NCBI RefSeq assembly: GCF_000192745.1
Contig: NC_015259.1
Span: 186,001-250,000 of the forward strand
Direction: 5' to 3'
DNA length: 64,000 bases
DNA from: Polymorphum gilvum SL003B-26A1
GTDB taxonomy: Bacteria > Pseudomonadota > Alphaproteobacteria > Rhizobiales > Stappiaceae
Position 1 is the first letter of the stretch. Each line of letters starts with the position of its first letter. The position numbers and the translations under genes are program-made. Below are positions 1 to 64,000 of this stretch, in pieces. The notes beneath the pieces are model-generated. The model did no database searches and had not been told where the DNA came from. It worked only from the letters and a program-made list of their open reading frames with translations.

Positions 1-17
1 GTTCCGCCGGGCGTCCC

Positions 18-55
18 GCGCCCGGCCGGCCGGCGGGCGCAACAGTTGATTTTTT
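18..55 (+). terminator. possible terminator of a gene upstream of the window
   Basis: A 7-bp GC stem (GCGCCCG at 18-24 with CGGGCGC at 34-40) is followed ten bases later by a run of six T. The distance between stem and T-run is longer than usual, so this is a weak call. It fits the end of a plus-strand gene lying before the window. Confidence 0.3.
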
Positions 56-194
56 CCGCGGTTTGTGGTTTTGACGACGCTCTGAAACGCGGCCCGATCG
101 GACGGCCGCGACCGCCGGCGGTGTTGGCCGGCGCTTTCGATCGGCGACGACGGGCTGCGGCCGTTAGGTCGCGGATCCCGACGCGGACCAGGAC

Positions 195-1439
195 ATGGCA
201 GTTACGCTCGACATCGCGCGGGGCAATGCGAACGCGCAGACGGTTTCCGGCATCCCGGTAACGGCGCCCGCTCCAGCACCGGCTTCGGCCGCGGACGACA
301 GGCCGACGCTGATCGGTCTGACGCGCGACGAGCTGGCCGACGCCATGGGCGAGATCGGCGTGCCGGAGAAGCAGCGCCGCATGCGCGCTGCCCAGCTGTG
401 GCACTGGCTCTATGTGCGCGGCGTCTCCGACTTCGCGCTGATGACCAACATCGCCAAGGATCTGCGGCAGCAACTCGATGCCCGTTTCACCATCGCCCGG
501 CCGGAGATCGTCTCCGAGCAGATCTCGGTCGACGGCACGCGCAAGTGGCTGTTCCGTTTTCCGCCGCGCGGCGCCGGACGGCCGGTCGAGATCGAGACCG
601 TCTACATTCCCGAGGAAGGCCGCGGCACGCTGTGCGTCTCCTCTCAGGTCGGCTGCACGCTGACCTGCACCTTCTGCCACACCGGCACGCAGAAGCTGGT
701 GCGCAACCTGACCGCCGAGGAGATCCTGTCGCAGATCCTGATGGCGCGCGACCGGCTCGGCGACTTCCCCGACGCGGCCACGCCGCAGGGCGCCGTCGTG
801 CCGAGCGAGGGGCGCCTCGTCTCCAACATCGTCATGATGGGCATGGGCGAGCCGCTGTACAACTTCGAGAACGTGAAGAAGGCGCTGCTGATCGCCTCAG
901 ACGGCGACGGCCTGTCGTTGTCCAAGCGCCGCATCACCCTGTCGACCTCAGGCGTGGTGCCGGAGATCGCGCGCGCCGGCGCGGAGATCGGCTGCATGCT
1001 GGCGATCTCGCTGCATGCGGTCAACGACGACTTGCGCGACGTGCTGGTGCCGATCAACAGGAAGTGGCGGATCAGGGATCTGCTCGACGCCTGCCGGGCC
1101 TATCCGGGCCTGTCCAACGCCAAGCGCATCACCTTCGAATACGTGATGCTGAAGGGCGTCAACGACAGCGATGCCGACGCGCGCGAGCTGGTGCGGCTCC
1201 TGAAGGGGATTCCGGCCAAGATCAACCTGATCCCGTTCAATCCCTGGCCGGGCTCGGACTACGAGTGCTCCGACTGGGAGCGCATCGAGCAGTTTGCCGA
1301 CATCGTCAACCGCGCCGGCTACGCCTCGCCGATCCGCACGCCGCGCGGCCGCGACATCTTCGCCGCCTGCGGGCAGCTCAAGTCGGCGTCCGAGCGGATG
1401 CGCAAGAAGGACCGCGAGGCGGTCGCCGCCGGCGCCTGA
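195..1439 (+). CDS. rlmN: 23S rRNA (adenine(2503)-C(2))-methyltransferase RlmN
   Basis: RlmN is a radical-SAM enzyme that methylates C2 of A2503 in 23S rRNA and A37 of some tRNAs. The 414-residue product carries the 4Fe-4S/SAM motif CTLTCTFC at residues 154-161, the GMGEPLYNF segment, and the C-terminal Cys in DIFAACGQL that serves as the family's methyl-carrier partner. The first 35 residues are Ala/Pro-rich and longer than in E. coli RlmN, so a later start is possible. It stands alone, convergent with the chemoreceptor gene and separated from it by a hairpin terminator. Confidence 0.95.
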
Positions 1440-1490
1440 ACGCAAGGTCCGGTCGGGGGAGTTGCTGGGCCGGTGGAGTTGCGGGGAAGG

Positions 1491-1514
1491 GGAAAGGGCC
1501 TATCGGCCCTTTCC
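1491..1514. terminator. bidirectional hairpin between rlmN and the chemoreceptor gene
   Basis: A perfect 10-bp stem (GGAAAGGGCC, loop TATC, GGCCCTTTCC) lies between two convergent genes. Both arms contain a short A/T tract, so it could end transcription from either side. Confidence 0.6.
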
Positions 1515-1545
1515 GTTCACGGCATGCCTCGCACCCGTCGCCGAG

Positions 1546-3597
1546 TCAGGCAGCGGCGACGTCGGCGAGGAAGCGGTCGACGGCCGTGCCGAGCTCCTCG
1601 GTGCGGCGGGCGACGTCGGTCGAGGCGCGTTCGACCTGGCCGGCCGACTCGGTCGTCTCCGACACCGCGCCGCGCACCCCGCCGACATGGCTTGCCACCG
1701 CCTGCGTGCCGGTGGCCGCCTCGGTGACGTTGCGCGAGATCTCGCCGGTCGCCGAGCCCTGTTCCTCGACTGCCGCGGCGATGGCGGCGGTGAAGCCGTT
1801 GACGTCCTCCATGGTGCGGGCGATGCCCTGGATGGCGCCGACCGTGTCGCCGGTCGCCGCCTGGATTGCGGCGATCTGGGCGGCGATCTCGTCGGTCGCC
1901 CGCGCCGTCTGGTTGGCCAGCGACTTGACCTCGGCCGCGACGACGGCGAAACCCTTGCCGTGCTCGCCGGCCCGCGCCGCCTCGATGGTGGCGTTGAGCG
2001 CCAGCAGGTTGGTCTGCTCGGCGATGTCGGAGATCAGGTTGACCACCTCGCCGATCTTGTTGGCGGCGGCGGAAAGGCTGGCGACCTTGTCATTGGTCGC
2101 CCGGGCGTCCTCGGTGGCGCGCGAGACGACCGTGGTGGTCTCCTCGACGCGCCGTCCGATCTCGCCGATCGAAGCGGTCAGTTCCTCCGCCGCGCTGGCG
2201 ACCGTCTGCACGTTGGTCGAGGCCTCCTCGGCGGCGGCCGCCGCGCCGTCGGCCCGGGTCGAGGTCTGGGCGGCGATCGCCGTCAGCGCTCCTGCAGTCG
2301 CGCGCATCTGTTCCATGTTGGCGCCGACCGCGCCGAGCAGTTCCTGCGCCCGGCTGCGGAAACCGGCGATGAGCTCGTCGACGTGCTTCTGACGCGCCGC
2401 CCGGGCGGCCTGCTCGCGATCCTGTTCGGCCTCCAGCCGCAGCCGCTCGATGGCGTTGTCGCGGAACACGGCGACCGCGCGCACCATCTCGCCGATCTCG
2501 CTGCGCCCGTCCGCGCCGGCGAGGTCGACGTCGGTGCGCCCGGCAGCGAGGTCGCGCATGGTCGCTGTGATGGCGCCCACCGGCCCGGTGATCGAGCGCA
2601 CGATCAGCATCGAGAGGATGCCGACGAGGGCCAGCACCGCCAGCGCCACGCCGAGCGCGACATAGAATCCGGTGTCGGCGGCATCGGCGATCGACGCGGC
2701 GAGTTCGGTCAGGTCGGCCGCGACCCTGTCTTCCACCGCCTTGAGGGCGTCGATCCGCTCGCTGGAGCGGGCGAACCAGTCGGCGCCGGTGATGGCAGCC
2801 AGCGACCCGCCCGCGATGCCGGCGTCGGCGAGCGCACGCGCCGCGACCACCTGGCGCGCCGCCGCGCCGTCGAGGGCCCGCTCCAGCAGCGGCCTTTCGG
2901 CCTCCAGGGCGTAGCGGTCGAACAGGGTGAAATACACGTCCTGCATCGCGCCGAGGCGGACGAAGCGCTGATAGGTTTCGGGCGTGAAGGCGCCGGCGGC
3001 GAAGCCCGCCGCACCGGTCGCCCGCTCCAGCCCGGCCCGCTCCTTGCCCTGCAGCAGGGCCGAATAGGCGACGATCTGGCGGACGATGCGACCGTCGTCG
3101 GCCATGCCGTTCATCGATTCGATCATCGCCAGCATCTCGGCGATCAGGCCGCTGTAGAACTCGGCCATGCCGGTCGCGTCGAGGCGCAGCGTGTCGATCT
3201 TCGCGCGGACGTCGTCCAGCTGAACGAGCCTGTCGCGCACCGCGGCGGCGTGCCGGCCGAAGGCGCCGCCGATCGCGTCGATCTCAGCGCGCGCGCGATA
3301 GTGCTCGCGCGCGCCGTCGGTCAGCCGGCGCTGCTCGGCCAGCATCGCGGCGAAGCGGTCGCCGCCGTTCGAGCCGAGGAAGCCGGCCGAGGCGCCGCGC
3401 TCCCTCTGCAATTCGTGCACGAGCCCGCTGATCGCGGGCGCCGCCGAGGAGATTCCCGCGACGTGCCGGGCAGCGGTGGCGATGACGTAGCGGTCGACCA
3501 GGGCGACGCCGGCGAAATAGGTCAGCGCCAGCATTGGCAGGATGCCGATCGCGACGATGCGTGTTCTGATCTTCAGACTGGAGACAAAGGTTCTCAT
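1546..3597 (-). CDS. methyl-accepting chemotaxis protein with nitrate/nitrite-sensing-like (NIT) domain
   Basis: This is a membrane chemoreceptor that would signal to CheA/CheW. An N-terminal membrane segment (about residues 10-35) precedes a helical sensor region with the [13 protein letters not shown] motif typical of the NIT domain. A second membrane segment (about 310-335) leads to HAMP, then the cytoplasmic signalling domain with the conserved hairpin around [21 protein letters not shown] chose the ATG at 3597 because GGGGGAA lies just upstream; an ATG 18 bases earlier is possible. No che genes are nearby, so it is an orphan receptor. The ligand is unknown; NIT domains often bind nitrate or nitrite. 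Confidence 0.92.
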
Positions 3598-3915
3598 GGC
3601 GGTTCCCCCGGACATGGCCGATTCGTTCGGTCTGTCACGTCAGGGTTCTGTAAAAATGCCTAATAATTAGTATCAATGTTTAATTGTTAGGCAGAAGAGA
3701 TCTTGTGCAGGAATAATTATATTTTACATGTATTATTATATCTAAAATAGATAATTGCCGGAAGCCAACGGTTACTGAAGGAATTGTTGCCGACGGCAGA
3801 AAGGCCATCCGTTTGATGCCGCTGCGGCAGAATGCGGTTGGCTTTTCGGCCGCAGCGGCGGTCGAGGCCGCCCCGAAGGGCAGCCTCGCCGGTGTGCGGC
3901 CTGTCGGGATGCGCT
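3598..3915. other. intergenic region with an AT-rich island
   Basis: This gap separates the chemoreceptor start from the 3' end of the molybdenum hydroxylase gene. Bases about 3655-3765 are strikingly AT-rich for this genome and probably hold the minus-strand chemoreceptor promoter (a TATAAT-like hexamer is present). Near the hydroxylase end, 3864-3887 form a stem with a UUCG-type loop when read on the minus strand. It has no U-run and is at best a weak terminator. Confidence 0.4.
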
Positions 3916-6105
3916 TCAGGCCAGGCCGTGCTTCGACAGCGGCAGGACCGTGACCCATTCGCCGGTCGCCGCCGCGATGGCGTTGGCGACGGCCGGACCG
4001 ATCGGCGGCGTGCCGGGCTCGCCGATGCCGGTCGGCGCCATGGCCGAGGGCACGACATGCACCTCGATCCTGGGCATGTCGGTCAGCCGCAGCGGCAGGT
4101 AGGTGTCGAAATTCGCCTGGTCGACGATGCCGTCGGTCAGGGTGATCTCGTTCCTGAGCACCGCGCCGAGGCCGTAGCCGATGGCGCCCTCGACCTGGGC
4201 GGCGATGACGTCCGGATTGACCGGCAGGCCGCAGTCGACGGCGACGACGACCTTCTCCACCTTCACCGTGCCGTCGGCGCGCAGCGAGATCTCGGCGACT
4301 TCCGCCACGCAGGAGTTGAACGAGGTGTGCACGGCGATGCCGCGATGGCGCCCCTCCGGCACCGGCGTGCCCCAGCCGGCCTTGTCGGCGGCGAGCCTGA
4401 GCACGGCGAGTTTGCGCGGATCGTCCTTCAGCAGCTTCTCGCGGAAGGCGACCGGATCCTCGCCGGTCTCGCGCGCGAGGCGGTCGATCATGGTCTCCAT
4501 CACGTAGGCGGTATGGGTGTGGCCGACCGAGCGCCACCACAGCACCGGCACCGCCGTCCTGGCGTTGTGAACCTCCACCTTCATCGCCGGCAGGGCATAG
4601 GTCGTGCCGTGCACGCCCTCGACGGTCGTGTCGTCGATGCCGTTCTTGACCACGAAGCTCTCGAACGGCGTGCCGATCATGATCGACTTGGCGGCGACGC
4701 GGTGGTGCCAGCCGAGGATCCGGCCTTCCGCGTCCAGGCCGACGCGCACCTTGTGGGCGACCATGGGCCGGTAGTAGCCGCCGCGGATGTCGTCCTCGCG
4801 GGTCCACACCACCTTGATCGGCTGCGGCGCATGGCCGGCGTCGTGGCGGGCCCGCGCGATCTGCGCGGCCTCGGCGAAATAGTGGCTGTCGGGCTGGGCG
4901 CGCCGGCCGAACGAGCCGCCGGCCCAGGTGGTGTCGATCGCCACCTTGTCGGGGGTCAGGCCGAGCACGGCGGCGGCGACCGTCTGATCGATGCCCTGGA
5001 ACTGCGACCCTGTGTGGAACCGCGCCGTCTCGCCGTCGAAGAGGACGGTGATGTCCAGCGGTTCCATCGGCGCGTGGGCGAGGAAGGGGAAGCTGTAGTC
5101 GACCTCGACCACCTTCGCTGCTGCGGCGATTGCCGCCTCCGCGTCGCCCTCGTCCGCGGCGACCAGGCCGGGCTGGGCCGTCAGGTCTGAAAGTTCCGCC
5201 AGCATGGCGTCGCTGGAGCGCGTTTCGGCCGCGCTGTCGTCCCAGGTCACCTCGAGGAGGTCGCGCGCCCTGATTGCCGGCCAGGTCGAGGTGGCGAGTA
5301 CCGCGACGCCACTCGGCAGCGCGACGACGTCGACGACGCCGGCGACAGCGCGCGTTGCCGTGTCGTCGACCCGCGCCACGGTGGCGCCGAAGCGCGGCGG
5401 GCGCGCCAGCACCGCGACCAGCATGCCGTCGGCCTGATGGTCGATGCCGAAGGCGCCGGGCGCGCCGACCGTCTTCATCCGCGTGTCGAGGCGCGGGAAG
5501 CGCTTGCCGATATAGACCCACTGCTCGGGTGTCTTCAGCATCGGCTCGGCCGGCACATCCTCCTGCGCGGCCGCCCCGGCGAGGTCGCCGAAGGTCGCCG
5601 AGCGGCCCGAGCCATACGACACGACGCCGCCGGAGACCGCGATCTCGTCAGCGGGAACGCCCCACTGGCGGGCGGCGGCGGCAACCAGCATGGCGCGTGC
5701 GGCCGCGCCGGCGGCGCGGTACTGCAGGAACGAGTTGGCGATGGCGGTCGAACCGCCGGTGCCCTGCACGCCGAAGAACAGGTTCTTGTAGAGTTCACCG
5801 TCGGCCGGCGCGAAGGCGACGGTGACCTGCTCCCAGGCGGCGTCGAGTTCGTCGGCGACCAGGGTGGCAAGGCCGGTGGCCACGCCCTGGCCCTTGTCGA
5901 GATGCTTGGACAGCACCACCACCGTGCCGTCGGTGCGGATGTGGACGAAGGGCTGGGCGAAGGTGCCCTCGGCCGCCCGGGCGGGCGCCGCGCCGGGCAG
6001 CCGCAGGGCGAGCAGCAGGCCGCCGGCAGCTCCGGCGGAGAGCTTCAGGAAGGTGCGCCGGCTCGGCGCGACGGCCGCGAGCGGCCGGTCGAGAAGATGC
6101 AGCAT
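3916..6105 (-). CDS. molybdopterin-binding subunit of a xanthine dehydrogenase-family oxidoreductase (IorB-like)
   Basis: This is the large catalytic subunit of a two-subunit molybdenum hydroxylase of the isoquinoline 1-oxidoreductase/aldehyde dehydrogenase type. The N-terminus has a Tat signal ([15 protein letters not shown], near residue 17), so the mature enzyme is probably periplasmic. Molybdopterin-contact motifs GGSFGRR and the late [17 protein letters not shown], whose Glu is the catalytic residue of the family, are present. The 729-residue length is normal. The stop of the 2Fe-2S subunit lies three bases upstream, so the two are cotranscribed. No FAD subunit is encoded nearby, so electrons probably pass to a cytochrome. 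The substrate cannot be told from sequence. Confidence 0.9.
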
Positions 6106-6108
6106 GGC

Positions 6109-6570
6109 TCAGCCCTCCAGTTTTTGGGCCGCGACATGGATCGCGGAGCGGATGCGGGCATAGGTCGCGCAGCGGCAGACGTTGCCGTCCATCGCCGCGT
6201 CGATGTCCTCGTCGGTCGGCTTCGGCGTCTCGGCCAGCAGCGCAGCGGCGGCCATGATCTGGCCGGACTGGCAGTAGCCGCACTGCGGCACGTCGAGTTC
6301 GCTCCAGGCGGCGCGAACGGCCTCGGCGGCCGTGCCGGCGAGGCCTTCGATGGTGGTGACGCTGGCGCCGTAGACATCGGACAGGGCGGTCTGGCAGGAG
6401 CGGATCGGCAGTCCGTCGATATGCACGGTGCAGGCGCCGCACTGCGCGATGCCGCAGCCGTATTTGGTGCCGGTCAGGCCCAGTTCGTCGCGCAGGACCC
6501 ACAACAGGGGCGTGTCGGGATCGGCGTCGACAGTCCGTTGCGCGCCGTTGATGGTGAGAGTGACGGGCAT
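6109..6570 (-). CDS. (2Fe-2S)-binding subunit of molybdenum hydroxylase (IorA-like)
   Basis: This small electron-transfer subunit pairs with the molybdopterin subunit encoded next to it. It shows the plant-type ferredoxin cluster motif [12 protein letters not shown] with a further Cys in IRSC, and the second cluster motif CGYCQSGQ...CRC in a helical domain. Its 153 residues are typical for IorA/CoxS-type proteins. It is the first gene of the operon and is divergent from the TetR gene. The intervening 130 bases hold two palindromes likely to be regulator sites. Confidence 0.92.
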
Positions 6571-6613
6571 GGTCGGAAATCCTCCCGTGGCTGGTGGGGA
6601 TTGGCTTCGAGGA

Positions 6614-6673
6614 GTAAACTACACGGTGCAGTTTACTTCGATTTCCGCAAGTCTGTAAACTCCCTGGTTTACA
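6614..6673. promoter_or_regulatory. two palindromes between the IorAB operon and its divergent TetR gene
   Basis: The first site reads GTAAACT-N9-AGTTTAC (6614-6636), and the second reads TGTAAAC-N6-GTTTACA (6654-6673). Both share the half-site GTAAAC/GTTTAC and lie in the divergent promoter region. They are the natural operator candidates for the adjacent TetR protein acting on itself and on the hydroxylase operon. Confidence 0.65.
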
Positions 6674-6702
6674 TAGGGCGATGTTTCTGGGATCAAGGAT
6701 TT

Positions 6703-7332
6703 ATGAGCGGCGACCAGGCGCAGTCGGTCAGCGACCGCAAGCGCAAGCAGATCATCGAGGCGGCGATCGCCGAATTCCAGCAGCGCGGCTTCGCCGGCGC
6801 CAGCATGGACCGCATCTCGGAGCGCGCCGGCGTCTCGAAGCGGACGGTCTACAATCACTTCGACAGCAAGGAAGCGCTGTTCCGCGCCATCGCCGACTGC
6901 CTGGCCGAGCGGATGAGTTCGGTCTGCGACATGCGCTACGGGTCGGGCGAACCGGTCGCCGCACAGCTGGCGCGGCTCGGCTGGGCCGAGGGCGCGCTGC
7001 TGATCGATCCCTGCTTCATGCGCATGGCGCGCATGCTGATGGGCGAGGCGATCCGCGATCCGCACCTGGCCACCGCGATGGCGGCCAAGGTCGACAAGAT
7101 GTGCGTGTTCGAGGGTTTCATGCGCGCGGCCTTCGCCGACGGCGCGCTGGCAAACGGCGAGCCCGACATCGCCGCGGCCCAGTTCCTCGGCCTGATCAAG
7201 GCGCGCGGCTTCTTTCCCCAGCTGATGGGCGGCGCCCTGTGCGCGCGCGCCGAGATGGACGCCATCATCGCCGACGCCGTGGCCCTGATCCTGCGCGCCT
7301 ACGGGCCGCGGCCGTCGCGCGTGGACGGCTGA
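6703..7332 (+). CDS. TetR/AcrR family transcriptional regulator
   Basis: This 209-residue protein has an N-terminal TetR helix-turn-helix at about residues 12-55 (AAIAEFQQRGFAGASMDRISERAGVSKRTVYNHFDSKEALF). Its C-terminal ligand domain resembles the AefR type (segment QFLGLIKARGFFPQLM). I chose the ATG at 6703 because it begins just before the HTH; longer readings run back through the operator region. It is divergent from the molybdenum hydroxylase genes and is probably their repressor, binding the two palindromes upstream. The inducer is unknown. Confidence 0.9.
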   Translation: MSGDQAQSVSDRKRKQIIEAAIAEFQQRGFAGASMDRISERAGVSKRTVYNHFDSKEALFRAIADCLAERMSSVCDMRYGSGEPVAAQLARLGWAEGALLIDPCFMRMARMLMGEAIRDPHLATAMAAKVDKMCVFEGFMRAAFADGALANGEPDIAAAQFLGLIKARGFFPQLMGGALCARAEMDAIIADAVALILRAYGPRPSRVDG

Positions 7333-7356
7333 CGACAGCCACCCCGTGCAAGCACG

Positions 7357-7382
7357 AAGGGCCGCCCGGTCGGGCGGCCCTT
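7357..7382. terminator. bidirectional terminator between tetR and sdhB
   Basis: A perfect 12-bp stem (AAGGGCCGCCCG, two-base loop, CGGGCGGCCCTT) sits between two convergent genes. Confidence 0.7.
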
Positions 7383-7408
7383 GACGTCTCCGGTTTGGCC
7401 GCGGGCGG

Positions 7409-8191
7409 TCACACCCGGCGTTCGACCATCATCTTCTTGATCTCGGCGATCGCCTTGGCCGGGTTGAGGCCCTTGGGGCAGGCCTGCGAGCAGTTCATGA
7501 TGGTGTGGCAGCGGTAGAGACGGAACGGATCCTCGAGGTTGTCGAGCCGTTCGCCGGTCGCCTCGTCGCGGCTGTCGATCAGCCAGCGGTAGGCCTGCAG
7601 CAGGATCGCGGGCCCGAGGTAGCGGTCGCCGTTCCACCAGTAGCTCGGGCACGAGGTCGAGCAGCAGGCGCACAGGATGCATTCGTAGAGGCCGTCCAGC
7701 TTGGCGCGGTCCTCTTGGCTCTGGCGCCATTCCTTCTCCGGCGCCGGCGAAACCGTCTGCAGCCAGGGCTCGATCGAGCGGTGCTGGGCGTAGAAGCGGG
7801 TCAGGTCCGGCACCAGGTCCTTGACCACCGGCATGTGCGGCAGCGGATAGATCTTGACCACCGCGCCGGCGACTTCGTCCATGCCCTTGGTGCAGGCGAG
7901 CGTGTTGGTGCCGTCGATGTTCATCGCGCAGGAGCCGCAGATGCCCTCGCGACACGAGCGGCGGAAGGTGAGCGTCGGGTCGATCTTGTTCTTGATGTAG
8001 ATCAGCCCGTCGAGCACCATCGGGCCGCAGTCGTCGACGTCGACGTAATAGGTGTCGACGCGCGGGTTGCGGCCGTCGTCCGGATTCCAGCGGTAGATGC
8101 GGTATTCCCGCAGGTTTTTGGCGCCCGCCGGCTTGTCCCAGACCTTCCCCTCGGTCACCTTGGAATTCTTGGGAAGCGTCAGCTGAACCAT
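7409..8191 (-). CDS. sdhB: succinate dehydrogenase iron-sulfur subunit SdhB
   Basis: SdhB carries electrons from the flavoprotein SdhA to ubiquinone in complex II of the cytoplasmic membrane. The 260-residue protein shows the 2Fe-2S motif CREGICGSC...C, then the 4Fe-4S and 3Fe-4S cysteines in [16 protein letters not shown] and [14 protein letters not shown]. It is the last gene of sdhCDAB, 106 bases after sdhA. A strong hairpin terminator follows. Confidence 0.97.
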
Positions 8192-8297
8192 TTCTCGTCG
8201 CTCCGCGTGTTGGGCCCTCGATGTCGCGTCCGGGCCGTCCCGTGGCGGCGGTCGGGCAGGGGGCCCGATCGCCGCGGTGTCCTTCGTTGCGGCGGCG

Positions 8298-10124
8298 TCA
8301 GTAGACGCGCGCCTTGGGGGCGATCTTCTTCGGGTCGATGCCGCCCTGCTCGTAGGGCGTCAGCGGCTCGGTGATCACCGGACGGTAGTCGAGCGTGACC
8401 TCGCCGGCCTCGCTCACCCGCGCGAGCGTGTGCTTGCGCCAGTTCTCGTCGTCGCGGCCGCCGAGCGGGCCGTCCTTGTAGTCTTCGCGCGCATGCGCGC
8501 CGCGGCTTTCCTTCCGCGCTTCGGCGCCGTAGACCGTGGTGATGGCGTTGGCCATCAGGTTCTCCAGCTCCAGCGTCTCGACCAGATCGGAGTTCCAGAT
8601 CATCGAGCGGTCGGTGACCTTGAGGTCCTTCAGTTCGCCCCAGATCTGCGACAGCCGCCGGCAGCCCTGCTCCAGGCTCTCCTGGGTGCGGAACACCGCG
8701 GCGTCCTCCTGCATGGCGCGCTGCATCTTGTCGCGCAGGTCGGCGGTCGGGATCGCGCCGGAGGCGTGCCGCAGGCGGTCGAAGCGGTCCATGATCTTCT
8801 CGCAGGAGGCCGCGTTCGGGGTCGGGATCGCCTCCTTGGGGTCGACCACCTGGCCGGCGCGGATGGCTGCGGCGCGGCCGAACACCACCAGGTCGGTCAG
8901 CGAGTTGGAGCCGAGCCGGTTGGCGCCGTGGACCGAAGCGCAGCCGGCCTCGCCGACGGCCATCAGGCCGGGCTGGATGCGGTTCGGATTGGTGCCGTCG
9001 GCGTTCAGCACCTCGCCCCAGTAGTTGGTCGGGATGCCGCCCATGTTGTAGTGCACGGTCGGCAGCACCGGGATCGGCTCCTTGGTGACGTCGACGCCGG
9101 CGAAGATCTTGGCCGATTCGGAGATGCCCGGAAGGCGTTCGGCCAGCAGCGCCGGATCGAGGTGATCCAGGTGCAGGAAGATGTGGTCCTTGTTCTTGCC
9201 GACGCCGCGGCCCTCGCGGATCTCCAGCGTCATGCAGCGCGACACGACGTCGCGCGAGGCGAGGTCCTTGGCCGAGGGTGCATAGCGCTCCATGAAGCGC
9301 TCGCCTTCGGAATTGACCAGATAGCCGCCCTCGCCGCGGGCGCCCTCGGTGATCAGGCAGCCCGAGCCGTAGATGCCGGTCGGGTGGAACTGCACGAATT
9401 CCATGTCCTGCAGCGGCAGCCCGGCGCGCGCCACCATGCCGCCGCCGTCGCCGGTGCAGGTATGTGCCGAGGTGCAGGAGAAATAGGCGCGGCCATAGCC
9501 GCCGGTCGCCAGCACGACCATCTTGGCCGCGAAGCGGTGGATGGTACCGTCGTCGAGGTTCCAGGCGATCACGCCCTGGCACACGCCGTCCTCTGACATG
9601 ATCAGGTCGAGGGCGAAATACTCGATGTAGAACTCGGCGTTGTGCTTGAGCGACTGGCCGTAGAGCGTGTGCAGGATGGCGTGGCCGGTGCGGTCGGCTG
9701 CGGCGCAGGTGCGCTGCACCGGCGGACCGTCGCCGAAGTTCTGCATGTGGCCGCCGAACGGGCGCTGATAGATCTTGCCTTCCTCGTTGCGCGAGAACGG
9801 CACGCCGTAGTGCTCCAGTTCGTACACCGCCTTCGGCGCCTCGCGGGCGAGGTACTCCATGGCGTCGGTGTCGCCGAGCCAGTCGGAGCCCTTGACTGTG
9901 TCGTACATGTGCCACTGCCAGCTGTCCGGCGTCATGTTGACCAGCGAGGCGGCGATGCCGCCCTGGGCGGCGACGGTGTGCGAGCGGGTCGGGAACACCT
10001 TGGTGATGCAGGCGGTCCGCAGGCCCTGTTCGGCCATGCCGAGCGTGGCGCGCAGGCCCGCGCCGCCGGCGCCGACCACCACCACGTCGTGGCTGTGGTC
10101 GATGAATTCGTACATCTTGGCCAT
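8298..10124 (-). CDS. sdhA: succinate dehydrogenase flavoprotein subunit SdhA
   Basis: SdhA oxidises succinate to fumarate and holds covalent FAD. The 608-residue product has the dinucleotide-binding GAGGAGLRA motif (about residues 18-26) and the FAD-linking His in SHTVAAQGG (His49). It also has the [21 protein letters not shown] substrate loop and the late Arg/His active-site region. The length is normal. It lies five bases after sdhD within sdhCDAB. Confidence 0.97.
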
Positions 10125-10129
10125 CTGGG

Positions 10130-10513
10130 TCAGCCTCCGAAGCCGAGCTTGAGCACTGCGAACACCGAGCCGAGGCCGATGAAGGCGCAGAAGAAGGTAT
10201 TGGCCATCAGGGCCAGGAACTTGACGCCGTCGCCGTGGACGTAGTCCTCGATGATCACCTGCATGCCGAGCTTCATGTGATAGACGCCCGAGGCGATCAC
10301 CAGCAGCATCAGGATCGCGACGATCGGGTTGCCGAGGCAGGTCCGAACCTCGTCGTAGCCGGCGCCCTGCAGGGAGATCAGCGTGATGACGAAGAAGGAG
10401 ATCAGGAACACATTGGCCACGGCGGTGACGCGCTGGCGCCAGAAGTGCTCTGTGCCGTCCTTGGCCGAGCCGAGGCCGCGGACCTTGGCGAGGGGGGTGC
10501 GCATGTCGGTCAT
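10130..10513 (-). CDS. sdhD: succinate dehydrogenase membrane anchor subunit SdhD
   Basis: SdhD is a three-helix membrane anchor that, with SdhC, holds haem b and the quinone site of complex II. The 127-residue protein has membrane segments at about 35-55, 65-90 and 100-125, and the haem-ligand region [17 protein letters not shown]. The start at 10513 is preceded by AAGGAGG at good spacing. It is the second gene of sdhCDAB. Confidence 0.93.
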
Positions 10514-10524
10514 GTCGGCCTCCT

Positions 10525-10923
10525 TCAGCGAACCATGTAGCCGACGATCCACAGCAGGATCGTCACGGCGACGGAACCGATGATCGTGGCGCGGGCGAGC
10601 CACTCGCGCGCCTCGCGGCCGAAGCCGGCGCCCATGTCCCAGATGAAGTGGCGGATGCCGCCGAGCATGTGGTGCACCAGCGCCCAGGTGAAGCCGAACA
10701 GCACCAGGCGGCCGAGGATCGAGCCGTAGATCCCGTTGACGAAGTCGAAGTAGGCCGGCCCTGCGGCGGCGGCAATCAGCCACCAGGCGAGGAGAAGGGT
10801 GCCGAAATAAAGCGCCGCCCCGGTGATCCGGTGCAGGATCGACATCACCATCGTCAGGATCGGCTTGTAGATCTGCAGATGGGGCGACAGAGGGCGGTTG
10901 CCCTGCCTATCGACGTGCGACAT
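10525..10923 (-). CDS. sdhC: succinate dehydrogenase cytochrome b556 subunit SdhC
   Basis: SdhC is the first gene of the complex II operon and encodes the other haem b anchor. The 132-residue protein begins with the family signature [26 protein letters not shown]. It has three membrane helices and the haem-ligand region [18 protein letters not shown] sigma-70-like promoter and a perfect palindrome lie upstream. Confidence 0.95.
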
Positions 10924-10953
10924 GGATTTTCTCTCCCGTCCGACGCACCGTTA

Positions 10954-10969
10954 ACGCTTACGTAAGCGT
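10954..10969. promoter_or_regulatory. perfect 16-bp palindrome in the sdhC leader
   Basis: ACGCTTACGTAAGCGT is an exact palindrome, about 20-35 bases after the predicted sdhC transcription start and 31 bases before the ATG. It looks like an operator for a dimeric repressor. The regulator is not identifiable from this window. Confidence 0.5.
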
Positions 10970-10996
10970 AAGTAGACCGGCGCGTTGTCTGAGAGC

Positions 10997-11025
10997 GTAA
11001 TAGCGCCAACGACCCGGCCCGTCAA
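10997..11025 (-). promoter_or_regulatory. predicted sigma-70 promoter of sdhCDAB
   Basis: On the minus strand TTGACG (11020-11025) and TATTAC (10997-11002) are separated by exactly 17 bases. This predicts a start near 10990 and a leader of about 65 bases. Confidence 0.5.
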
Positions 11026-11093
11026 AGTATCCTATCGGCGAAACCTGGGAGAATTGTCTTTCCGGTCAATCGGGATCGAGTCAGGACGAGACC

Positions 11094-11140
11094 TCAATCG
11101 ATTGAAAGGCGGGAAAGCGTTACCGGCAGGTAAACCCGCC
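11094..11140. terminator. hairpin after the EI24 gene plus adjacent 12-bp palindrome
   Basis: Read on the minus strand, GGCGGG (11135-11140) pairs with CCCGCC (11108-11113). Inside is a nested stem TTACC-TGCC-GGTAA, followed by TTT. This may end the upstream minus-strand operon. Next to it, TCAATCGATTGA (11094-11105) is a separate perfect palindrome of unknown role. Confidence 0.4.
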
Positions 11141-11146
11141 AGCCGT

Positions 11147-11812
11147 TCAGGCGCGCGCGGTCGCCAGACCCTTGTAGAGATGCACCATGAAGATGGTGGC
11201 GAAGATCGGGGTCACCAGGTTGAGGATCGGAACGGCCAGCACGCCGGCGATGACCAGCCCGCCGAGGAACACCGTGCCGCCGCGCGCCCGGCGCAGCGCC
11301 CTGGCCTCGGCCGGGCTCATGAAGCGCATGGCGGCGAACTCGAAGAACTCGCGCCCGAGCAGATAGCCGTTGACCAGGAAGAAGGCGGCGACGTTGATGC
11401 CCGGCACCAGCAGCAGGATCAGCGCGACCAGGTTGCCCAGGACGACGACGCCGGTGAACTTGATTGTGAGAAGCAGCGATTGGCCGAGCGGCATCGCCCG
11501 TCCCGGCGGATCGGCGGGATAGTCGCGGCGCTCGACGATCTCGGCGATGTCGTCCTGGAAGAAGGCGGCGAACAGCGCCGACACCGGCGCGACCAGGAAG
11601 CCGAGGCCGATGATGGCGCCGATGCCAGTCAGGATCGACAGCGTCGTCTCCAGCCACGGATACGGCAGCTCGACGAAGCCCGCGACGAGCCCCTGCAGCG
11701 CAATCCAGATCACCAGCAGAACCGCCAGCGTGAAGCCGAGCGACTTCCACAGGATCGCCCGGAACGGCGGCTCGAAGATCTGGCCGAAGGCGCGGGAGGC
11801 GGCGGAAAGCAT
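11147..11812 (-). CDS. EI24 domain / CysZ-like membrane protein
   Basis: This 221-residue integral membrane protein has four clear hydrophobic segments (about residues 24-46, 60-90, 115-150 and 180-210). It matches the EI24/CysZ family by its spacing of helices and the segment VPGINVAAFFLVNGYLLGREFFEFAAMRF. CysZ members move sulfate, but many alphaproteobacterial homologues are uncharacterised. It follows recR on the same strand with two hairpin repeats in between, so it may have its own transcription. Confidence 0.75.
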   Translation of the reverse strand: MLSAASRAFGQIFEPPFRAILWKSLGFTLAVLLVIWIALQGLVAGFVELPYPWLETTLSILTGIGAIIGLGFLVAPVSALFAAFFQDDIAEIVERRDYPADPPGRAMPLGQSLLLTIKFTGVVVLGNLVALILLLVPGINVAAFFLVNGYLLGREFFEFAAMRFMSPAEARALRRARGGTVFLGGLVIAGVLAVPILNLVTPIFATIFMVHLYKGLATARA

Positions 11813-11823
11813 GCGGATCCTCG

Positions 11824-11889
11824 GGTCGGGGCGAGCGCCCCGACGAAGGCGCGACGGGTCGGGGCGGCCGCCCCGACATAGGCATGATC
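11824..11889. repeat. two tandem 33-bp units, each with an 8-bp hairpin
   Basis: GTCGGGGC-N4-GCCCCGAC occurs at 11825-11844 and again at 11858-11877, in units 33 bases apart, just upstream of the EI24 gene start. The stems are identical and the loops differ. They resemble short extragenic palindromic repeats. Confidence 0.6.
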
Positions 11890-12000
11890 GGCGGGGCGCA
11901 CAAGGGCGGGGTCCCGCAAAGGCTCCGACCGACCGCCATCAGGATCGCGCGATGGCGCCTGCGCGCCCCGCGGTCCGGGATGACGGTCGCAAACCGACGA

Positions 12001-12609
12001 TCAGAACCGCGTGCGGGCCTTGAGCGCCTGGGCCAGCGTGCCCTCGTCGAGATAGTCGAGCTCGCCGCCGACCGGCACGCCGTGGGCGAGCCGGGTGACG
12101 GTAACGTCGAGCCCGGCGAGCTGGCCGGTGACGTAATGCGCCGTGGTCTGGCCTTCGACCGTGGCGTTGACGGCGAGGATGACCTCGCGGATCGTGCCGG
12201 CGCGCACCCGCTCGACCAGCGCGGCGATGGAGAGATCCTCCGGGCCGATGCCGTCGAGCGGCGACAGCGTGCCGCCGAGCACGTGGTAGCGGGCGTTGAG
12301 CACGGCGGCGCGCTCCAGCGCCCACAGGTCCGAGACGTCCTCGACGACGACCAGAACGCTGTCGTCGCGGCCCGGATCGGCGCAGATGGTGCAGGGGTCG
12401 GAGGTGTCGACCGTGCCGCAGGTCGAGCAGATGCCGACCCTCTCGACAGCGACACCCATGGCCTCGGCCAGCGGCACCAGCAGCTGCTCCTTCTTCTTGA
12501 TCAGATGCAGCGCGGCGCGGCGCGCCGAGCGCGGTCCGAGCCCCGGCAGTTTCGCCAGGAGCTGGATCAGCCGTTCGATCTCCGGTCCGGCCACCCTGCG
12601 GTTCGACAT
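12001..12609 (-). CDS. recR: recombination protein RecR
   Basis: RecR acts with RecO and RecF in loading RecA at gaps. The 202-residue protein has the N-terminal helix-hairpin-helix ([24 protein letters not shown]) and the zinc finger [16 protein letters not shown] at about residues 57-72. A Toprim domain follows ([15 protein letters not shown]...). It is the distal gene of dnaX-ybaB-recR, an order conserved in many bacteria. Confidence 0.96.
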
Positions 12610-12753
12610 GATGCGTTCTTGATCCTCGGCCCTGCTAATCGGGATTGCCAGCCCGCTTTCCAGTCCACTTTCCAGTCTGGCGGACGGCGCGGCGAACGGG
12701 GCACGCCGCCCGCCGCCCGAGAGGCAGCGTCGGCCAGGTCCCCTCGCGGTGCC

Positions 12754-13074
12754 TCAGAACGGCAGCTTCATGCCGGCCGGCAGGCCGAGGCCGCTCATCA
12801 GGTCCTGGGTCTTCTCCTGCATCAGCGCCTCGCCCTTGGCCTTCGCGTCGGCGTGGGCGGCGAGAATCAGGTCCTCCAGAATCTCGACCTCGTCCTCCTT
12901 GAACAGCGACGGGTCGATCTTCAGGCCCTTCATGTCGCCCTTGCCGGTCAGCGTGACGGTGACCAGGCCGGCGCCGGAACTGCCGGTCACCTCGATCGCG
13001 GCGATCTCCTCCTGCAGGGAGCCCATCTTCTCCTGCATCTGCTTCGCCTGCTTCATCATCTTGAGGAAGTCCAT
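12754..13074 (-). CDS. YbaB/EbfC family nucleoid-associated protein
   Basis: This small DNA-binding protein of 106 residues has the family features: an N-terminal amphipathic helix ([30 protein letters not shown]) and the central [26 protein letters not shown] region (here LKIDPSLF...). It lies between dnaX and recR on the same strand, the usual arrangement. In the 144 bases before recR, CTTTCCAGTC occurs twice 12 bases apart (12656-12677). Confidence 0.92.
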
Positions 13075-13173
13075 CGCGTTCTCAACTCCGTCGCTGGCGG
13101 GACGGCCTGCCGCCCCTTGGCTCCTTGGTCTGGTTCCGCCTCGCCTTTAGGCGCGCCGGGCAGGCCAGGCAAA

Positions 13174-15195
13174 TTAAATCTCGTCGCCCTCATCGGTGCC
13201 GAGCGCCTCGCCGAGCAGCGGGTCGGCGGGCGTCTCCTCTTCGTCGTCCTGGACGCGCACGTCGACCACCCGCGCCCCCGGAAATTCGGTGAGCAGCGCG
13301 GCGACGGTCGGATGCGAGCGGGCATCGGACAGCAGCTGGGCCTGGTTCGCCTCGCGCTCCTCGTGGATGGTCGGCCGGCCCTGCGTGCGGCTGACGCTGA
13401 CGATCCAGCGCATGCCGGTCCACTCGGTCAGCTTGCGGCCAAGTTCGCCGGCAAGGTCGGCGCCGGCGTCCGGCGTCGGCTGGAACTCGATCCGACCCGG
13501 GTCGAAGCGGACCAGCCGCATCTGCCGCTCGATCGCCACCTTGAGCGGGATGTCGCGCTTTTCCGAGGCGAGCGCGGCGCAGTCCTGCAGCGAGGCGAGC
13601 CGCACCGCCGGCGACCAGTGTGGCGATTGGACAGGTGTCTGGGCCGGTGTCTGGGCCGGTGTCTGGGCCGGCGCCATGGCCTGCTGCGGCGCGCCGCCGG
13701 CGACGGCGGTCAGGCGCGGCCGCCCGTCGCCGGCGGCGGCGAGCCTGGCCGTCGGGGCATCGGACGGGGCAACCGGGGTCGGCCCACCGGCAAAGCCGCC
13801 TGGAGCAGCCGCAGCACCCTGGACGGGTGCCGGACCGCCTCGCGGCGCGCCGCCCGCCGGCATGGTCCCGCCGGAAGCCTGGGCGCCGGAAACCTGGGCG
13901 CCGGAAGCCTGGGCGCCGGAAGCCTGGGCAATCGCGGGCCCCTGTCCCGACTTCAGCAGCCTGAGCGCCTCCTCCGGGTCCGGCAGGTCGGCGGCATAGG
14001 CGAGCCGCACCAGCACCATGTCGGCCGCGGCCAGCGGCTTGGGTGCGCCCTGCACCTCCGAAATGCCCTTGAGCAGGATCTGCCAGGCGCGCGACAGGCT
14101 GCGCATCGACAGGCTTTCGGCGAACTCCCGCCCGCGCAGCCGTTCAGTCTCGGTGACGGAGACCTCCTCGCCGGCCTTGGGCACGATCTTCAGCCGGGTC
14201 ACCAGATGGGTGAAGTCGGCCAGGTCGGTCAGCACCACCGCCGGATCGGCGCCGCTGGCATATTGCCCGGCCAGTTCCTCCAGCGCCTCGGCGACGCGAC
14301 CGGCCATGACGTGACCGAACAGGTCGATGACGCGGGCCCGGTCGGCCAGGCCCAGCATTTCGCGCACCTGCACGGCGTCGATATGGCCGGCGCCGTGAGC
14401 GATCGCCTGGTCGAGCAGCGACAGCGAATCGCGTGCCGAACCCTCGCCGGCGCGCGCGATCAGGCTCAGCGCCTCGTCGGAGATGTCGATGCCCTCCGCG
14501 TCGGAGATCCGGCGCAGCAGGCCGACCAGCTTGGGCTGCTCGATGCGGCGCAGGTCGAAGCGCTGGCAGCGCGACAGCACGGTCACCGGCACCTTGCGGA
14601 TCTCCGTCGTCGCGAAGATGAACTTCACGTGCTCAGGCGGTTCCTCCAGCGTCTTCAGCAAGCCGTTGAAGGCCGCGTTCGACAGCATGTGCACTTCGTC
14701 GATGATGTAGACCTTGTAGCGCGCCGTCGCCGGCCGGTAGCGCGCCGCGTCGGTGATTTCGCGGATGTCGTTGATGCCGGTATGGGAGGCGGCGTCCATC
14801 TCGATGACGTCGACGTGCCGGCCTTCCATGATCGCGCGGCAGTGGGTTCCCTCGCGGCTCAGCCTCACCGTCGGCCGATCGGCCTCGCCGGGGATCTCGT
14901 AGTTGAGGCCGCGGGCGAGGATGCGCGCCGTCGTCGTCTTGCCGACGCCGCGCACGCCGGTCAGCATCCACGCCTGGGCGATGCGCCCGGTGGCGAAGGC
15001 GTTCTCCAGCGTCTGCACCATCGGCTCCTGGCCGACCAGGTCGTCGAATGTCTGCGGCCGGTACTTGCGCGCCAGCACCCGGTAGGTGCCCTGCCGGTCC
15101 GCCGGAGGCGCGTCGAACAGCGCGATCGTCCCCTCGTCTGGGTGCTCGCGCTCCGTCGGTCCGAACTCCGTGTGGTCTGGAATGTCGCCGTCCAT
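13174..15195 (-). CDS. dnaX: DNA polymerase III subunits gamma/tau
   Basis: DnaX is the clamp-loader ATPase. Residues about 30-380 form the AAA+ core with Walker A GVRGVGKTT and the DIREI and sensor regions. The zinc-module cysteines usual in DnaX are reduced to one (GTHCRAIMEG), as I recall for other rhizobial DnaX. The linker (about residues 420-530) is low-complexity and contains two in-frame tandem repeats: AQASG units (15 bp, four copies at 13870-13929) and TPAQ units (12 bp, three copies at 13634-13669). The C-terminal tau region follows. At 673 residues it is within the normal range. Confidence 0.95.
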   Translation of the reverse strand: MDGDIPDHTEFGPTEREHPDEGTIALFDAPPADRQGTYRVLARKYRPQTFDDLVGQEPMVQTLENAFATGRIAQAWMLTGVRGVGKTTTARILARGLNYEIPGEADRPTVRLSREGTHCRAIMEGRHVDVIEMDAASHTGINDIREITDAARYRPATARYKVYIIDEVHMLSNAAFNGLLKTLEEPPEHVKFIFATTEIRKVPVTVLSRCQRFDLRRIEQPKLVGLLRRISDAEGIDISDEALSLIARAGEGSARDSLSLLDQAIAHGAGHIDAVQVREMLGLADRARVIDLFGHVMAGRVAEALEELAGQYASGADPAVVLTDLADFTHLVTRLKIVPKAGEEVSVTETERLRGREFAESLSMRSLSRAWQILLKGISEVQGAPKPLAAADMVLVRLAYAADLPDPEEALRLLKSGQGPAIAQASGAQASGAQVSGAQASGGTMPAGGAPRGGPAPVQGAAAAPGGFAGGPTPVAPSDAPTARLAAAGDGRPRLTAVAGGAPQQAMAPAQTPAQTPAQTPVQSPHWSPAVRLASLQDCAALASEKRDIPLKVAIERQMRLVRFDPGRIEFQPTPDAGADLAGELGRKLTEWTGMRWIVSVSRTQGRPTIHEEREANQAQLLSDARSHPTVAALLTEFPGARVVDVRVQDDEEETPADPLLGEALGTDEGDEI
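13634..13669. repeat. 12-bp tandem repeat in dnaX linker
   Basis: Three identical copies of GGTGTCTGGGCC encode a Pro-Ala-Gln-Thr repeat in the flexible tau linker. Confidence 0.85.
13870..13929. repeat. 15-bp tandem repeat in dnaX linker
   Basis: Four copies of GCCGGAAGCCTGGGC (one with a single change) encode Ala-Gln-Ala/Val-Ser-Gly units in the tau linker. Confidence 0.85.
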
Positions 15196-15230
15196 GCCGC
15201 CCGTCTACAAGCCGTCGAGTCTGGCGGAGG

Positions 15231-15259
15231 GGCCGTCCTCCGCCGTGCCGAGGACGGCC
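15231..15259. other. perfect 10-bp hairpin between the SRP RNA and dnaX
   Basis: GGCCGTCCTC (15231-15240) pairs with GAGGACGGCC (15250-15259) across a nine-base loop, in the dnaX leader and downstream of the SRP RNA. No U-run follows on the minus strand. It may be an RNA processing or pausing structure. Confidence 0.4.
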
Positions 15260-15349
15260 GGTCCGCGCCCGTCGGGACGCGCCGGGACCCGCCCGCCGCG
15301 CCTTGCTCGCGACGCGCCGCCGGACTGCATGTGCGCGGGAAATGAAAGG

Positions 15350-15455
15350 GTGGGAGGCTGGCACGGTGACCCGTGCCGCGACTCGTTGGGGCTGCTTCCT
15401 TCCGGACCTGACCCGGTTGGCGAGTGGCTCGTCCACCACCAACCTCCCGAGCCCC
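15350..15455 (-). ncRNA. ffs: signal recognition particle 4.5S RNA
   Basis: On the minus strand the region contains the near-invariant SRP domain IV segment GGTCAGGTCCGGAAGG followed by AAGCAGCC. The ends pair: GGGAGGTTGG near the 5' end with CCAGCCTCCC near the 3' end. About 105 bases is the right size for the small bacterial SRP RNA, which binds Ffh for membrane targeting. Position upstream of dnaX is common in alphaproteobacteria. The ends are estimated from pairing to within a few bases. Confidence 0.93.
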
Positions 15456-15528
15456 TTATATCAGAAGGAAAGGGGCCTTTGGCAAGGGTTGATGTTGTTG
15501 CCCGGTCCGGTGCCGCGAGGCCGCGCTG

Positions 15529-16332
15529 TCAGGCCGCGCTGTCGGGCCGTCGGGCCGCCCGCTCCACCGCCTTCAGCAGCAGCGCGATGTCCTGCGACCG
15601 GGACAGCCGGTGATCGCCGTCGGGGACCAGCGTGAAGGTGACGTCGTCGTCGGGCAGCGCTTCGACCAGCCGCCGGGCGTGGCTCCAGGGCACGTCCGGA
15701 TCCGCGCGCCCCTGCAGGATCGTCACCGGGCAGCCGAGCCGGTGCGGCCGGTCCATCAGCAGGTGATGGCGGCCGTCCTCGATCAGCGCGCGGGTGATGA
15801 CATAGGGCTCGTCGCCATAGGCCGACGGCTGTTCCCAGCGCCCCTGCGCCAGGATCGCCTGCCGTATCTCCTCGGTGAAGCGCTGCTTCCACATCAGCTC
15901 CTCGGTGAAGTCGGTCGCCGGCGCGATCAGCACCAGGCCGCGGATCCGGCTGGCCGCCTCGCCGACCTCGGCAACATGGGCGAGCGTCAGCAGCAGCGCG
16001 ATCCAGCCGCCCATCGACGAGCCGACGATGATCGTCGGCCCCTGGCAGAAGCGGTCGAACACCGCCTTGGCCTCCTCCAGCCAGCGCGACACGGTGCCGT
16101 CCGCGAAGGCGCCGCCGGAGGCGCCGTGGCCGGAATAGTCCATGCGCGTCGCCGCAAGCCCGCTTGTCGCCGCCCACTCCGCCAGCGCTTCGGCCTTGGT
16201 GCCGGTCATGTCCGACCTGAAGCCCGACAGCCAGAGCACGCCGGGGGCGGCGCCGGCGCGGTGGCGCACCGCGATCGGCCGCGCCTGCGCGCCCGTGCCG
16301 ACGGTGATGAATTGCGGCTCGTCGACGCCCAT
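15529..16332 (-). CDS. alpha/beta hydrolase
   Basis: This soluble serine hydrolase of 267 residues has nucleophile motif GSSMGGW, an Asp in GRADPDVPW and a His in DGDHRLS, the order expected for the fold. The LWLSGFRSDMTGTKA segment resembles ABHD10-like esterases and thioesterases. The start at 16332 is favoured by GGAGAG at suitable spacing; an in-frame start 51 bases upstream would overlap the divergent gene's region. The substrate is unknown. Confidence 0.85.
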   Translation of the reverse strand: MGVDEPQFITVGTGAQARPIAVRHRAGAAPGVLWLSGFRSDMTGTKAEALAEWAATSGLAATRMDYSGHGASGGAFADGTVSRWLEEAKAVFDRFCQGPTIIVGSSMGGWIALLLTLAHVAEVGEAASRIRGLVLIAPATDFTEELMWKQRFTEEIRQAILAQGRWEQPSAYGDEPYVITRALIEDGRHHLLMDRPHRLGCPVTILQGRADPDVPWSHARRLVEALPDDDVTFTLVPDGDHRLSRSQDIALLLKAVERAARRPDSAA

Positions 16333-16433
16333 AGTATGGCTCTCCGCGCGCTGTCGTTGCGATCCCGGATGCCGGTTTGGCACAGGCAGACGACAATGAG
16401 AAGTCGGTCCCGTCCCGCCGGAGTGCCTGTCCC

Positions 16434-17618
16434 GTGCCAGATCCCGCCGCCCCGCCCGTCATCCTGCAGGTGATCCCGGAACTCGACACCGGCGGCGCAG
16501 AGCGCACCGCCGTCGACGTCGCCGCCGCGATCGTCGCGCGCGGCTGGACGGCGCTGGTGGTCAGCGAGGGCGGCCGTCTGGTCGGCGAACTGGAGGCGGC
16601 CGGGGCCGAACACATCGTGTTGCCGGTTTCCAGCAAGAATCCGGCGGTTCTCCGGCGCAATGCCGGACACTTGTCGGCACTTATCCGGAGCCGCTCGGTC
16701 AGCCTCATCCATGCCCGCAGCCGGGCCCCGGCGTGGTCGGCCCTGTGGGCGGCGCGGGCGGCGAAGGTCCCCTTCGTGACCACCTACCACGGTATCTACA
16801 AGCAGACCAACTTCTTCAAATCCTTGTACAATTCCGTCATGGCCCGGGGCGACGCGGTGATCGCCAACTCCGCCTACACCGCCCACCTGATCGCCGAGCG
16901 CCACCCCTTCGCGCGCGACCGCATCACCGTCATCCACCGCGGCTCGGACCTGTCCGCGCTGGCGCCGGAGGCAGTCGGCGGGGACAGGCGCGCGGCGCTG
17001 CGCGCGGCCTGGGGGATAAGTGCCGACACCCGGGTGGTGCTCCAGCTCGCGCGGCTGACGGCCTGGAAGGGCCAGCGCGTGGTCGTCGACGCCATGGCCG
17101 AGCTGGCCAGGCGGGGATATCCCGACGTGGTTGCGGTCATGGCCGGGGACGACCAGGGCCGCACCGGCTACCGTGCCGAGTTGGAGGCACGCATCGCCGC
17201 CGCCGGTCTTTCCGGCCGCGTCCGCCTGGTCGGCCATTGTTCCGACGTGCCTGCTGCCCTGTCGCTCGCCGACGTTGCCGTCGTCACCTCGACCGAGCCG
17301 GAAGCCTTCGGCCGCGCGGCGGTGGAGGCCCAGGCGGCGGGGATACCGGTCGTCGTCAGCGACCTCGGCGCGGTGCCCGAGACCGTGCTGGCGCCGCCGG
17401 AGGTGGACGCGGCCGCGCGCACCGGCTGGCGTGTGCCGGCCGGCGACCCGGCCGCCCTCGCCGACGCGATTGCCCTTGTCCTGCAGATGGATGCGGCGCA
17501 GCGGTCGGCGCTGACGGCGCGCGCGCGGGCGCATGTCGGCGCGCATTTCTCGGTCGCCGCGATGTGCGCGGCGACGCTTGCGGTCTATGCCAGCCTGCTC
17601 GGGCTGCCGCGGGGATAG
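16434..17618 (+). CDS. glycosyltransferase family 4 protein
   Basis: This GT-B fold enzyme of about 394 residues probably works at the cell envelope. The N-terminal half starts VILQVIPELDTGGAERT, typical of GT4 donors and acceptors. The C-terminal half has QLARLTAWKGQ and the EX7E motif in EPEAFGRAAVEAQAAGIPVV. I chose the GTG at 16434 because GGAG lies about ten bases upstream; an ATG at 16377 is the longer alternative. The sugar and acceptor are unknown. It stands alone between the hydrolase and infC. Confidence 0.85.
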   Translation: MPDPAAPPVILQVIPELDTGGAERTAVDVAAAIVARGWTALVVSEGGRLVGELEAAGAEHIVLPVSSKNPAVLRRNAGHLSALIRSRSVSLIHARSRAPAWSALWAARAAKVPFVTTYHGIYKQTNFFKSLYNSVMARGDAVIANSAYTAHLIAERHPFARDRITVIHRGSDLSALAPEAVGGDRRAALRAAWGISADTRVVLQLARLTAWKGQRVVVDAMAELARRGYPDVVAVMAGDDQGRTGYRAELEARIAAAGLSGRVRLVGHCSDVPAALSLADVAVVTSTEPEAFGRAAVEAQAAGIPVVVSDLGAVPETVLAPPEVDAAARTGWRVPAGDPAALADAIALVLQMDAAQRSALTARARAHVGAHFSVAAMCAATLAVYASLLGLPRG

Positions 17619-17798
17619 AGATCTCCGGCACCTGCGCAAGACAGGTTGACTTTCCGCCGGTTTCACCGGATCCTTTGGCCCGCTCGATCGTTCTTCCGGA
17701 CGATGCCCAAGCCTCGGCGTTCGCGTTCGGGGCTCTCTGTGCATTGAAGGCCGGGCTCGCCGAGCCAGACATGTGCAACAACACAGGAGATCGCGACC

Positions 17799-18341
17799 AT
17801 TCGCCGTCCGTTCCGCGCCCCGCCTCCCACCAAGGAAGGCCCGCGCACAAATGATGAAATTCGCGTCCGCGAAGTTCAGCTGATCGATCACGAAGGCCAG
17901 AACAGGGGGGTCATTCCGACCCAGCAAGCCCTTGATATCGCTATGGAAGCGGGGCTTGACCTGGTCGAGATCCAGCCGAACGCAGAGCCTCCGGTCTGCA
18001 AGATCCTCGACTACGGCCGGTTCAAGTACCAGTCGCAGAAGAAGGCCGCCGAGGCGCGAAAGAAGCAGAAAACCGTCGAAATCAAAGAAATCAAGATGCG
18101 CCCGAACATCGACATCCATGACTATGAGGTGAAGATGAAGAGCATGCTGCGGTTTTTCTCCGAAGGCGACAAGGTCAAGGTCACCCTGCGCTTCCGCGGC
18201 CGCGAAATGGCGCACCAGGATCTGGGTATGAAGCTCCTGATGAAGGTTCGCGACGAGACGGCGGAGATCGCGAAGGTGGAATCCGCGCCGCGCCTGGAAG
18301 GCCGGCAGATGGTCATGGTGCTGGCACCGATCCAGCGCTAG
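17799..18341 (+). CDS. infC: translation initiation factor IF-3, AUU start
   Basis: IF-3 monitors start-codon and fMet-tRNA pairing on the 30S subunit. Reading from the ATT at 17799, preceded by AGGAGA, gives 180 residues beginning [21 protein letters not shown]. The family signatures [24 protein letters not shown] and the C-terminal domain with [14 protein letters not shown] follow. The first in-frame ATG is at 17943 and would cut off the N-terminal domain, so the AUU start, known for infC and used in its autoregulation, is the right one here. Confidence 0.95.
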
Positions 18342-18394
18342 AGCGGGGCCGCGCCGCCGGATCCCGGTGGCTGGCCTGGCTTGGCACCCTCGGC

Positions 18395-18420
18395 GAAGGC
18401 GGTCTCACGGCCGCCTTCTT
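18395..18420 (+). terminator. possible terminator after infC
   Basis: GAAGGCGG (18395-18402) pairs with CCGCCTTC (18411-18418) and is followed by TT. The U-run is short. Confidence 0.45.
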
Positions 18421-18454
18421 GCGCTTCCGGCTTCGAGCACGGCCCGGAATCGGG

Positions 18455-18483
18455 TTGCATTCGCACTGCTCTCCCCCTATAAG
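18455..18483 (+). promoter_or_regulatory. predicted promoter of rpmI-rplT
   Basis: TTGCAT and TATAAG are separated by 17 bases in the 321-base gap between infC and rpmI. Together with the hairpin just before it, this suggests rpmI-rplT is transcribed apart from infC, with a leader of about 170 bases that could carry ribosomal-protein feedback control. I see no known L20 leader motif. Confidence 0.4.
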
Positions 18484-18662
18484 CCTGCGGTCCAGAGTCG
18501 TCCGGCTCGTCGTGGACCCCTGTTGCTGTTGCCTGACATGCCGGCCCTGCCGGCGCGTCGTCCCAGCCCGGGCCACGACTATCCAGGGCATGCCGTGTCG
18601 ACGTCTCGATGCACCAACAAACGAGCGGGCGGTTTTCGTTCGCGCCAATGAAAGGATGCAAA

Positions 18663-18860
18663 ATGCCCAAGCTGAAGACCAAGTCTGGAGCGAAGAAGCG
18701 CTTCAAACTGACCGCGACCGGCAAGGTGAAGACCGGGCAGGCCGGCAAGCGGCACGGCATGATCAAGCGCACGGCCAAGTTCGTCCGCAACGCCCGTGGC
18801 ACGACCACGCTGGCGGACCAGGACGCCAAGATCGTGAAGCAGTTCCTGCCGTACGGCTGA
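18663..18860 (+). CDS. rpmI: 50S ribosomal protein L35
   Basis: L35 is a 65-residue basic protein of the large subunit. It reads [20 protein letters not shown], the canonical family start, and ends with the VKQFLPYG region. GAAAGGAT lies just upstream of the ATG. It is followed 31 bases later by rplT, the usual infC-rpmI-rplT order. Confidence 0.97.
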
Positions 18861-18891
18861 GCCCCACGTCTGTCTCTGAAGGAGTTTACCC

Positions 18892-19248
18892 ATGTCGCGC
18901 GTCAAGAGGGGCGTAACCGCCCACGCCCGTCACAAGAAGGTTCTCAAGGCTGCCAAGGGCTTCTACGGCCGCCGCAAGAACACCATCCGCATCGCCAAGC
19001 AGGCGGTCGAGAAGGCCGCCCAGTATGCCTATCGCGACCGGAAGGTCCGCAAGCGCAATTTCCGCTCCCTGTGGATCCAGCGCATCAACGCGGCCACCCG
19101 GGAGCACGGCATGACCTACGGCCGCTTCATCGACGGCCTGAACAAGGCCGGCATCGAGGTCGATCGCAAGGTTCTGTCCGACCTGGCCATCCATCAGCCG
19201 GAGGCCTTCAAGGCACTGGTCGACAAGGCGCAGGGCGCCCTGGCCTGA
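18892..19248 (+). CDS. rplT: 50S ribosomal protein L20
   Basis: L20 binds 23S rRNA early in 50S assembly and often represses its own operon. The 118-residue protein begins [19 protein letters not shown] and contains [20 protein letters not shown] and the [22 protein letters not shown] segment. AAGGAG precedes the start. A clear rho-independent terminator follows. Confidence 0.98.
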
Positions 19249-19276
19249 CCGGCTCCAGCCGACAGACGAATTGAAG

Positions 19277-19307
19277 AGGCGCGCGTCCGCAGGGAGCGCG
19301 CCTTTTT
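19277..19307 (+). terminator. rho-independent terminator after rplT
   Basis: AGGCGCGC pairs with GCGCGCCT across an 11-base loop and is followed by five T. Confidence 0.85.
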
Positions 19308-19335
19308 CGTGCCGAAGACCCCGCCAGGCGCCGCC

Positions 19336-20445
19336 TCAGGCCGGCACGAAACGGACGACATCCGCAACCGGACGGCGGAGCGAAGGCGGCAGCGCCGGCC
19401 CCCTGCCGTAGCGCAGGACCAGCGCGGGACGCAGGCCGTCGCCCAGCCAGGACTGGAAGTCGGCGCGCACGGCCGCGACTTCCACCGGCTGGTTGACGAA
19501 GCTGGAGCGGATGCCGCGCGCCGTGGCCTCGAGCTGAAAGCGCTGGCTCGCGCGGCCGACGTTGAACCAGCCTTCCGGGTCGTCCCGTTCGGCAGACAAC
19601 ACGACCGCACCGGCCGAGCCGTCGAGTTGCGACGCATATTTCGGATTCTCGGCCGATGCCGTGAACACCAGCGGAAACAGCCGCCGGCCCAGCCAGCGCG
19701 GCAGCGGGGGATTTCCCGTCGCACCGGAATAGAGGCCGTCCCTGGTCTTGGCCGCCTGGGTCCGGTTGAAGCGCACCCAGGCGCCGAGTTCCTCGACGAA
19801 CGCCGGATCGGCACATTGCGCCGTGTTCCCCGCAAGAACGAAATCCTTCAGACGATCGAGGTCGCTGCGATCGGTCAGGGACCGCACGAACACGCCCGGC
19901 CTGGCGCAGGCGTCCAGGAGCGGATGGAGGTCCTCGTCCGGCAGCGCGGCCGGGTCGAACGGGGCGCGGGTCGACTGGCGTTCGGGAATGGCATGGAAGG
20001 CGGCCGTTGCCTCGGGTTTCGCGTCTTCGAAGCGAACGACGACACTGCGGGTCGGCGCGTCGAAGACGATGTCCGACCGGAAGCCGAGGGCGCGGGCGGC
20101 AAGGTCGAGGTTTTCCGCCGCGCAGCCGAGAGACGCCATCAGATGCCGGTCGTCCGGGTCGACGACCGGACATCGGCGGGTCTCGTCGGGCCGGATCCGC
20201 ACGAAACGGTCGCCGACCTCGAAGATCCAGGGCTGCGTGTTGTGGCTGTTGGCGGCGAGCGTCGCATAGCGGACGATGTCCGCGACGGCAGCTGTGAATG
20301 GCAAGGGGGCATCCGAAAGCCGTTTCCGGCTTTCGGCGACGCTGCTATCGAAGGCCGGATCGTCGCCCGGCCATAGCCACCAGGCCAGGCCCGCTCCGGC
20401 GACCGCTGTCGCAGCGCTTCCAACGACGAAACGTCTGGTCGGCAT
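19336..20445 (-). CDS. exported Acg-family nitroreductase-like protein
   Basis: This protein of 369 residues begins with a Tat-like signal (MPTRRFVVGSAATAVAGAGLAWWL). It has the Acg/nitroreductase signature LAANSHNTQPWIF near residue 65 and two partial FMN-reductase lobes, as in Acg of mycobacteria, where the fold is kept but activity is uncertain. I chose the start at 20445 because AAAGGGGG lies just upstream; an ATG 30 bases further out is possible. It is monocistronic and convergent with rplT. Role in the envelope unknown. Confidence 0.75.
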   Translation of the reverse strand: MPTRRFVVGSAATAVAGAGLAWWLWPGDDPAFDSSVAESRKRLSDAPLPFTAAVADIVRYATLAANSHNTQPWIFEVGDRFVRIRPDETRRCPVVDPDDRHLMASLGCAAENLDLAARALGFRSDIVFDAPTRSVVVRFEDAKPEATAAFHAIPERQSTRAPFDPAALPDEDLHPLLDACARPGVFVRSLTDRSDLDRLKDFVLAGNTAQCADPAFVEELGAWVRFNRTQAAKTRDGLYSGATGNPPLPRWLGRRLFPLVFTASAENPKYASQLDGSAGAVVLSAERDDPEGWFNVGRASQRFQLEATARGIRSSFVNQPVEVAAVRADFQSWLGDGLRPALVLRYGRGPALPPSLRRPVADVVRFVPA

Positions 20446-20755
20446 GGCACGCCCCCTTTTCTGCTTCCGGTCCACGCGCCGACGGCGGCGGCTCGCCGCG
20501 CGGCTTGCCGACGAGGTCTAGCAGCCCGCGAACACGCGGCCATGACACGCCTCAAGTCACGCCGCCCGTCCGGCGCGGCTGCCCCCCCCCTGTGCTTTGC
20601 TAAAAGCCGCCCGACCGTATTAACCATTCTGCGGCAAAATCGCGCCTTTCTGCGGCCAAAGGTTAACAGGCGCCGAAAACTGGCATACCTGTTGCGGAGC
20701 TTCGGTACGGCACGCGTCCAGTGTGTCGAACTGAAACAAGTCGAGGCGTGGTCCA
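20446..20755. other. intergenic region with a CtrA-like half-site and direct repeats
   Basis: TTAACCAT at 20620-20627 matches a known form of the CtrA-binding motif. TTAACC recurs inverted (GGTTAA, 20661-20666). TTCTGCGGC is repeated directly at 20627-20635 and 20648-20656, 21 bases apart. A run of nine C lies at 20582-20590. This is probably the promoter region of the small gene at 20756; no -10 element is obvious. Confidence 0.4.
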
Positions 20756-21088
20756 GTGCGAGTTAACCCGGTCGTGGCCCTTGGGCGGCCCAATGTGAAG
20801 CGCAGGCGTTCTTCTGCGGGCGAGGCCGAGAGCGAGCGCACGATCCCTGTCCGCTCCGACCTACCCGTGCCCGTGCAGCCCGTCCAGGCCACGGGGCGGA
20901 CCCTGTTTCCGGACCGCTACCGGCCGAATTCGCCGTTCCTCGCCCACCTGATCGCGACCTGGGACGCCGAAGGCCATGCCCCGTACGGCTGGCAGGCGGT
21001 CCCGCAATTCGGCACATCGGCCTATCGTGCGACCGCTGCCGCGCCGCGCCGGCGGTCCTCCGGGCACGTGATCAGCCGAGATTTTTAG
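20756..21088 (+). CDS. small hypothetical protein, FLAHLIAT-type
   Basis: This 110-residue soluble protein starts at GTG. The C-terminal half has SPFLAHLIATWDAEGHAPYGWQAVPQFGTSAYRAT, which resembles a motif I recall from small uncharacterised rhizobial proteins (FLAQLIAT...R..A....A...Y). The N-terminal half is basic and disordered-looking. No known domain, signal peptide or membrane segment is visible. The promoter region holds a CtrA-like site, so cell-cycle expression is possible. Confidence 0.6.
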   Translation: MRVNPVVALGRPNVKRRRSSAGEAESERTIPVRSDLPVPVQPVQATGRTLFPDRYRPNSPFLAHLIATWDAEGHAPYGWQAVPQFGTSAYRATAAAPRRRSSGHVISRDF

Positions 21089-21172
21089 GACACCGACCGG
21101 CGCTGACCGCGCCGCATCCGCGCGATGGGGCGGATGCGGGCCGATCAGGTCTCGCCGATCTCGTCCGTCCCG

Positions 21173-22768
21173 TCAGTATCCGGCAGCGTGGCCGTCCTTG
21201 CGCGGGTCCGATCCGGCGGCGAGGGTCCGTTTCCTGCGTTCGATCAGGATCGCCTGTGCGCCGCCGATCGGCGCCTTCGCACGGGCGACGTCGTGGCCTT
21301 TCGCCCGCAGCGCCTCGACCGTCGCCTCGGGGATATGGGTCTCGGCCTGGAGTGTGCGGAAGGCATCATCGAAGAACAGACGCGGGCAGTCGATCGCCTG
21401 CTGCACATCCATGCCGTGGTCGATGATGTTGGTCAGCAGGTGGGCATGGCCGCAGGCCTGGTAATGGCCGCCCATGACGCCGAAGGCGAGCCAGGGCGTG
21501 CCGTTCTTCAGGCCGAAGGCCGGCAGGATCGTGTGCATCGGCCGCTTGCCGCCCTCGATCGTGTTCGGATGTCCCGCCTCGACACGGAAGCTGGAGCCGC
21601 GGTTGTGCAGCAGCACGCCCGACTTCGGCGCCACGATGCCGCTGCCGAACTCCTTGAAGATCGAGTTGATGAAGGAGATCGCCAGCCCGTCGCGGTCGAC
21701 GACGGTCAGATAGACCGTGTCGGTCTGGGGCATCAGCGCCGAGACCGGTAGGTCGATGTTGCGCCGGGTCGGGTCGAGGCGGGCCGCGAGCTGGTCCAGG
21801 TAATCGGTCGAGATCAGCTTGGTGTGACAGACGTCCATATGGCCGGGGTCGGCGACGAAACGGTCGCGAACGGCATAGGCGATGCGCGCGGCCTCCATTT
21901 CCAGGTGCAGGCGTTCGGGCCCGACCGGGTCCAGCGCCCCGAGATCGAAGCGCTCCAGCAGGCCAAGCATGACCAGGGCGACGAGGCCCTGGCCGTTCGG
22001 CGGCAATTCCGCGATCGTGTGGCCGCGGTAGTCGCGCAGCACGGGGGCGACGGCGGTGGTGTGACAGGCGGCGAGATCCTCGACCGTCATGTAGCCGCCG
22101 CGCTCGGCCAGCGTGTCGACGATGTCGCGCGCCACGGCGCCGGTGTAGAAGGCGTCGGCGCCGCCATCGGCGATTGCGGCGAGCGTGTCGGCGAGCTGCG
22201 GCAGGCGGACGATGTCGCCCGTCCTCGGCGCGGCGCCGTCGATCAGGTAGGCCTTCGCGGCGGCCGGATCGGCGGCGAGCTTGTCGACGTTGCGCGCCCA
22301 GTCGAAGGCGACCCGCGGCGCGACCGGGAAGCCGTCGCGAGCATAGCCGATGGCGCGCTTCAGCAGGGTTTTCAGCGGTCGCGTGCCGTGGGCGGCGAGC
22401 AGCGTTTCCCAGGCCCGCACCGCGCCCGGCACGGTGACCGCGTGGACCGAGCCCGGCCCGATCTCGCGGATGCCCATGTCGGCCAGCTTCCTGGTGCCGA
22501 GCGCGCGCGGCGCCGCCCCCGAGCCGTTGAACCCGGCCATGCGGCCGTCTGGCTCGGTGACGATGGCGAAGCAGTCGCCGCCTATGCCGGTCATGTGCGG
22601 CTCGACCACGCATTGCACGGCGACGGCGGCGATCGCCGCGTCGACGGCGTTGCCGCCGGCCTGCAGGATCTCGATGGCGGCGGAGGTGGCGAGCGGGTGG
22701 GACGTGGCGGCGACCGCCTCGGTGGCAAGGACCGGCGAGCGGCCGGGCGCTTCAAAATCGCGATGCAC
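21173..22768 (-). CDS. gamma-glutamyltransferase family protein
   Basis: This is an Ntn-hydrolase that transfers or hydrolyses gamma-glutamyl groups, or acts as a cephalosporin-acylase-like relative. The 531-residue precursor has the N-terminal AVAATSHPLATSAAIEILQAGGNAVDAAIA region. The expected self-cleavage Thr lies in QTDTVYLTVVDRDG, followed by FINSIFKEFGSG and the late GGHYQACGHAHLL segment. No signal peptide is evident, so it may be cytoplasmic. It is divergent from the GlcG-like gene. Confidence 0.88.
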   Translation of the reverse strand: MHRDFEAPGRSPVLATEAVAATSHPLATSAAIEILQAGGNAVDAAIAAVAVQCVVEPHMTGIGGDCFAIVTEPDGRMAGFNGSGAAPRALGTRKLADMGIREIGPGSVHAVTVPGAVRAWETLLAAHGTRPLKTLLKRAIGYARDGFPVAPRVAFDWARNVDKLAADPAAAKAYLIDGAAPRTGDIVRLPQLADTLAAIADGGADAFYTGAVARDIVDTLAERGGYMTVEDLAACHTTAVAPVLRDYRGHTIAELPPNGQGLVALVMLGLLERFDLGALDPVGPERLHLEMEAARIAYAVRDRFVADPGHMDVCHTKLISTDYLDQLAARLDPTRRNIDLPVSALMPQTDTVYLTVVDRDGLAISFINSIFKEFGSGIVAPKSGVLLHNRGSSFRVEAGHPNTIEGGKRPMHTILPAFGLKNGTPWLAFGVMGGHYQACGHAHLLTNIIDHGMDVQQAIDCPRLFFDDAFRTLQAETHIPEATVEALRAKGHDVARAKAPIGGAQAILIERRKRTLAAGSDPRKDGHAAGY

Positions 22769-22829
22769 GGAAACCTGTCCCCACTGCGTTGTTTCCTCTC
22801 CGTTGGAGGAATTGTGTCGTTTTGATCCT

Positions 22830-22874
22830 GTCGGGCGCCCGGCTGATCTGCTAGCCAGAAGATCGACGCCCGAC
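22830..22874. other. long imperfect hairpin before the GlcG-like gene
   Basis: GTCGGGCG (22830-22837) pairs with CGCCCGAC (22867-22874), and the inner GATCT (22845-22849) with AGATC (22860-22864). It lies 28 bases before the ATG at 22903, in the probable 5' leader. Confidence 0.45.
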
Positions 22875-22902
22875 GATCCTGGTTTTAAGGAGATCTGACC
22901 CG

Positions 22903-23334
22903 ATGAGCAAACTGACCCTTTCGATGGCCCAGACCATGGTTTCCGCCGCCCTCGCCAAGGCCGCGGATCTGGGCCTGAAGCCGCTGACCGTTGCGGTCAT
23001 GGACGCCGGCGGCCATCTCGTCGCCCTTGCCCGCCAGGACGGGTCGTCGATCATGCGACCGCAGATCGCCAGCGGCAAGGCTTTCGGCGCCCTCGCCATG
23101 GGCACCGGCACGCGCTGGCTGAACGCGAATGCCGAGACCCGTCCGCATTTCGTGCAGGCGCTCAACGGCGTGGCCGGCGGCGCCATCGTTCCGGTCGCCG
23201 GCGGCGTGCTGGTCAAGTCGGCGGGCGGGGAGGTGCTCGGTGCCATCGGCGTTACCGGCGACAGTTCGGACAATGACGAGATTTGCGCGCTCGCCGGAAT
23301 CGCGGCGGTCGGGCTGGTCGGAGACTGCGGCTGA
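22903..23334 (+). CDS. GlcG/HbpS heme-binding family protein
   Basis: This compact 143-residue protein shows the family core VAVMDAGGHLVALARQDGSS, the following SGKAFGALAMG helix, and the VAGGVLVKSAGGEVLGAIGVTGDSSDNDEICA end. HbpS-type members bind haem or sense redox stress, and GlcG sits in glycolate operons, but many members have no known role. An AAGGAGA site precedes the start. It is a single gene, divergent from gamma-glutamyltransferase. Confidence 0.85.
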   Translation: MSKLTLSMAQTMVSAALAKAADLGLKPLTVAVMDAGGHLVALARQDGSSIMRPQIASGKAFGALAMGTGTRWLNANAETRPHFVQALNGVAGGAIVPVAGGVLVKSAGGEVLGAIGVTGDSSDNDEICALAGIAAVGLVGDCG

Positions 23335-23373
23335 GCGGCCAGGCCGGGCCCGCGCGTGCGGACGGCGACAGGC

Positions 23374-23967
23374 TCAGGCCTTGCCGCCGCCCAGCGAGTC
23401 GATCTTCTTCTGCATGGCGGCGAGTTGCTTCTTCATCTCGTCGAGATCGCTGCTCGGCGGGCTCTTGGGAGCCGCCGCCGCGCCGCCGGCGTTGCCGCTC
23501 GCCGAACTGCCGCCACCGCCGAAGGGCATGAACATCTTCATGGCCCGTTCGAACATCTCGGTGTTGCGCTTGACCTGCTCTTCGATCGCCTCCAGCGCGG
23601 TGGAGCCGAAGGCCTCCGTCATCTGGGTGCGCAGCTTCTCCTGCTCCCTGGTCAGCGAGGAGATGGAGAATTCCAGGTAGCTGGGCACCAGGCCCTGCAG
23701 GCTGTCGCCGTAGAAGCGGATCAGCTGGCGCAGAAAGGTGATCGGCAGCAGGCTCTGCCCGCCCTTGCCCTCCTGCTCGAAGATGATCTGGGTCAGCACG
23801 GAGCGCGTGATGTCCTCTCCGGACTTGGCGTCGTAGACGACGAAGTCCTCTTCCCCCTTCACCATCACCGCCAGATCCTCGAGCGTCACGTAGGTGCTGG
23901 TGCCGGTGTTGTAGAGGCGCCGGTTGGCGTATTTCTTGATGATGGTCGGCTCGTTGGTCTTGGCCAT
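23374..23967 (-). CDS. phaR: polyhydroxyalkanoate synthesis repressor PhaR
   Basis: PhaR binds PHA granules and represses phasin and pha genes when polymer is absent. The 197-residue protein starts MAKTNEPTIIKKYANRRLYNTGTSTYVTLEDLA, the DNA-binding PHB_acc_N domain. The PHB accumulation regulatory region (ITFLRQLIRFYGDSLQGLVPSYLE) follows, with a Gly/Ser-rich linker and a C-terminal coiled coil (SSDLDEMKKQLAAMQKKIDSLGG). The ATG at 23967 fits the family start. It is divergent from phaA-phaB. Confidence 0.94.
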   Translation of the reverse strand: MAKTNEPTIIKKYANRRLYNTGTSTYVTLEDLAVMVKGEEDFVVYDAKSGEDITRSVLTQIIFEQEGKGGQSLLPITFLRQLIRFYGDSLQGLVPSYLEFSISSLTREQEKLRTQMTEAFGSTALEAIEEQVKRNTEMFERAMKMFMPFGGGGSSASGNAGGAAAAPKSPPSSDLDEMKKQLAAMQKKIDSLGGGKA

Positions 23968-24274
23968 TTGTTCTTCTGCTCCCAGGAGCCTCGTCGGCAG
24001 TTTCCCGTTTGACGGCAAGCCTTTCCGGGCCGGCCGCCGGTCCTCCGACTTTCAGACTAAGCCAATCGGCGCAATCCCCGCCAGCGTTTTCATGGGTGAC
24101 GACGAAAGGATGATGCCGCAGTTGCGAAAAGAGGCGGCGCGTACGGGTCTCTCCGGTTGACTCGGATCGTGGCACGGTCTCTAGTCGCAGCGAACGGGCG
24201 AGGGATCGGGACAAGACAAACCCGGAGGGCCGGTCCCGCATGCCCTGGGGAGGATGTCTCATCAGGAGGTCTTC
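23968..24274. promoter_or_regulatory. phaR-phaA divergent promoter region
   Basis: This 307-base gap holds both promoters. For phaA, TTGACT (24157-24162) and TCTAGT (24180-24185) are 17 bases apart, giving a leader of about 83 bases. PhaR is the expected regulator, but I see no clear PhaR site. Confidence 0.45.
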
Positions 24275-25459
24275 ATGAGCGCTTCGAACGATGTCGTCAT
24301 TGTCAGTGCGACCCGCACGCCGGTCGGATCCTTCAACGGCTCCTTCGCCAACACGCCCGCGCACGAACTTGGTGCGACGGTCATCAAGGCCGCGCTCGAC
24401 AAGGCCGGCGTGGCGCCCGGCGACGTCGACGAACTGGTGTTCGGCCAGGTGCTGACCGCCGGCCAGGGCCAGAACCCGGCCCGCCAGGCGGCCATCGCCG
24501 CCGGCCTGCCGGAAAACTCCACCGCCTGGCTGCTGAACCAGGTCTGCGGCTCGGGCCTGCGCACGGTCGCCATCGCTGCCCAGCAGATCCAGTGCGGCGA
24601 CGCCACGATCATGGTCGCCGGCGGCCAGGAGAACATGTCGCTGTCGCCGCACTGCGCGCACATGCGCGCCGGCTACAAGATGGGCGACTACAAGATGATC
24701 GACACCATGATCAAGGACGGCCTGTGGGACGCCTTCAACGGCTACCACATGGGGCAGACCGCCGAGAACGTCGCCGAGAAGTGGCAGATCTCGCGCGACA
24801 CGCAGGACGAGTTCGCGCTCGCCTCGCAGAACAAGGCCGAGGCGGCGCAGAAGGCCGGCAGGTTCAAGGCCGAGATCACGCCGGTGACGATCAAGGACCG
24901 CAAGGGCGACAAAATCGTCGAGGACGATGAGTACATCCGCCACGGGGCGACGCTCGACAGCCTGGCCAAGCTGCGCCCGGCCTTCGCCAAGGACGGCTCG
25001 GTGACCGCCGGCAACGCCTCGGGCATCAACGACGGCGCAGCCGCGCTGGTGGTGATGAGCGCCGCCGAGGCCGCGCGCCGCGGCCTGACTCCGCTTGCCC
25101 GCATCGCCTCCTGGGCGACCGCCGGCGTCGATCCGACGATCATGGGCAGCGGCCCGATCCCGGCCTCGCGCAAGGCGCTGGACAAGGCCGGCTGGAAGGC
25201 CGCCGACCTCGACCTGGTCGAGGCCAACGAGGCCTTCGCCGCGCAGGCCTGCGCGGTCAACATGGACATGGGCTGGAACCCGGACATCGTCAACGTCAAC
25301 GGCGGTGCGATCGCCATCGGCCATCCGATCGGCGCCTCGGGCGCACGCATCCTGGTCACGCTGCTGCACGAGATGGGCCGCCGCGACGCCAGGAAGGGCC
25401 TCGCCACGCTGTGCATCGGCGGTGGCATGGGCGTCGCCATGTGCCTGGAACGCGCCTGA
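24275..25459 (+). CDS. phaA: acetyl-CoA acetyltransferase (beta-ketothiolase)
   Basis: PhaA condenses two acetyl-CoA into acetoacetyl-CoA, the first step of PHB synthesis. The 394-residue protein has the acyl-accepting Cys in [11 protein letters not shown] (near residue 89), the NEAFAAQA motif, the [16 protein letters not shown] His region and the C-terminal catalytic Cys in [14 protein letters not shown] lies six bases before the ATG at 24275. phaB follows 151 bases later. No phaC synthase is in the window. Confidence 0.96.
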
Positions 25460-25610
25460 GCGTCCGGCTCGATTCATTGGCTTGAGCTTTTGCAGAGCCT
25501 TTGACACGGGTCATGGCGGGCGCCGCGGCGGCCCGCCATACTTGACCTTTTGAGGAAACAGGCGGCGACAGGCCGCGGCACGTAGGCAGCAGCAGTCTGG
25601 GGAGACGAGT

Positions 25611-26339
25611 ATGAGCAAGGTCGCACTGGTTACCGGCGGAACGCGCGGGATTGGCGAGGCGATTTCCAGGGGCCTGAAGGACGCCGGCTACACGGTGGCG
25701 GCGACCTACGCGGGCAACACCGAAAAGGCGGAGGCGTTCAAGGCCGCGACGGGCATCCACGTCTACAAGTGGGACGTGTCGCATCCCGAGGAATGCGAGG
25801 CCGGCATCAAGCAGGTGGAAGCCGAGCTCGGACCGGTCGACGTGCTGGTCAACAACGCCGGCATCACCCGCGACGGCATGTTCCACAAGATGAGCTTCGA
25901 CCAGTGGCGGGCGGTGCTGGCGACCAACCTCGACAGCATGTTCACCATGACCCGGCCGGTGATCGAGGGCATGCGCGCGCGGGGCTCCGGCCGGATCATC
26001 AACATCTCGTCGATCAACGGCCAGAAGGGCCAGATGGGCCAGACCAACTATTCCGCCGCCAAGGCCGGCGTGATCGGCTTCACCAAGGCGCTGGCGCAGG
26101 AGAACGCCTTCAAGGGCATCACCGTCAACTGCGTCTGCCCGGGCTACATCAACACCGACATGGTCGCGGCCATGCCCGAGAAGGTGCTCGAATCCATCGT
26201 CGCCGGCATTCCGGTCGGCCGCCTCGGCCATCCGGAGGAGATCGCCGCAACCGTCGTCTATCTCGCCTCCGATGCCGCTGCCTTCATGACCGGCGCGGTG
26301 ATGACCATTAACGGCGGGCAATATATCGCCAACGGCTGA
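25611..26339 (+). CDS. phaB: acetoacetyl-CoA reductase
   Basis: PhaB reduces acetoacetyl-CoA to (R)-3-hydroxybutyryl-CoA with NADPH. This is a short-chain dehydrogenase of 242 residues with the TGGTRGIGEAI cofactor motif, NNAGITRDGMFHKM, and catalytic Ser-Tyr-Lys in INISSINGQKGQMGQTNYSAAKAG. The sequence is close to canonical PhaB, and the pairing with phaA supports the assignment. A terminator follows. Confidence 0.96.
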   Translation: MSKVALVTGGTRGIGEAISRGLKDAGYTVAATYAGNTEKAEAFKAATGIHVYKWDVSHPEECEAGIKQVEAELGPVDVLVNNAGITRDGMFHKMSFDQWRAVLATNLDSMFTMTRPVIEGMRARGSGRIINISSINGQKGQMGQTNYSAAKAGVIGFTKALAQENAFKGITVNCVCPGYINTDMVAAMPEKVLESIVAGIPVGRLGHPEEIAATVVYLASDAAAFMTGAVMTINGGQYIANG

Positions 26340-26347
26340 ACGAGACG

Positions 26348-26375
26348 AAAGGGGCGGCGCCATCTCCGTCCCTTT
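26348..26375 (+). terminator. terminator after phaB
   Basis: AAAGGGGCGG pairs with CCGTCCCTTT (one G-T pair) across eight bases, nine bases after the phaB stop. The 3' arm ends in TTT. Confidence 0.5.
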
Positions 26376-26612
26376 CCCGTCGTCCGACGGGTCGTTGTCC
26401 AGCCGCCGCAAACGGGTTCATCGCCGCGACGTCCCTCTTCCGGTGTCATCCTGATGCTCAGTCGCTGGCCGCAGACAGGGCGCGTTTGGCGCGACCCGGC
26501 CCGTCTGCTGCGGAAAGGAATGCGGCCGTGCGGCCTTGACCGCAGGGGAGGTCGCATCCTATCTCGGGGACATCCGGCCGCCGGACAGGCTACAGATGGA
26601 CACGACCCGCCC

Positions 26613-27254
26613 ATGGAATTCGAACGCGATCCTAACGATCCTGACCGCAGGGAACTGTCGCCGCTGCTGAAGCTGGCGCTGGAACTCGGGCCGCTGGCCG
26701 TGTTCTTCCTGTTCAATTCGCGGGGCGAGCAGATCGCGGCGCTCTATCCGGCCCTCAAGGCCCTCGGGCAGCCGATCTTCCTCGCCACCGCTGCCTTCAT
26801 GGTCGCCATAGCCGTCTCGCTCGGCGTGTCGCTGTGGTTGACGAAGCGGTTGCCGATCATGCCGCTGGTGTCCGGCGTCGTCGTGTTCGTGTTCGGCGCG
26901 CTGACGCTGTGGCTGCAGGACGACCTGTTCATCAAGCTCAAGCCGACCATCATCAACTCGCTGTTCGGCGCCGTGCTGCTCGGCGGGCTGCTGTTCGGCA
27001 AGGCGCTGCTCGGCTATGTCTTCGACAGCGCCTTCAGGCTGACCGACGAGGGCTGGCGCATCCTGACCTTCCGCTGGGGGCTGTTCTTCTTCGTGCTCGC
27101 CGCCATCAACGAGATCGTCTGGCGCAGCTTCTCAACCGATTTCTGGGTCAGCTTCAAGGTGTTCGGCATCATGCCGATCACCCTTGCCTTCACCATGAGC
27201 CAGCTGCCGCTGATCCAGAAGCACGCCATCGCGACGCCCGACCGGGAGACGTGA
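26613..27254 (+). CDS. inner membrane-spanning protein YciB / septation protein A
   Basis: This 213-residue protein has five or six membrane helices and the family features [18 protein letters not shown] near the start, [33 protein letters not shown], and the late [18 protein letters not shown]. It is implicated in cell-envelope upkeep and septation. The ATG at 26613 begins a charged stretch just before the conserved core. It is convergent with a small membrane protein gene. Confidence 0.9.
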
Positions 27255-27266
27255 TCGCAGGTCCGT

Positions 27267-27692
27267 CTAGAGCCGCTCGCCGCTGGAGAAACTGACGTCG
27301 CGGCGGGCGCCGGCGATGGTGATGCTGAAGCCCGCGACGACGTCGATCAGCGCGATCGTCATGAGCAGGAAGAACACCGAGGTGGCGGCCTGGCGCACGG
27401 TCAGGAACTCGACCAGATAGGCGACGAAGACCAGCACGGAGAGGATGTGGTCACCTAGCGCGACCACGCCTGTGCGGGTCGCCTTCAGCATCTCGATGAA
27501 CAACAGAACGAGCGCTGCCGCGATCATCATGTCGCCGACGACCAGCGTGAAGCGCGCACCCGACACCATCTCAACCGTCAACACGGGCGCGAACCACGGA
27601 TCGCCGCCGAAGGAGCCGATCAGGCCGAAGGCAACGATGTTGTAGATCAGCAGCGGCGCGAGCGTCAGGGGCAGGGACACGATCAGCGGCAT
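27267..27692 (-). CDS. hypothetical four-helix membrane protein
   Basis: This is an unrecognised 141-residue protein with four hydrophobic segments (about residues 3-25, 45-68, 80-100 and 105-130) and short charged loops. I chose the ATG at 27692 because GGAG is suitably placed; a start at 27791 is possible. It follows rpmF on the same strand, but the rpmF terminator lies between them. No function can be assigned. Confidence 0.7.
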   Translation of the reverse strand: MPLIVSLPLTLAPLLIYNIVAFGLIGSFGGDPWFAPVLTVEMVSGARFTLVVGDMMIAAALVLLFIEMLKATRTGVVALGDHILSVLVFVAYLVEFLTVRQAATSVFFLLMTIALIDVVAGFSITIAGARRDVSFSSGERL

Positions 27693-27792
27693 GGCGGCAC
27701 TCCGGTCGGATGCGCGAGAAACGGTTGCCGGGATTAGTCCACGACGGCGACCTGCCGCGCAAGGCCGCTCGCCCGATTCCTGATCGCTCACG

Positions 27793-27818
27793 AAAAAGGC
27801 CGGCGTTTCGGCCGGCCT
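27793..27818 (-). terminator. rho-independent terminator after rpmF
   Basis: On the minus strand AGGCCGGC pairs with GCCGGCCT across six bases and is followed by a U-run (five A on the plus strand at 27793-27797). Confidence 0.85.
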
Positions 27819-27852
27819 CGTTCGAATGTCGCGTCGCTGTCGCGATCCCGCC

Positions 27853-28038
27853 TCAGGCGTCGTCCTTCGACGTCAGGATCTGACGGCCCCGGTACATGCC
27901 GGTCTTCAGGTCGATGTGATGCGGGCGGCGCAGTTCGCCCGAATCCTTGTCCTCGACGTAGGTCGGCTGCTTCAGGGCGTCCGCAGAGCGGCGAAAGCCG
28001 CGCTTCATGCGCGAAGTTTTTCTCTTCGGAACGGCCAT
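27853..28038 (-). CDS. rpmF: 50S ribosomal protein L32
   Basis: This 61-residue protein begins [22 protein letters not shown], the family signature. It is the alphaproteobacterial form with the [20 protein letters not shown] tail and without zinc cysteines. In many alphaproteobacteria it lies next to mtgA, as here. Confidence 0.97.
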
Positions 28039-28185
28039 GTTCTTGTTCTCCGTGGTCCATAATCGGCGCGGCCCGGACCGGGGATAGCCCGGGGCGTGGC
28101 ATCACGCAGCGTGTCTGAATGCGCGGCGTTATACAGGGAAGCTTTCGGTTTTGCCAGCCCGAAGCGCGAAAAATTCTGCGGCCGC

Positions 28186-28875
28186 CTAGCGCGGCGCCAG
28201 AACGCAGTCGAAGATTGCGCCGGCGACCCGCACGCGCGCCATGTTGGTGCGCGCCAGCCGGTCATGCGCGCGCGAGGGTTTGGCCGGGTTGCGGGCGAGC
28301 GGATTGGGCAGGGCGGTGGCGAGGCGGGCGGCCTCCGTTTGACTCAGATCCGCGGCGGACTTGCCGAACCACGCCTGCGCGGCGGCTTCCGCGCCGAAGA
28401 TGCCCTCGCCCCATTCGGCGATGTTGAGATAGAGTTCCGCGATGCGCCGCTTGGTCAGCAGCGCGTCGATCATGACGGCGAGCGGGATTTCCAGCGCCTT
28501 GCGGACGTAGCTGCGTCCGCCCCACAGGAACAGGTTCTTGGCCAGCTGCATGGTCAATGTGCTCGCCCCGCGCGGATTGTCGCCGCCGCTCAGAACCCCG
28601 ATCTGCACCTCCAGCGCGCTCCAGTCGACGCCGCCGTGGCTGCAGAAGCCGCTGTCCTCGGAGGTGATGACGGCGCGCACCAGGTGTGGCGAGATGCGCT
28701 CCAGTGGCTGCCATTTGCGGTCGACCCACAGGCCCTGGACGTGGCGAGCGAGCATCAGCGTGCTTTGCGCTGGCAGCCAAGCGTAGAGGAGCGTCAGTGC
28801 GGGCGGCAGCAGGACGAGGACGAACGCGGCGCGCAACAACCAGCGGCGCGCCCGGGCGAGGGTAAGAGGCTTCAC
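28186..28875 (-). CDS. mtgA: monofunctional biosynthetic peptidoglycan transglycosylase
   Basis: MtgA polymerises lipid II into glycan strands at the membrane surface. The 229-residue protein has one N-terminal membrane anchor and the GT51 motifs EDSGFCSHGGVDW (catalytic Glu), GASTLTMQLAKNLFL and KRRIAELYLNIAEWG. It is a type II membrane protein with its domain in the periplasm. It lies 33 bases after the cyclopropane synthase gene on the same strand and may be cotranscribed with it. Confidence 0.95.
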   Translation of the reverse strand: MKPLTLARARRWLLRAAFVLVLLPPALTLLYAWLPAQSTLMLARHVQGLWVDRKWQPLERISPHLVRAVITSEDSGFCSHGGVDWSALEVQIGVLSGGDNPRGASTLTMQLAKNLFLWGGRSYVRKALEIPLAVMIDALLTKRRIAELYLNIAEWGEGIFGAEAAAQAWFGKSAADLSQTEAARLATALPNPLARNPAKPSRAHDRLARTNMARVRVAGAIFDCVLAPR

Positions 28876-28908
28876 GCCCGGTCTGCCTTTTTCCGCGCCG
28901 CGGCCGGC

Positions 28909-30156
28909 CTATTTCGTGGCGGCGTGCCGGATGTGCTGGATGTCGCCACGCAGCTCCCGTTCGTTGTCGACGATGAAATCGCGGAGGATCGGCACCGCGT
29001 CGCGTTCCAGCGACAGCATGAGCTGGAACACCATGTTGATACCATGCAGGAAGCTGATTTCCACGCCGCAAAGGTAAAATTCCCACATGCGACAGAACCG
29101 CTCGTCGTAGAGCCGGGCCGCCTCGTCCCGGCGCGCCTCGAAGCGCTGCCGCCAGGCGCGGATCGTGTAGTAGTAGTGCAGCCGCAGCACCTCCATGTCG
29201 CAGACCCACAGGCCGAGCCGCTCGACCGAGGTCATCACCTCCGACAGGGCCGGGCAGTAGCCGCCGGGGAAGATGTATTTCAGGATGAACGGACCGGCCG
29301 AGCCGGGCGGCGCCATGCGGCCGATCGAGTGGATCATGGCATAGCCGCCCGGTTCCAGGCAGTCGCGCACCTTGGCGAAATAGCCGTCCAGGCGGCCGAT
29401 GCCGACGTGTTCCATCATGCCGACGGAGACGATCCGGTCGAATTTGCCCGAGAAGGTCCGGTAGTCCTGGCGGACGAAGCGCACGGTGCGCTCGAGCCCG
29501 GCTTCGGCAACCCGCGCCTCGGCGACGGCGATCTGCTCTGGCGAGACGTTGAGCGAAGTCACCTCTGCGCCGGCTTCCCCCATGCGCATGGCCAGCGAGC
29601 CCCAACCGCCGCCGATCTCCAGCACGCGCATGCCCGGCTTGAGGTCTAGCTTGGCCAGGATGTGATCGAGCTTGGCGGCCTGGGCCTGTTCCAGCGTGTC
29701 GTCCGGCGTGCGGTAGTAGGCGCAGCTGTAGTTCAGGCCGTCGTCGAGGAACAGGCGGTAGAGATCGGTCGACAGGTCGTAATGGTGGCGCACGTCGCGC
29801 TCGGTCCGGCCGATCATGTGTCCCTGGTGGAAGCGGCGCAGCCGTTCCCACAACCGCGACAGCCTGTGCTGCAGGGGATACAGCCCCATCGGGGCCGGAT
29901 TGATGAAGAACAGGGTGATGAAATCCAGGCAGGTCGACCCGTCTTCCAAAGTAAGCGTTCCGGCCATGTAGGCTTCTGCGGCGGCCAGCTCCGGATCTGT
30001 CGCGAGCTTCCAATGTAACGCAGGGTCATGAAGCCGGATGATTACATCGGGGCCATCGTGCCCCGTGCCGAATTCGTGATGACGGCCGTAAGCGTCTATG
30101 ATCCGGAACCGACCTCGGACGATGCAGGATTTCAGCAAGCGTGCAAGAAGGCGCAT
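28909..30156 (-). CDS. cyclopropane-fatty-acyl-phospholipid synthase family protein
   Basis: This SAM-dependent enzyme of 415 residues probably adds a methylene bridge to unsaturated phospholipid chains. The SAM motif VLEIGGGWGSLA, the RVRHHYDLS-like DVRHHYDLSTDLYRLFLDDGLNYSCAYY active region, and FPGGYCPALSEV are intact. The longer reading upstream lacks family sequence. The ATG at 30156 has GGGAGA nearby and begins MRLLARLLKSCIVRGRFRI, a usual start for this group. It is divergent from the prenyl synthase gene. Confidence 0.9.
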   Translation of the reverse strand: MRLLARLLKSCIVRGRFRIIDAYGRHHEFGTGHDGPDVIIRLHDPALHWKLATDPELAAAEAYMAGTLTLEDGSTCLDFITLFFINPAPMGLYPLQHRLSRLWERLRRFHQGHMIGRTERDVRHHYDLSTDLYRLFLDDGLNYSCAYYRTPDDTLEQAQAAKLDHILAKLDLKPGMRVLEIGGGWGSLAMRMGEAGAEVTSLNVSPEQIAVAEARVAEAGLERTVRFVRQDYRTFSGKFDRIVSVGMMEHVGIGRLDGYFAKVRDCLEPGGYAMIHSIGRMAPPGSAGPFILKYIFPGGYCPALSEVMTSVERLGLWVCDMEVLRLHYYYTIRAWRQRFEARRDEAARLYDERFCRMWEFYLCGVEISFLHGINMVFQLMLSLERDAVPILRDFIVDNERELRGDIQHIRHAATK

Positions 30157-30361
30157 GGTTACTGTCTCCCGATGACAGGACTTCAGCATATTCCCGAATT
30201 TCCCGCCGATGCAACCACCGCGGGCCTCGGCTCGCCGCGGATCGCGGCTTGACGCCCGCGCCGTTTCGGGTGAGGGAACCGGCCGGGCCGCGCGCGTCGA
30301 TCGCGACCCAGGACAGACGCCCCGGGACAGACAGCCCGGGACGAGGGGCAGGACGAGGGAC

Positions 30362-31273
30362 ATGGACGTGACCGAACGGCTGGAAGCGCATCTTGCGGAG
30401 GTGGCCGGGCGCATGGAGGCGGTTCTGGCCGACGCGCTCGCCCCCGCGCCCAAGGATGGCGAGACGGAACGCCCGTCACGGTTGGTCGAGGCCATGCGCC
30501 ATGCGGCGCTGGGCGGCGGCAAGCGGCTGCGGCCGGTGCTGATGGTCGAGACGGCGCGTCTGTTCGGCCGCGCCGACGACGGCGTCTACCGCGCCGCCGC
30601 AGCGCTGGAATGCATCCACTGCTATTCGCTGGTTCACGACGATCTGCCGGCGATGGACGACGATGACCTGCGCCGGGGGCGCCCGACCGTCCACAAGGCG
30701 TTCGACGAAGCGACTGCCATCCTGGCCGGCGATGCGCTGCTGACGCTCGCCTTCGACCTGATCGCGGAGGCCCCGGTGCATCCCGATCCGGCGGTGCGGT
30801 TGAGGCTGTCGCAGGAGCTGGCGCGCGCCGCCGGCGTCGGCGGCATGGCCGGCGGCCAGATGCTGGACCTGGAGGCCGAGCACCGCGTGCGCAGCGAGAC
30901 CGAGATCCGCACGCTGCAGGCGATGAAGACCGGCGCGCTGCTGCGCTACGCCTGCCGGGCCGGGGCGATCCTGGCCGACGCGGGCGCGGAGGACGTGGCG
31001 CGGATGACGCGGTTCGGCGAAGTCGTCGGTCTCGCCTTCCAGCTTGCCGACGACCTGCTTGACCTGGAAGCGCAGGCGGATGCGGTCGGCAAGGCCACGG
31101 GGAAGGATGCGGCCGCCGGCAAGGCGACGCTGGTGGCGCTTTACGGGCCGCAGCAGACGCGTGTGATCCTTGCCGACTTGTCGGCCGAAGCGAAGGCGCT
31201 CCTCGCCAGCGACGGCGCGCGCGGAGACCTGCTCAGCCAGCTTGCCGCCTTCGTCGCCGAGCGGCAGCGCTGA
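30362..31273 (+). CDS. polyprenyl synthetase (farnesyl/geranylgeranyl diphosphate synthase)
   Basis: This short-chain trans-prenyl diphosphate synthase of 303 residues has the first Asp-rich motif DDLPAMDDDDLRRGRPTVHKAF and the second LADDLLDLEAQADAVGKATGKD. Both bind Mg-diphosphate, and GGGKRLRPVL precedes them. Length and motifs fit IspA-type farnesyl diphosphate synthase feeding quinone and undecaprenyl pathways. Chain length cannot be fixed by eye. The ATG at 30362 has GAGGGA directly upstream. Confidence 0.92.
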   Translation: MDVTERLEAHLAEVAGRMEAVLADALAPAPKDGETERPSRLVEAMRHAALGGGKRLRPVLMVETARLFGRADDGVYRAAAALECIHCYSLVHDDLPAMDDDDLRRGRPTVHKAFDEATAILAGDALLTLAFDLIAEAPVHPDPAVRLRLSQELARAAGVGGMAGGQMLDLEAEHRVRSETEIRTLQAMKTGALLRYACRAGAILADAGAEDVARMTRFGEVVGLAFQLADDLLDLEAQADAVGKATGKDAAAGKATLVALYGPQQTRVILADLSAEAKALLASDGARGDLLSQLAAFVAERQR

Positions 31274-31291
31274 CGCCAGCCGGACCGGCCG

Positions 31292-33307
31292 TCAGGCGCT
31301 TCTGGGTGCGGTGAAGGCGGCGAGGGCTTCGGCACTGCCGCCCTTGTCCTTCAGGCCGTCGACCGTGCGCAGGAAATCCTTCAGCAGGTTGCCGGGGATT
31401 TCGATCTCCGCCTGCGGCCTGCCGAACAGGTAGCCCTGCAGATGGTCCACGGCGAGGCCTTCGATGGCGCGCGCCTGAAGCAGGGTCTCGACGCCTTCGA
31501 TGGTCACCCGCATGTTCAGGGCGCGGCCGAGCGCGATGATCGTCGACAGGATCTTCTGGATCGTTTCCGCCGATTGTGCGTAGCCGTCCATGAAGCTGCG
31601 GTCGATCTTGATCTTGTCGAACGGGAACCGCCACAGGTAGCTGAGGCTCGAATAGCCGGTGCCGAAATCGTCCATGACGATGCTGACGCCGAGCGCCTTG
31701 AGGTCGTTCAGCTGTCGCAGGACGCTGTCGCTGTCGTCCAACAGCAGACTTTCGGTGATCTCCAGCTCCAGTCGGCCGGGGGCCAGGCCGGTCTCCTCGA
31801 GGGTCCTGGCGACGAACTCGGCGAGGTTGCCCGCGGCGAACTGGGACGGCGACAGGTTGATCGCGATCGACAGGTCGTCCGGCCAGGAGGTGGCCGACTG
31901 GCAGGCCTTGCGGATGACCCAGCCGCCGATGGTCGGCAGCAGGCCGAGATCCTCGGCGACCGGGATGAACTCGGTCGGCGGCACCATCTCGCCGGTGTCG
32001 TCCGGCAGGCGCAACAGGGCCTCGAAGCCGGTGATGCGCCCTTCGGCGACGCACATGATCGGCTGGAAATGCAGCAGGAAATTGCGGTCGCGCGAGGCGA
32101 GGCGAACGAGGCGCTCAAGCTCGCGCCGTCGCACCAGTTCCTCTTCCATGGTGTCGCGGAAGAAGCTGAAGCCGTTGCGGCCCGTGTTCTTGACGAAGGA
32201 CAGCGCGAAGCCGGCCTTCTTGACCAGCTCGCGCGCCGACGTGGCGTCGGCGGGCATCAGCGCGCAGCCGATGCTGACCGAGATCGGCACGTCGCGGTCC
32301 TCCACGGCATAGGTCTCCGACAGGCGCCGGACCAGGCGCTGCGCCATGGACTCCGCCTGCCGCTGGCAGAGAATGCCGCACTGGGCGATCACGAACTCGT
32401 CGCCGCCGAAGCGGCCGATGAAGTCGTACGGCCTGATCATCTCGCTGGCGCGCATGGCGACCAGGCGGATCAGTGCGTCGCCTTCTTCGGGTCCCAGTTC
32501 GTCGTTGACGGCCTTGAAGCGGTCGATGTCGATGACATGCAGGGCGATGGCCTCGCCGTCGGCGGCCGCGGTGCGGACGGTCTCTTCGAGTCGGTCCATG
32601 AAGGCGGCCCGGTTGAGCACGCCGGTCAGGCCGTCGTGGCGGGCGTGGAAGTCGGCCCTGGCGTCGGCGACGCGCTTGCCTTGCGAACGGACCACGAAGG
32701 CGGTGTAGGGAATCGAGAAGGCGAGGGCGAGCAGGGCGCTCAGCAGCAGTCCCGCGAGCGTCAGGTCGTGGCGGAACCGGGTCGCGGTTTCGCTCTGGTC
32801 GACATAGACCTCGACGACGGCGGCGATCCTGCCGTCCCTGACGATCGGCAGGTAGGTCTCCGCATAGACGTCCGGCCGTCCCGGCTTCCTGTCGTCGAAG
32901 ACCTGCGTGAACGGAGTGCCGGTCTGGAACACGGCGGCGGCCTGCGGGTTGTGGGTGGCAAGGTCGGCGCCTTCGGTCTCGATGCGGCCCTGGTCGTCGA
33001 CCACCAGCCGCAGCCGGCCGTCGTCGCCGAAGATCTTGAAGCGGAAGACGCGGCCCATGGTGCCGGCGAGACGGATGACCTCGAGGCTCTGGGCCGACGG
33101 CTCCGAGGCGTTGGCAATGGCCTCCAGGTCGGTCAGCTTTTCCGAAAGGCCTTCCGCCCACATGCGCGATTCCATCTGCGCGTCGCGGGCGATCCAGTGG
33201 TCGACGAAATAGGAAATCAACTGCAGCGCGCAGGCCACAAAGACGACGCCGGCGACCAGCAGGCCGCCGATGAGCCGGAAATCAGAAACTGGCACCGCCT
33301 TACGCAT
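31292..33307 (-). CDS. bifunctional GGDEF-EAL cyclic di-GMP protein
   Basis: This membrane protein of 671 residues is likely to make and/or break cyclic di-GMP. Two membrane helices (about 10-30 and 185-210) flank a periplasmic sensor region. The GGDEF domain (about 235-390) keeps an intact GGDEF active site in IGRFGGDEFVIAQC. The EAL domain (about 405-650) keeps EALLRL, the DDFGTGYSSLSYL loop and KIDRSFM. Both domains look catalytically competent, so net direction is unclear. It is transcribed alone, with a promoter predicted upstream. Confidence 0.93.
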   Translation of the reverse strand: MRKAVPVSDFRLIGGLLVAGVVFVACALQLISYFVDHWIARDAQMESRMWAEGLSEKLTDLEAIANASEPSAQSLEVIRLAGTMGRVFRFKIFGDDGRLRLVVDDQGRIETEGADLATHNPQAAAVFQTGTPFTQVFDDRKPGRPDVYAETYLPIVRDGRIAAVVEVYVDQSETATRFRHDLTLAGLLLSALLALAFSIPYTAFVVRSQGKRVADARADFHARHDGLTGVLNRAAFMDRLEETVRTAAADGEAIALHVIDIDRFKAVNDELGPEEGDALIRLVAMRASEMIRPYDFIGRFGGDEFVIAQCGILCQRQAESMAQRLVRRLSETYAVEDRDVPISVSIGCALMPADATSARELVKKAGFALSFVKNTGRNGFSFFRDTMEEELVRRRELERLVRLASRDRNFLLHFQPIMCVAEGRITGFEALLRLPDDTGEMVPPTEFIPVAEDLGLLPTIGGWVIRKACQSATSWPDDLSIAINLSPSQFAAGNLAEFVARTLEETGLAPGRLELEITESLLLDDSDSVLRQLNDLKALGVSIVMDDFGTGYSSLSYLWRFPFDKIKIDRSFMDGYAQSAETIQKILSTIIALGRALNMRVTIEGVETLLQARAIEGLAVDHLQGYLFGRPQAEIEIPGNLLKDFLRTVDGLKDKGGSAEALAAFTAPRSA

Positions 33308-33348
33308 TCGGCCCCCCGGGTTCGTCAGGAGACCTAAGCAAAAATGTC

Positions 33349-33376
33349 CTAATATATTCTATCGGACACTTGACAA
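33349..33376 (-). promoter_or_regulatory. predicted promoter of the GGDEF-EAL gene with flanking inverted repeat
   Basis: On the minus strand TTGTCA (33371-33376) and TATTAG (33349-33354) are 16 bases apart. TGTCC (33345-33349) and GGACA (33364-33368) form a short inverted repeat around the -10 region. Confidence 0.35.
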
Positions 33377-33416
33377 ACCGCGCCAGATGCCTGCGGCCAA
33401 CTCATGCCGGACACGA

Positions 33417-34334
33417 TCACGCCTTGTGACGGCCAAAATCCGGTGCCGCCGTTTCTTGGCCGGCCTCGATGATCGAGCGGCGGATGCCGCGGGTGCGCGT
33501 GAACAGGTCGAACAGCGCCTGGCCGTCGCCCCAGCGGATCGCCCGCTGCAGGGCGGCCAGATCCTCCGAGAAGCGTGCCAGCATCTCCAGGATGGCGTCC
33601 TTGTTGTGCAGGCAGACATCGCGCCACATGGTCGGATCGGAAGCCGCCAGGCGGGTGAAGTCGCGGAAGCCCGAGGCGGAATACTTGATCACCTCGGATT
33701 TGGTGACCGTCTCCAGGTCGTCGGCGGTACCGACGATGTTATAGGCGATCAGGTGCGGCAGGTGCGAGACGATGGCGAGCACCAGGTCGTGGTGCTGCGG
33801 GTCCATGGTGTCGACGTTGGAGCCGCAGGCGCGCCAGAAGGCGGAGAGCTTCTCCAGCGCTTCCGGGTTCGTGCCGGGCAGCGGCGTCAGGATGCACCAG
33901 CGGTTCTGGAACAGGGTCGCGAAACCGGCGTCCGGCCCCGAATGCTCCGTGCCCGCGATCGGATGGCCAGGGATGAAATGGACACCCTTCGGCACATGGG
34001 GGGCGATCTGGGCAACGACGGAGGCCTTGGTCGACCCGACATCGGTCAGGATCGCGCCTTTCTTCAGCGACGGCGCGATCCATTTGGCGACCGCCTCGCT
34101 GGCGCCGACCGGAATACCGAGCACGACCAGGTCCGCACCCTCCACCGCCACGGCCGCGTCGGCCTCGTAACGGTCGCCGAGGCCCAGTTCCTCTGCGCGG
34201 GCCAGCGTCTGCGGCGAGCGGGTGGAGATGACGATCTCCCGGGCGAGGTTCTCCTCGCGGACGACGCGGGCGATCGAGGACCCGATCAGGCCGATGCCGA
34301 TCAGGGCGACGCGCTGGAACAGGGGCTCAGGCAT
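33417..34334 (-). CDS. tyrC: prephenate/arogenate dehydrogenase
   Basis: This NAD(P)-dependent enzyme of tyrosine synthesis oxidatively decarboxylates prephenate or arogenate. The 305-residue protein has the Rossmann motif VALIGIGLIGSSIARV near the start, the catalytic-His region FIPGHPIAGTEHSGPDAG, and the ISHLPHLIAY helix. It is the last gene of a chorismate mutase-hisC-tyrC operon. HisC-type aminotransferases can act on prephenate-derived acids, so the three genes make sense together. Confidence 0.93.
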   Translation of the reverse strand: MPEPLFQRVALIGIGLIGSSIARVVREENLAREIVISTRSPQTLARAEELGLGDRYEADAAVAVEGADLVVLGIPVGASEAVAKWIAPSLKKGAILTDVGSTKASVVAQIAPHVPKGVHFIPGHPIAGTEHSGPDAGFATLFQNRWCILTPLPGTNPEALEKLSAFWRACGSNVDTMDPQHHDLVLAIVSHLPHLIAYNIVGTADDLETVTKSEVIKYSASGFRDFTRLAASDPTMWRDVCLHNKDAILEMLARFSEDLAALQRAIRWGDGQALFDLFTRTRGIRRSIIEAGQETAAPDFGRHKA

Positions 34335-34352
34335 GGCGGAGAGACGGACTTT

Positions 34353-35468
34353 CTAGCTGTTCAGGAACTCGGCGAGGGCGGCGACCACGGCACGGTTGGC
34401 CTCCTCGGAGCCGATCGACATGCGTAGCGCGTTGGGCAGGCCGTAATTGGCGACCAGCCGGAGCACGCAGCCGCGCGCCGACAGGAAGGCATCGGCGTCG
34501 GCGGCGCGCTTGCCGTCCGTATCGGGGAAATGCATCAGCACGAAGTTGCCGACGCTCGGCGTCACGGCAAGGCCGAGCTTTTCCAGTTCGGTCGTGACCC
34601 AAGGCAGCCAGGTGTCGTTGTGGCCGACCGCCGCCTCGACGAAGGCGCGATCCTTCACCGCGGCGACGCCGGCGGCGATCGCCGGGCCCGACACGTTGAA
34701 CGGGCCGCGGATGCGGTTCAGCGCGTCGATCATGTGCGCCGGACCGAAGCCCCAGCCGAGCCGCAGGTTGGCAAGGCCGTAGATCTTGGAGAAAGTGCGC
34801 GTCATGAACACGTTCTCGGTCGTCGCGGCCAGTTCCATCCCCGCCTCGTAGTCGTTGCGGCGCACGTATTCAGCATAGGCAGCGTCGAGCACGAGCACGA
34901 CATGTGGCGGCAGGCCGGCATGCAGGCGGCGGACCTCCTCGAACGGCAGGTAGGTGCCGGTCGGATTGTTCGGATTGGCGAGGTAGACCATCTTGGTGCG
35001 GCCGGTGACCCGCGCCAGGATGGCGTCGACATCCGTGGTCAGGTTCCTTTCCGGCGCCACCACCGGCGTCGCCCCGGCGGCGCGGATGGCGATCTCGTAG
35101 ACCAGGAAGCCGTGCTCGCTGTAGATCGCCTCGTCGCCGGGCGCGAGATAGGCGTTGGACACGAGGCTGAGGATCTCGTCCGAGCCGGCGCCGCAGATGA
35201 TCCGGTCCGGGTTGAGCCCGTAGACGTCGCCGATCGCCGCGCGCAGAGCGCTGGCGCTGCCGTCCGGATAGAGCTCCAGCTTGTCGCCGACCTCGGCATA
35301 GGCCGCGCGCGCCTGCGGGCTGGCGCCGAGTGGCGTCTCGTTGGACGACAGCTTGTACAGCCGGGCGCCGCCGGTCGCCTTGGACTTGCCGGGAACGTAG
35401 GGGGCGATGTCGAGGACACCGGGGCGGGGTTGCGGGCGGGTGATGCTGGGGGTGTTCATGGTCTTCAT
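34353..35468 (-). CDS. hisC: histidinol-phosphate aminotransferase
   Basis: This PLP-dependent class II aminotransferase of 371 residues works in histidine synthesis and often in phenylalanine/tyrosine transamination. It shows [23 protein letters not shown], the YAEYVR region and the PLP lysine in [18 protein letters not shown]. The ATG at 35468 overlaps the stop of the chorismate mutase gene (ATGA), and this fixes the start. The aromatic operon setting suggests a role in tyrosine/phenylalanine synthesis. Confidence 0.94.
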
Positions 35469-36349
35469 GCCTCGTCGGCGCGCGGGTCTCCCCAGCCGCC
35501 GGTTTCGAACTCGTCCTCCGCGCCAGGATCGATGTCGATCGGCGCGGCATAGCCGCCCACGGGGCGCAGCACGTCCGGCTCGGCGCCAGCCTCGATGCAG
35601 GCCGCCAGGACGTCCTCTTCGGTCATGTCCGCCGAGACGGCGAGCAGCGCGTCGACGCCGTCGCCGGTGCGGAAGAAACTCAGAACCTCGATGCCGCTGT
35701 TCATCAGGCTGCCGGGGAGGGCGCCGATCCAGCGGGCGTCGAAGACGCGGGTGTCGGGCATCTCCTGGCCGGGGATCGGGCGGCAGATGACCACCGCCGG
35801 CAGGTCGGCCGGCCGGTCCTCGGCGACGAAGAAGGGCAGGCGCGCGACGATCTGTGCGCCGTCCGTACCCAGGCCGCGCCACCACGGCAAGTCGGCACGC
35901 TCGCTCAGCGCGACGATGCCGAGGTCGGAGACCGAGGCGGCCACTGTGCCGACCACGTCAGCGGCATCGCCCGGCGTTTCCATCTCGACGGAAAAGCCGA
36001 AGTAGAACCGCGCCAGGTCGCGCATGGCTGCGATGTCGGCACCGCCGTCCAGATGCACCCGGTAGTCGCCCTGCAGCCGGGTGCTGGTCGAGATGATCTC
36101 GCGCCACAGGTGCTCCACCGCGGTCAGCGGCAGCGAGCCGGCATGGCGCTCGACCATGCGGCGCATCATGTCGGCCTCCCGGTCGGGGCGGAACATCACC
36201 CCTTCGGCGCCGCTTGCGCGCTTGGCCGCGACGATGCCGTCGATCACCCGCGCGCGATCCATCAACAGCCGGTGCAGGTCCGCATCGATGGCGTCGATGC
36301 GCCGGCGCAGGGCGTCGAGGGACGGGAGCTGGGCAGGGTCGTCGGACAT
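35465..36349 (-). CDS. chorismate mutase with an unassigned C-terminal region
   Basis: Residues about 8-95 form an AroQ-type chorismate mutase ([29 protein letters not shown]...), which turns chorismate into prephenate. The remaining roughly 195 residues (from about [10 protein letters not shown] to the end) resemble neither an intact prephenate dehydratase nor a clear ACT domain, though they contain ACT-like segments such as [22 protein letters not shown] (here IEVLSFF). The 294-residue form is known as chorismate mutase in related bacteria. I chose the ATG at 36349 over a TTG 24 bases upstream. It is the first gene of the operon. Confidence 0.85.
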
Positions 36350-36393
36350 GGCGGGATTTGGGCCTCGCGGCAATGTGGCGGTCGCGGCGCATA

Positions 36394-36422
36394 GTCATAG
36401 GCAGGAGCCGCGTCGAAAGCAA
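36394..36422 (-). promoter_or_regulatory. predicted promoter of the chorismate mutase-hisC-tyrC operon
   Basis: On the minus strand TTGCTT (36417-36422) and TATGAC (36394-36399) are 17 bases apart, about 45 bases before the first start codon. Confidence 0.45.
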
Positions 36423-36431
36423 AAGAAAACA

Positions 36432-36461
36432 TTGACACTGGACCGGCCGGGACCCTAGCTA
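36432..36461 (+). promoter_or_regulatory. possible promoter of metX-metW
   Basis: A perfect TTGACA (36432-36437) is followed after 18 bases by TAGCTA, a poor -10 match. The -35 boxes of the two divergent promoters are only nine bases apart. Confidence 0.35.
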
Positions 36462-36527
36462 GCAGCCCCTTGCAATGTGCGGCTTTCCGGCATCCGCACG
36501 ACGAGCCCAGGGATGATGCTTCGGGTC

Positions 36528-37736
<1,209 letters not shown>

Positions 37737-37737
37737 G

Positions 37738-38361
37738 ATGACCACGAACACCCGCATGCTCCAGCCGCGCGGCGATCACCTGGTGGTCTGCGATCTCGTC
37801 CCGGAAGGGGCGCGCGTGCTCGACGTCGGCTGCGAGGACGGCGCGCTGCTGCGGCTGCTCGCCGAGCGGCGCCATGTCGATGGCCGCGGCATCGAGCTGT
37901 CGCAGAGCGGCGTCAACAAGGCGGTGGCGCGCGGCCTGTCGGTCGTCCAGGGCGACGCCGATACCGACCTCGCCGACTATCCGGACGATGCCTTCGACGT
38001 GGTCATCCTCAGCCAGACGCTGCAGGCGACCCGCGATCCCAAGGGCGTACTGCGCCAGCTGTTGCGCATCGGCGGCCTGGTGATCGTGTCGATCCCCAAT
38101 TTCGCCCACTGGCGCAACCGCATGCAACTCCTGCTGCGCGGCCGCATGCCGGTGACCAAGTACCTGCCCTATCAGTGGTACGACACGCCGAACATCCATT
38201 TCTGCTCGATCCGCGACTTTGTCGCCCTGGTCGACGAGCTGGACGCCACGGTGGTCAAGGCGGTGGCGCTCAGCGGTCGCGGCGAGCGGATTACCTTCAA
38301 CGCGCCGTGGTGGCTGTGGAATCTGGTCGGCGAACAGGCGGTGTTCCTGTTGAAACGGTGA
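37738..38361 (+). CDS. metW: methionine biosynthesis protein MetW
   Basis: MetW, a 207-residue class I methyltransferase-fold protein, accompanies metX in many proteobacteria and is thought to modulate it. It shows VLDVGCEDGALLRLLAE, the RGIELSQSGVNKAVARGLSVVQGDADTDL region, and the FCSIRDFVALVDELD tail. The start at 37738 follows the metX stop by one base. Its last 65 bases overlap the 3' end of the convergent methyltransferase gene. Confidence 0.94.
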   Translation: MTTNTRMLQPRGDHLVVCDLVPEGARVLDVGCEDGALLRLLAERRHVDGRGIELSQSGVNKAVARGLSVVQGDADTDLADYPDDAFDVVILSQTLQATRDPKGVLRQLLRIGGLVIVSIPNFAHWRNRMQLLLRGRMPVTKYLPYQWYDTPNIHFCSIRDFVALVDELDATVVKAVALSGRGERITFNAPWWLWNLVGEQAVFLLKR

Positions 38362-39124
38362 GGCGGGATGGCTCCGGTCCCGCCGGCCGCAATCCCGTCG
38401 CCGCGCCCTCGGGGATGAACACCGGCCGCAGCACCCGCAGCACCCGCGGCCCCTCCTCGACCGGCAGGCCGCGGTAGATCCGCTTCTCCGCCTCGACCAG
38501 CAGAAGGCCGGCGAAGGCTGGCCACAGGCGACGGCCGGCGGCCTCCCAGGTCCGCGCCGAGCGCAGCACCATGCGGGCGCGCGTCGGCGGCAGGAACAAC
38601 GCCTCCTCGTTGGCGGTCACGTCGAACTGGCAGGTTTTCAGCAGTCCCTGGATCTGGCCCCTCGAATAGGGCCGGCCGTAGCCGAAGGGCGATGTCTCCG
38701 ACTGCGACCACAGGCCGCGCCGGTTGGGCACCACCACGATCACCCGCCCGCCCGGCGCCAGAACGCGCCAGACCTCGCGCAGCATCGCCGCCGGATCGCC
38801 GGACAGGTCGAGGGCGTGCACGACCAGCGCGCGCTCGAACAGGGCATCGGAAAACGGCAGGTGGGCCTCGTCGACCAGAACGGCGGCATTGTCGCGCTCG
38901 CGCGGCCAGGCGACCACGCCCTGCGGTCCGGGCATGGCGGCGACGCAGCGTTCGGCCTCGTCCAGATAGGGGCGCAGGAACGGCCCGGCGTAGCCGACGC
39001 CGAGCATGCTCTGGCCCTTAAGGGACGGCCACAGCGCGCGGATGCGTCCGCCGACGAGGCTGCGCAGCAGGCGCCCGAGCGGCAGGTCGTAGAAGGTTCT
39101 CAGGTCGGCAACGTCGAGATACAT
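38297..39124 (-). CDS. SAM-dependent methyltransferase
   Basis: This protein of 275 residues has a methyltransferase type 11 core: a degenerate first motif (MLGVGYAGPFLRPY) and LPFSDALFERALVVHALDLSGDPAAMLREVWRVLAPGGRVIVVVPNRRG. The last 40 residues are low-complexity and fall where the gene overlaps metW, so the end may have lengthened by loss of an earlier stop. It is divergent from gloB. The substrate is unknown. Confidence 0.82.
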   Translation of the reverse strand: MYLDVADLRTFYDLPLGRLLRSLVGGRIRALWPSLKGQSMLGVGYAGPFLRPYLDEAERCVAAMPGPQGVVAWPRERDNAAVLVDEAHLPFSDALFERALVVHALDLSGDPAAMLREVWRVLAPGGRVIVVVPNRRGLWSQSETSPFGYGRPYSRGQIQGLLKTCQFDVTANEEALFLPPTRARMVLRSARTWEAAGRRLWPAFAGLLLVEAEKRIYRGLPVEEGPRVLRVLRPVFIPEGAATGLRPAGPEPSRLTVSTGTPPVRRPDSTATTAR

Positions 39125-39251
39125 GGCCCGTCCGCGTCAAGGTCGCGGCGATTGAACCTTGCCCGGCCCGATAAGGCAAGGCTTGGCCCTTGCGGCGGGC
39201 AGGCGGCTTTGCCACTGTGCGGAAAAGACACCCGAAAGAAGGAGAAGATCC

Positions 39252-40025
39252 ATGGCCCGTGCCGAGGTCCGACAGTTTTCCTGCCTGTCCGACAATTTCG
39301 GCGTGCTGGTGCACGACCCCGACAGCGGCGCGACGGTCGCCATCGACGTGCCCGATGCCGAGCCCTATCTCGCGGTGCTCTCTGAAACCGGCTGGACGCT
39401 CGGCCACATCCTGATCACCCATCATCACTGGGACCACGTCCAGGGCCTCGCCGCGCTGAAGGAGGCGACCGGTGCCCGTGTCGTCGGCCCGGCCCTGTCG
39501 CGCGACAAGATCGCCGGCCTCGACGACACCGTGGAGGACGGCGACACCGTCCATGTCGGTCCCTGGGAGGTCAAGGCGATCGCGACGCCGGGCCACACGC
39601 TCGACCAGATCTCCTGGTGGTTTCCGTCCGAGGGCATCGCGCACACCGGCGACACGCTGTTCGCGCTCGGCTGCGGCCGGGTGTTCGAAGGCGACATGGA
39701 GATGATGTGGGCCTCGCTCGACAAGCTCGCCCGCCTGCTGCCGCCCGAGACCGTGATCTACTGCGGCCACGAATACACGGCCGCCAACGCCCGCTTCGCG
39801 CTCGCCGTCGATCCGCATAACGCGGCGCTCAGGGCGCGCGCCGACGAGGTCGCCGCGCTGCGCGCCGCCGGCCGGCCGACGCTGCCGACGACCATGGCGC
39901 GCGAACTGGCGACCAACCCGTTCCTGCGCGCGCGGGATCCGGGCCTGCAGAGGGCGCTCGGCTTCGAGGGCGCGGATCCGGCCGCCGTCTTCGCCGAGGT
40001 CCGCCGACGCAAGGACAAGGCTTAA
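39252..40025 (+). CDS. gloB: hydroxyacylglutathione hydrolase (glyoxalase II)
   Basis: GloB hydrolyses S-lactoylglutathione to lactate and glutathione, finishing methylglyoxal removal. The 257-residue metallo-beta-lactamase-fold protein has the binuclear metal motif THHHWDH near residue 56, TPGHTLDQISWW, HTGDTLFALGCGR and CGHEYTAANARFA. The ATG at 39252 has AGGAGAAG upstream. Confidence 0.95.
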   Translation: MARAEVRQFSCLSDNFGVLVHDPDSGATVAIDVPDAEPYLAVLSETGWTLGHILITHHHWDHVQGLAALKEATGARVVGPALSRDKIAGLDDTVEDGDTVHVGPWEVKAIATPGHTLDQISWWFPSEGIAHTGDTLFALGCGRVFEGDMEMMWASLDKLARLLPPETVIYCGHEYTAANARFALAVDPHNAALRARADEVAALRAAGRPTLPTTMARELATNPFLRARDPGLQRALGFEGADPAAVFAEVRRRKDKA

Positions 40026-40092
40026 CCAGGATCGGACACGCCGGCCGCCGGCACCCCGGCGCTCGCCGCCCGACAGGACAGGAGGAAGCCGG

Positions 40093-40527
40093 ATGCCCCT
40101 CAATCTCAGCGTCTCCGAGGTCGTGGCGATGCTCGGCATGAAGCCGCATCCCGAAGGCGGCTTCTATGTCGAGACGTTCCGCGATCCGGCGACCGACGCC
40201 GGCGGGCGCGCCGCCTCGACGGCGATCTATTTCCTGCTGCCCGAGGGCGTTCTGTCGCGCTGGCACCGGATCGATGCGGTCGAGGTCTGGCACTGGTACC
40301 GCGGCGCGCCGCTGGAGCTGTCGGTCAGCGCCGATGGCGCTTGCCTGGAGACGGTGACGCTCGGTCCCGATCTCGTCGCCGGCCAGCGGCCGCAGGCGGG
40401 CGTGCCGCGCCACTCCTGGCAGCAGGCCATGAGCCTCGGCCCCTGGACGCTGGTCGGCTGCACCGTGGCGCCGGGGTTCGACTTCTCCGGCTTCGAACTG
40501 GCGCCCGAGGGCTGGGCGCCGAGGTAA
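40093..40527 (+). CDS. cupin domain-containing protein (cupin_5, DUF985)
   Basis: This 144-residue single-domain beta-barrel protein begins in family style with LGMKPHPEGGFYVETFRDP. SRWHRIDAVEVWHWYRG and the late GCTVAPGFDFSGFELAP follow. Members of this family, such as yeast Yml079w, have a known structure but no settled function. AGGAGGAAG precedes the ATG. It lies 67 bases after gloB and may be cotranscribed. Confidence 0.88.
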   Translation: MPLNLSVSEVVAMLGMKPHPEGGFYVETFRDPATDAGGRAASTAIYFLLPEGVLSRWHRIDAVEVWHWYRGAPLELSVSADGACLETVTLGPDLVAGQRPQAGVPRHSWQQAMSLGPWTLVGCTVAPGFDFSGFELAPEGWAPR

Positions 40528-40558
40528 GCGGTTTCAGGACGGCCGGTTACCTGGCCGC

Positions 40559-42382
40559 TCAGGCGCTCGCCTTGGCTGCGGCGCGCTCGGCGCGCTTGCG
40601 GTCGTGCGGATCGAGCAGCGCCTTGCGCAGACGGATGTTCTTCGGCGTCACCTCGACCAGCTCGTCGTCGGCGACATAGGACAGTGCCGCCTCCAGGCTG
40701 AGGCGCATCGGCGTCGTCAGCTTGACCGCATCGTCCTTTCCGGCAGCGCGGATGTTGGTCAGCTGCTTACCCTTCAGCACGTTGACCTCAAGGTCGTTGC
40801 CGCGGGTGTGCTCGCCGATGATCATGCCCTGGTAGACCTTGGTGCCCGGGTCGATCATCATCGGGCCGCGATCCTCCAGGTTGAACAGGGCGTAGGCCAC
40901 CGCCTCGCCGTCGCCGTTGGAGATCAGCACGCCGGTGTGGCGCATCGGGATGTCGCCCTTGTAGGGCGCATACTCGTGGAACACGCGGTTGAAGATCGCC
41001 GTGCCGCGGGTGTCCGAGAGCAGTTCGGACTGGTAGCCGATCAGCCCGCGCGTCGGCGCGTAGAACACCAGGCGGGTGCGGCCGCCGCCCGACGGGCGCA
41101 TCTCGCGCAGTTCGGCCTTGCGCTCCGACAGCTTCTGCACGACGACGCCCGAGTGCTCCTCGTCGACGTCGATGATGACTTCCTCGATCGGCTCCAGCCG
41201 CTGGCCGGCGGCGTCGAACTGGTAGACCACGCGCGGACGGCCGACGCACAGTTCGAAACCCTCGCGGCGCATGTTCTCGATCAGGATGGCGAGCTGCAGT
41301 TCGCCGCGCCCCGAGACGATGAAGGCGTCCGGCTCTTCCGTGTCCTCGACCTTCAGCGCGACGTTGCCCTCGGCCTCGTCGAACAGGCGCTTGCGGATGA
41401 CGCGCGACTGCACCTTGTCGCCTTCGGTGCCGGCAAGCGGGCCGTCGTTGACGCGGAAGGTCATCGACAGGGTCGGCGGGTCGATCGGCTGGGCCTCCAG
41501 CGGTGCGGTCACGTCCATGGCGCACAGCGTGTCGGAGACGGTTGCCTCGGACAGCCCGGCAATGGCGACGATGTCGCCGGCCTCGCCCTTGTCGATCGGC
41601 TGGCGTTCCAGGCCGCGGAAGGCCAACACCTTGGATATGCGGCCCGTTTCGGTCACCGTGCCGTCGCGCGACAGGGCCTTGATCGGCATGTTGGGCACCG
41701 CCTCGCCGGCGACGATGCGGCCGGTGAGGATGCGGCCGATGAACGGGTTGCTCTCGATGGTCGTCGCCAGCATGCGGAACGAGCCGGCTTCCGCCTTGGG
41801 CGCGGGGACATGGTTCAGGATCAGGTCGAACAGCGGCGCCATGGAGTCGCGCGGGCCGGAGGGGTCGTTCGCCATCCATTCCTGCTTGGCCGACCCGTAG
41901 ACGACCGGGAAGTCGAGTTGCTCTTCGTTGGCGTCGAGCGCGGCGAACAGGTCGAACACCTCGTCGAGCACTTCCTCGGCACGCTGCTCCGGCTTGTCGA
42001 TCTTGTTGATGGCGACGATCGGCCTGAGGCCGAGCTTGAGCGCCTTGCCGAGCACGAACTTGGTCTGAGGCATCGGTCCCTCGGCGGCGTCGACCAGCAG
42101 CACCACGCCGTCGACCATGTGCAGGATGCGCTCCACCTCGCCGCCGAAATCGGCGTGGCCGGGCGTGTCGACGATGTTGATGCGGGTGTCGCCCCACACA
42201 AGCGAGGTGACCTTGGCCAGGATGGTGATGCCGCGCTCGCGCTCCAGGTCGTTGGAGTCCATCATGCGCTCTTCCGTGCGCTGGTTGTCGCGGAATGAGC
42301 CCGACTTCTTCAGAAGGACGTCGATCAGGGTGGTCTTGCCATGGTCGACGTGGGCGATGATGGCGATGTTGCGCAGCTTCAT
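40559..42382 (-). CDS. typA: translational GTPase TypA/BipA
   Basis: TypA binds ribosomes and is needed in many bacteria at low temperature and under stress. The 607-residue protein has the G1 motif [12 protein letters not shown], the [15 protein letters not shown]3 and the NKIDKP G4. Domain II, the two EF-G-like domains and the typA C-terminal region follow. The ATG at 42382 has GGAG six bases upstream. The leader carries a strong hairpin immediately before that site, and a promoter is visible about 100 bases out. Confidence 0.96.
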
Positions 42383-42392
42383 GAAGGCTCCA

Positions 42393-42433
42393 AAAGACAC
42401 CGCGGGCCGGTCGGGCCCGCGGTCGGTGTCTTT
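42393..42433 (-). promoter_or_regulatory. strong hairpin in the typA leader, adjoining the ribosome-binding site
   Basis: On the minus strand AAAGACACC and GCGGGCC pair with GGCCCGC and GGTGTCTTT: 16 pairs, one four-base bulge, a five-base loop. The 3' arm ends in TTTT and runs straight into GGAGCC and the typA ATG. It could act as an attenuator or limit ribosome access. Confidence 0.6.
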
Positions 42434-42479
42434 GCGTTGGTCGGTGCTCCCCGTCCTGCCGGGGCCGAAATCTGCGGCC

Positions 42480-42508
42480 TATATAGTCGCTGGGGCGGAT
42501 TTGTGCAA
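42480..42508 (-). promoter_or_regulatory. predicted promoter of typA
   Basis: On the minus strand TTGCAC (42503-42508) and TATATA (42480-42485) are 17 bases apart. Confidence 0.5.
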
Positions 42509-42522
42509 CGCGGCAGTGCGCC

Positions 42523-42573
42523 TTGACAGGCGCATGCCGGACGCCTACTTCATAAGTATTCCATATTATATGG
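42523..42573 (+). promoter_or_regulatory. marR promoter -35 and operator-like palindrome
   Basis: TTGACA (42523-42528) is followed after 17 bases by a weak TACTTC. The palindrome CCATATTATATGG (42561-42573) then covers the expected transcription start, eight bases before the marR ATG. This is a likely MarR autoregulatory site. Confidence 0.5.
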
Positions 42574-42580
42574 CCTCCAG

Positions 42581-43042
42581 ATGACTGCTTCCGATCCGGT
42601 TTCCTCGATCGCCATGCTGATCGTGGACCTCTCACGCCTGCTGCGGCGACGCTTCGAGGCGGCCCTTGCCGAGGTCGATACCGGTCTGACCGTGGCCGAG
42701 GCGCGCGCGCTGAACTTCATCCGCCGCCATCCCGGACGCCGCCAGGCGGTGCTCGCCGAGCGGCTCAACATCGAGCCGATGACCCTGGTCGGCTATCTCG
42801 ATTCCCTGGAACGCGCCGGGCTGGTCAGCCGCGAGGTCGACAGCGCCGACCGGCGCGCCAAGATCGTCGCGTTGACCCCGGCCGCCGCGCCCGTCCTGGG
42901 GCGCATCGATCTCGCGATCAACCGCGTCCATCGCGAGTTGGTCGGCGATCTTCCGCCAGAGCAGGCGGAGCGCGCCCGCGACGTGCTGGCCGCGTTCAAG
43001 GCCAACCTGCTGGCCATCGACCGCGACGGAGACTGCGAATGA
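42581..43042 (+). CDS. MarR family transcriptional regulator
   Basis: This 153-residue winged-helix protein has [62 protein letters not shown], the MarR recognition helix and wing, at about residues 32-92. Its stop overlaps the ATG of the MFS gene (ATGA), so the two form an operon. It is probably a repressor of the exporter, relieved by a small molecule. Confidence 0.92.
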
Positions 43043-44256
43043 GCGCCGCGACCGCCGCCCTCATGAGCGAACGGCGTACGGCTATTCTTGGCGCCGCGCT
43101 GGTCGCGATCGGGCCGATCACCATGGCCCTCTACACCCCCGCCATGCCGGCGCTCGCCGCCGCCTTCGGCACCAGCGCCTCGATGGTCAAGCTGACCCTG
43201 ACGGCCTATTTCGCCGGCTTCGCGCTGACGCAACTGGTCTGCGGCCCGCTCACCGACGCCTACGGACGGCGTCCGGTTACCCTCATCTTCATGGCGCTCT
43301 ATCTCGTCTCGACCCTTTTGGCCACTTTTGCGCCGACCATCGAATGGATGATCGCGGCCCGCACGCTGCAGGGCGTTGGCGCGGCGATCGGCATCTCGGT
43401 GTCGCGCGCGATCGTGCGCGACCAGTTCACCGGCCAGACCGCGGCGCGGATCATGAACACCATCGCCATGATGCTGGCGCTCGGTCCGGCCCTGTCGCCA
43501 TCGGTCGGCGGGCTGACGCTGGAGCTGTTCGGCTGGCGAGAGATCTTCATCTTCATGACGCTCTACGGCGTCGTGTTGACCCTGGCCGTCGTTGTGTTCA
43601 TGCGCGAGACCAACGCCTATATCGACCCGGCCAACATCCGGATCCGGCGCTTGGTGGTCAACTATGCCGCTCTGCTGAAGGACCCCCGCTTCCTGCAGCC
43701 GAGCCTTCTGATCGGGTTCGGCATCGGCACCATCTACGCCATCGCCACGGTGCTGCCCTTCGTGCTGATCGATCGGGTTGGCCTGTCGCCGTCGGCCTTC
43801 GGTTTCGGCATGCTTGCCCAGTCGGGCTCGTTCATTGCCGGCACCGTCGTCACGGGTCGGCTGCTGAAGCGCATCGAAGCCGGCCGGCTGGTTCCGGCCA
43901 GCCTCGTCGGCATGACGCTGGCGGCGCTGGCCATGATCGTGTCGCTGACGATGCTGCCGCCCGGCTTCCTGAGCGTGATGGGGCCGGTCGCGCTGTTCGC
44001 CTTCTCGATCACCTTCATGTTGCCGGCCGCCACCGTCGCCTCGCTGCAGGGTTTCCCGCACATGGCGGGCGCCGCCTCGTCGCTGACCGGCTTCCTGCAG
44101 TTCGGCTCGGGCATCCTCGGCAGCCTGTGCGCCGCGGCCCTCGGCGACCCGCTGCTCGGCATGGCCGTGATCGGGCCGGGCATGCCGCTGCTGGCTGTCG
44201 GCGCCTATCTGCTGCTCGGCCCGTCCGCCCGTCGGCACGGCCTGCCGGCGGAATAG
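43039..44256 (+). CDS. Bcr/CflA family multidrug efflux MFS transporter
   Basis: This 12-helix MFS protein of 405 residues is likely a drug:proton antiporter. It has the early PAMPALAAAFGTSASMVKLTLTAYFAGFALTQLVCGPLTDAYGRRPV segment, with the MFS motif between helices 2 and 3. It also has GVGAAIGISVSRAIVRDQF, characteristic of Bcr/CflA proteins. The overlap with marR suggests inducible export of a compound sensed by MarR. The substrate cannot be predicted. Confidence 0.92.
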   Translation: MSAATAALMSERRTAILGAALVAIGPITMALYTPAMPALAAAFGTSASMVKLTLTAYFAGFALTQLVCGPLTDAYGRRPVTLIFMALYLVSTLLATFAPTIEWMIAARTLQGVGAAIGISVSRAIVRDQFTGQTAARIMNTIAMMLALGPALSPSVGGLTLELFGWREIFIFMTLYGVVLTLAVVVFMRETNAYIDPANIRIRRLVVNYAALLKDPRFLQPSLLIGFGIGTIYAIATVLPFVLIDRVGLSPSAFGFGMLAQSGSFIAGTVVTGRLLKRIEAGRLVPASLVGMTLAALAMIVSLTMLPPGFLSVMGPVALFAFSITFMLPAATVASLQGFPHMAGAASSLTGFLQFGSGILGSLCAAALGDPLLGMAVIGPGMPLLAVGAYLLLGPSARRHGLPAE

Positions 44257-44354
44257 CCGGGCAGCGTTCGGGCGTGGGGCTTGACCGGGCCGACGCGGCG
44301 GGCCATCACCGCGCCCTGCATCCCGCTTCGCCCCGACACCAGGAGCCTGGCCTC

Positions 44355-45170
44355 ATGGCGCATTCTCGCCCCTACACGCTCCCCTCCGGCCGACCCCACG
44401 TGATGGGCATCCTCAACCTAACGCCGGACAGCTTTTCCGACGGCGGGCGTTTTGTCGACGCCCGAACGGCCGTCGCCCATGCGCGGGCGATGGCGGAGGA
44501 GGGCGCCGACATCCTCGACATCGGCGGCGAAAGCACCCGTCCGGGCGCCGCTCCCGTCTCGCTCGAGGAGGAATGGGCGCGCCTTGCTCCGGTGCTCGAT
44601 CCGGTGGTCGAGCTCGGCCTGCCCGTCTCCATCGACACCTACAAGGCCGAGATCGCCCGGCGCGCCTGCGCCGCCGGCGCAGTCATCGTCAACGACGTCT
44701 GGGGCCTGCAGAGGGACTCGGCCATGGCCGACGCGGTCGCCGAGACCGGCGCCCACGTGATCATGATGCACAACCGTACCAAAGCCGACCCGTCGGTCGA
44801 CATCCTCGCCGACATCGACCGCTTCTTCGAACGCTCGATGACCCTGGCGGATCGTGCCGGCATCGCGCGCGACCGGCAGATCCTCGATCCAGGCTTCGGC
44901 TTCGGCAAGACCGTCGACCAGAACTACCTGATCCTCAACCGCTTCGCGTCGCTGAAGAAGCACGGCCTGCCGCTGCTCGCCGGCGCCTCGCGCAAGCGCA
45001 TGATCGCCGCGGTGCTGGACGTGCTGGCCGACGAGCGCCTCTACGGCTCGCTCGCCGTCCACCTGCTGGCCGCCGAGCGGGGGGCGGCGATTGTGCGCGT
45101 CCACGACGTGCGACCCCATGTCGACGCCTTGCGCATCCTGGAAGCGACCCTTGCGGAGCAGGTCCGGTGA
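44355..45170 (+). CDS. folP: dihydropteroate synthase
   Basis: FolP joins 6-hydroxymethyl-dihydropterin diphosphate with p-aminobenzoate, the sulfonamide-sensitive step of folate synthesis. The 271-residue TIM barrel has MGILNLTPDSFSDGG, DIGGESTRPGA, the SIDTYKAE region, DPGFGFGKT and GASRKRMI. AGGAGC lies before the ATG. Its stop overlaps the GTG start of folK. In many alphaproteobacteria a folB lies between folP and folK, but not here. Confidence 0.96.
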   Translation: MAHSRPYTLPSGRPHVMGILNLTPDSFSDGGRFVDARTAVAHARAMAEEGADILDIGGESTRPGAAPVSLEEEWARLAPVLDPVVELGLPVSIDTYKAEIARRACAAGAVIVNDVWGLQRDSAMADAVAETGAHVIMMHNRTKADPSVDILADIDRFFERSMTLADRAGIARDRQILDPGFGFGKTVDQNYLILNRFASLKKHGLPLLAGASRKRMIAAVLDVLADERLYGSLAVHLLAAERGAAIVRVHDVRPHVDALRILEATLAEQVR

Positions 45171-45670
45171 GCGCCGCCATGCCGCCCGTGCGCGCGGCAC
45201 TCGGCCTCGGCTCCAACATGGGCGACCCGAAGGCCAACCTGGACGCGGCCGTCGCGAGGCTCGCCACAAGCGACGGCATCAGCCTCGTCGCCCGCTCGTC
45301 CGGCTACCGTACCCCGCCCTGGGGACCGGTGCCGCAGGACGACTACCGCAACATCTGCGTGACGATCGACACCACCTTGTCGCCGCGCGCGCTGCTCGAC
45401 CGCTGCCTGCAGATCGAGCGCGAGATGGGCCGCGTGCGCGACGTGCGCTGGGGGCCGCGGCTGATCGACATCGACGTGCTGATCTACGGTCGGGAGACGG
45501 TCGACGAGGACAACCTGACGATCCCGCATCCGCGCATGGGCGAGCGCGCCTTCGTGCTGGTGCCCCTCGTCGAGATCTGGCCGGACGCGCCGCTCGGCGG
45601 CGGTCGCACGGCGCTGGAGGCGCTGGCGAGCTGCCCGGACACCGACGGCATCGTCCGGCTCGACGACTGA
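45167..45670 (+). CDS. folK: 2-amino-4-hydroxy-6-hydroxymethyldihydropteridine diphosphokinase
   Basis: FolK makes the pterin diphosphate substrate of FolP from ATP and the hydroxymethyl-dihydropterin. The 167-residue protein has GLGSNMGDPKANLDAAV, the QIEREMGRVRDVRWGPRLIDIDVLIYG signature and the IPHPRMGERAFVLVPL end. The GTG at 45167 overlaps the folP stop (GTGA). An ATG at 45179 is the other choice. Confidence 0.95.
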   Translation: MSAAMPPVRAALGLGSNMGDPKANLDAAVARLATSDGISLVARSSGYRTPPWGPVPQDDYRNICVTIDTTLSPRALLDRCLQIEREMGRVRDVRWGPRLIDIDVLIYGRETVDEDNLTIPHPRMGERAFVLVPLVEIWPDAPLGGGRTALEALASCPDTDGIVRLDD

Positions 45671-45676
45671 CGGCGC

Positions 45677-46138
45677 TCAGTTGAGCGCGACGAGACCGGC
45701 GTTGAGATAGGTCGCGAGGGCGACCCAGCCGGCATAGGGCAGGAACAGCAGCGCGGCCGTCCGGTCCGTCTTCCAGGCGAGGTGGATGAAGGCGCCGATC
45801 GCCGTCAGCAGAGCCAGGATCACGACGAGCCCGAGGGTGAGGCTATGCAGAGTGAACACGGCCGGGCTCCAGGCGAAGTTGAGCGCCATCTGCCCCAGCC
45901 ACAGGCGGAACAGGGCCGGCGTCGACACCCGCCTCTGGAATGCACGCGCCCCGGCCAGCGCGATTAGCGCATAGAGCAGGGTCCATGCCGGCGCGAACAG
46001 CCAGTTGGGCGGGGTGAACGGCGGCTTGACGAGCCCTTGGTACCAGGCGCCGGGCATGTTGGTGGCACCGATGACGAGCCCGCCGCCGACGACGGCGAAC
46101 AGGAACAGGACGACGGTCGGCATACCCGGGCGAGACAT
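45677..46138 (-). CDS. TspO/MBR family protein
   Basis: This five-helix membrane protein of 153 residues binds porphyrins and tetrapyrroles. In photosynthetic alphaproteobacteria TspO tunes pigment gene expression. It has the family's MPGAWYQGLVKPPFTPPNWLFAPAWTLLYALIALA (WxxPxW-type) and LWLGQMALNFAWSPAVF motifs. The ATG at 46138 starts a normal-length protein. It lies 23 bases after the ferredoxin-like gene on the same strand. Confidence 0.92.
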   Translation of the reverse strand: MSRPGMPTVVLFLFAVVGGGLVIGATNMPGAWYQGLVKPPFTPPNWLFAPAWTLLYALIALAGARAFQRRVSTPALFRLWLGQMALNFAWSPAVFTLHSLTLGLVVILALLTAIGAFIHLAWKTDRTAALLFLPYAGWVALATYLNAGLVALN

Positions 46139-46161
46139 GATCGGATCCTTGAGAGCAAGAC

Positions 46162-46848
46162 TCACCGGCAGATAGCGCAGAAACTTGCCATGTGAAGGCG
46201 GGCCTGCTCGGCGCCGTGGCGGAACGCTCTACCGACCGGGCAGGCGCGGCGGGCGAGGCAGCCGGCGAAACAGTCTGCGTCCGGATTTTTCGCCAGATGG
46301 GCGCGGCAGGCCGGCACGTCGTAGCCGCCGTCCAGGCTGATCGCCCCGACCGGGCAGGCGGACAGGCAGGGCTTGTCGGCGCAGTCCACGCAGGGGCCCG
46401 GCCGGTCCGGGTCGGTCGGCCCGGGCCAGGGCTCCCGCCATGGTTCAGACGACAGCAACGCGGCCCGAAACCCGGCCCATGGCCCGAAGGTCATGTGAGC
46501 GAGCACGCCGAGCGGGCTCTGTGAGAAGCCGCCGGCCGCCAGGGCCCAGCTCTGGAACGGGCGCCAGGGCGGCCCGTCGAAGGGAAACACGGCGATGCAG
46601 CCGACCTCCCGCGCGACCGCGCCCAGGACCCGCCGGGTGTAGCGGTCGAGCGGATCGGGCGCGCCGTCCGCGTTCTCGGGCGCGCGCTCAAACGCTCGCC
46701 ACAGGGCGGGCCCGGCGTTGCCGACCAGCAGCAGGGTGCGCGCCGAGGGATCGGGCACGCCCGTGAGCCGCGCCGCATCCAGCGCGCCGAGCAGCAGGAA
46801 GCCCTTGGCTTCGAGGCGGGAGCGGAGCAGGGACGGGGCCGGGGTCAT
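46162..46848 (-). CDS. ferredoxin-like protein, QueG-related Fe-S region
   Basis: This 228-residue soluble protein has eight cysteines near the end suited to two 4Fe-4S clusters: CVDCADKPCLSACPVG, then CRAHL...CFAGCLARRACPVG. The N-terminal half (AFERAPENADGAPDPLDRYTRRVLGAVA) recalls the cobalamin-binding half of epoxyqueuosine-reductase-like proteins, but the full QueG signature is not visible. It may be an electron carrier or reductase of unknown target, and is probably cotranscribed with tspO. Confidence 0.75.
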   Translation of the reverse strand: MTPAPSLLRSRLEAKGFLLLGALDAARLTGVPDPSARTLLLVGNAGPALWRAFERAPENADGAPDPLDRYTRRVLGAVAREVGCIAVFPFDGPPWRPFQSWALAAGGFSQSPLGVLAHMTFGPWAGFRAALLSSEPWREPWPGPTDPDRPGPCVDCADKPCLSACPVGAISLDGGYDVPACRAHLAKNPDADCFAGCLARRACPVGRAFRHGAEQARLHMASFCAICR

Positions 46849-47093
46849 TGCCGATTATCGCCGTCGATCGGTGCGATTCGGCAAGTGCTAATCCGCCGCC
46901 CTTTCCGCCTTGGCCGATCCGCCCGCGACCGTCCGACGCAGCGGATCAACGGATCGTGACTGGAATGCAACAAGGCGCTAAAAAGCATTATTCGCCGTTG
47001 ATGCCGGTGGAAATCCTGTTCCTTGCCGTTGCCGTATCCGAAGCGAATGGGGCTATAAACTTTCGAAACAACAAGAACGAGCGGGGGTGCGTC

Positions 47094-47666
47094 GTGACAT
47101 CAGCTGTGGGCCAAATCCTGGCGTCCGGACTCTGTCTTCTTGCCATATCCGGCGCGGCCGGTGCCGCCGATCTCACGGCCCCCACGCCGCGCTCCGCGGT
47201 CGTCAGCGAAGTCCGCGGCGGCCTGCTCTACCATGACCTGCTCGGCAAGGAGCCGGGCGTCGACCTCAACGCCGAGTTCCTGAGCCGCTGGGGCGGTTTC
47301 GGCTTCGTGGTGCCGGGGCTCGACACCTTCGCCATGCTGCGCCCTCACATCGGTGCGAGCCTCAACCTGATGGGCGACACCAGCATGATCTACGCGGGCT
47401 ACACGCTGACCGTCGACGTTACGGACCGCCTGTTCGTCGAGGGCAGCTTCGGCGGCATGGTCCACAACGGCTATCACGACACCACGAAGCGTGACCGGCT
47501 GGAACTCGGCTGCAGCCTGCTGTTCCGCGAATCGGCGGCGGTCGGCCTGCGCCTCACCGAGCGGCTCAACGTCACGGCGACGATCGAGCATTCCTCCAAC
47601 AACGGCGAATGCGCGCCGAACAACGGCCTGACCAACGCCGGCGTTCGCCTCGGCTACGCGTTCTGA
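47094..47666 (+). CDS. PagL-like acyloxyacyl hydrolase (lipid A 3-O-deacylase)
   Basis: This predicted outer-membrane beta-barrel of 190 residues would remove the 3-O acyl chain of lipid A. A signal peptide (MTSAVGQILASGLCLLAISGAAGA) starts at the GTG at 47094, with GGGGG just upstream. The C-terminus has the PagL-type catalytic IEHSSNNGECAPNNGLTNAGVRLGYAF, including the His-x-Ser pair and a terminal Phe. Longer readings from 46848 add non-homologous sequence. Confidence 0.82.
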   Translation: MTSAVGQILASGLCLLAISGAAGAADLTAPTPRSAVVSEVRGGLLYHDLLGKEPGVDLNAEFLSRWGGFGFVVPGLDTFAMLRPHIGASLNLMGDTSMIYAGYTLTVDVTDRLFVEGSFGGMVHNGYHDTTKRDRLELGCSLLFRESAAVGLRLTERLNVTATIEHSSNNGECAPNNGLTNAGVRLGYAF

Positions 47667-47741
47667 TCTACGGCCCTAAAGAGGATGCAAGAGTGCGCCC
47701 ATGCGGCGCCCTCAGACTGCTGACACCCCTCAAAGCGCATC

Positions 47742-47773
47742 ATCCCGCACGCAGCGAAGCGCAGATGCGGGAT
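47742..47773. repeat. imperfect palindromic element after pagL
   Basis: ATCCCGCA (47742-47749) and TGCGGGAT (47766-47773) flank a GCAGCGAAGCGC core. This kind of element is common between genes in alphaproteobacteria. It may be a degenerate repeat or a terminator. Confidence 0.4.
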
Positions 47774-47943
47774 CGATGAGCCGGGGTCCTGTCGGTCTCC
47801 TTCATTGACACCATCGACACCGCGGCTCTCCGGTTCCGGCTCGCGCTCCGCTTGGCCGGAATGGCGCCGAGTGGTGCGGCTTGGTAAACACGCTGGCGGG
47901 CGGATGATGCGGCGCCCGTCGTGCACCTCGTCGGCGTCTGCGT

Positions 47944-49164
47944 TCAGCCCATGCGGTTGCGCTTGGCGAGCGTCCTCAGGCGCAGCGCGTTCAGCTTGAT
48001 GAAGCCGGCAGCGTCTTTCTGGTCGTAGGCGCCCTGGTCGTCCTCGAAGGTCACCAGCGATTCCGAATAGAGCGACTTCGGGCTCTCGCGACCGATGACG
48101 ATGACGTTGCCCTTGTAGAGCTTCAGCGTCACCTCGCCCTCGACATGCTCCTGACTCTTGTCGATCAGCGCCTGCAGCATCTCGCGCTCGGGCGAGAACC
48201 AGAAGCCGTAGTAGATCAGCTCGGCGTAGCGCGGCATGATCTCGTCCTTCAGGTGCGCCGCGCCGCGGTCGAGCGTGATCGACTCGATCGCCCGGTGGGC
48301 GGCGAGCAGGATGGTGCCGCCAGGGGTCTCGTAAACGCCGCGGCTCTTCATGCCGACGAAGCGGTTCTCGACCAGATCGATACGGCCGATGCCGTTGTCG
48401 CGGCCGTAGTCGTTGAGCCTGGCCAGCAGGGTGGCCGGCGACAGGCGCTCGCCGTTGATCGAGACGGCGTCGCCGCGCTCGAAACCGACCTTGATCACGG
48501 TCGCCTTGTCGGGAGCCGCTTCCGGCGAGATCGTGCGCATGTGCACGTATTCCGGTGCCTCGACGGCCGGATCCTCCAGCACCTTGCCCTCGGAAGACGA
48601 GTGCAGCAGGTTGGCGTCGACCGAGAACGGCGCCTCGCCCTTCTTGTCCTTGGCGACCGGAATCTGGTGCTTCTCGGCGAAGTCGAGCAGCTCGGTGCGC
48701 GACTTGAACGACCAGTCGCGCCAGGGCGCGATGATCTTGATGTCCGGGTTGAGCGCATAGGCCGACAGCTCGAAGCGGACCTGATCGTTGCCCTTGCCCG
48801 TGGCGCCATGGGCGATCGCGTCGGCGCCCGTCTTGGCAGCGATCTCGATCAGGTGCTTGGAGATCAGCGGCCGGGCGATCGAGGTGCCGAGCAGGTAGAC
48901 GCCCTCGTAGACGGCGTTGGCGCGGAACATCGGGAACACGAAGTCGCGGACGAATTCCTCGCGCACGTCCTCGATGAAGATCTCCTTGATGCCGAGCATC
49001 TCGGCCTTGCGGCGCGCCGGCTCCAGTTCCTCGCCCTGGCCGAGGTCGGCGGTGAAGGTGACCACCTCCGCACCGAGTTCGGTCTGGAGCCATTTCAGGA
49101 TGATGGAGGTGTCGAGGCCGCCGGAATAGGCAAGCACGACCTTCTTGATGTCGCCATGAGCCAT
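47944..49164 (-). CDS. argG: argininosuccinate synthase
   Basis: ArgG joins citrulline and aspartate with ATP in arginine synthesis. The 406-residue protein begins [21 protein letters not shown], the ATP-pyrophosphatase motif. [22 protein letters not shown], the [18 protein letters not shown] region and a normal C-terminus follow. It is a lone gene on the minus strand, as in many alphaproteobacteria. Confidence 0.97.
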
Positions 49165-49403
49165 GGGAGAAGTCCGATCGCAGGTGTCGTGTCGGTCGCG
49201 GCCGTGGCGGCCGCCCTTTGAAAACCGGCCGCACTCTAGTCAGGATGGCCGGAACAGGAAAGGCCTTTTGTGAAACGGCTTTTACCCTCCGGAAAACCGC
49301 CGCTTGCGGCTGCTTCGGCGCGGCTGTATTTTCCGCCGCCGCCCGCAGAAGGGCATGATTTCCTGCCCTTCTCGACCGGCGTCTCTCTGTTCCTGGGTGT
49401 TCC

Positions 49404-50960
49404 ATGCGCCTGCCTGCCGCCTGCCTGCTCCTTCTCTCCCTTGCCCTTCCCGTGCCGGCCTCCCATGCCGGCGAACTCGCCACCGTCCGCGGTGCGCCCG
49501 AACCCTTCGGGTTCGAACTGCTCGTCGACAAGGCGCGTGCGCTGGCCGCCAAGGCCTATGCCGAGCCGCGCGTGCGCGCCGCCGAGACGCTGGAGAAGAT
49601 CGACTACGATGCGCACTGGAAGATTCGCTTCCGCCCCGAGGAAACGGTGATGATCGGTGAGACCGCGCCGGTGCAGTTCTTCCACACCGGCCGCTACTTC
49701 AAGACGCCGGTCCGCCTCTACCAGGTCGAGGGCGGCCAGGCGCGCGAGATCCTCTACAACCCGCGCTACTTCGAAATGCCCGAGGACAGCCCGGCGCGCG
49801 ACCTGCCGGCCGACATCGGCTTCGCCGGCTTCCGCGTCATGCGCGGCGATCTGAAGACCGACTGGATCTCGTTTCTCGGTGCGTCCTATTTCCGCACCGA
49901 CGGCCAGTCTCGCCAGTACGGCCAGTCCGCGCGCGGCCTCGCGCTCGATACCGGCCTGTCCCGGCCGGAGGAGTTCCCGCGCTTCACCGACTTCTGGCTG
50001 GCCGGTCCGGAGAAGGACGGCGACACGCTGACCATCTACGCGCTGCTGGACAGCCCGAGCGTCGCGGGCGCCTACAAGATGAGCCTGCGCAACGCCGACG
50101 GCGAGGGCCAGGTGATCGGCATCAACAGCCGACTGTTCTTCCGCGCTCCGGTCGAACGGCTCGGAATCGCGCCGCTGACCAGCATGTACTGGTATTCCGA
50201 AACCAATCGCTCGGTTGGGCTCGACTGGCGCCCCGAAGTGCACGACACCGACGGTCTGGCCATCGTCACCGCCGAGGGCGAGCGCATCTGGCGGCCGCTC
50301 AACAACCCGGAGGCGCTGCGCACCTCCACTTTCCTGGCATCGAACCTGAAGGGCTTCGGTCTCGCCAAGCGCGACCGGGAGTTCGAGAACTACCAGGACG
50401 ACGGCGTCTTCTACGACAGGCGGCCGTCGGTGTGGATCGAGCCGCTCGAGCCGTTCGGAGAGGGTGCGGTGCAACTGGTCGAGATCCCGACCGACGACGA
50501 GATCTTCGACAACATCGTCGCCTATTTCCTGCCCAAGGATCTCCCTGAGGCGGGCAGCGAGAAGCGCTTCCACTACCGCATGCACTGGACGGACCGTCAT
50601 CCGGTCGAGACCGGCGGCGCGCTGACGGTCGCCACCCGCGTCGGCCAGGGCGGCGTGCCCGGCCAGCCGCGGCCTGCCGACCAGATCAAGGTGGTCATCG
50701 ACTTCAAGGGTCCGGCGCTCGACGGCTTGACCCGCGACGACGGTGTGGTGCCGGTCGTCGAGCTGTCGCGCGGCGAGCCGATCAACCCCTACCTGCTGCC
50801 GGTCGTCGGCACGGATCGCTGGCGCCTCGTCTTCGACGCCAGGGTCGCCGACCATGACCCGATCGAGGCGCGCGCCTACCTGAAGACCGACACGGACGTG
50901 CTGACCGAGACCTGGCTCGGCCAGATCTCGCACGAACTCGTTGCTACCCCGCCGCGCTAA
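49404..50960 (+). CDS. opgG: glucan biosynthesis protein OpgG/MdoG
   Basis: OpgG is a periplasmic protein needed to form the branched backbone of osmoregulated periplasmic glucans. The 518-residue precursor has a signal peptide (MRLPAACLLLLSLALPVPASHA). The MdoG domains follow: FGFELLVDKARALAAKAY, FRPEETVMIGE, GFAGFRVM..., SMYWYSETNR and WRPEVHDTDGL, then the Ig-like end. No opgH glucosyltransferase is in the window. The stop codon lies inside a repeated hairpin. Confidence 0.94.
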   Translation: MRLPAACLLLLSLALPVPASHAGELATVRGAPEPFGFELLVDKARALAAKAYAEPRVRAAETLEKIDYDAHWKIRFRPEETVMIGETAPVQFFHTGRYFKTPVRLYQVEGGQAREILYNPRYFEMPEDSPARDLPADIGFAGFRVMRGDLKTDWISFLGASYFRTDGQSRQYGQSARGLALDTGLSRPEEFPRFTDFWLAGPEKDGDTLTIYALLDSPSVAGAYKMSLRNADGEGQVIGINSRLFFRAPVERLGIAPLTSMYWYSETNRSVGLDWRPEVHDTDGLAIVTAEGERIWRPLNNPEALRTSTFLASNLKGFGLAKRDREFENYQDDGVFYDRRPSVWIEPLEPFGEGAVQLVEIPTDDEIFDNIVAYFLPKDLPEAGSEKRFHYRMHWTDRHPVETGGALTVATRVGQGGVPGQPRPADQIKVVIDFKGPALDGLTRDDGVVPVVELSRGEPINPYLLPVVGTDRWRLVFDARVADHDPIEARAYLKTDTDVLTETWLGQISHELVATPPR

Positions 50961-51043
50961 GGCGCGGCGAATGGCTGACATGCCGCGCTAAGGCGCGGCG
51001 AAGGCCGACAGGGTGCGCGGAGGCGCGGCGACCGTCAGACCGG
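50951..51043. repeat. three tandem 31-bp hairpin repeats at the opgG-alkA junction
   Basis: Units at 50951-50981, 50982-51012 and a degenerate third at 51013-51043 each hold a GC stem. The first two stems are GCCGCGC-TAAG-GCGCGGC. The opgG stop TAA is in the loop of the first, and the third runs into the 3' end of the convergent glycosylase gene. Probably a bidirectional terminator amplified by slippage. Confidence 0.75.
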
Positions 51044-51676
51044 CAGGGTCTCGCGGCCGTCGCGGTCGACCTTGTACCAGGCCCAGAACAGCCGGGCGGC
51101 GACGCCGCGCCACGGCGACCAGGCCTCGGCCAGCGCGTCGAGCGCGGCCGGTTTCGGCCGGTCGTCGAGGCCGAAGGCGTCGCGCACCGCGTTCTGCAGG
51201 GCAAGATCGCCGCTCGGGAACACGTCCGGGTGGCCGGCGCAGAACAGCAGGAAGATGTCCGCCGTCCAGCGCCCGACGCCGGTGATCCGGCACAGCGCCT
51301 CGTGGGCGTCCTCGGCCGGCCGTTCGGCCAGATGGGCAAGGTCGAGGCCGCCGGCGACCGCCTCGGCGATCGCCCGCACGGTGCGGATCTTGGGCCGCGA
51401 CAGGCCGGCGCCGGCCAGATCCGCGTCGCTGAGGCCGTCGAGCGTTGCCGCCTCGAACGGGTGCACCAGCGCCTCGACGCGGGCGAAGATGGCGTTGGCG
51501 CTGGCGACCGAGACCTGCTGGGCGACGACGATGTTGACGAGGCCGGCGAAGCTCGCCGCGCGCCGACGCAGCGGAACGGCGCCGGCCTTGGCGATCACCG
51601 GCGCCAGGCGCGGGTCGGCGCGGCCGAGATGGGCGAGGCCGGCGGCGATGTCGTCCAGGGTTTCGATCGGCTTCAC
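51035..51676 (-). CDS. DNA-3-methyladenine glycosylase II (AlkA-type)
   Basis: This HhH-GPD base-excision repair glycosylase of 213 residues has LVNIVVAQQVSVASANAIFARV and the helix-hairpin-helix ITGVGRWTADIFLLFCAGHPDVFPSGDLAL. The Asp in the GD pair is the catalytic residue. I chose the GTG at 51676, which begins just before the family core. Longer readings run through the gluQRS promoter. It is convergent with opgG. Confidence 0.9.
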   Translation of the reverse strand: MKPIETLDDIAAGLAHLGRADPRLAPVIAKAGAVPLRRRAASFAGLVNIVVAQQVSVASANAIFARVEALVHPFEAATLDGLSDADLAGAGLSRPKIRTVRAIAEAVAGGLDLAHLAERPAEDAHEALCRITGVGRWTADIFLLFCAGHPDVFPSGDLALQNAVRDAFGLDDRPKPAALDALAEAWSPWRGVAARLFWAWYKVDRDGRETLPV

Positions 51677-51780
51677 GGGACGCGGTTTCCTTTGCCGGAC
51701 CGGGGGCGGGCTGATAGGAAGATCAGGATCCGCGATCGCGCGCCCGCCCGCAAGCCGCTGCCCTCCCGCTGTGCTTGGAA

Positions 51781-51841
51781 GTGTCCTGCGAGTGTCCTGC
51801 GAGTATCCTGCCGGCGTCCTACAACTGTCCTGCACCTGTCC
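51781..51841 (+). repeat. 11-bp tandem repeat array ending at the gluQRS start codon
   Basis: Five and a half units of an 11-base repeat run from 51781 to 51841: GTGTCCTGCGA twice exactly, then GTATCCTGCCG, GCGTCCTACAA, CTGTCCTGCAC and CTGTCC. TCCT keeps the same phase in every full unit. The ATG begins at the next base. The array replaces a normal Shine-Dalgarno region. Confidence 0.9.
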
Positions 51842-52732
51842 ATGCCTCGTCAGCCCCGGCCCGTCTTCCGCTTCGCACCTTCGCCCAACGGCCACCTGCA
51901 CCTCGGCCATGCGCTCTCCGCGTTGCTGAACTTCGAGGCGGCGCGGGCGACCGGCGGGCGTTTCCTGCTGCGCATCGAGGACATCGACACGGTCCGCTGC
52001 ACGCCGGAACTGGAGGCCGACCTCTACGAGGATCTCGCCTGGCTCGGCATTTCCTGGGAGCAGCCGGTGCGGCGCCAGTCGGAGCATTTCGCCGACTACC
52101 GGGCCGCGCTCGACCGGCTGCGCGCCGCGGGGCTGGTCTACGAGGCCTTCCTCACCCGCGGCGAGATCCGGCGCGTGGTTGCCGACCGCGAGAGCGGCGG
52201 GCTGATCTGGCCGCGCGATCCCGACGGCGCGCCGCTCTATCCCGGCGATGCGGCGTTGCTGTCGCCGGCCGACATCGACGCCCGCGCCCGGGCCGGCGTG
52301 CCTTTCGCCCTGCGTCTGAGGATGGCAAAGGCGCTGGCGTGCCTGGCCGCGCCGCTGACCTGGCGCGAGGAGGGGGCGGGTCCAGCCGGCGAGACCGGCA
52401 CGGTCGCCGCCGACCCGGCGGCCTGGGGCGACGTTGTGCTCGCCCGCAAGGAGACGCCGACCAGCTATCACCTGTCGGTCGTCGTCGACGACGCGCTGCA
52501 GGACGTCACCCATGTCGTGCGCGGTCGTGACCTGTTCCACGCCACCTCGGTGCACCGCCTGCTGCAGGTGCTGCTCGGTCTGCCCGAGCCGGTCTACCGG
52601 CACCATAGGCTGATCCTCGGCGGCGACGGGCGCAAGCTGTCGAAGTCCGAACGCCACACGGCGCTGTGCGATCTCCGCGCCGAGGGCGCGACGCCCGCCG
52701 ATATCCGCCGCCTGGTCGGGCTCGGCGCCTGA
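51842..52732 (+). CDS. gluQ: tRNA glutamyl-Q(34) synthetase GluQRS
   Basis: GluQRS is a paralogue of the catalytic half of glutamyl-tRNA synthetase. It attaches glutamate to the queuosine base of tRNA(Asp). The 296-residue protein has FRFAPSPNGHLHLGHALSALLNFEAA (HIGH region), LRIEDIDTVRC, THVVRGRDLFHATSVHRLLQ and the KMSKS-like LSKSERH, and lacks the anticodon-binding half. The ATG at 51842 follows directly on an 11-bp repeat array and has no clear Shine-Dalgarno. Confidence 0.94.
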   Translation: MPRQPRPVFRFAPSPNGHLHLGHALSALLNFEAARATGGRFLLRIEDIDTVRCTPELEADLYEDLAWLGISWEQPVRRQSEHFADYRAALDRLRAAGLVYEAFLTRGEIRRVVADRESGGLIWPRDPDGAPLYPGDAALLSPADIDARARAGVPFALRLRMAKALACLAAPLTWREEGAGPAGETGTVAADPAAWGDVVLARKETPTSYHLSVVVDDALQDVTHVVRGRDLFHATSVHRLLQVLLGLPEPVYRHHRLILGGDGRKLSKSERHTALCDLRAEGATPADIRRLVGLGA

Positions 52733-52735
52733 GTC

Positions 52736-53701
52736 CTAAAGCGGCACGACGGCGCCGAGGAACAGCACCCACAGGCCCGTCGTCAGCACCGCCCCGGCCG
52801 TGGTGATGGTGATCGAATTGGCCGACATGGCGTGACCGGTGCCGTAGCGGTTGGCGAAGATGAAGGCATTGATCCCTGTCGGGCAGGCGGCCGTCAGCGT
52901 GGCGACGCCGACCCACAGCGGCGGCAGCCCCGCGACATGCGCGGCCAGCACGTACACGAGCGCAGGCATGACGCCGACCTTGAGCAGGCTGAGGATGAGG
53001 CCGGGGGCGAGATTGCCGCGGATGCCGTAGAGCACCATGCTCATGCCGAGCGACAGCAGCGCCACCGGCAGCGTCGTGGCGGCGATCCGGCCGAGCACGT
53101 CGGCGAACAGGCCCTCGACCGGCAGGCCGGTCAGGCGCCAGAGCACCGAGCAGCCGATGGCGATGACGATCGGGTTGGTCGCCAGGTTGGCGAGCACGGT
53201 ACGCAGGATCTCCAGCGGCGGGCGCGCCGCGCCGACGCCGTCGAGCGCGGCCGCCCGCTCCATCAGGATCGCGGTGGCGACCGTGGCCACCGGCATGTGC
53301 ACCGACAGGATCAGGAACAGGGGCACCAGCCCGGCCTCGCCGAACACCGCCGAGATGAGCGGAATGCCGACCATGGCGGTGTTGGCGAAGGCGGCCGACA
53401 TGCCGGCGATCACACCGGCGCGGGCCTCGCGGCCGAAGCCCCGGCGCACGATCAGGGTGGCAGCGGTCCAGGTGACGGCGGCGCCGACGAAATAGACCAG
53501 CCACAGAGCCCAGGGCGAGGCCTCGTGGGCGGAGCTGGTCGCCAGCGTCCTGAACAGCAGGACCGGAACCGCGATGACATAGACGTATTCGCCCAGCGCC
53601 TCGCCGACCGAACGCGACAGGATGCCGGTGCGCGCCGCCACGTAGCCGATGCCGACCAGGACGAACACGGGCAGCACGATGGACAGGATCTGGCCGAACA
53701 T
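52736..53701 (-). CDS. AEC family transporter (auxin efflux carrier fold)
   Basis: This ten-helix membrane protein of 321 residues has AEC features: MFGQILSIVLPVFVLVGIGYVAARTG at the start, AAFANTAMVGIPLISAVFGEAG with its crossed-helix proline, and the late TAACPTGINAFIFANRYG. Members export malonate, organic acids or unknown small molecules. The start at 53701 matches the family. A longer reading upstream has no homology. It stands alone, convergent with gluQRS (three bases apart). Confidence 0.9.
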   Translation of the reverse strand: MFGQILSIVLPVFVLVGIGYVAARTGILSRSVGEALGEYVYVIAVPVLLFRTLATSSAHEASPWALWLVYFVGAAVTWTAATLIVRRGFGREARAGVIAGMSAAFANTAMVGIPLISAVFGEAGLVPLFLILSVHMPVATVATAILMERAAALDGVGAARPPLEILRTVLANLATNPIVIAIGCSVLWRLTGLPVEGLFADVLGRIAATTLPVALLSLGMSMVLYGIRGNLAPGLILSLLKVGVMPALVYVLAAHVAGLPPLWVGVATLTAACPTGINAFIFANRYGTGHAMSANSITITTAGAVLTTGLWVLFLGAVVPL

Positions 53702-53926
53702 GGATTTCTCGTGGGTCGGGGAGGGCGGCAGAAAGCTGCGGATAGACGGGCCGCGGGGCGGCGGAACATGGACCCTTGCCGCGGTGCATGCAACAATGCG
53801 ACGCAGGCCCTGTGAGGCTCCTCGGAGACTAGAGTTCCCGGCCATGACGGTCAACAAAGGTAGGTGCAACGTCACGATCGCCCGCGCGGCGCGCGGCGGC
53901 GGACGCCCGCGGCGGCGGGCCGGACG

Positions 53927-55117
53927 ATGACGGCGGCCGGCAAGGGCGCCGACGGAGCGCGCCTCGCGCTGCTCGCCCATGACCTGCGCACGCCGCTGTC
54001 GGCCATGCGCCTGACCGCGGACCTGATCGGCGCCGAGCCGCTGAGCGAACGCCAGCGCGGCCACCTCGACATCCTGATTCGCTCGATCGACGCGCTGGCC
54101 GAGATGACCGGCGAACTGATCCGGCGCGGCAGGCCCGACGCGGAGCCGGAAGCGGTCACCGGCGACGCCCGCCGCATCGTCGCCGACGTGGTCGACCTGT
54201 TCCGCATCGCGGCGACCCAGAAGGGCCTAACCCTGGAGGTGCGGCTGCCGAAGACTGCCGAACCGCTCGCCATCGCCGCGCCGATGGCCTTGCGGCGGAT
54301 GTTGGCGGCGCTGGTCGACAATGCGGTCAAGTACACCGACGCCGGCGTCGTCGTCGTGGCGATCGAGGCCAGCGCGACGAAGGATGGCGCGACGAAGGAT
54401 GGCGCGACGAAGGATGGCGCGACGAAGGATGGCGCGACGCAGGAGGGCTGGCTGCGGCTGTCGGTCACCGACACCGGCCCCGGCGTAGATCCCATGGAAC
54501 GCGCGCGCCTGTTCCGCCCCTACGTGCGCGGCAGCGCGGGGCGCAACGGCGTCCAGGGTTCTGGCCTGGGCCTGTGGGGAGTCGCCCAGTTGGTCAAGGA
54601 GGCCGGCGGCCGGCTGACCCTTTCCAGCCCGCCGGAGGGCGGCACCTGCTTCACGCTGGAGCTGCCGCTGGCGGCCGCGGCCGGTGGCCCGGCTCCGGTC
54701 GCGAGCCACGCCGGGATCGCGGAACCGGATGCGGAGGCCCATGTCCTGATCGTCGACGACAACGACACCAACCGGCGCCTGCTGTCGGCGCTGCTGGAAT
54801 CCTTCGGCATCACCTGCGACCAGGCGGCGAGCGGCACGGCGGCGGTCGAGATGGTGGCGCGCACGCCCTACGACGCGGTGCTGCTCGACCTGCACATGCC
54901 CGGCATGAGCGGCCTGGAGACGGCCGCCAGTCTGCGCGCCGGTCCCGGCGGCGACGGACTGCCGCTGATCGCGGTCACGGCGGCGCTGGAATCGGTCGGC
55001 GACCGCCGGCTGCGCCAGGCCGGTTTCCAGGAGGTGCTGGCCAAGCCCCTGTCGCCGGCGCATCTGTTCCAGGCACTCGACCTCGCCCGCCGGCACCGGC
55101 GCGAGCGGCATGCCTAG
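53927..55117 (+). CDS. soluble hybrid histidine kinase with receiver domain
   Basis: This 396-residue cytoplasmic protein has no sensor domain or membrane segment. HisKA is at the very start (His18 in LLAHDLRTPLSAMRL). HATPase (about 75-248) has N132 in LVDNAVKY, DTGPGVD and GSGLGLWGV. A receiver domain (about 272-390) has DD near 277 and the phospho-Asp D321 in VLLDLHMPG. Residues 150-174 are five ATKDG units encoded by a 15-bp tandem repeat, inserted between the N and G1 boxes. Its 3' end overlaps the next gene by four bases. Confidence 0.9.
   Translation: MTAAGKGADGARLALLAHDLRTPLSAMRLTADLIGAEPLSERQRGHLDILIRSIDALAEMTGELIRRGRPDAEPEAVTGDARRIVADVVDLFRIAATQKGLTLEVRLPKTAEPLAIAAPMALRRMLAALVDNAVKYTDAGVVVVAIEASATKDGATKDGATKDGATKDGATQEGWLRLSVTDTGPGVDPMERARLFRPYVRGSAGRNGVQGSGLGLWGVAQLVKEAGGRLTLSSPPEGGTCFTLELPLAAAAGGPAPVASHAGIAEPDAEAHVLIVDDNDTNRRLLSALLESFGITCDQAASGTAAVEMVARTPYDAVLLDLHMPGMSGLETAASLRAGPGGDGLPLIAVTAALESVGDRRLRQAGFQEVLAKPLSPAHLFQALDLARRHRRERHA
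54374..54448 (+). repeat. 15-bp in-frame tandem repeat in the histidine kinase gene
   Basis: Four identical copies of GCGACGAAGGATGGC and one variant (GCGACGCAGGAGGGC) encode (ATKDG)4-ATQEG inside the ATPase domain. Confidence 0.95.
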
Positions 55118-55722
55118 TCGGTCAGCCGCAACGCCCAGTCGAGCGCGTCTTCCAGCCGGTCGTTGCCCCAGAAGAGTTCGCCGTCGGCGGTGACGAAACT
55201 TGGCGCGCCGAAGATGCCGAGCGTTTCGGCCTCCGAGACTGCCGCGCGCAGGCCGATCTTGACCTCCGGTTTTTCCGCCGCCGCCAGCAGGACCGGCGCG
55301 TCCACACCGAGATCGGTGAGCAGGCCGGCGAGCAGCGCGGGATCGGAAATGTCGCGGCCCTCGCCGAACTCGGCCATGTAGACGGCGCGCACGAAGGCGC
55401 CGATCCAGGGGTCCTTGCGGCCGGCATGGGCGATGCGGGCGGCCATCAGGCCGTTCTGCGGGAACGGATCGGGCATGACCAGCGGCAGGCCGAGCGTCTC
55501 GCACAATCGCTCCATGTCGCGCCACATGTAGCGCCCCTTGGCCGGATAGAGGTTGAACGGCGAGGTCGACCAGCCCTGGCGGGCGAAGATCGGCCCGAGC
55601 AGGAAGGGCCGCCAGTCGAGATCGACGCCGCGGTCGGCGGCGACCGTTTCGATCCGCATCGCGGTCAGGTAGCTGTAGGTGGAAGCGAATTCGAACCAGA
55701 AGCCCAGTCTCGGCCGTTCCAT
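55114..55722 (-). CDS. 2-hydroxychromene-2-carboxylate isomerase / DsbA-family protein
   Basis: This kappa-class GST-like protein of 202 residues has a DsbA fold. It begins PRLGFWFEFASTYSYLTAMRIE and has the segment WRPFLLGPIFARQGWSTSPFNLYPAKGRYMWRD and the late GIFGAPSFVTADGELFWGNDRLEDALD, all typical of HCCA isomerases. The catalytic Ser/Thr region is present. In genomes without a naphthalene pathway such proteins are glutathione-dependent and of unclear substrate. GGGAGGAG lies upstream of the chosen ATG. Confidence 0.88.
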   Translation of the reverse strand: MERPRLGFWFEFASTYSYLTAMRIETVAADRGVDLDWRPFLLGPIFARQGWSTSPFNLYPAKGRYMWRDMERLCETLGLPLVMPDPFPQNGLMAARIAHAGRKDPWIGAFVRAVYMAEFGEGRDISDPALLAGLLTDLGVDAPVLLAAAEKPEVKIGLRAAVSEAETLGIFGAPSFVTADGELFWGNDRLEDALDWALRLTD

Positions 55723-55789
55723 TGCAGTGGCTCCTCCCGGCAGCGCCACGGCCATTGGCCGGAGCGGGCTAATCGGCTAAACAGCGCCC

Positions 55790-56644
55790 ATGACGCGCAG
55801 ACCGAGGATGTACCGCGAAACGCTCCGCGACGGAATGCTGCAGGCCGCCCGCTGGGCGGCGCGCCGGCCCTTTGCCGCGACGGGGCTCTATGTCCTGCTG
55901 GTCTCGGCGCTGTTTCTGGTCCTGCCGCAGCTCGACCTGTGGGCGAGCGGGCTTTTCCACGATCCGCAGGCCGGCTTCTTCGCCCAGGACGAGCCGTTCC
56001 TGCGCCGGCTGCGGCATCTCGGTCCCCATCTGGTCCAGCTGGTCGCGGGGGCCTGCGTGACCGTGCTGCTGGTCAAGCTGCTGCTGCCGGGGCGCGCGCC
56101 GCTGCTGCCGCTGCACATCCCGCTGTTCCTGCTGTCGACGCTGATCCTCGGCCCCGGGCTGCTTGTCAATTCGCTGCTGAAGAACACGTGGGGACGGCCG
56201 CGGCCGAACATGGTCGAGAGCTTCGGCGGCGACATGCCCTATGTGCCGGTCTGGCTGCCGAGCGGCTGGTGCGACACCAATTGCTCCTTCGTCTCCGGCG
56301 AGGCCTCGTCCGGGATGTGGCTTGTCGGCCTGGCCTTCGTCGTGCCGAAGGACTGGCGCCTGCCGACGCTCGCCTTCACCGTGCCGCTGTGCCTGCTGCT
56401 GTCGGTCAACCGGATCGCCTTCGGCGGCCATTTCCTGTCCGACACGCTGCTGTCCTGGGGGCTGACGCTGCTGGTGCTTTTGGCCGTGCACCGGCTGCTG
56501 TTCGTCGCGCCGCCGGCCTGGGCGCGAGATGCCGCGCTGGACGAGACGCTGACGCGCGCCGGCCGGCGCCTGCAGGAACGCGTCGTCCGCGCCGCCCTGC
56601 GCGGATACGCAGCGGCGCGGCGATTCGTGGCGATGTTCCGCTGA
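55790..56644 (+). CDS. PAP2 family phosphatase (LpxE/LpxF-like)
   Basis: This six-helix membrane phosphatase of 284 residues is plausibly a lipid A or prenyl diphosphate phosphatase. PAP2 motif 1 is KNTWGRPRP. Motif 2 reads SFVSGEASS, with Glu where most members have the PSGH histidine. Motif 3 is NRIAFGGHFLSD with its catalytic His and Asp. The WLPSGWCDTNCSF region before motif 2 resembles rhizobial lipid A phosphatases. It is divergent from the isomerase gene. Confidence 0.85.
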   Translation: MTRRPRMYRETLRDGMLQAARWAARRPFAATGLYVLLVSALFLVLPQLDLWASGLFHDPQAGFFAQDEPFLRRLRHLGPHLVQLVAGACVTVLLVKLLLPGRAPLLPLHIPLFLLSTLILGPGLLVNSLLKNTWGRPRPNMVESFGGDMPYVPVWLPSGWCDTNCSFVSGEASSGMWLVGLAFVVPKDWRLPTLAFTVPLCLLLSVNRIAFGGHFLSDTLLSWGLTLLVLLAVHRLLFVAPPAWARDAALDETLTRAGRRLQERVVRAALRGYAAARRFVAMFR

Positions 56645-56650
56645 CGCGGA

Positions 56651-57103
56651 TCACGCCTTGGTGGTCAGGATCTTCTCGATCGCATCCGGCGTGTGGCCGG
56701 TCAGCGTCTTGTCGACCTCGGCGATGATGCGGTCCTTGACCTCCTTGTGGAACTCCTTGCGGAGATCGCCGAGGGTCATCGGCGGCGCCACGACGACCAG
56801 CTTGGAGAACTTGCCCTTGTGCGCGGCCTTGTACAGCGCATCGGCCATCGTCTTGGCGAAGCGGTGCTTTTCCAGCGTGTGCCAGTCGGTGTTCTCGACC
56901 GCGCTGCGGTTGGGGCCGAGGCCGTCGATATAGCGGCCCGGCGCGTCGGTGCCCTGCTCGCGGGTCACCGGGTTCTCGTGTTCGAGGATCCGGATCACCT
57001 GCAGGTTCGGATAGTCCGCGTCGCCTTCGTTGCGGAACACCAGGGCCTTTTCGCCGTCCCCGACCAGGACCCAGGCATCGTGCTCGATCCGAACGCCACT
57101 CAT
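56651..57103 (-). CDS. host attachment protein
   Basis: This 150-residue soluble protein is of the host-attachment/baeRF family, first linked to plant attachment in Agrobacterium. It shows WVLVGDGEKALVFRNEGD at the start, ENTDWHTLEKHRFAKTMADALYKAAHKGKFSKLVVVAPPMTLGDLRKEF in the middle, and the DKTLTGHTPDAIEKIL end. These resemble eRF1-like release-factor folds, and a direct role in attachment is unproven. AAGGAG precedes the ATG at 57103. Confidence 0.9.
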   Translation of the reverse strand: MSGVRIEHDAWVLVGDGEKALVFRNEGDADYPNLQVIRILEHENPVTREQGTDAPGRYIDGLGPNRSAVENTDWHTLEKHRFAKTMADALYKAAHKGKFSKLVVVAPPMTLGDLRKEFHKEVKDRIIAEVDKTLTGHTPDAIEKILTTKA

Positions 57104-57198
57104 GATACGTCTCCTTCTTGTTCTCGCCGGGACAACCCTCCGTCCGGCGCCGTCATCATCCGATAGCACCCCCGATGTGGGGTGCGCTTTGCGGCTGG

Positions 57199-57660
57199 TC
57201 AAACGGCAATCCGCGCAAGCCTTGTCGCGAGGTCGCGCGCGCCCTCCTCGATAAGCCGGTAGACGGCCGCGAAGCGGTCCGGCCCGCCGTGGTAGGGATC
57301 CGGAACGTCGCGCGGCGGCGCGGCGAGAAAACGGCGGATCTCCGCCCGCGTTGCGTGCGGTGCGGCGCGCCGCAGGGCGTCGAGGTTGTCGCCGTCCATG
57401 GCGAGGATGAGATCGAAGCGCTCAAAATCCGCGCGCGTCACCTGCCGCGCCCGCAGGTCCGAAATGTCGATGCCGTGCCGGCGGGCGACGGCGATCGAGC
57501 GCGGATCGGGCGGGTTGCCGACGTGCCAGGCGCCAGTGCCGGCCGAATCGATCGTCAGCCGCGCGCCCGGCAACGTCTGTCCCGCCACGTGACGGAACAC
57601 GCCTTCGGCCAGAGGTGAGCGGCAGATGTTGCCAAGGCAGACGAACAAAACTGCGGTCAT
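57199..57660 (-). CDS. low molecular weight protein-tyrosine phosphatase
   Basis: This 153-residue phosphatase has the active site CLGNICRS at residues 8-15 (Cys8, Arg14) and the general-acid Asp in VPDPYHGG. The fold and length are typical. Such enzymes often counter tyrosine kinases in polysaccharide export, but no such kinase is nearby. The start at 57660 has GAAGGAAG upstream. Confidence 0.93.
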   Translation of the reverse strand: MTAVLFVCLGNICRSPLAEGVFRHVAGQTLPGARLTIDSAGTGAWHVGNPPDPRSIAVARRHGIDISDLRARQVTRADFERFDLILAMDGDNLDALRRAAPHATRAEIRRFLAAPPRDVPDPYHGGPDRFAAVYRLIEEGARDLATRLARIAV

Positions 57661-57793
57661 GCAATCTTCCTTCAGGAACATCCGGTCCGGTCGTGGCCTT
57701 TCGAAGCCCGGCGAACGACCTATAATGCCATGACAATGATCACGCATCGGACCCGAGCGGGCGGCAGAGCGCAAGAGCGGGCGGAGGGGAGAC

Positions 57794-58096
57794 ATGCGGA
57801 TGAGCGCACGACTGACCGACGCGGAGCGGCTGGAGGCGCTGGCCGGTCTCGACGCCTGGACCCTGCTCGCCGGCCGCGAGGCGATCCGCCGGACCTATGC
57901 CTTCGCCGATTTCAACGCCGCCTTCGGCTTCATGACCCGGGTCGCGCTGCTGGCGGAGAAGATGGATCACCATCCGGAATGGTTCAACGTCTACCGGACG
58001 GTCGAGGTGACGCTGACCACGCACGACGCCGGCGGCCTGACCCTGCGCGACATCGACCTGGCCCGCGCCATGGACCGGATCGCGGGGCAGACGTGA
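57794..58096 (+). CDS. pterin-4a-carbinolamine dehydratase
   Basis: This 100-residue protein recycles the 4a-hydroxy-tetrahydropterin formed by aromatic amino acid hydroxylases. It has the family core [41 protein letters not shown] with the catalytic His-His region. GGAGGGGAGA precedes the start. No phenylalanine hydroxylase gene is in the window. Confidence 0.94.
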
Positions 58097-58110
58097 CGGG
58101 CCCGCGTCCC

Positions 58111-58338
58111 TCACCCCTTCTCGATGACGAAGCGTCCGACGCCGGCCTCCAGATCGCGCGCGAGCAGCCGGTGGCCTGCCTCGTTGCAGAAATGCGGGAT
58201 GTCGATCGCCGCCATCGGATCGGTGGTTTCCACCACCAGGCGCGCGCCCGGGGCGAGCCGGGCCATGGCCTTGCGGGTCTTCATCACCGGCAGGGGGCAC
58301 TTGAGGCCCCTCAGGTCGAGGATCCTTTCTTCGCTCAC
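58111..58338 (-). CDS. TusA family sulfurtransferase
   Basis: This small 75-residue sulfur-relay protein has the signature RGLKCPLPVMKTRKAM, with Cys14 as the persulfide carrier. The fold and the DPMAAIDIPHFCNEAGH end match TusA/SirA-like proteins. The start is GTG at 58338. Partners (for example in molybdopterin or tRNA thiolation) are not apparent. It is convergent with the dehydratase gene. Confidence 0.92.
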   Translation of the reverse strand: MSEERILDLRGLKCPLPVMKTRKAMARLAPGARLVVETTDPMAAIDIPHFCNEAGHRLLARDLEAGVGRFVIEKG

Positions 58339-58450
58339 GTCGCGTTCCCGTCCGGCCGTTGCCTGTCCTGCCCGACGCAGGCGGTGCCCTTCCTTACACC
58401 GATCCCACACCGGCGGGCCAGAGCGGCCCGCGCCGTCCGGAGACCTGCCG

Positions 58451-59002
58451 ATGCCTGACACGTCCTGCAACCCGCTCGATATCCTCGACTTCTGGTGGAC
58501 CGCCGGTCCGCAGAGCTGGTTCAAGCGCGACCCCCACTTCGATGCGATCATCCGAGACCGCTTCTCCGGCTGCATGGAGGCGGCGCTGAGCGGACGGCTC
58601 GACGCCTGGGCCGATACGCCGCACGGCGCCCTGGCGCTGCTTCTGCTGCTCGACCAGTTCCCGCGCAACGTCTTTCGCGACGACGCGCGCGCCTTCGCCG
58701 GCGACGCCAGGGCCCAGGCGATTGCCGCCAAGGCCGTCGACGCCGGCTTCGACAGGGCCTTTCCCAAGGACGGGCGAACCTTCTTCTACCTGCCGTTCGA
58801 GCATGCCGAGGACATGGCCCAGCAGGAGCGGGCGGTCGACCTTTTCCGGCGGCTGGGCGATCAGACCTACTATCACTACGCCCTGGTCCACATGGACGTG
58901 ATCCGCCGCTTCGGGCGCTTTCCGCACCGCAACGCGGTGCTCGGCCGCGCCTCCACCGCCGCCGAGAAGGCCTATCTGGACGACGGCGGCTTCGGCGCCT
59001 GA
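58451..59002 (+). CDS. DUF924 family protein
   Basis: This all-helical soluble protein of 183 residues belongs to DUF924. It has ILDFWWTAGPQSWFKRDPHFDAIIRDRF, LALLLLLDQFPRNVFRDDARAFAGDARA, and the late FYLPFEHAEDMAQQERAVDLF and FGRFPHRNAVLGR motifs. The fold resembles TPR-like proteins, but the function is not known. Confidence 0.9.
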   Translation: MPDTSCNPLDILDFWWTAGPQSWFKRDPHFDAIIRDRFSGCMEAALSGRLDAWADTPHGALALLLLLDQFPRNVFRDDARAFAGDARAQAIAAKAVDAGFDRAFPKDGRTFFYLPFEHAEDMAQQERAVDLFRRLGDQTYYHYALVHMDVIRRFGRFPHRNAVLGRASTAAEKAYLDDGGFGA

Positions 59003-59735
<733 letters not shown>

Positions 59736-59755
59736 TGGTTCAAGAGGTAAGCACA

Positions 59756-61144
59756 ATGAAGAAACTCGTCGCATTTGGCGCCCTGTCGCTGACCGCGTTC
59801 GGCCTGATGGCCGTGCCGTCGCTGGCGCAGGACACGACCACTGCAGCGGAAGCTGCCGAAGCCGTCGTCGAGGCCGCCGCGCCGGCCTATGCTCTGGCTT
59901 CCGAAACCGCCTACATCTTCAACACCCTGCTGTTCCTGCTCGGCGGCTTCCTGGTCATGTGGATGGCTGCCGGCTTCGCCATGCTGGAGGCCGGCCTCGT
60001 TCGCTCCAAGAACGTGTCGATGCAGTGTCTGAAGAACATCGCGCTCTATTCGATCGCCGGCCTGATGTTCTGGATCACCGGCTACAACCTCATGTACACG
60101 GGCGTCGACGGCGGCTTCATCGGCTCCTTCGGCCCCTATTCCTTCGATCCGGTCGGTCTCGAGGGCGCCGACACCGCCGCGCTGCTGGACACCGGCTACT
60201 CGACGGCGTCCGACTGGTTCTTCCAGATGGTGTTCGTGGCGACCGCGGCCTCGATCGTCTCCGGCACGCTCGCCGAGCGCATCAAGCTGTGGCCGTTCCT
60301 GCTGTTCACCGTCGTGCTGACCGGCTTCATCTACCCGATCGCCGGCTCCTGGCAGTGGGGCGCGGGCTGGCTGTCCGAGATGGGCTTCTCCGACTTCGCC
60401 GGCTCCACGCTGGTGCATTCGGTCGGCGGCTGGGCGGCGCTCGCCGGCGCGCTCATCCTCGGCGCCCGCAGGGGCAAGTACGGGCCGAACGGTCAGGTCA
60501 CCCCGCTGCCGGGCTCGTCCATGCCGCTGGCGACCCTCGGTACCTTCATCCTGTGGCTCGGCTGGTTCGGCTTCAACGGCGCCTCGCAGCTGGCCATGGG
60601 CACCATCGGCGACGTGTCCGACGTCTCGCGCATCTTCGCCAACACCAACATGGCCGCGGCTGCCGGCGTGATCGTCGCCATGATCCTGACCCAGATCCTC
60701 TACAAGAAGGTCGACGTCACCATGGCGCTCAACGGCGCGCTGGCCGGTCTGGTCTCGATCACCGCCGAGCCGCTCGCGCCGAGCGTCTTGCAGGCCGTGT
60801 TCATCGGCGGTGTCGGCGGCGCCATCGTGGTCTTCGCGGTGCCGATGCTTGACAAGCTGAAGATCGACGACGTCGTCGGCGCCATTCCGGTGCACCTGAT
60901 CGCCGGCATGTGGGGCACTCTGATCGTGCCGCTGTCCAACGGCGAGACCTCCTACGCGACCCAGATCATCGGCATCGTCTCCTACGGCGTCTTCACCCTG
61001 GTCTGCTCAGCGATCGTCTGGATGGTGCTCAAGGCGGTCGTCGGCATCCGCGTGTCGCCGGAAGAGGAAGCCCTCGGTCTCGACAAGGTCGAGGTCGGCG
61101 TGGAGGCCTATCCGGAATTCGGCCAGGGCTCGCAGCGCCTGTAA
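59756..61144 (+). CDS. amtB: ammonium transporter AmtB
   Basis: This membrane protein of 462 residues has an N-terminal signal segment (MKKLVAFGALSLTAFGLMAVPSLAQ) followed by eleven helices of the Amt fold. The channel histidines are in STLVHSVGGWAALAGA and IPVHLIAGMWGTL, and the DWFFQMVFVATAASIVSGTLAERIK motif is present. The ATG at 59756 follows AGAGGT. A possible earlier start at 59735 overlaps the glnK stop. It is cotranscribed with glnK under sigma-54. Confidence 0.96.
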   Translation: MKKLVAFGALSLTAFGLMAVPSLAQDTTTAAEAAEAVVEAAAPAYALASETAYIFNTLLFLLGGFLVMWMAAGFAMLEAGLVRSKNVSMQCLKNIALYSIAGLMFWITGYNLMYTGVDGGFIGSFGPYSFDPVGLEGADTAALLDTGYSTASDWFFQMVFVATAASIVSGTLAERIKLWPFLLFTVVLTGFIYPIAGSWQWGAGWLSEMGFSDFAGSTLVHSVGGWAALAGALILGARRGKYGPNGQVTPLPGSSMPLATLGTFILWLGWFGFNGASQLAMGTIGDVSDVSRIFANTNMAAAAGVIVAMILTQILYKKVDVTMALNGALAGLVSITAEPLAPSVLQAVFIGGVGGAIVVFAVPMLDKLKIDDVVGAIPVHLIAGMWGTLIVPLSNGETSYATQIIGIVSYGVFTLVCSAIVWMVLKAVVGIRVSPEEEALGLDKVEVGVEAYPEFGQGSQRL

Positions 61145-61187
61145 ACCCGCTCTCCCAAAGCGGTCACGTTGGCTCGGACCGCACCTT

Positions 61188-61216
61188 GAGCCCGGGGTCA
61201 TCCCCGGGCTCTTTTT
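61188..61216 (+). terminator. rho-independent terminator after amtB
   Basis: A perfect 10-bp stem (GAGCCCGGGG, loop TCAT, CCCCGGGCTC) is followed by five T. Confidence 0.9.
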
Positions 61217-61268
61217 CGTTGTCCGGTGCAGGCCGATGCGGCAGACGTGAGCCCGGCCGCGGCCGGGC

Positions 61269-63638
61269 TCACATGAACTGGAAGTCGTCGTCAGCCCTGG
61301 GCAGGAGCCCGAGGTCGGCTTCGGCGAGAAGGAGGAAATCCTGCGTATCGACTGGCGCGTCGGCCGGCGCGTCGGCCGCCCAGGCTTCGTCTTCGAAGGA
61401 CGTCAGCACGAAGGAGCCGTCGTCGTCCTGATCGTCCTGTCCGGACTCGATGTCGAGGAACGCGAAGCTGTCCGCTTCCGCGGCTTGCGAGAAGGCGATC
61501 GCTTCCTGCGACCCGCCCCCGGACAGGTTGCGGCCCTCGAAATAGCCGTGCCGTACGTAGTGCAGGACGGCTCCGTCGAGATTCGATCCGTAGACGGCGA
61601 GCAGATCGGCGTTGCCTGACGCGTTGATGTAGGCGGCGGCATCGAACAGGGTCGAGCGCCCCTCGCCGAAGCCGTGCATGATGAAATGCGTCGTGCCCTG
61701 AGTCGCGTCGGATCCGTAGGCCAGAATCAGGTCGGCATAGGAGGCGATGTAGCGCAGGCCGTCGAAATTGTCGCCGCGGCCCTCGGTGAACCCGTGGGCA
61801 TAGTAGTGCTGCAGCGCGCCTGCGGTGTTGGTGCCGTAGACGGCGATCAGGTCGCCGTAGGAGGCGATGTAGTCGAGCGCCGAAAACCGGTCCGTGCTGC
61901 GTCCCTCCGCGGCGCCGTGCTGGATGAAATGGGTGACGGCCTGGTTGATGTCGGTGCCGTAGGCCGCGCGCAGGTCGGCATAGGCGCCGAGATACAGACG
62001 GGTATCGAACCGCAGTCCCCGGCCTTCGCCGAAGCCGTGGTTGATGTAATGCTCCGCCCCGATCGAGCCGTTGGTGCCGTAGGCGGCGCGCAGGTCGGCA
62101 TAGGCGGCGATGTATTCCAGGCCGTTGAACGACGTCGTCCGCCCCTCGCCGTAGCCATGGCTGACGTAATGCAGGGCGCCGATGGTGGCGTTGGCCCCGT
62201 GCGCCTGGATCAGGTCGGCGTGGGAGGCAATGTAGGCGAGACCGTCGAAGGTGATCGTCCGGCCCTCGCCGTAGCCGTGGCTGATGTAATGCAGGGCGCC
62301 GATGGTGGCGTTGGCCCCGTGCGCCTGGATCAGGTCGACATGGGACGCGATATAGCTCAGGCCGTTGAAGGTGATCGAGCGGCCTTCGGCGGCGGCGAAA
62401 TTGGCGTAGTGGTTGAGCAGGCCGAGCGCATTGCCGCCGATGCCGGTGATCAAGTCGGCGTAGGACGCGCCATAGGCGTAGATCGACCCGGAGGATCCGA
62501 ACGAAGCGGTGCTGCGCGTGGTGTCCGAGAAGGCGACCATCTCGATGTTGACCAGCACGTCGTTGCCCTGGCTGGACGCCAGTGTCATGCCCTCGAAGAA
62601 GACGGTGACGCGCGTTCCGGCGAGCGAGGCGCCGATATGGGCGGTGTCGAAGCCGGCGCCGCCGTCGAGGATGTTGTTGGCGGCATTGCCGATCAACGTG
62701 TCGTTGCCGCTGCCGCCGATGGCGTTCTCGATGACCGTGCCGCGGGCGATGATCAGGTTGCCGGTCAGGCCGCGCACGCTGGAGACGTGCTCGGCCCGCA
62801 GGTCGATGGTCTGGTTGGCGGACACGGTGCCGAAGTTGAGCGTGTCGAAGCCGCCGTTGTCGTAGATCGTCACCGCGACCGGTCGGCTGAAGGAGGTCAG
62901 GCTGTCCAGGTAGCCGCCGGCGGTCGAGCCGTCGCCGTAGACGGTGTTGCCGGCGCGGATCGTCGTCGGCGTGCCGTAGAGATTCTGGATCGCGATGATG
63001 TCGGCGACCATCGGCGTGATCGCGTAGGCGTAGCTGGCCGCGATCGACGTGTTCTCGACTTGGTCGAAATACGACATGATCGAGGCCTGCCAGGAATCGT
63101 TGGCATAGTGGTTGTGCACGCCGTAAGTGGCCGAGCCGTCGTAGTTGCCGGCGTGGCCGAGACCGAGCGCATGGCCGATCTCGTGGACGTAGGTCTGGAA
63201 GCTGTAGCTGTCGATCGACGTGCCGTAGGCGCTCAGCCAGGCGGTCGAGATGTTGACCGACGCCTGCGTGATGGTGGTGCCGCTCCACCAGGTCGAGGCA
63301 TAGGCGCCGGAATTGTTGTCGTCGAAGGTGATCTGGGCGCCGCCGGTCACCTGCGCGAAGTTGATGCCGGTGACATCGGTCCAGGCCTGCAGCGCCTGCG
63401 TGGCAAGGCTGCGCCCGGCGCTGGTCAGGCCCGTGATGTCGACGGTGATGCTGCCGCCCGGCGCGACGTTGAACGAGTGCCGGCCGTAGCCGTTATGGTT
63501 CCAGTAGCCGTCGGTGAGCTGGTGGGCGATCTGGTCGTTGGAATAGACCGGCAGGGTGGATGCCAAGGTGGCGGATCCTGCTCCCGCCGCGGCGTGGTCG
63601 GCGGACCCGGAAGAGGCGGCTTTCGAAAACTGGATCAT
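61269..63638 (-). CDS. secreted serralysin-like M10 metalloprotease with eight 40-residue repeats
   Basis: The 789-residue protein has the zinc motif HEIGHALGLGH (His152, Glu153, His156, His162) and the metzincin Met-turn SIMSY (about residue 188), marking a catalytic serralysin-type domain. A single RTX-like stretch (GGSGNDTLIGNAANNILDGGAGFD, about 309-331) follows. Then come eight repeats of about 40 residues (388-703, pattern YIASYADLI.AYG...GA.HY..HG..EGR) and an acidic tail. There is no Sec signal; type I secretion is likely. GGGAGG precedes the ATG. Confidence 0.88.
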   Translation of the reverse strand: MIQFSKAASSGSADHAAAGAGSATLASTLPVYSNDQIAHQLTDGYWNHNGYGRHSFNVAPGGSITVDITGLTSAGRSLATQALQAWTDVTGINFAQVTGGAQITFDDNNSGAYASTWWSGTTITQASVNISTAWLSAYGTSIDSYSFQTYVHEIGHALGLGHAGNYDGSATYGVHNHYANDSWQASIMSYFDQVENTSIAASYAYAITPMVADIIAIQNLYGTPTTIRAGNTVYGDGSTAGGYLDSLTSFSRPVAVTIYDNGGFDTLNFGTVSANQTIDLRAEHVSSVRGLTGNLIIARGTVIENAIGGSGNDTLIGNAANNILDGGAGFDTAHIGASLAGTRVTVFFEGMTLASSQGNDVLVNIEMVAFSDTTRSTASFGSSGSIYAYGASYADLITGIGGNALGLLNHYANFAAAEGRSITFNGLSYIASHVDLIQAHGANATIGALHYISHGYGEGRTITFDGLAYIASHADLIQAHGANATIGALHYVSHGYGEGRTTSFNGLEYIAAYADLRAAYGTNGSIGAEHYINHGFGEGRGLRFDTRLYLGAYADLRAAYGTDINQAVTHFIQHGAAEGRSTDRFSALDYIASYGDLIAVYGTNTAGALQHYYAHGFTEGRGDNFDGLRYIASYADLILAYGSDATQGTTHFIMHGFGEGRSTLFDAAAYINASGNADLLAVYGSNLDGAVLHYVRHGYFEGRNLSGGGSQEAIAFSQAAEADSFAFLDIESGQDDQDDDGSFVLTSFEDEAWAADAPADAPVDTQDFLLLAEADLGLLPRADDDFQFM
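61530..62477 (-). repeat. eight 40-residue protein repeats in the M10 protease
   Basis: Units at residues about 388-427, 428-467, 468-507, 508-547, 548-588, 589-628, 629-668 and 669-703 share a Tyr-Ile start, Asp-Leu, Gly, His-Tyr, His-Gly and a closing Glu-Gly-Arg. Units two and three are nearly identical in protein and DNA, implying recent duplication. Confidence 0.9.
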
Positions 63639-63867
63639 GGATCGGACGAGCCCTCCCGTTCACAGAAAGGTCAGTGTGACCCCCACGGCAGGCGAACGCC
63701 CGCCGATTCGCACCACGCGGGCGCGGTGCATCCCGCTCCAGCAAGTCCGAAAATCCTGAACAATTCCCTGCCGAAACGTTCAATAGCGGAATCAGACCAC
63801 AGGAAACCCGGTTCGGCAACCGTCGCGGCGCCCGCGGGGCAACGATCACAAAAACGTCAACGCCGCG
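63639..63867. other. intergenic region upstream of the M10 protease
   Basis: This 229-base gap must hold the protease promoter. I see a TGAAC...GTTCA inverted repeat about 120 bases from the start but no clear -35/-10 pair. Confidence 0.3.
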
Positions 63868-64000
63868 TCACAGCACCACGATGCCCGAATGCTTGGCCTT
63901 GTGCTCGGGCTCGACGTGGATGGTGACGCGGGCGCCGGCGACGTGGCGGGCGATGGCCTGCTCGATCCGGTCGCAGATGTCGTGAGCTGTGTCGACGCTC
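63868..64000 (-). CDS. cation diffusion facilitator (CDF) family transporter, C-terminal end only
   Basis: The last 44 codons of a minus-strand gene read VDTAHDICDRIEQAIARHVAGARVTIHVEPEHKAKHSGIVVL. This is the cytoplasmic C-terminal dimerisation domain of CDF zinc/iron exporters (FieF-like), with the conserved HDICDRIE and VTIHVEPE segments. The rest of the gene lies beyond the window, so the transported metal cannot be judged. Confidence 0.82.
   Translation of the reverse strand, partial: SVDTAHDICDRIEQAIARHVAGARVTIHVEPEHKAKHSGIVVL

Follow-up and report, generated by a model that had tools for sequence, protein, structure and literature searches.

Dispersed intergenic arrays of heptamer units have been described in Xanthomonas (GGGAATC) and in Nostoc/Anabaena (GGGGA(C/T)T), forming short tandem repeats between genes (PMC4692102). 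These heptamer arrays lie on average 28 nt from the upstream ORF and 160 nt from the downstream ORF (PMC4692102). Another type of dispersed element, the REP/BIME elements of enterobacteria and other bacteria, is frequently found between convergent genes (PMC1525189). On a broader scale, a periodicity of 10-11 bp is present across bacterial genomes as a weak A/T dinucleotide bias that occurs everywhere (PMC516772, PMC4132750).

The array discussed here abuts the start codon of gluQRS in Polymorphum gilvum and is one copy of a dispersed family found at roughly a hundred loci of the same genome, the nearest in kind being the Xanthomonas and Nostoc heptamer arrays. The likeness lies in about a hundred short tandem arrays that occupy both strands of the intergenic DNA of one lineage, near the upstream ORF, with degenerate units and no clear functional theme. 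The differences are that the unit has 11 bp rather than 7, that it is not a G-quadruplex repeat, and that its units are strongly diverged but strictly phased, follow a T-to-G polarity and apparently occur in one species only. The STRR heptanucleotide repeats of heterocystous cyanobacteria are likewise dispersed short tandem repeats between genes, differing in unit length and sequence, and we know of no polarity in them. The family is thus tandem, intergenic and present on both strands, as heptamer and STRR-like repeats are, whereas its unit is not a G-rich heptamer, so that it resembles those particular families without being a member of them. REP elements are similar by location only, being dispersed, extragenic and frequent in convergent spacers; they are palindromic hairpins, whereas the present arrays consist of direct repeats and have no conserved stem-loop. 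The genome-wide periodicity shares the intergenic setting and a period near the helical repeat, whereas the family studied here is a GC-rich, discrete element.

No account of this 11-bp repeat turned up in the literature searches, and a polar, strictly 11-bp-phased repeat at about a hundred sites of one lineage represents, as far as could be found, a class without description. The constancy of spacing in spite of diverged sequence poses a clear question, namely whether the DNA is read once per helical turn or whether units move whole. The case also calls for caution, in that a striking array at one gene need not regulate that gene.

The array at the gluQRS start codon

The stretch of DNA analyzed, referred to as the window, comprises 64,000 nucleotides (C2:186001-250000); the genome has two contigs with 4,718,963 bases in total. 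At positions 51781-51841 on the plus strand, it reads AGTGTCCTGCG AGTGTCCTGCG AGTATCCTGCC GGCGTCCTACA ACTGTCCTGCA CCTGTCC, followed directly by ATG, which amounts to five full 11-bp units and a half unit. Read in the register that the family shares across the genome, the array is composed of T-type units only (TCCTGCGAGTG TCCTGCGAGTA TCCTGCCGGCG TCCTACAACTG TCCTGCACCTG and the half unit TCC, which abuts the gluQRS ATG at 51842), and its five full units at 51784-51838 (C2:237784-237838, plus strand) score 23 bits against the family matrix. Tandem Repeats Finder reports an 11-bp period at 51780-51833 with a score of 59, and 38 of 50 positions are identical at lag 11. When the window was simulated 60 times with an order-2 Markov model and the best 50-bp stretch of each simulation was scored, the highest value was 31 for period 11 and 32 when all periods of 7-20 were admitted, which rules out a chance origin of the gluQRS array. 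The sequence, the repeat finder and the simulations therefore bear out the preliminary description of an 11-bp array of five and a half units that runs up to the ATG, while the core that it gave, TCCTG, is present in units 1, 2, 3 and 5, unit 4 having TCCTA instead.

The downstream gene, at 51842-52732 on the plus strand, encodes a tRNA glutamyl-Q(34) synthetase (NCBIfam NF004315.1 GluQRS, E = 6.6e-119); the ATG at 51842 is probably its start, with a product beginning MPRQPRPVFRFAPSPNG. A divergent alkA-like gene resembling DNA-3-methyladenine glycosylase genes lies at 51035-51676 on the minus strand (NCBIfam NF007641, E = 2.9e-6, below the threshold), and it is also the divergent neighbor of gluQRS in several relatives. 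A TGATAGGA box at 51712-51719, of the form TGWTAGRA, is kept in relatives with the divergent pair and could possibly be the minus-strand -10 element of the alkA-like gene. The distance from this box to the gluQRS start is 122 bp here vs 28-50 bp in relatives, and the distance from the alkA-like start to the gluQRS ATG is 176 bp here vs mostly 83-118 bp (138 bp in one relative). The spacer exceeds that of most relatives with the same gene pair by 65-95 bp, roughly the length of the 61-bp array together with some sequence beside it, and the array is therefore most simply explained, on this comparison, as DNA that was most likely added. The leaders of gluQRS in relatives mostly have no Shine-Dalgarno-like sequence either, so that no ribosome-binding site has been replaced by the array, contrary to what had been proposed.

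Three other tandem repeats are located in the window: a five-copy 15-bp repeat in a histidine-kinase-like gene, translated as repeated ATKDG (54372-54448); a 30-bp repeat of 2.7 copies in the convergent spacer between the ends of the gene at 49404-50960 and the alkA-like gene (50951-51031); and 120-bp repeats in about three copies, with 78-79% matches, inside a long minus-strand gene (61953-62388).

A dispersed family of polar arrays

A search of the own genome with an 11-bp-spaced motif revealed more arrays at unrelated places, and the size of the family was surveyed in the 64-kb window together with an evenly spaced, unbiased 400-kb sample of the genome. In the intergenic DNA of this combined set, pairs of unit cores occur 29, 30, 20 and 11 times at lags of 11, 22, 33 and 44 bp, vs about 2 times at other lags. 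With a threshold of at least 14 bits, a unit matrix finds 21 strand-wise array matches (about 11 loci) in 55 kb of intergenic DNA, vs 0-2 for intergenic controls with periods of 9, 10, 12 and 13 and 0.8 for shuffles; in 408 kb of coding DNA, 14 matches pass the lowest threshold and 4 pass 22 bits. About 10 loci in the unbiased 400 kb correspond to approximately 116 expected genome-wide (Poisson 95% range 56-214). A sequence-only family model of 66 positions, built from nine arrays of the own genome, yields 148 matches there at E<10, about 55 of which are below 1e-3. From the model matches, 75 loci with 3-11 units each were collected, an incomplete inventory in which about 54 loci are intergenic; the gene calls at these loci come from an ad hoc caller and are approximate.

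Several of the in-gene matches are ordinary coding sequence, as 11 bp is near the helix period of about 3.6 residues. Such a coding origin, through an amphipathic helix, was accepted for these decoys and rejected for the noncoding arrays. The window itself contains a likely decoy of this type at 16590-16700, where CCGG cores in 11-bp register lie inside a glycosyltransferase gene with normal protein sequence.

The unit of the family is KCCKGA-NNCCN, of 11 bp, and exists in two types. T-type units follow TCC[TGC][GA][AC]NNCNN, with forms such as TCCTGAAACCG, TCCTACTTCCC and TCCGGAAACCC (TCCTGA/TCCGGA...), and G-type units follow GCCGGANNCCT, with the form GCCGGAGACCT (GCCGGA...). A typical element of about 66-88 bp consists of 2-6 T-type units followed by 2-5 G-type units and is found in either orientation. 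Among the 35 arrays with a direction, T-type units precede G-type units in 34 and follow them in 1, and the excess of ordered T>G pairs amounts to 290 vs a shuffle maximum of 88. The rank of a unit carries sequence information, strongly for T-type units (0 of 1000 shuffles) and more weakly for G-type units (4 of 1000). An 11-bp array at C2:3213770-3213840 (about 1470-1530 of locus L070) is built from another unit (GACCGGCCCGA, TCCTGGCCAGA); it was missed by the family matrix and stops shortly upstream of a possible start codon.

The common core, the T-to-G order and the rank-specific unit sequences across loci require a shared source and stand against independent chance slippage, locus by locus, as the origin of the arrays. 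That explanation could draw on the greater likeness of adjacent T-type units, whose spacers have an identity of 0.48 vs 0.38 across different arrays, and on the perfect tandem units within some arrays; even so, it is scarcely credible. Absence of the array from every relative, together with a transcript starting far upstream, had been put forward beforehand as the sign of a chance slippage product. The absence, one half of this, is indeed observed, while the existence of a family throughout the genome excludes slippage.

The preliminary description had regarded the array as an element of gluQRS. In favor of a regulatory array specific to this gene, it abuts the start codon, in the necessary promoter or leader region, and among the family copies it is a positional outlier in lying 0 bp from a start codon, the next-nearest intergenic copy among the collected loci being 8 bp away from one. 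Polar arrays of the same family, however, accompany unrelated genes at about 100 other places, in both orientations and mainly at 3' ends, and no such array was found in the gluQRS leaders of the 29 relatives inspected within the same taxonomic family. A gluQRS-specific function is therefore very improbable. In its GAGTG spacers, the gluQRS array resembles the arrays at C2:3820868 and C2:2567589. The interpretation favored, with reasonable though not high confidence, is that it is a T-type-only copy of a lineage-specific dispersed intergenic repeat and not a control element of gluQRS.

Lineage restriction and genomic placement

The genus is represented by one genome, and the comparisons were made with relatives from the family, order and class. 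The family model gives 51 matches in the own genome vs 0-1 in each of 86 other genomes of the family, a single match among 396 further genomes from the order and two weak matches in 384 other genomes of the class, the order and class draws partly overlapping; these counts refer to the best first-look candidates scored with a model trained on this genome, which other 11-bp repeats in relatives would escape. Family-wide conservation of the arrays is ruled out by this near-absence. The CCGG excess at lag 11 was not found in intergenic samples of four relatives, and CCGG repeated four times at 11-bp spacing occurs 91 times here vs 6 times in a reversed control and 0-26 times in relatives, some of which have a modest excess. 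When a degenerate three-unit pattern was searched in all species genomes, scattered single matches in unrelated genomes and no cluster in one taxon were found among the matches listed, from which the own and very near genomes may have been left out. Within the genomes compared, the repeat family is peculiar to the lineage of this genome, Polymorphum gilvum.

A modest excess of the fourfold CCGG pattern at 11 bp was noted in three relatives within the taxonomic family, G034, G025 and G023 (21 vs 4, 9 vs 0 and 11 vs 1, respectively), and single long arrays with other spacers occur in relatives at L138 (G024:C6:50184-50275) and L135/L240 (G014:C2:95384-95424), with CCGGACACGCG and TCCGGCATGAC. 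These are perhaps seeds or cousins of the family.

Within the genome, 16 of 53 arrays lie in convergent spacers, vs 36 of 261 spacers overall (14% by number, 9% by length; p = 0.002). Of 24 arrays between parallel genes, 20 are nearer to the stop codon of the upstream gene, with median distances of 38 vs 80 bp. The neighboring genes of the arrays have no common function or regulon theme. The initial pattern search suggested a strand bias (36 vs 10), which disappeared in the larger set.

The location of the arrays after stop codons might suggest that they act at the RNA level, as Rho loading sites with a pyrimidine-C about every 11 nt or as structured elements of 3' or 5' UTRs. Rho primary sites resemble the arrays in their length of 66-88 nt and their UCC spacing. 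Orientation, however, speaks against Rho sites, since 13 arrays between parallel genes are sense and 11 antisense, without the strand preference that a rut site would display. As for structure, no conserved RNA fold or hairpin was found across 55 arrays, the mean fold z-score being -0.4 on one strand and -0.5 on the other. The gluQRS array folds less well than its shuffled versions (z = +1.6), while the array at C2:1479781 folds well (z = -4.0). A hairpin pairing T-type against G-type units, as TCCGGC and GCCGGA are complementary, was rejected as a general feature, with one good fold only. None of the Rfam 15 covariance models matched at 51650-51960 up to E=1, and at nine array loci of the own genome, only the neighboring tmRNA and BjrC1505 were matched. 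An RNA-level function is thus improbable. The array at C2:1479781 comprises 10 units and lies upstream of tmRNA, about 12 bp from its 5' end (in locus L155, tmRNA at 1083-1449 on the minus strand and the array from 1461).

Strict phase and the possible copying of whole units

Strong units are separated by 11 bp in 22 cases, 22 bp in 20, 33 bp in 12 and 44 bp in 5, vs 1-2 cases each at 10, 12, 21 and 23 bp. Although the mean in-register identity of copies is 0.54, 1-bp phase breaks remain at background level, and there are practically no indels except of entire units. The CC at core positions 2-3 is retained in 92-96% of interior units, even with each unit left out of its own scoring, while the spacers are conserved far less.

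The most substantial alternative to a passive repeat is that the arrays are phased DNA-binding platforms, with a protein of this species contacting CCKGA at each helical turn, on one face of the DNA, through cooperative subunits. Placement at 3' ends and in convergent spacers would suit a role in nucleoid organization, supercoil insulation or as a roadblock, and the gluQRS copy would affect initiation by proximity. This alternative finds its main support in the near-absence of phase breaks despite divergence, spacings of exactly 11 bp being retained with almost none of 10 or 12 bp and peaks occurring only at integral turns (11, 22, 33 and 44 bp); the retained CC core, the neutrality of orientation and the enrichment in convergent spacers also agree with it. 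On the other side, there is neither a candidate protein nor a regulon theme, array length and unit content vary widely, and all relatives are without arrays; moreover, stronger conservation of the core than of the spacer is also expected from in-register shuffling of units that share one core and have mixed spacers. Platforms of this kind are accordingly rather unlikely. The one-turn phasing earlier ascribed to a cooperatively bound protein is non-random, strict and genome-wide, and it is compatible with such a protein without being proof of one.

Under the preferred interpretation of a dispersed repeat, the family would have multiplied in the recent history of the lineage through copying combined with local gain and loss of whole 11-bp units, and arrays would persist where extra DNA is tolerated, at 3' ends and in convergent spacers. 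The insertion at gluQRS would have fallen between the start codon and the conserved region of the divergent promoters, lengthening the leader or promoter spacer by about 60 bp, and would serve no regulatory function of its own. We infer that the arrays arose by dispersal, that the copy at gluQRS is nearly neutral, and that the exchange of whole units accounts for the phasing. Two observations stand against a purely passive repeat. One is the divergence without phase breaks, as neutral decay should give indels, which hints at selection or frequent exchange of units; the other is an array inside a gene, without length change, which simple insertion does not explain.

This second array consists of four near-perfect 11-bp units at C2:1738486-1738529, in a FAD monooxygenase gene (L206, 855-2048, minus strand), where it fills a variable hairpin with length unchanged relative to relatives; it appears to have been written into the coding sequence without net insertion. 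It may tentatively be considered, though it is not the expected outcome, that the approximately 100 polar, one-turn-phased arrays are either platforms of a DNA-organizing protein or traces of a process that copies 11-bp units in register into existing DNA, sometimes without length change, as in this gene. Another in-gene match falls within the linker of an ABC transporter of the CydC/CydD type.
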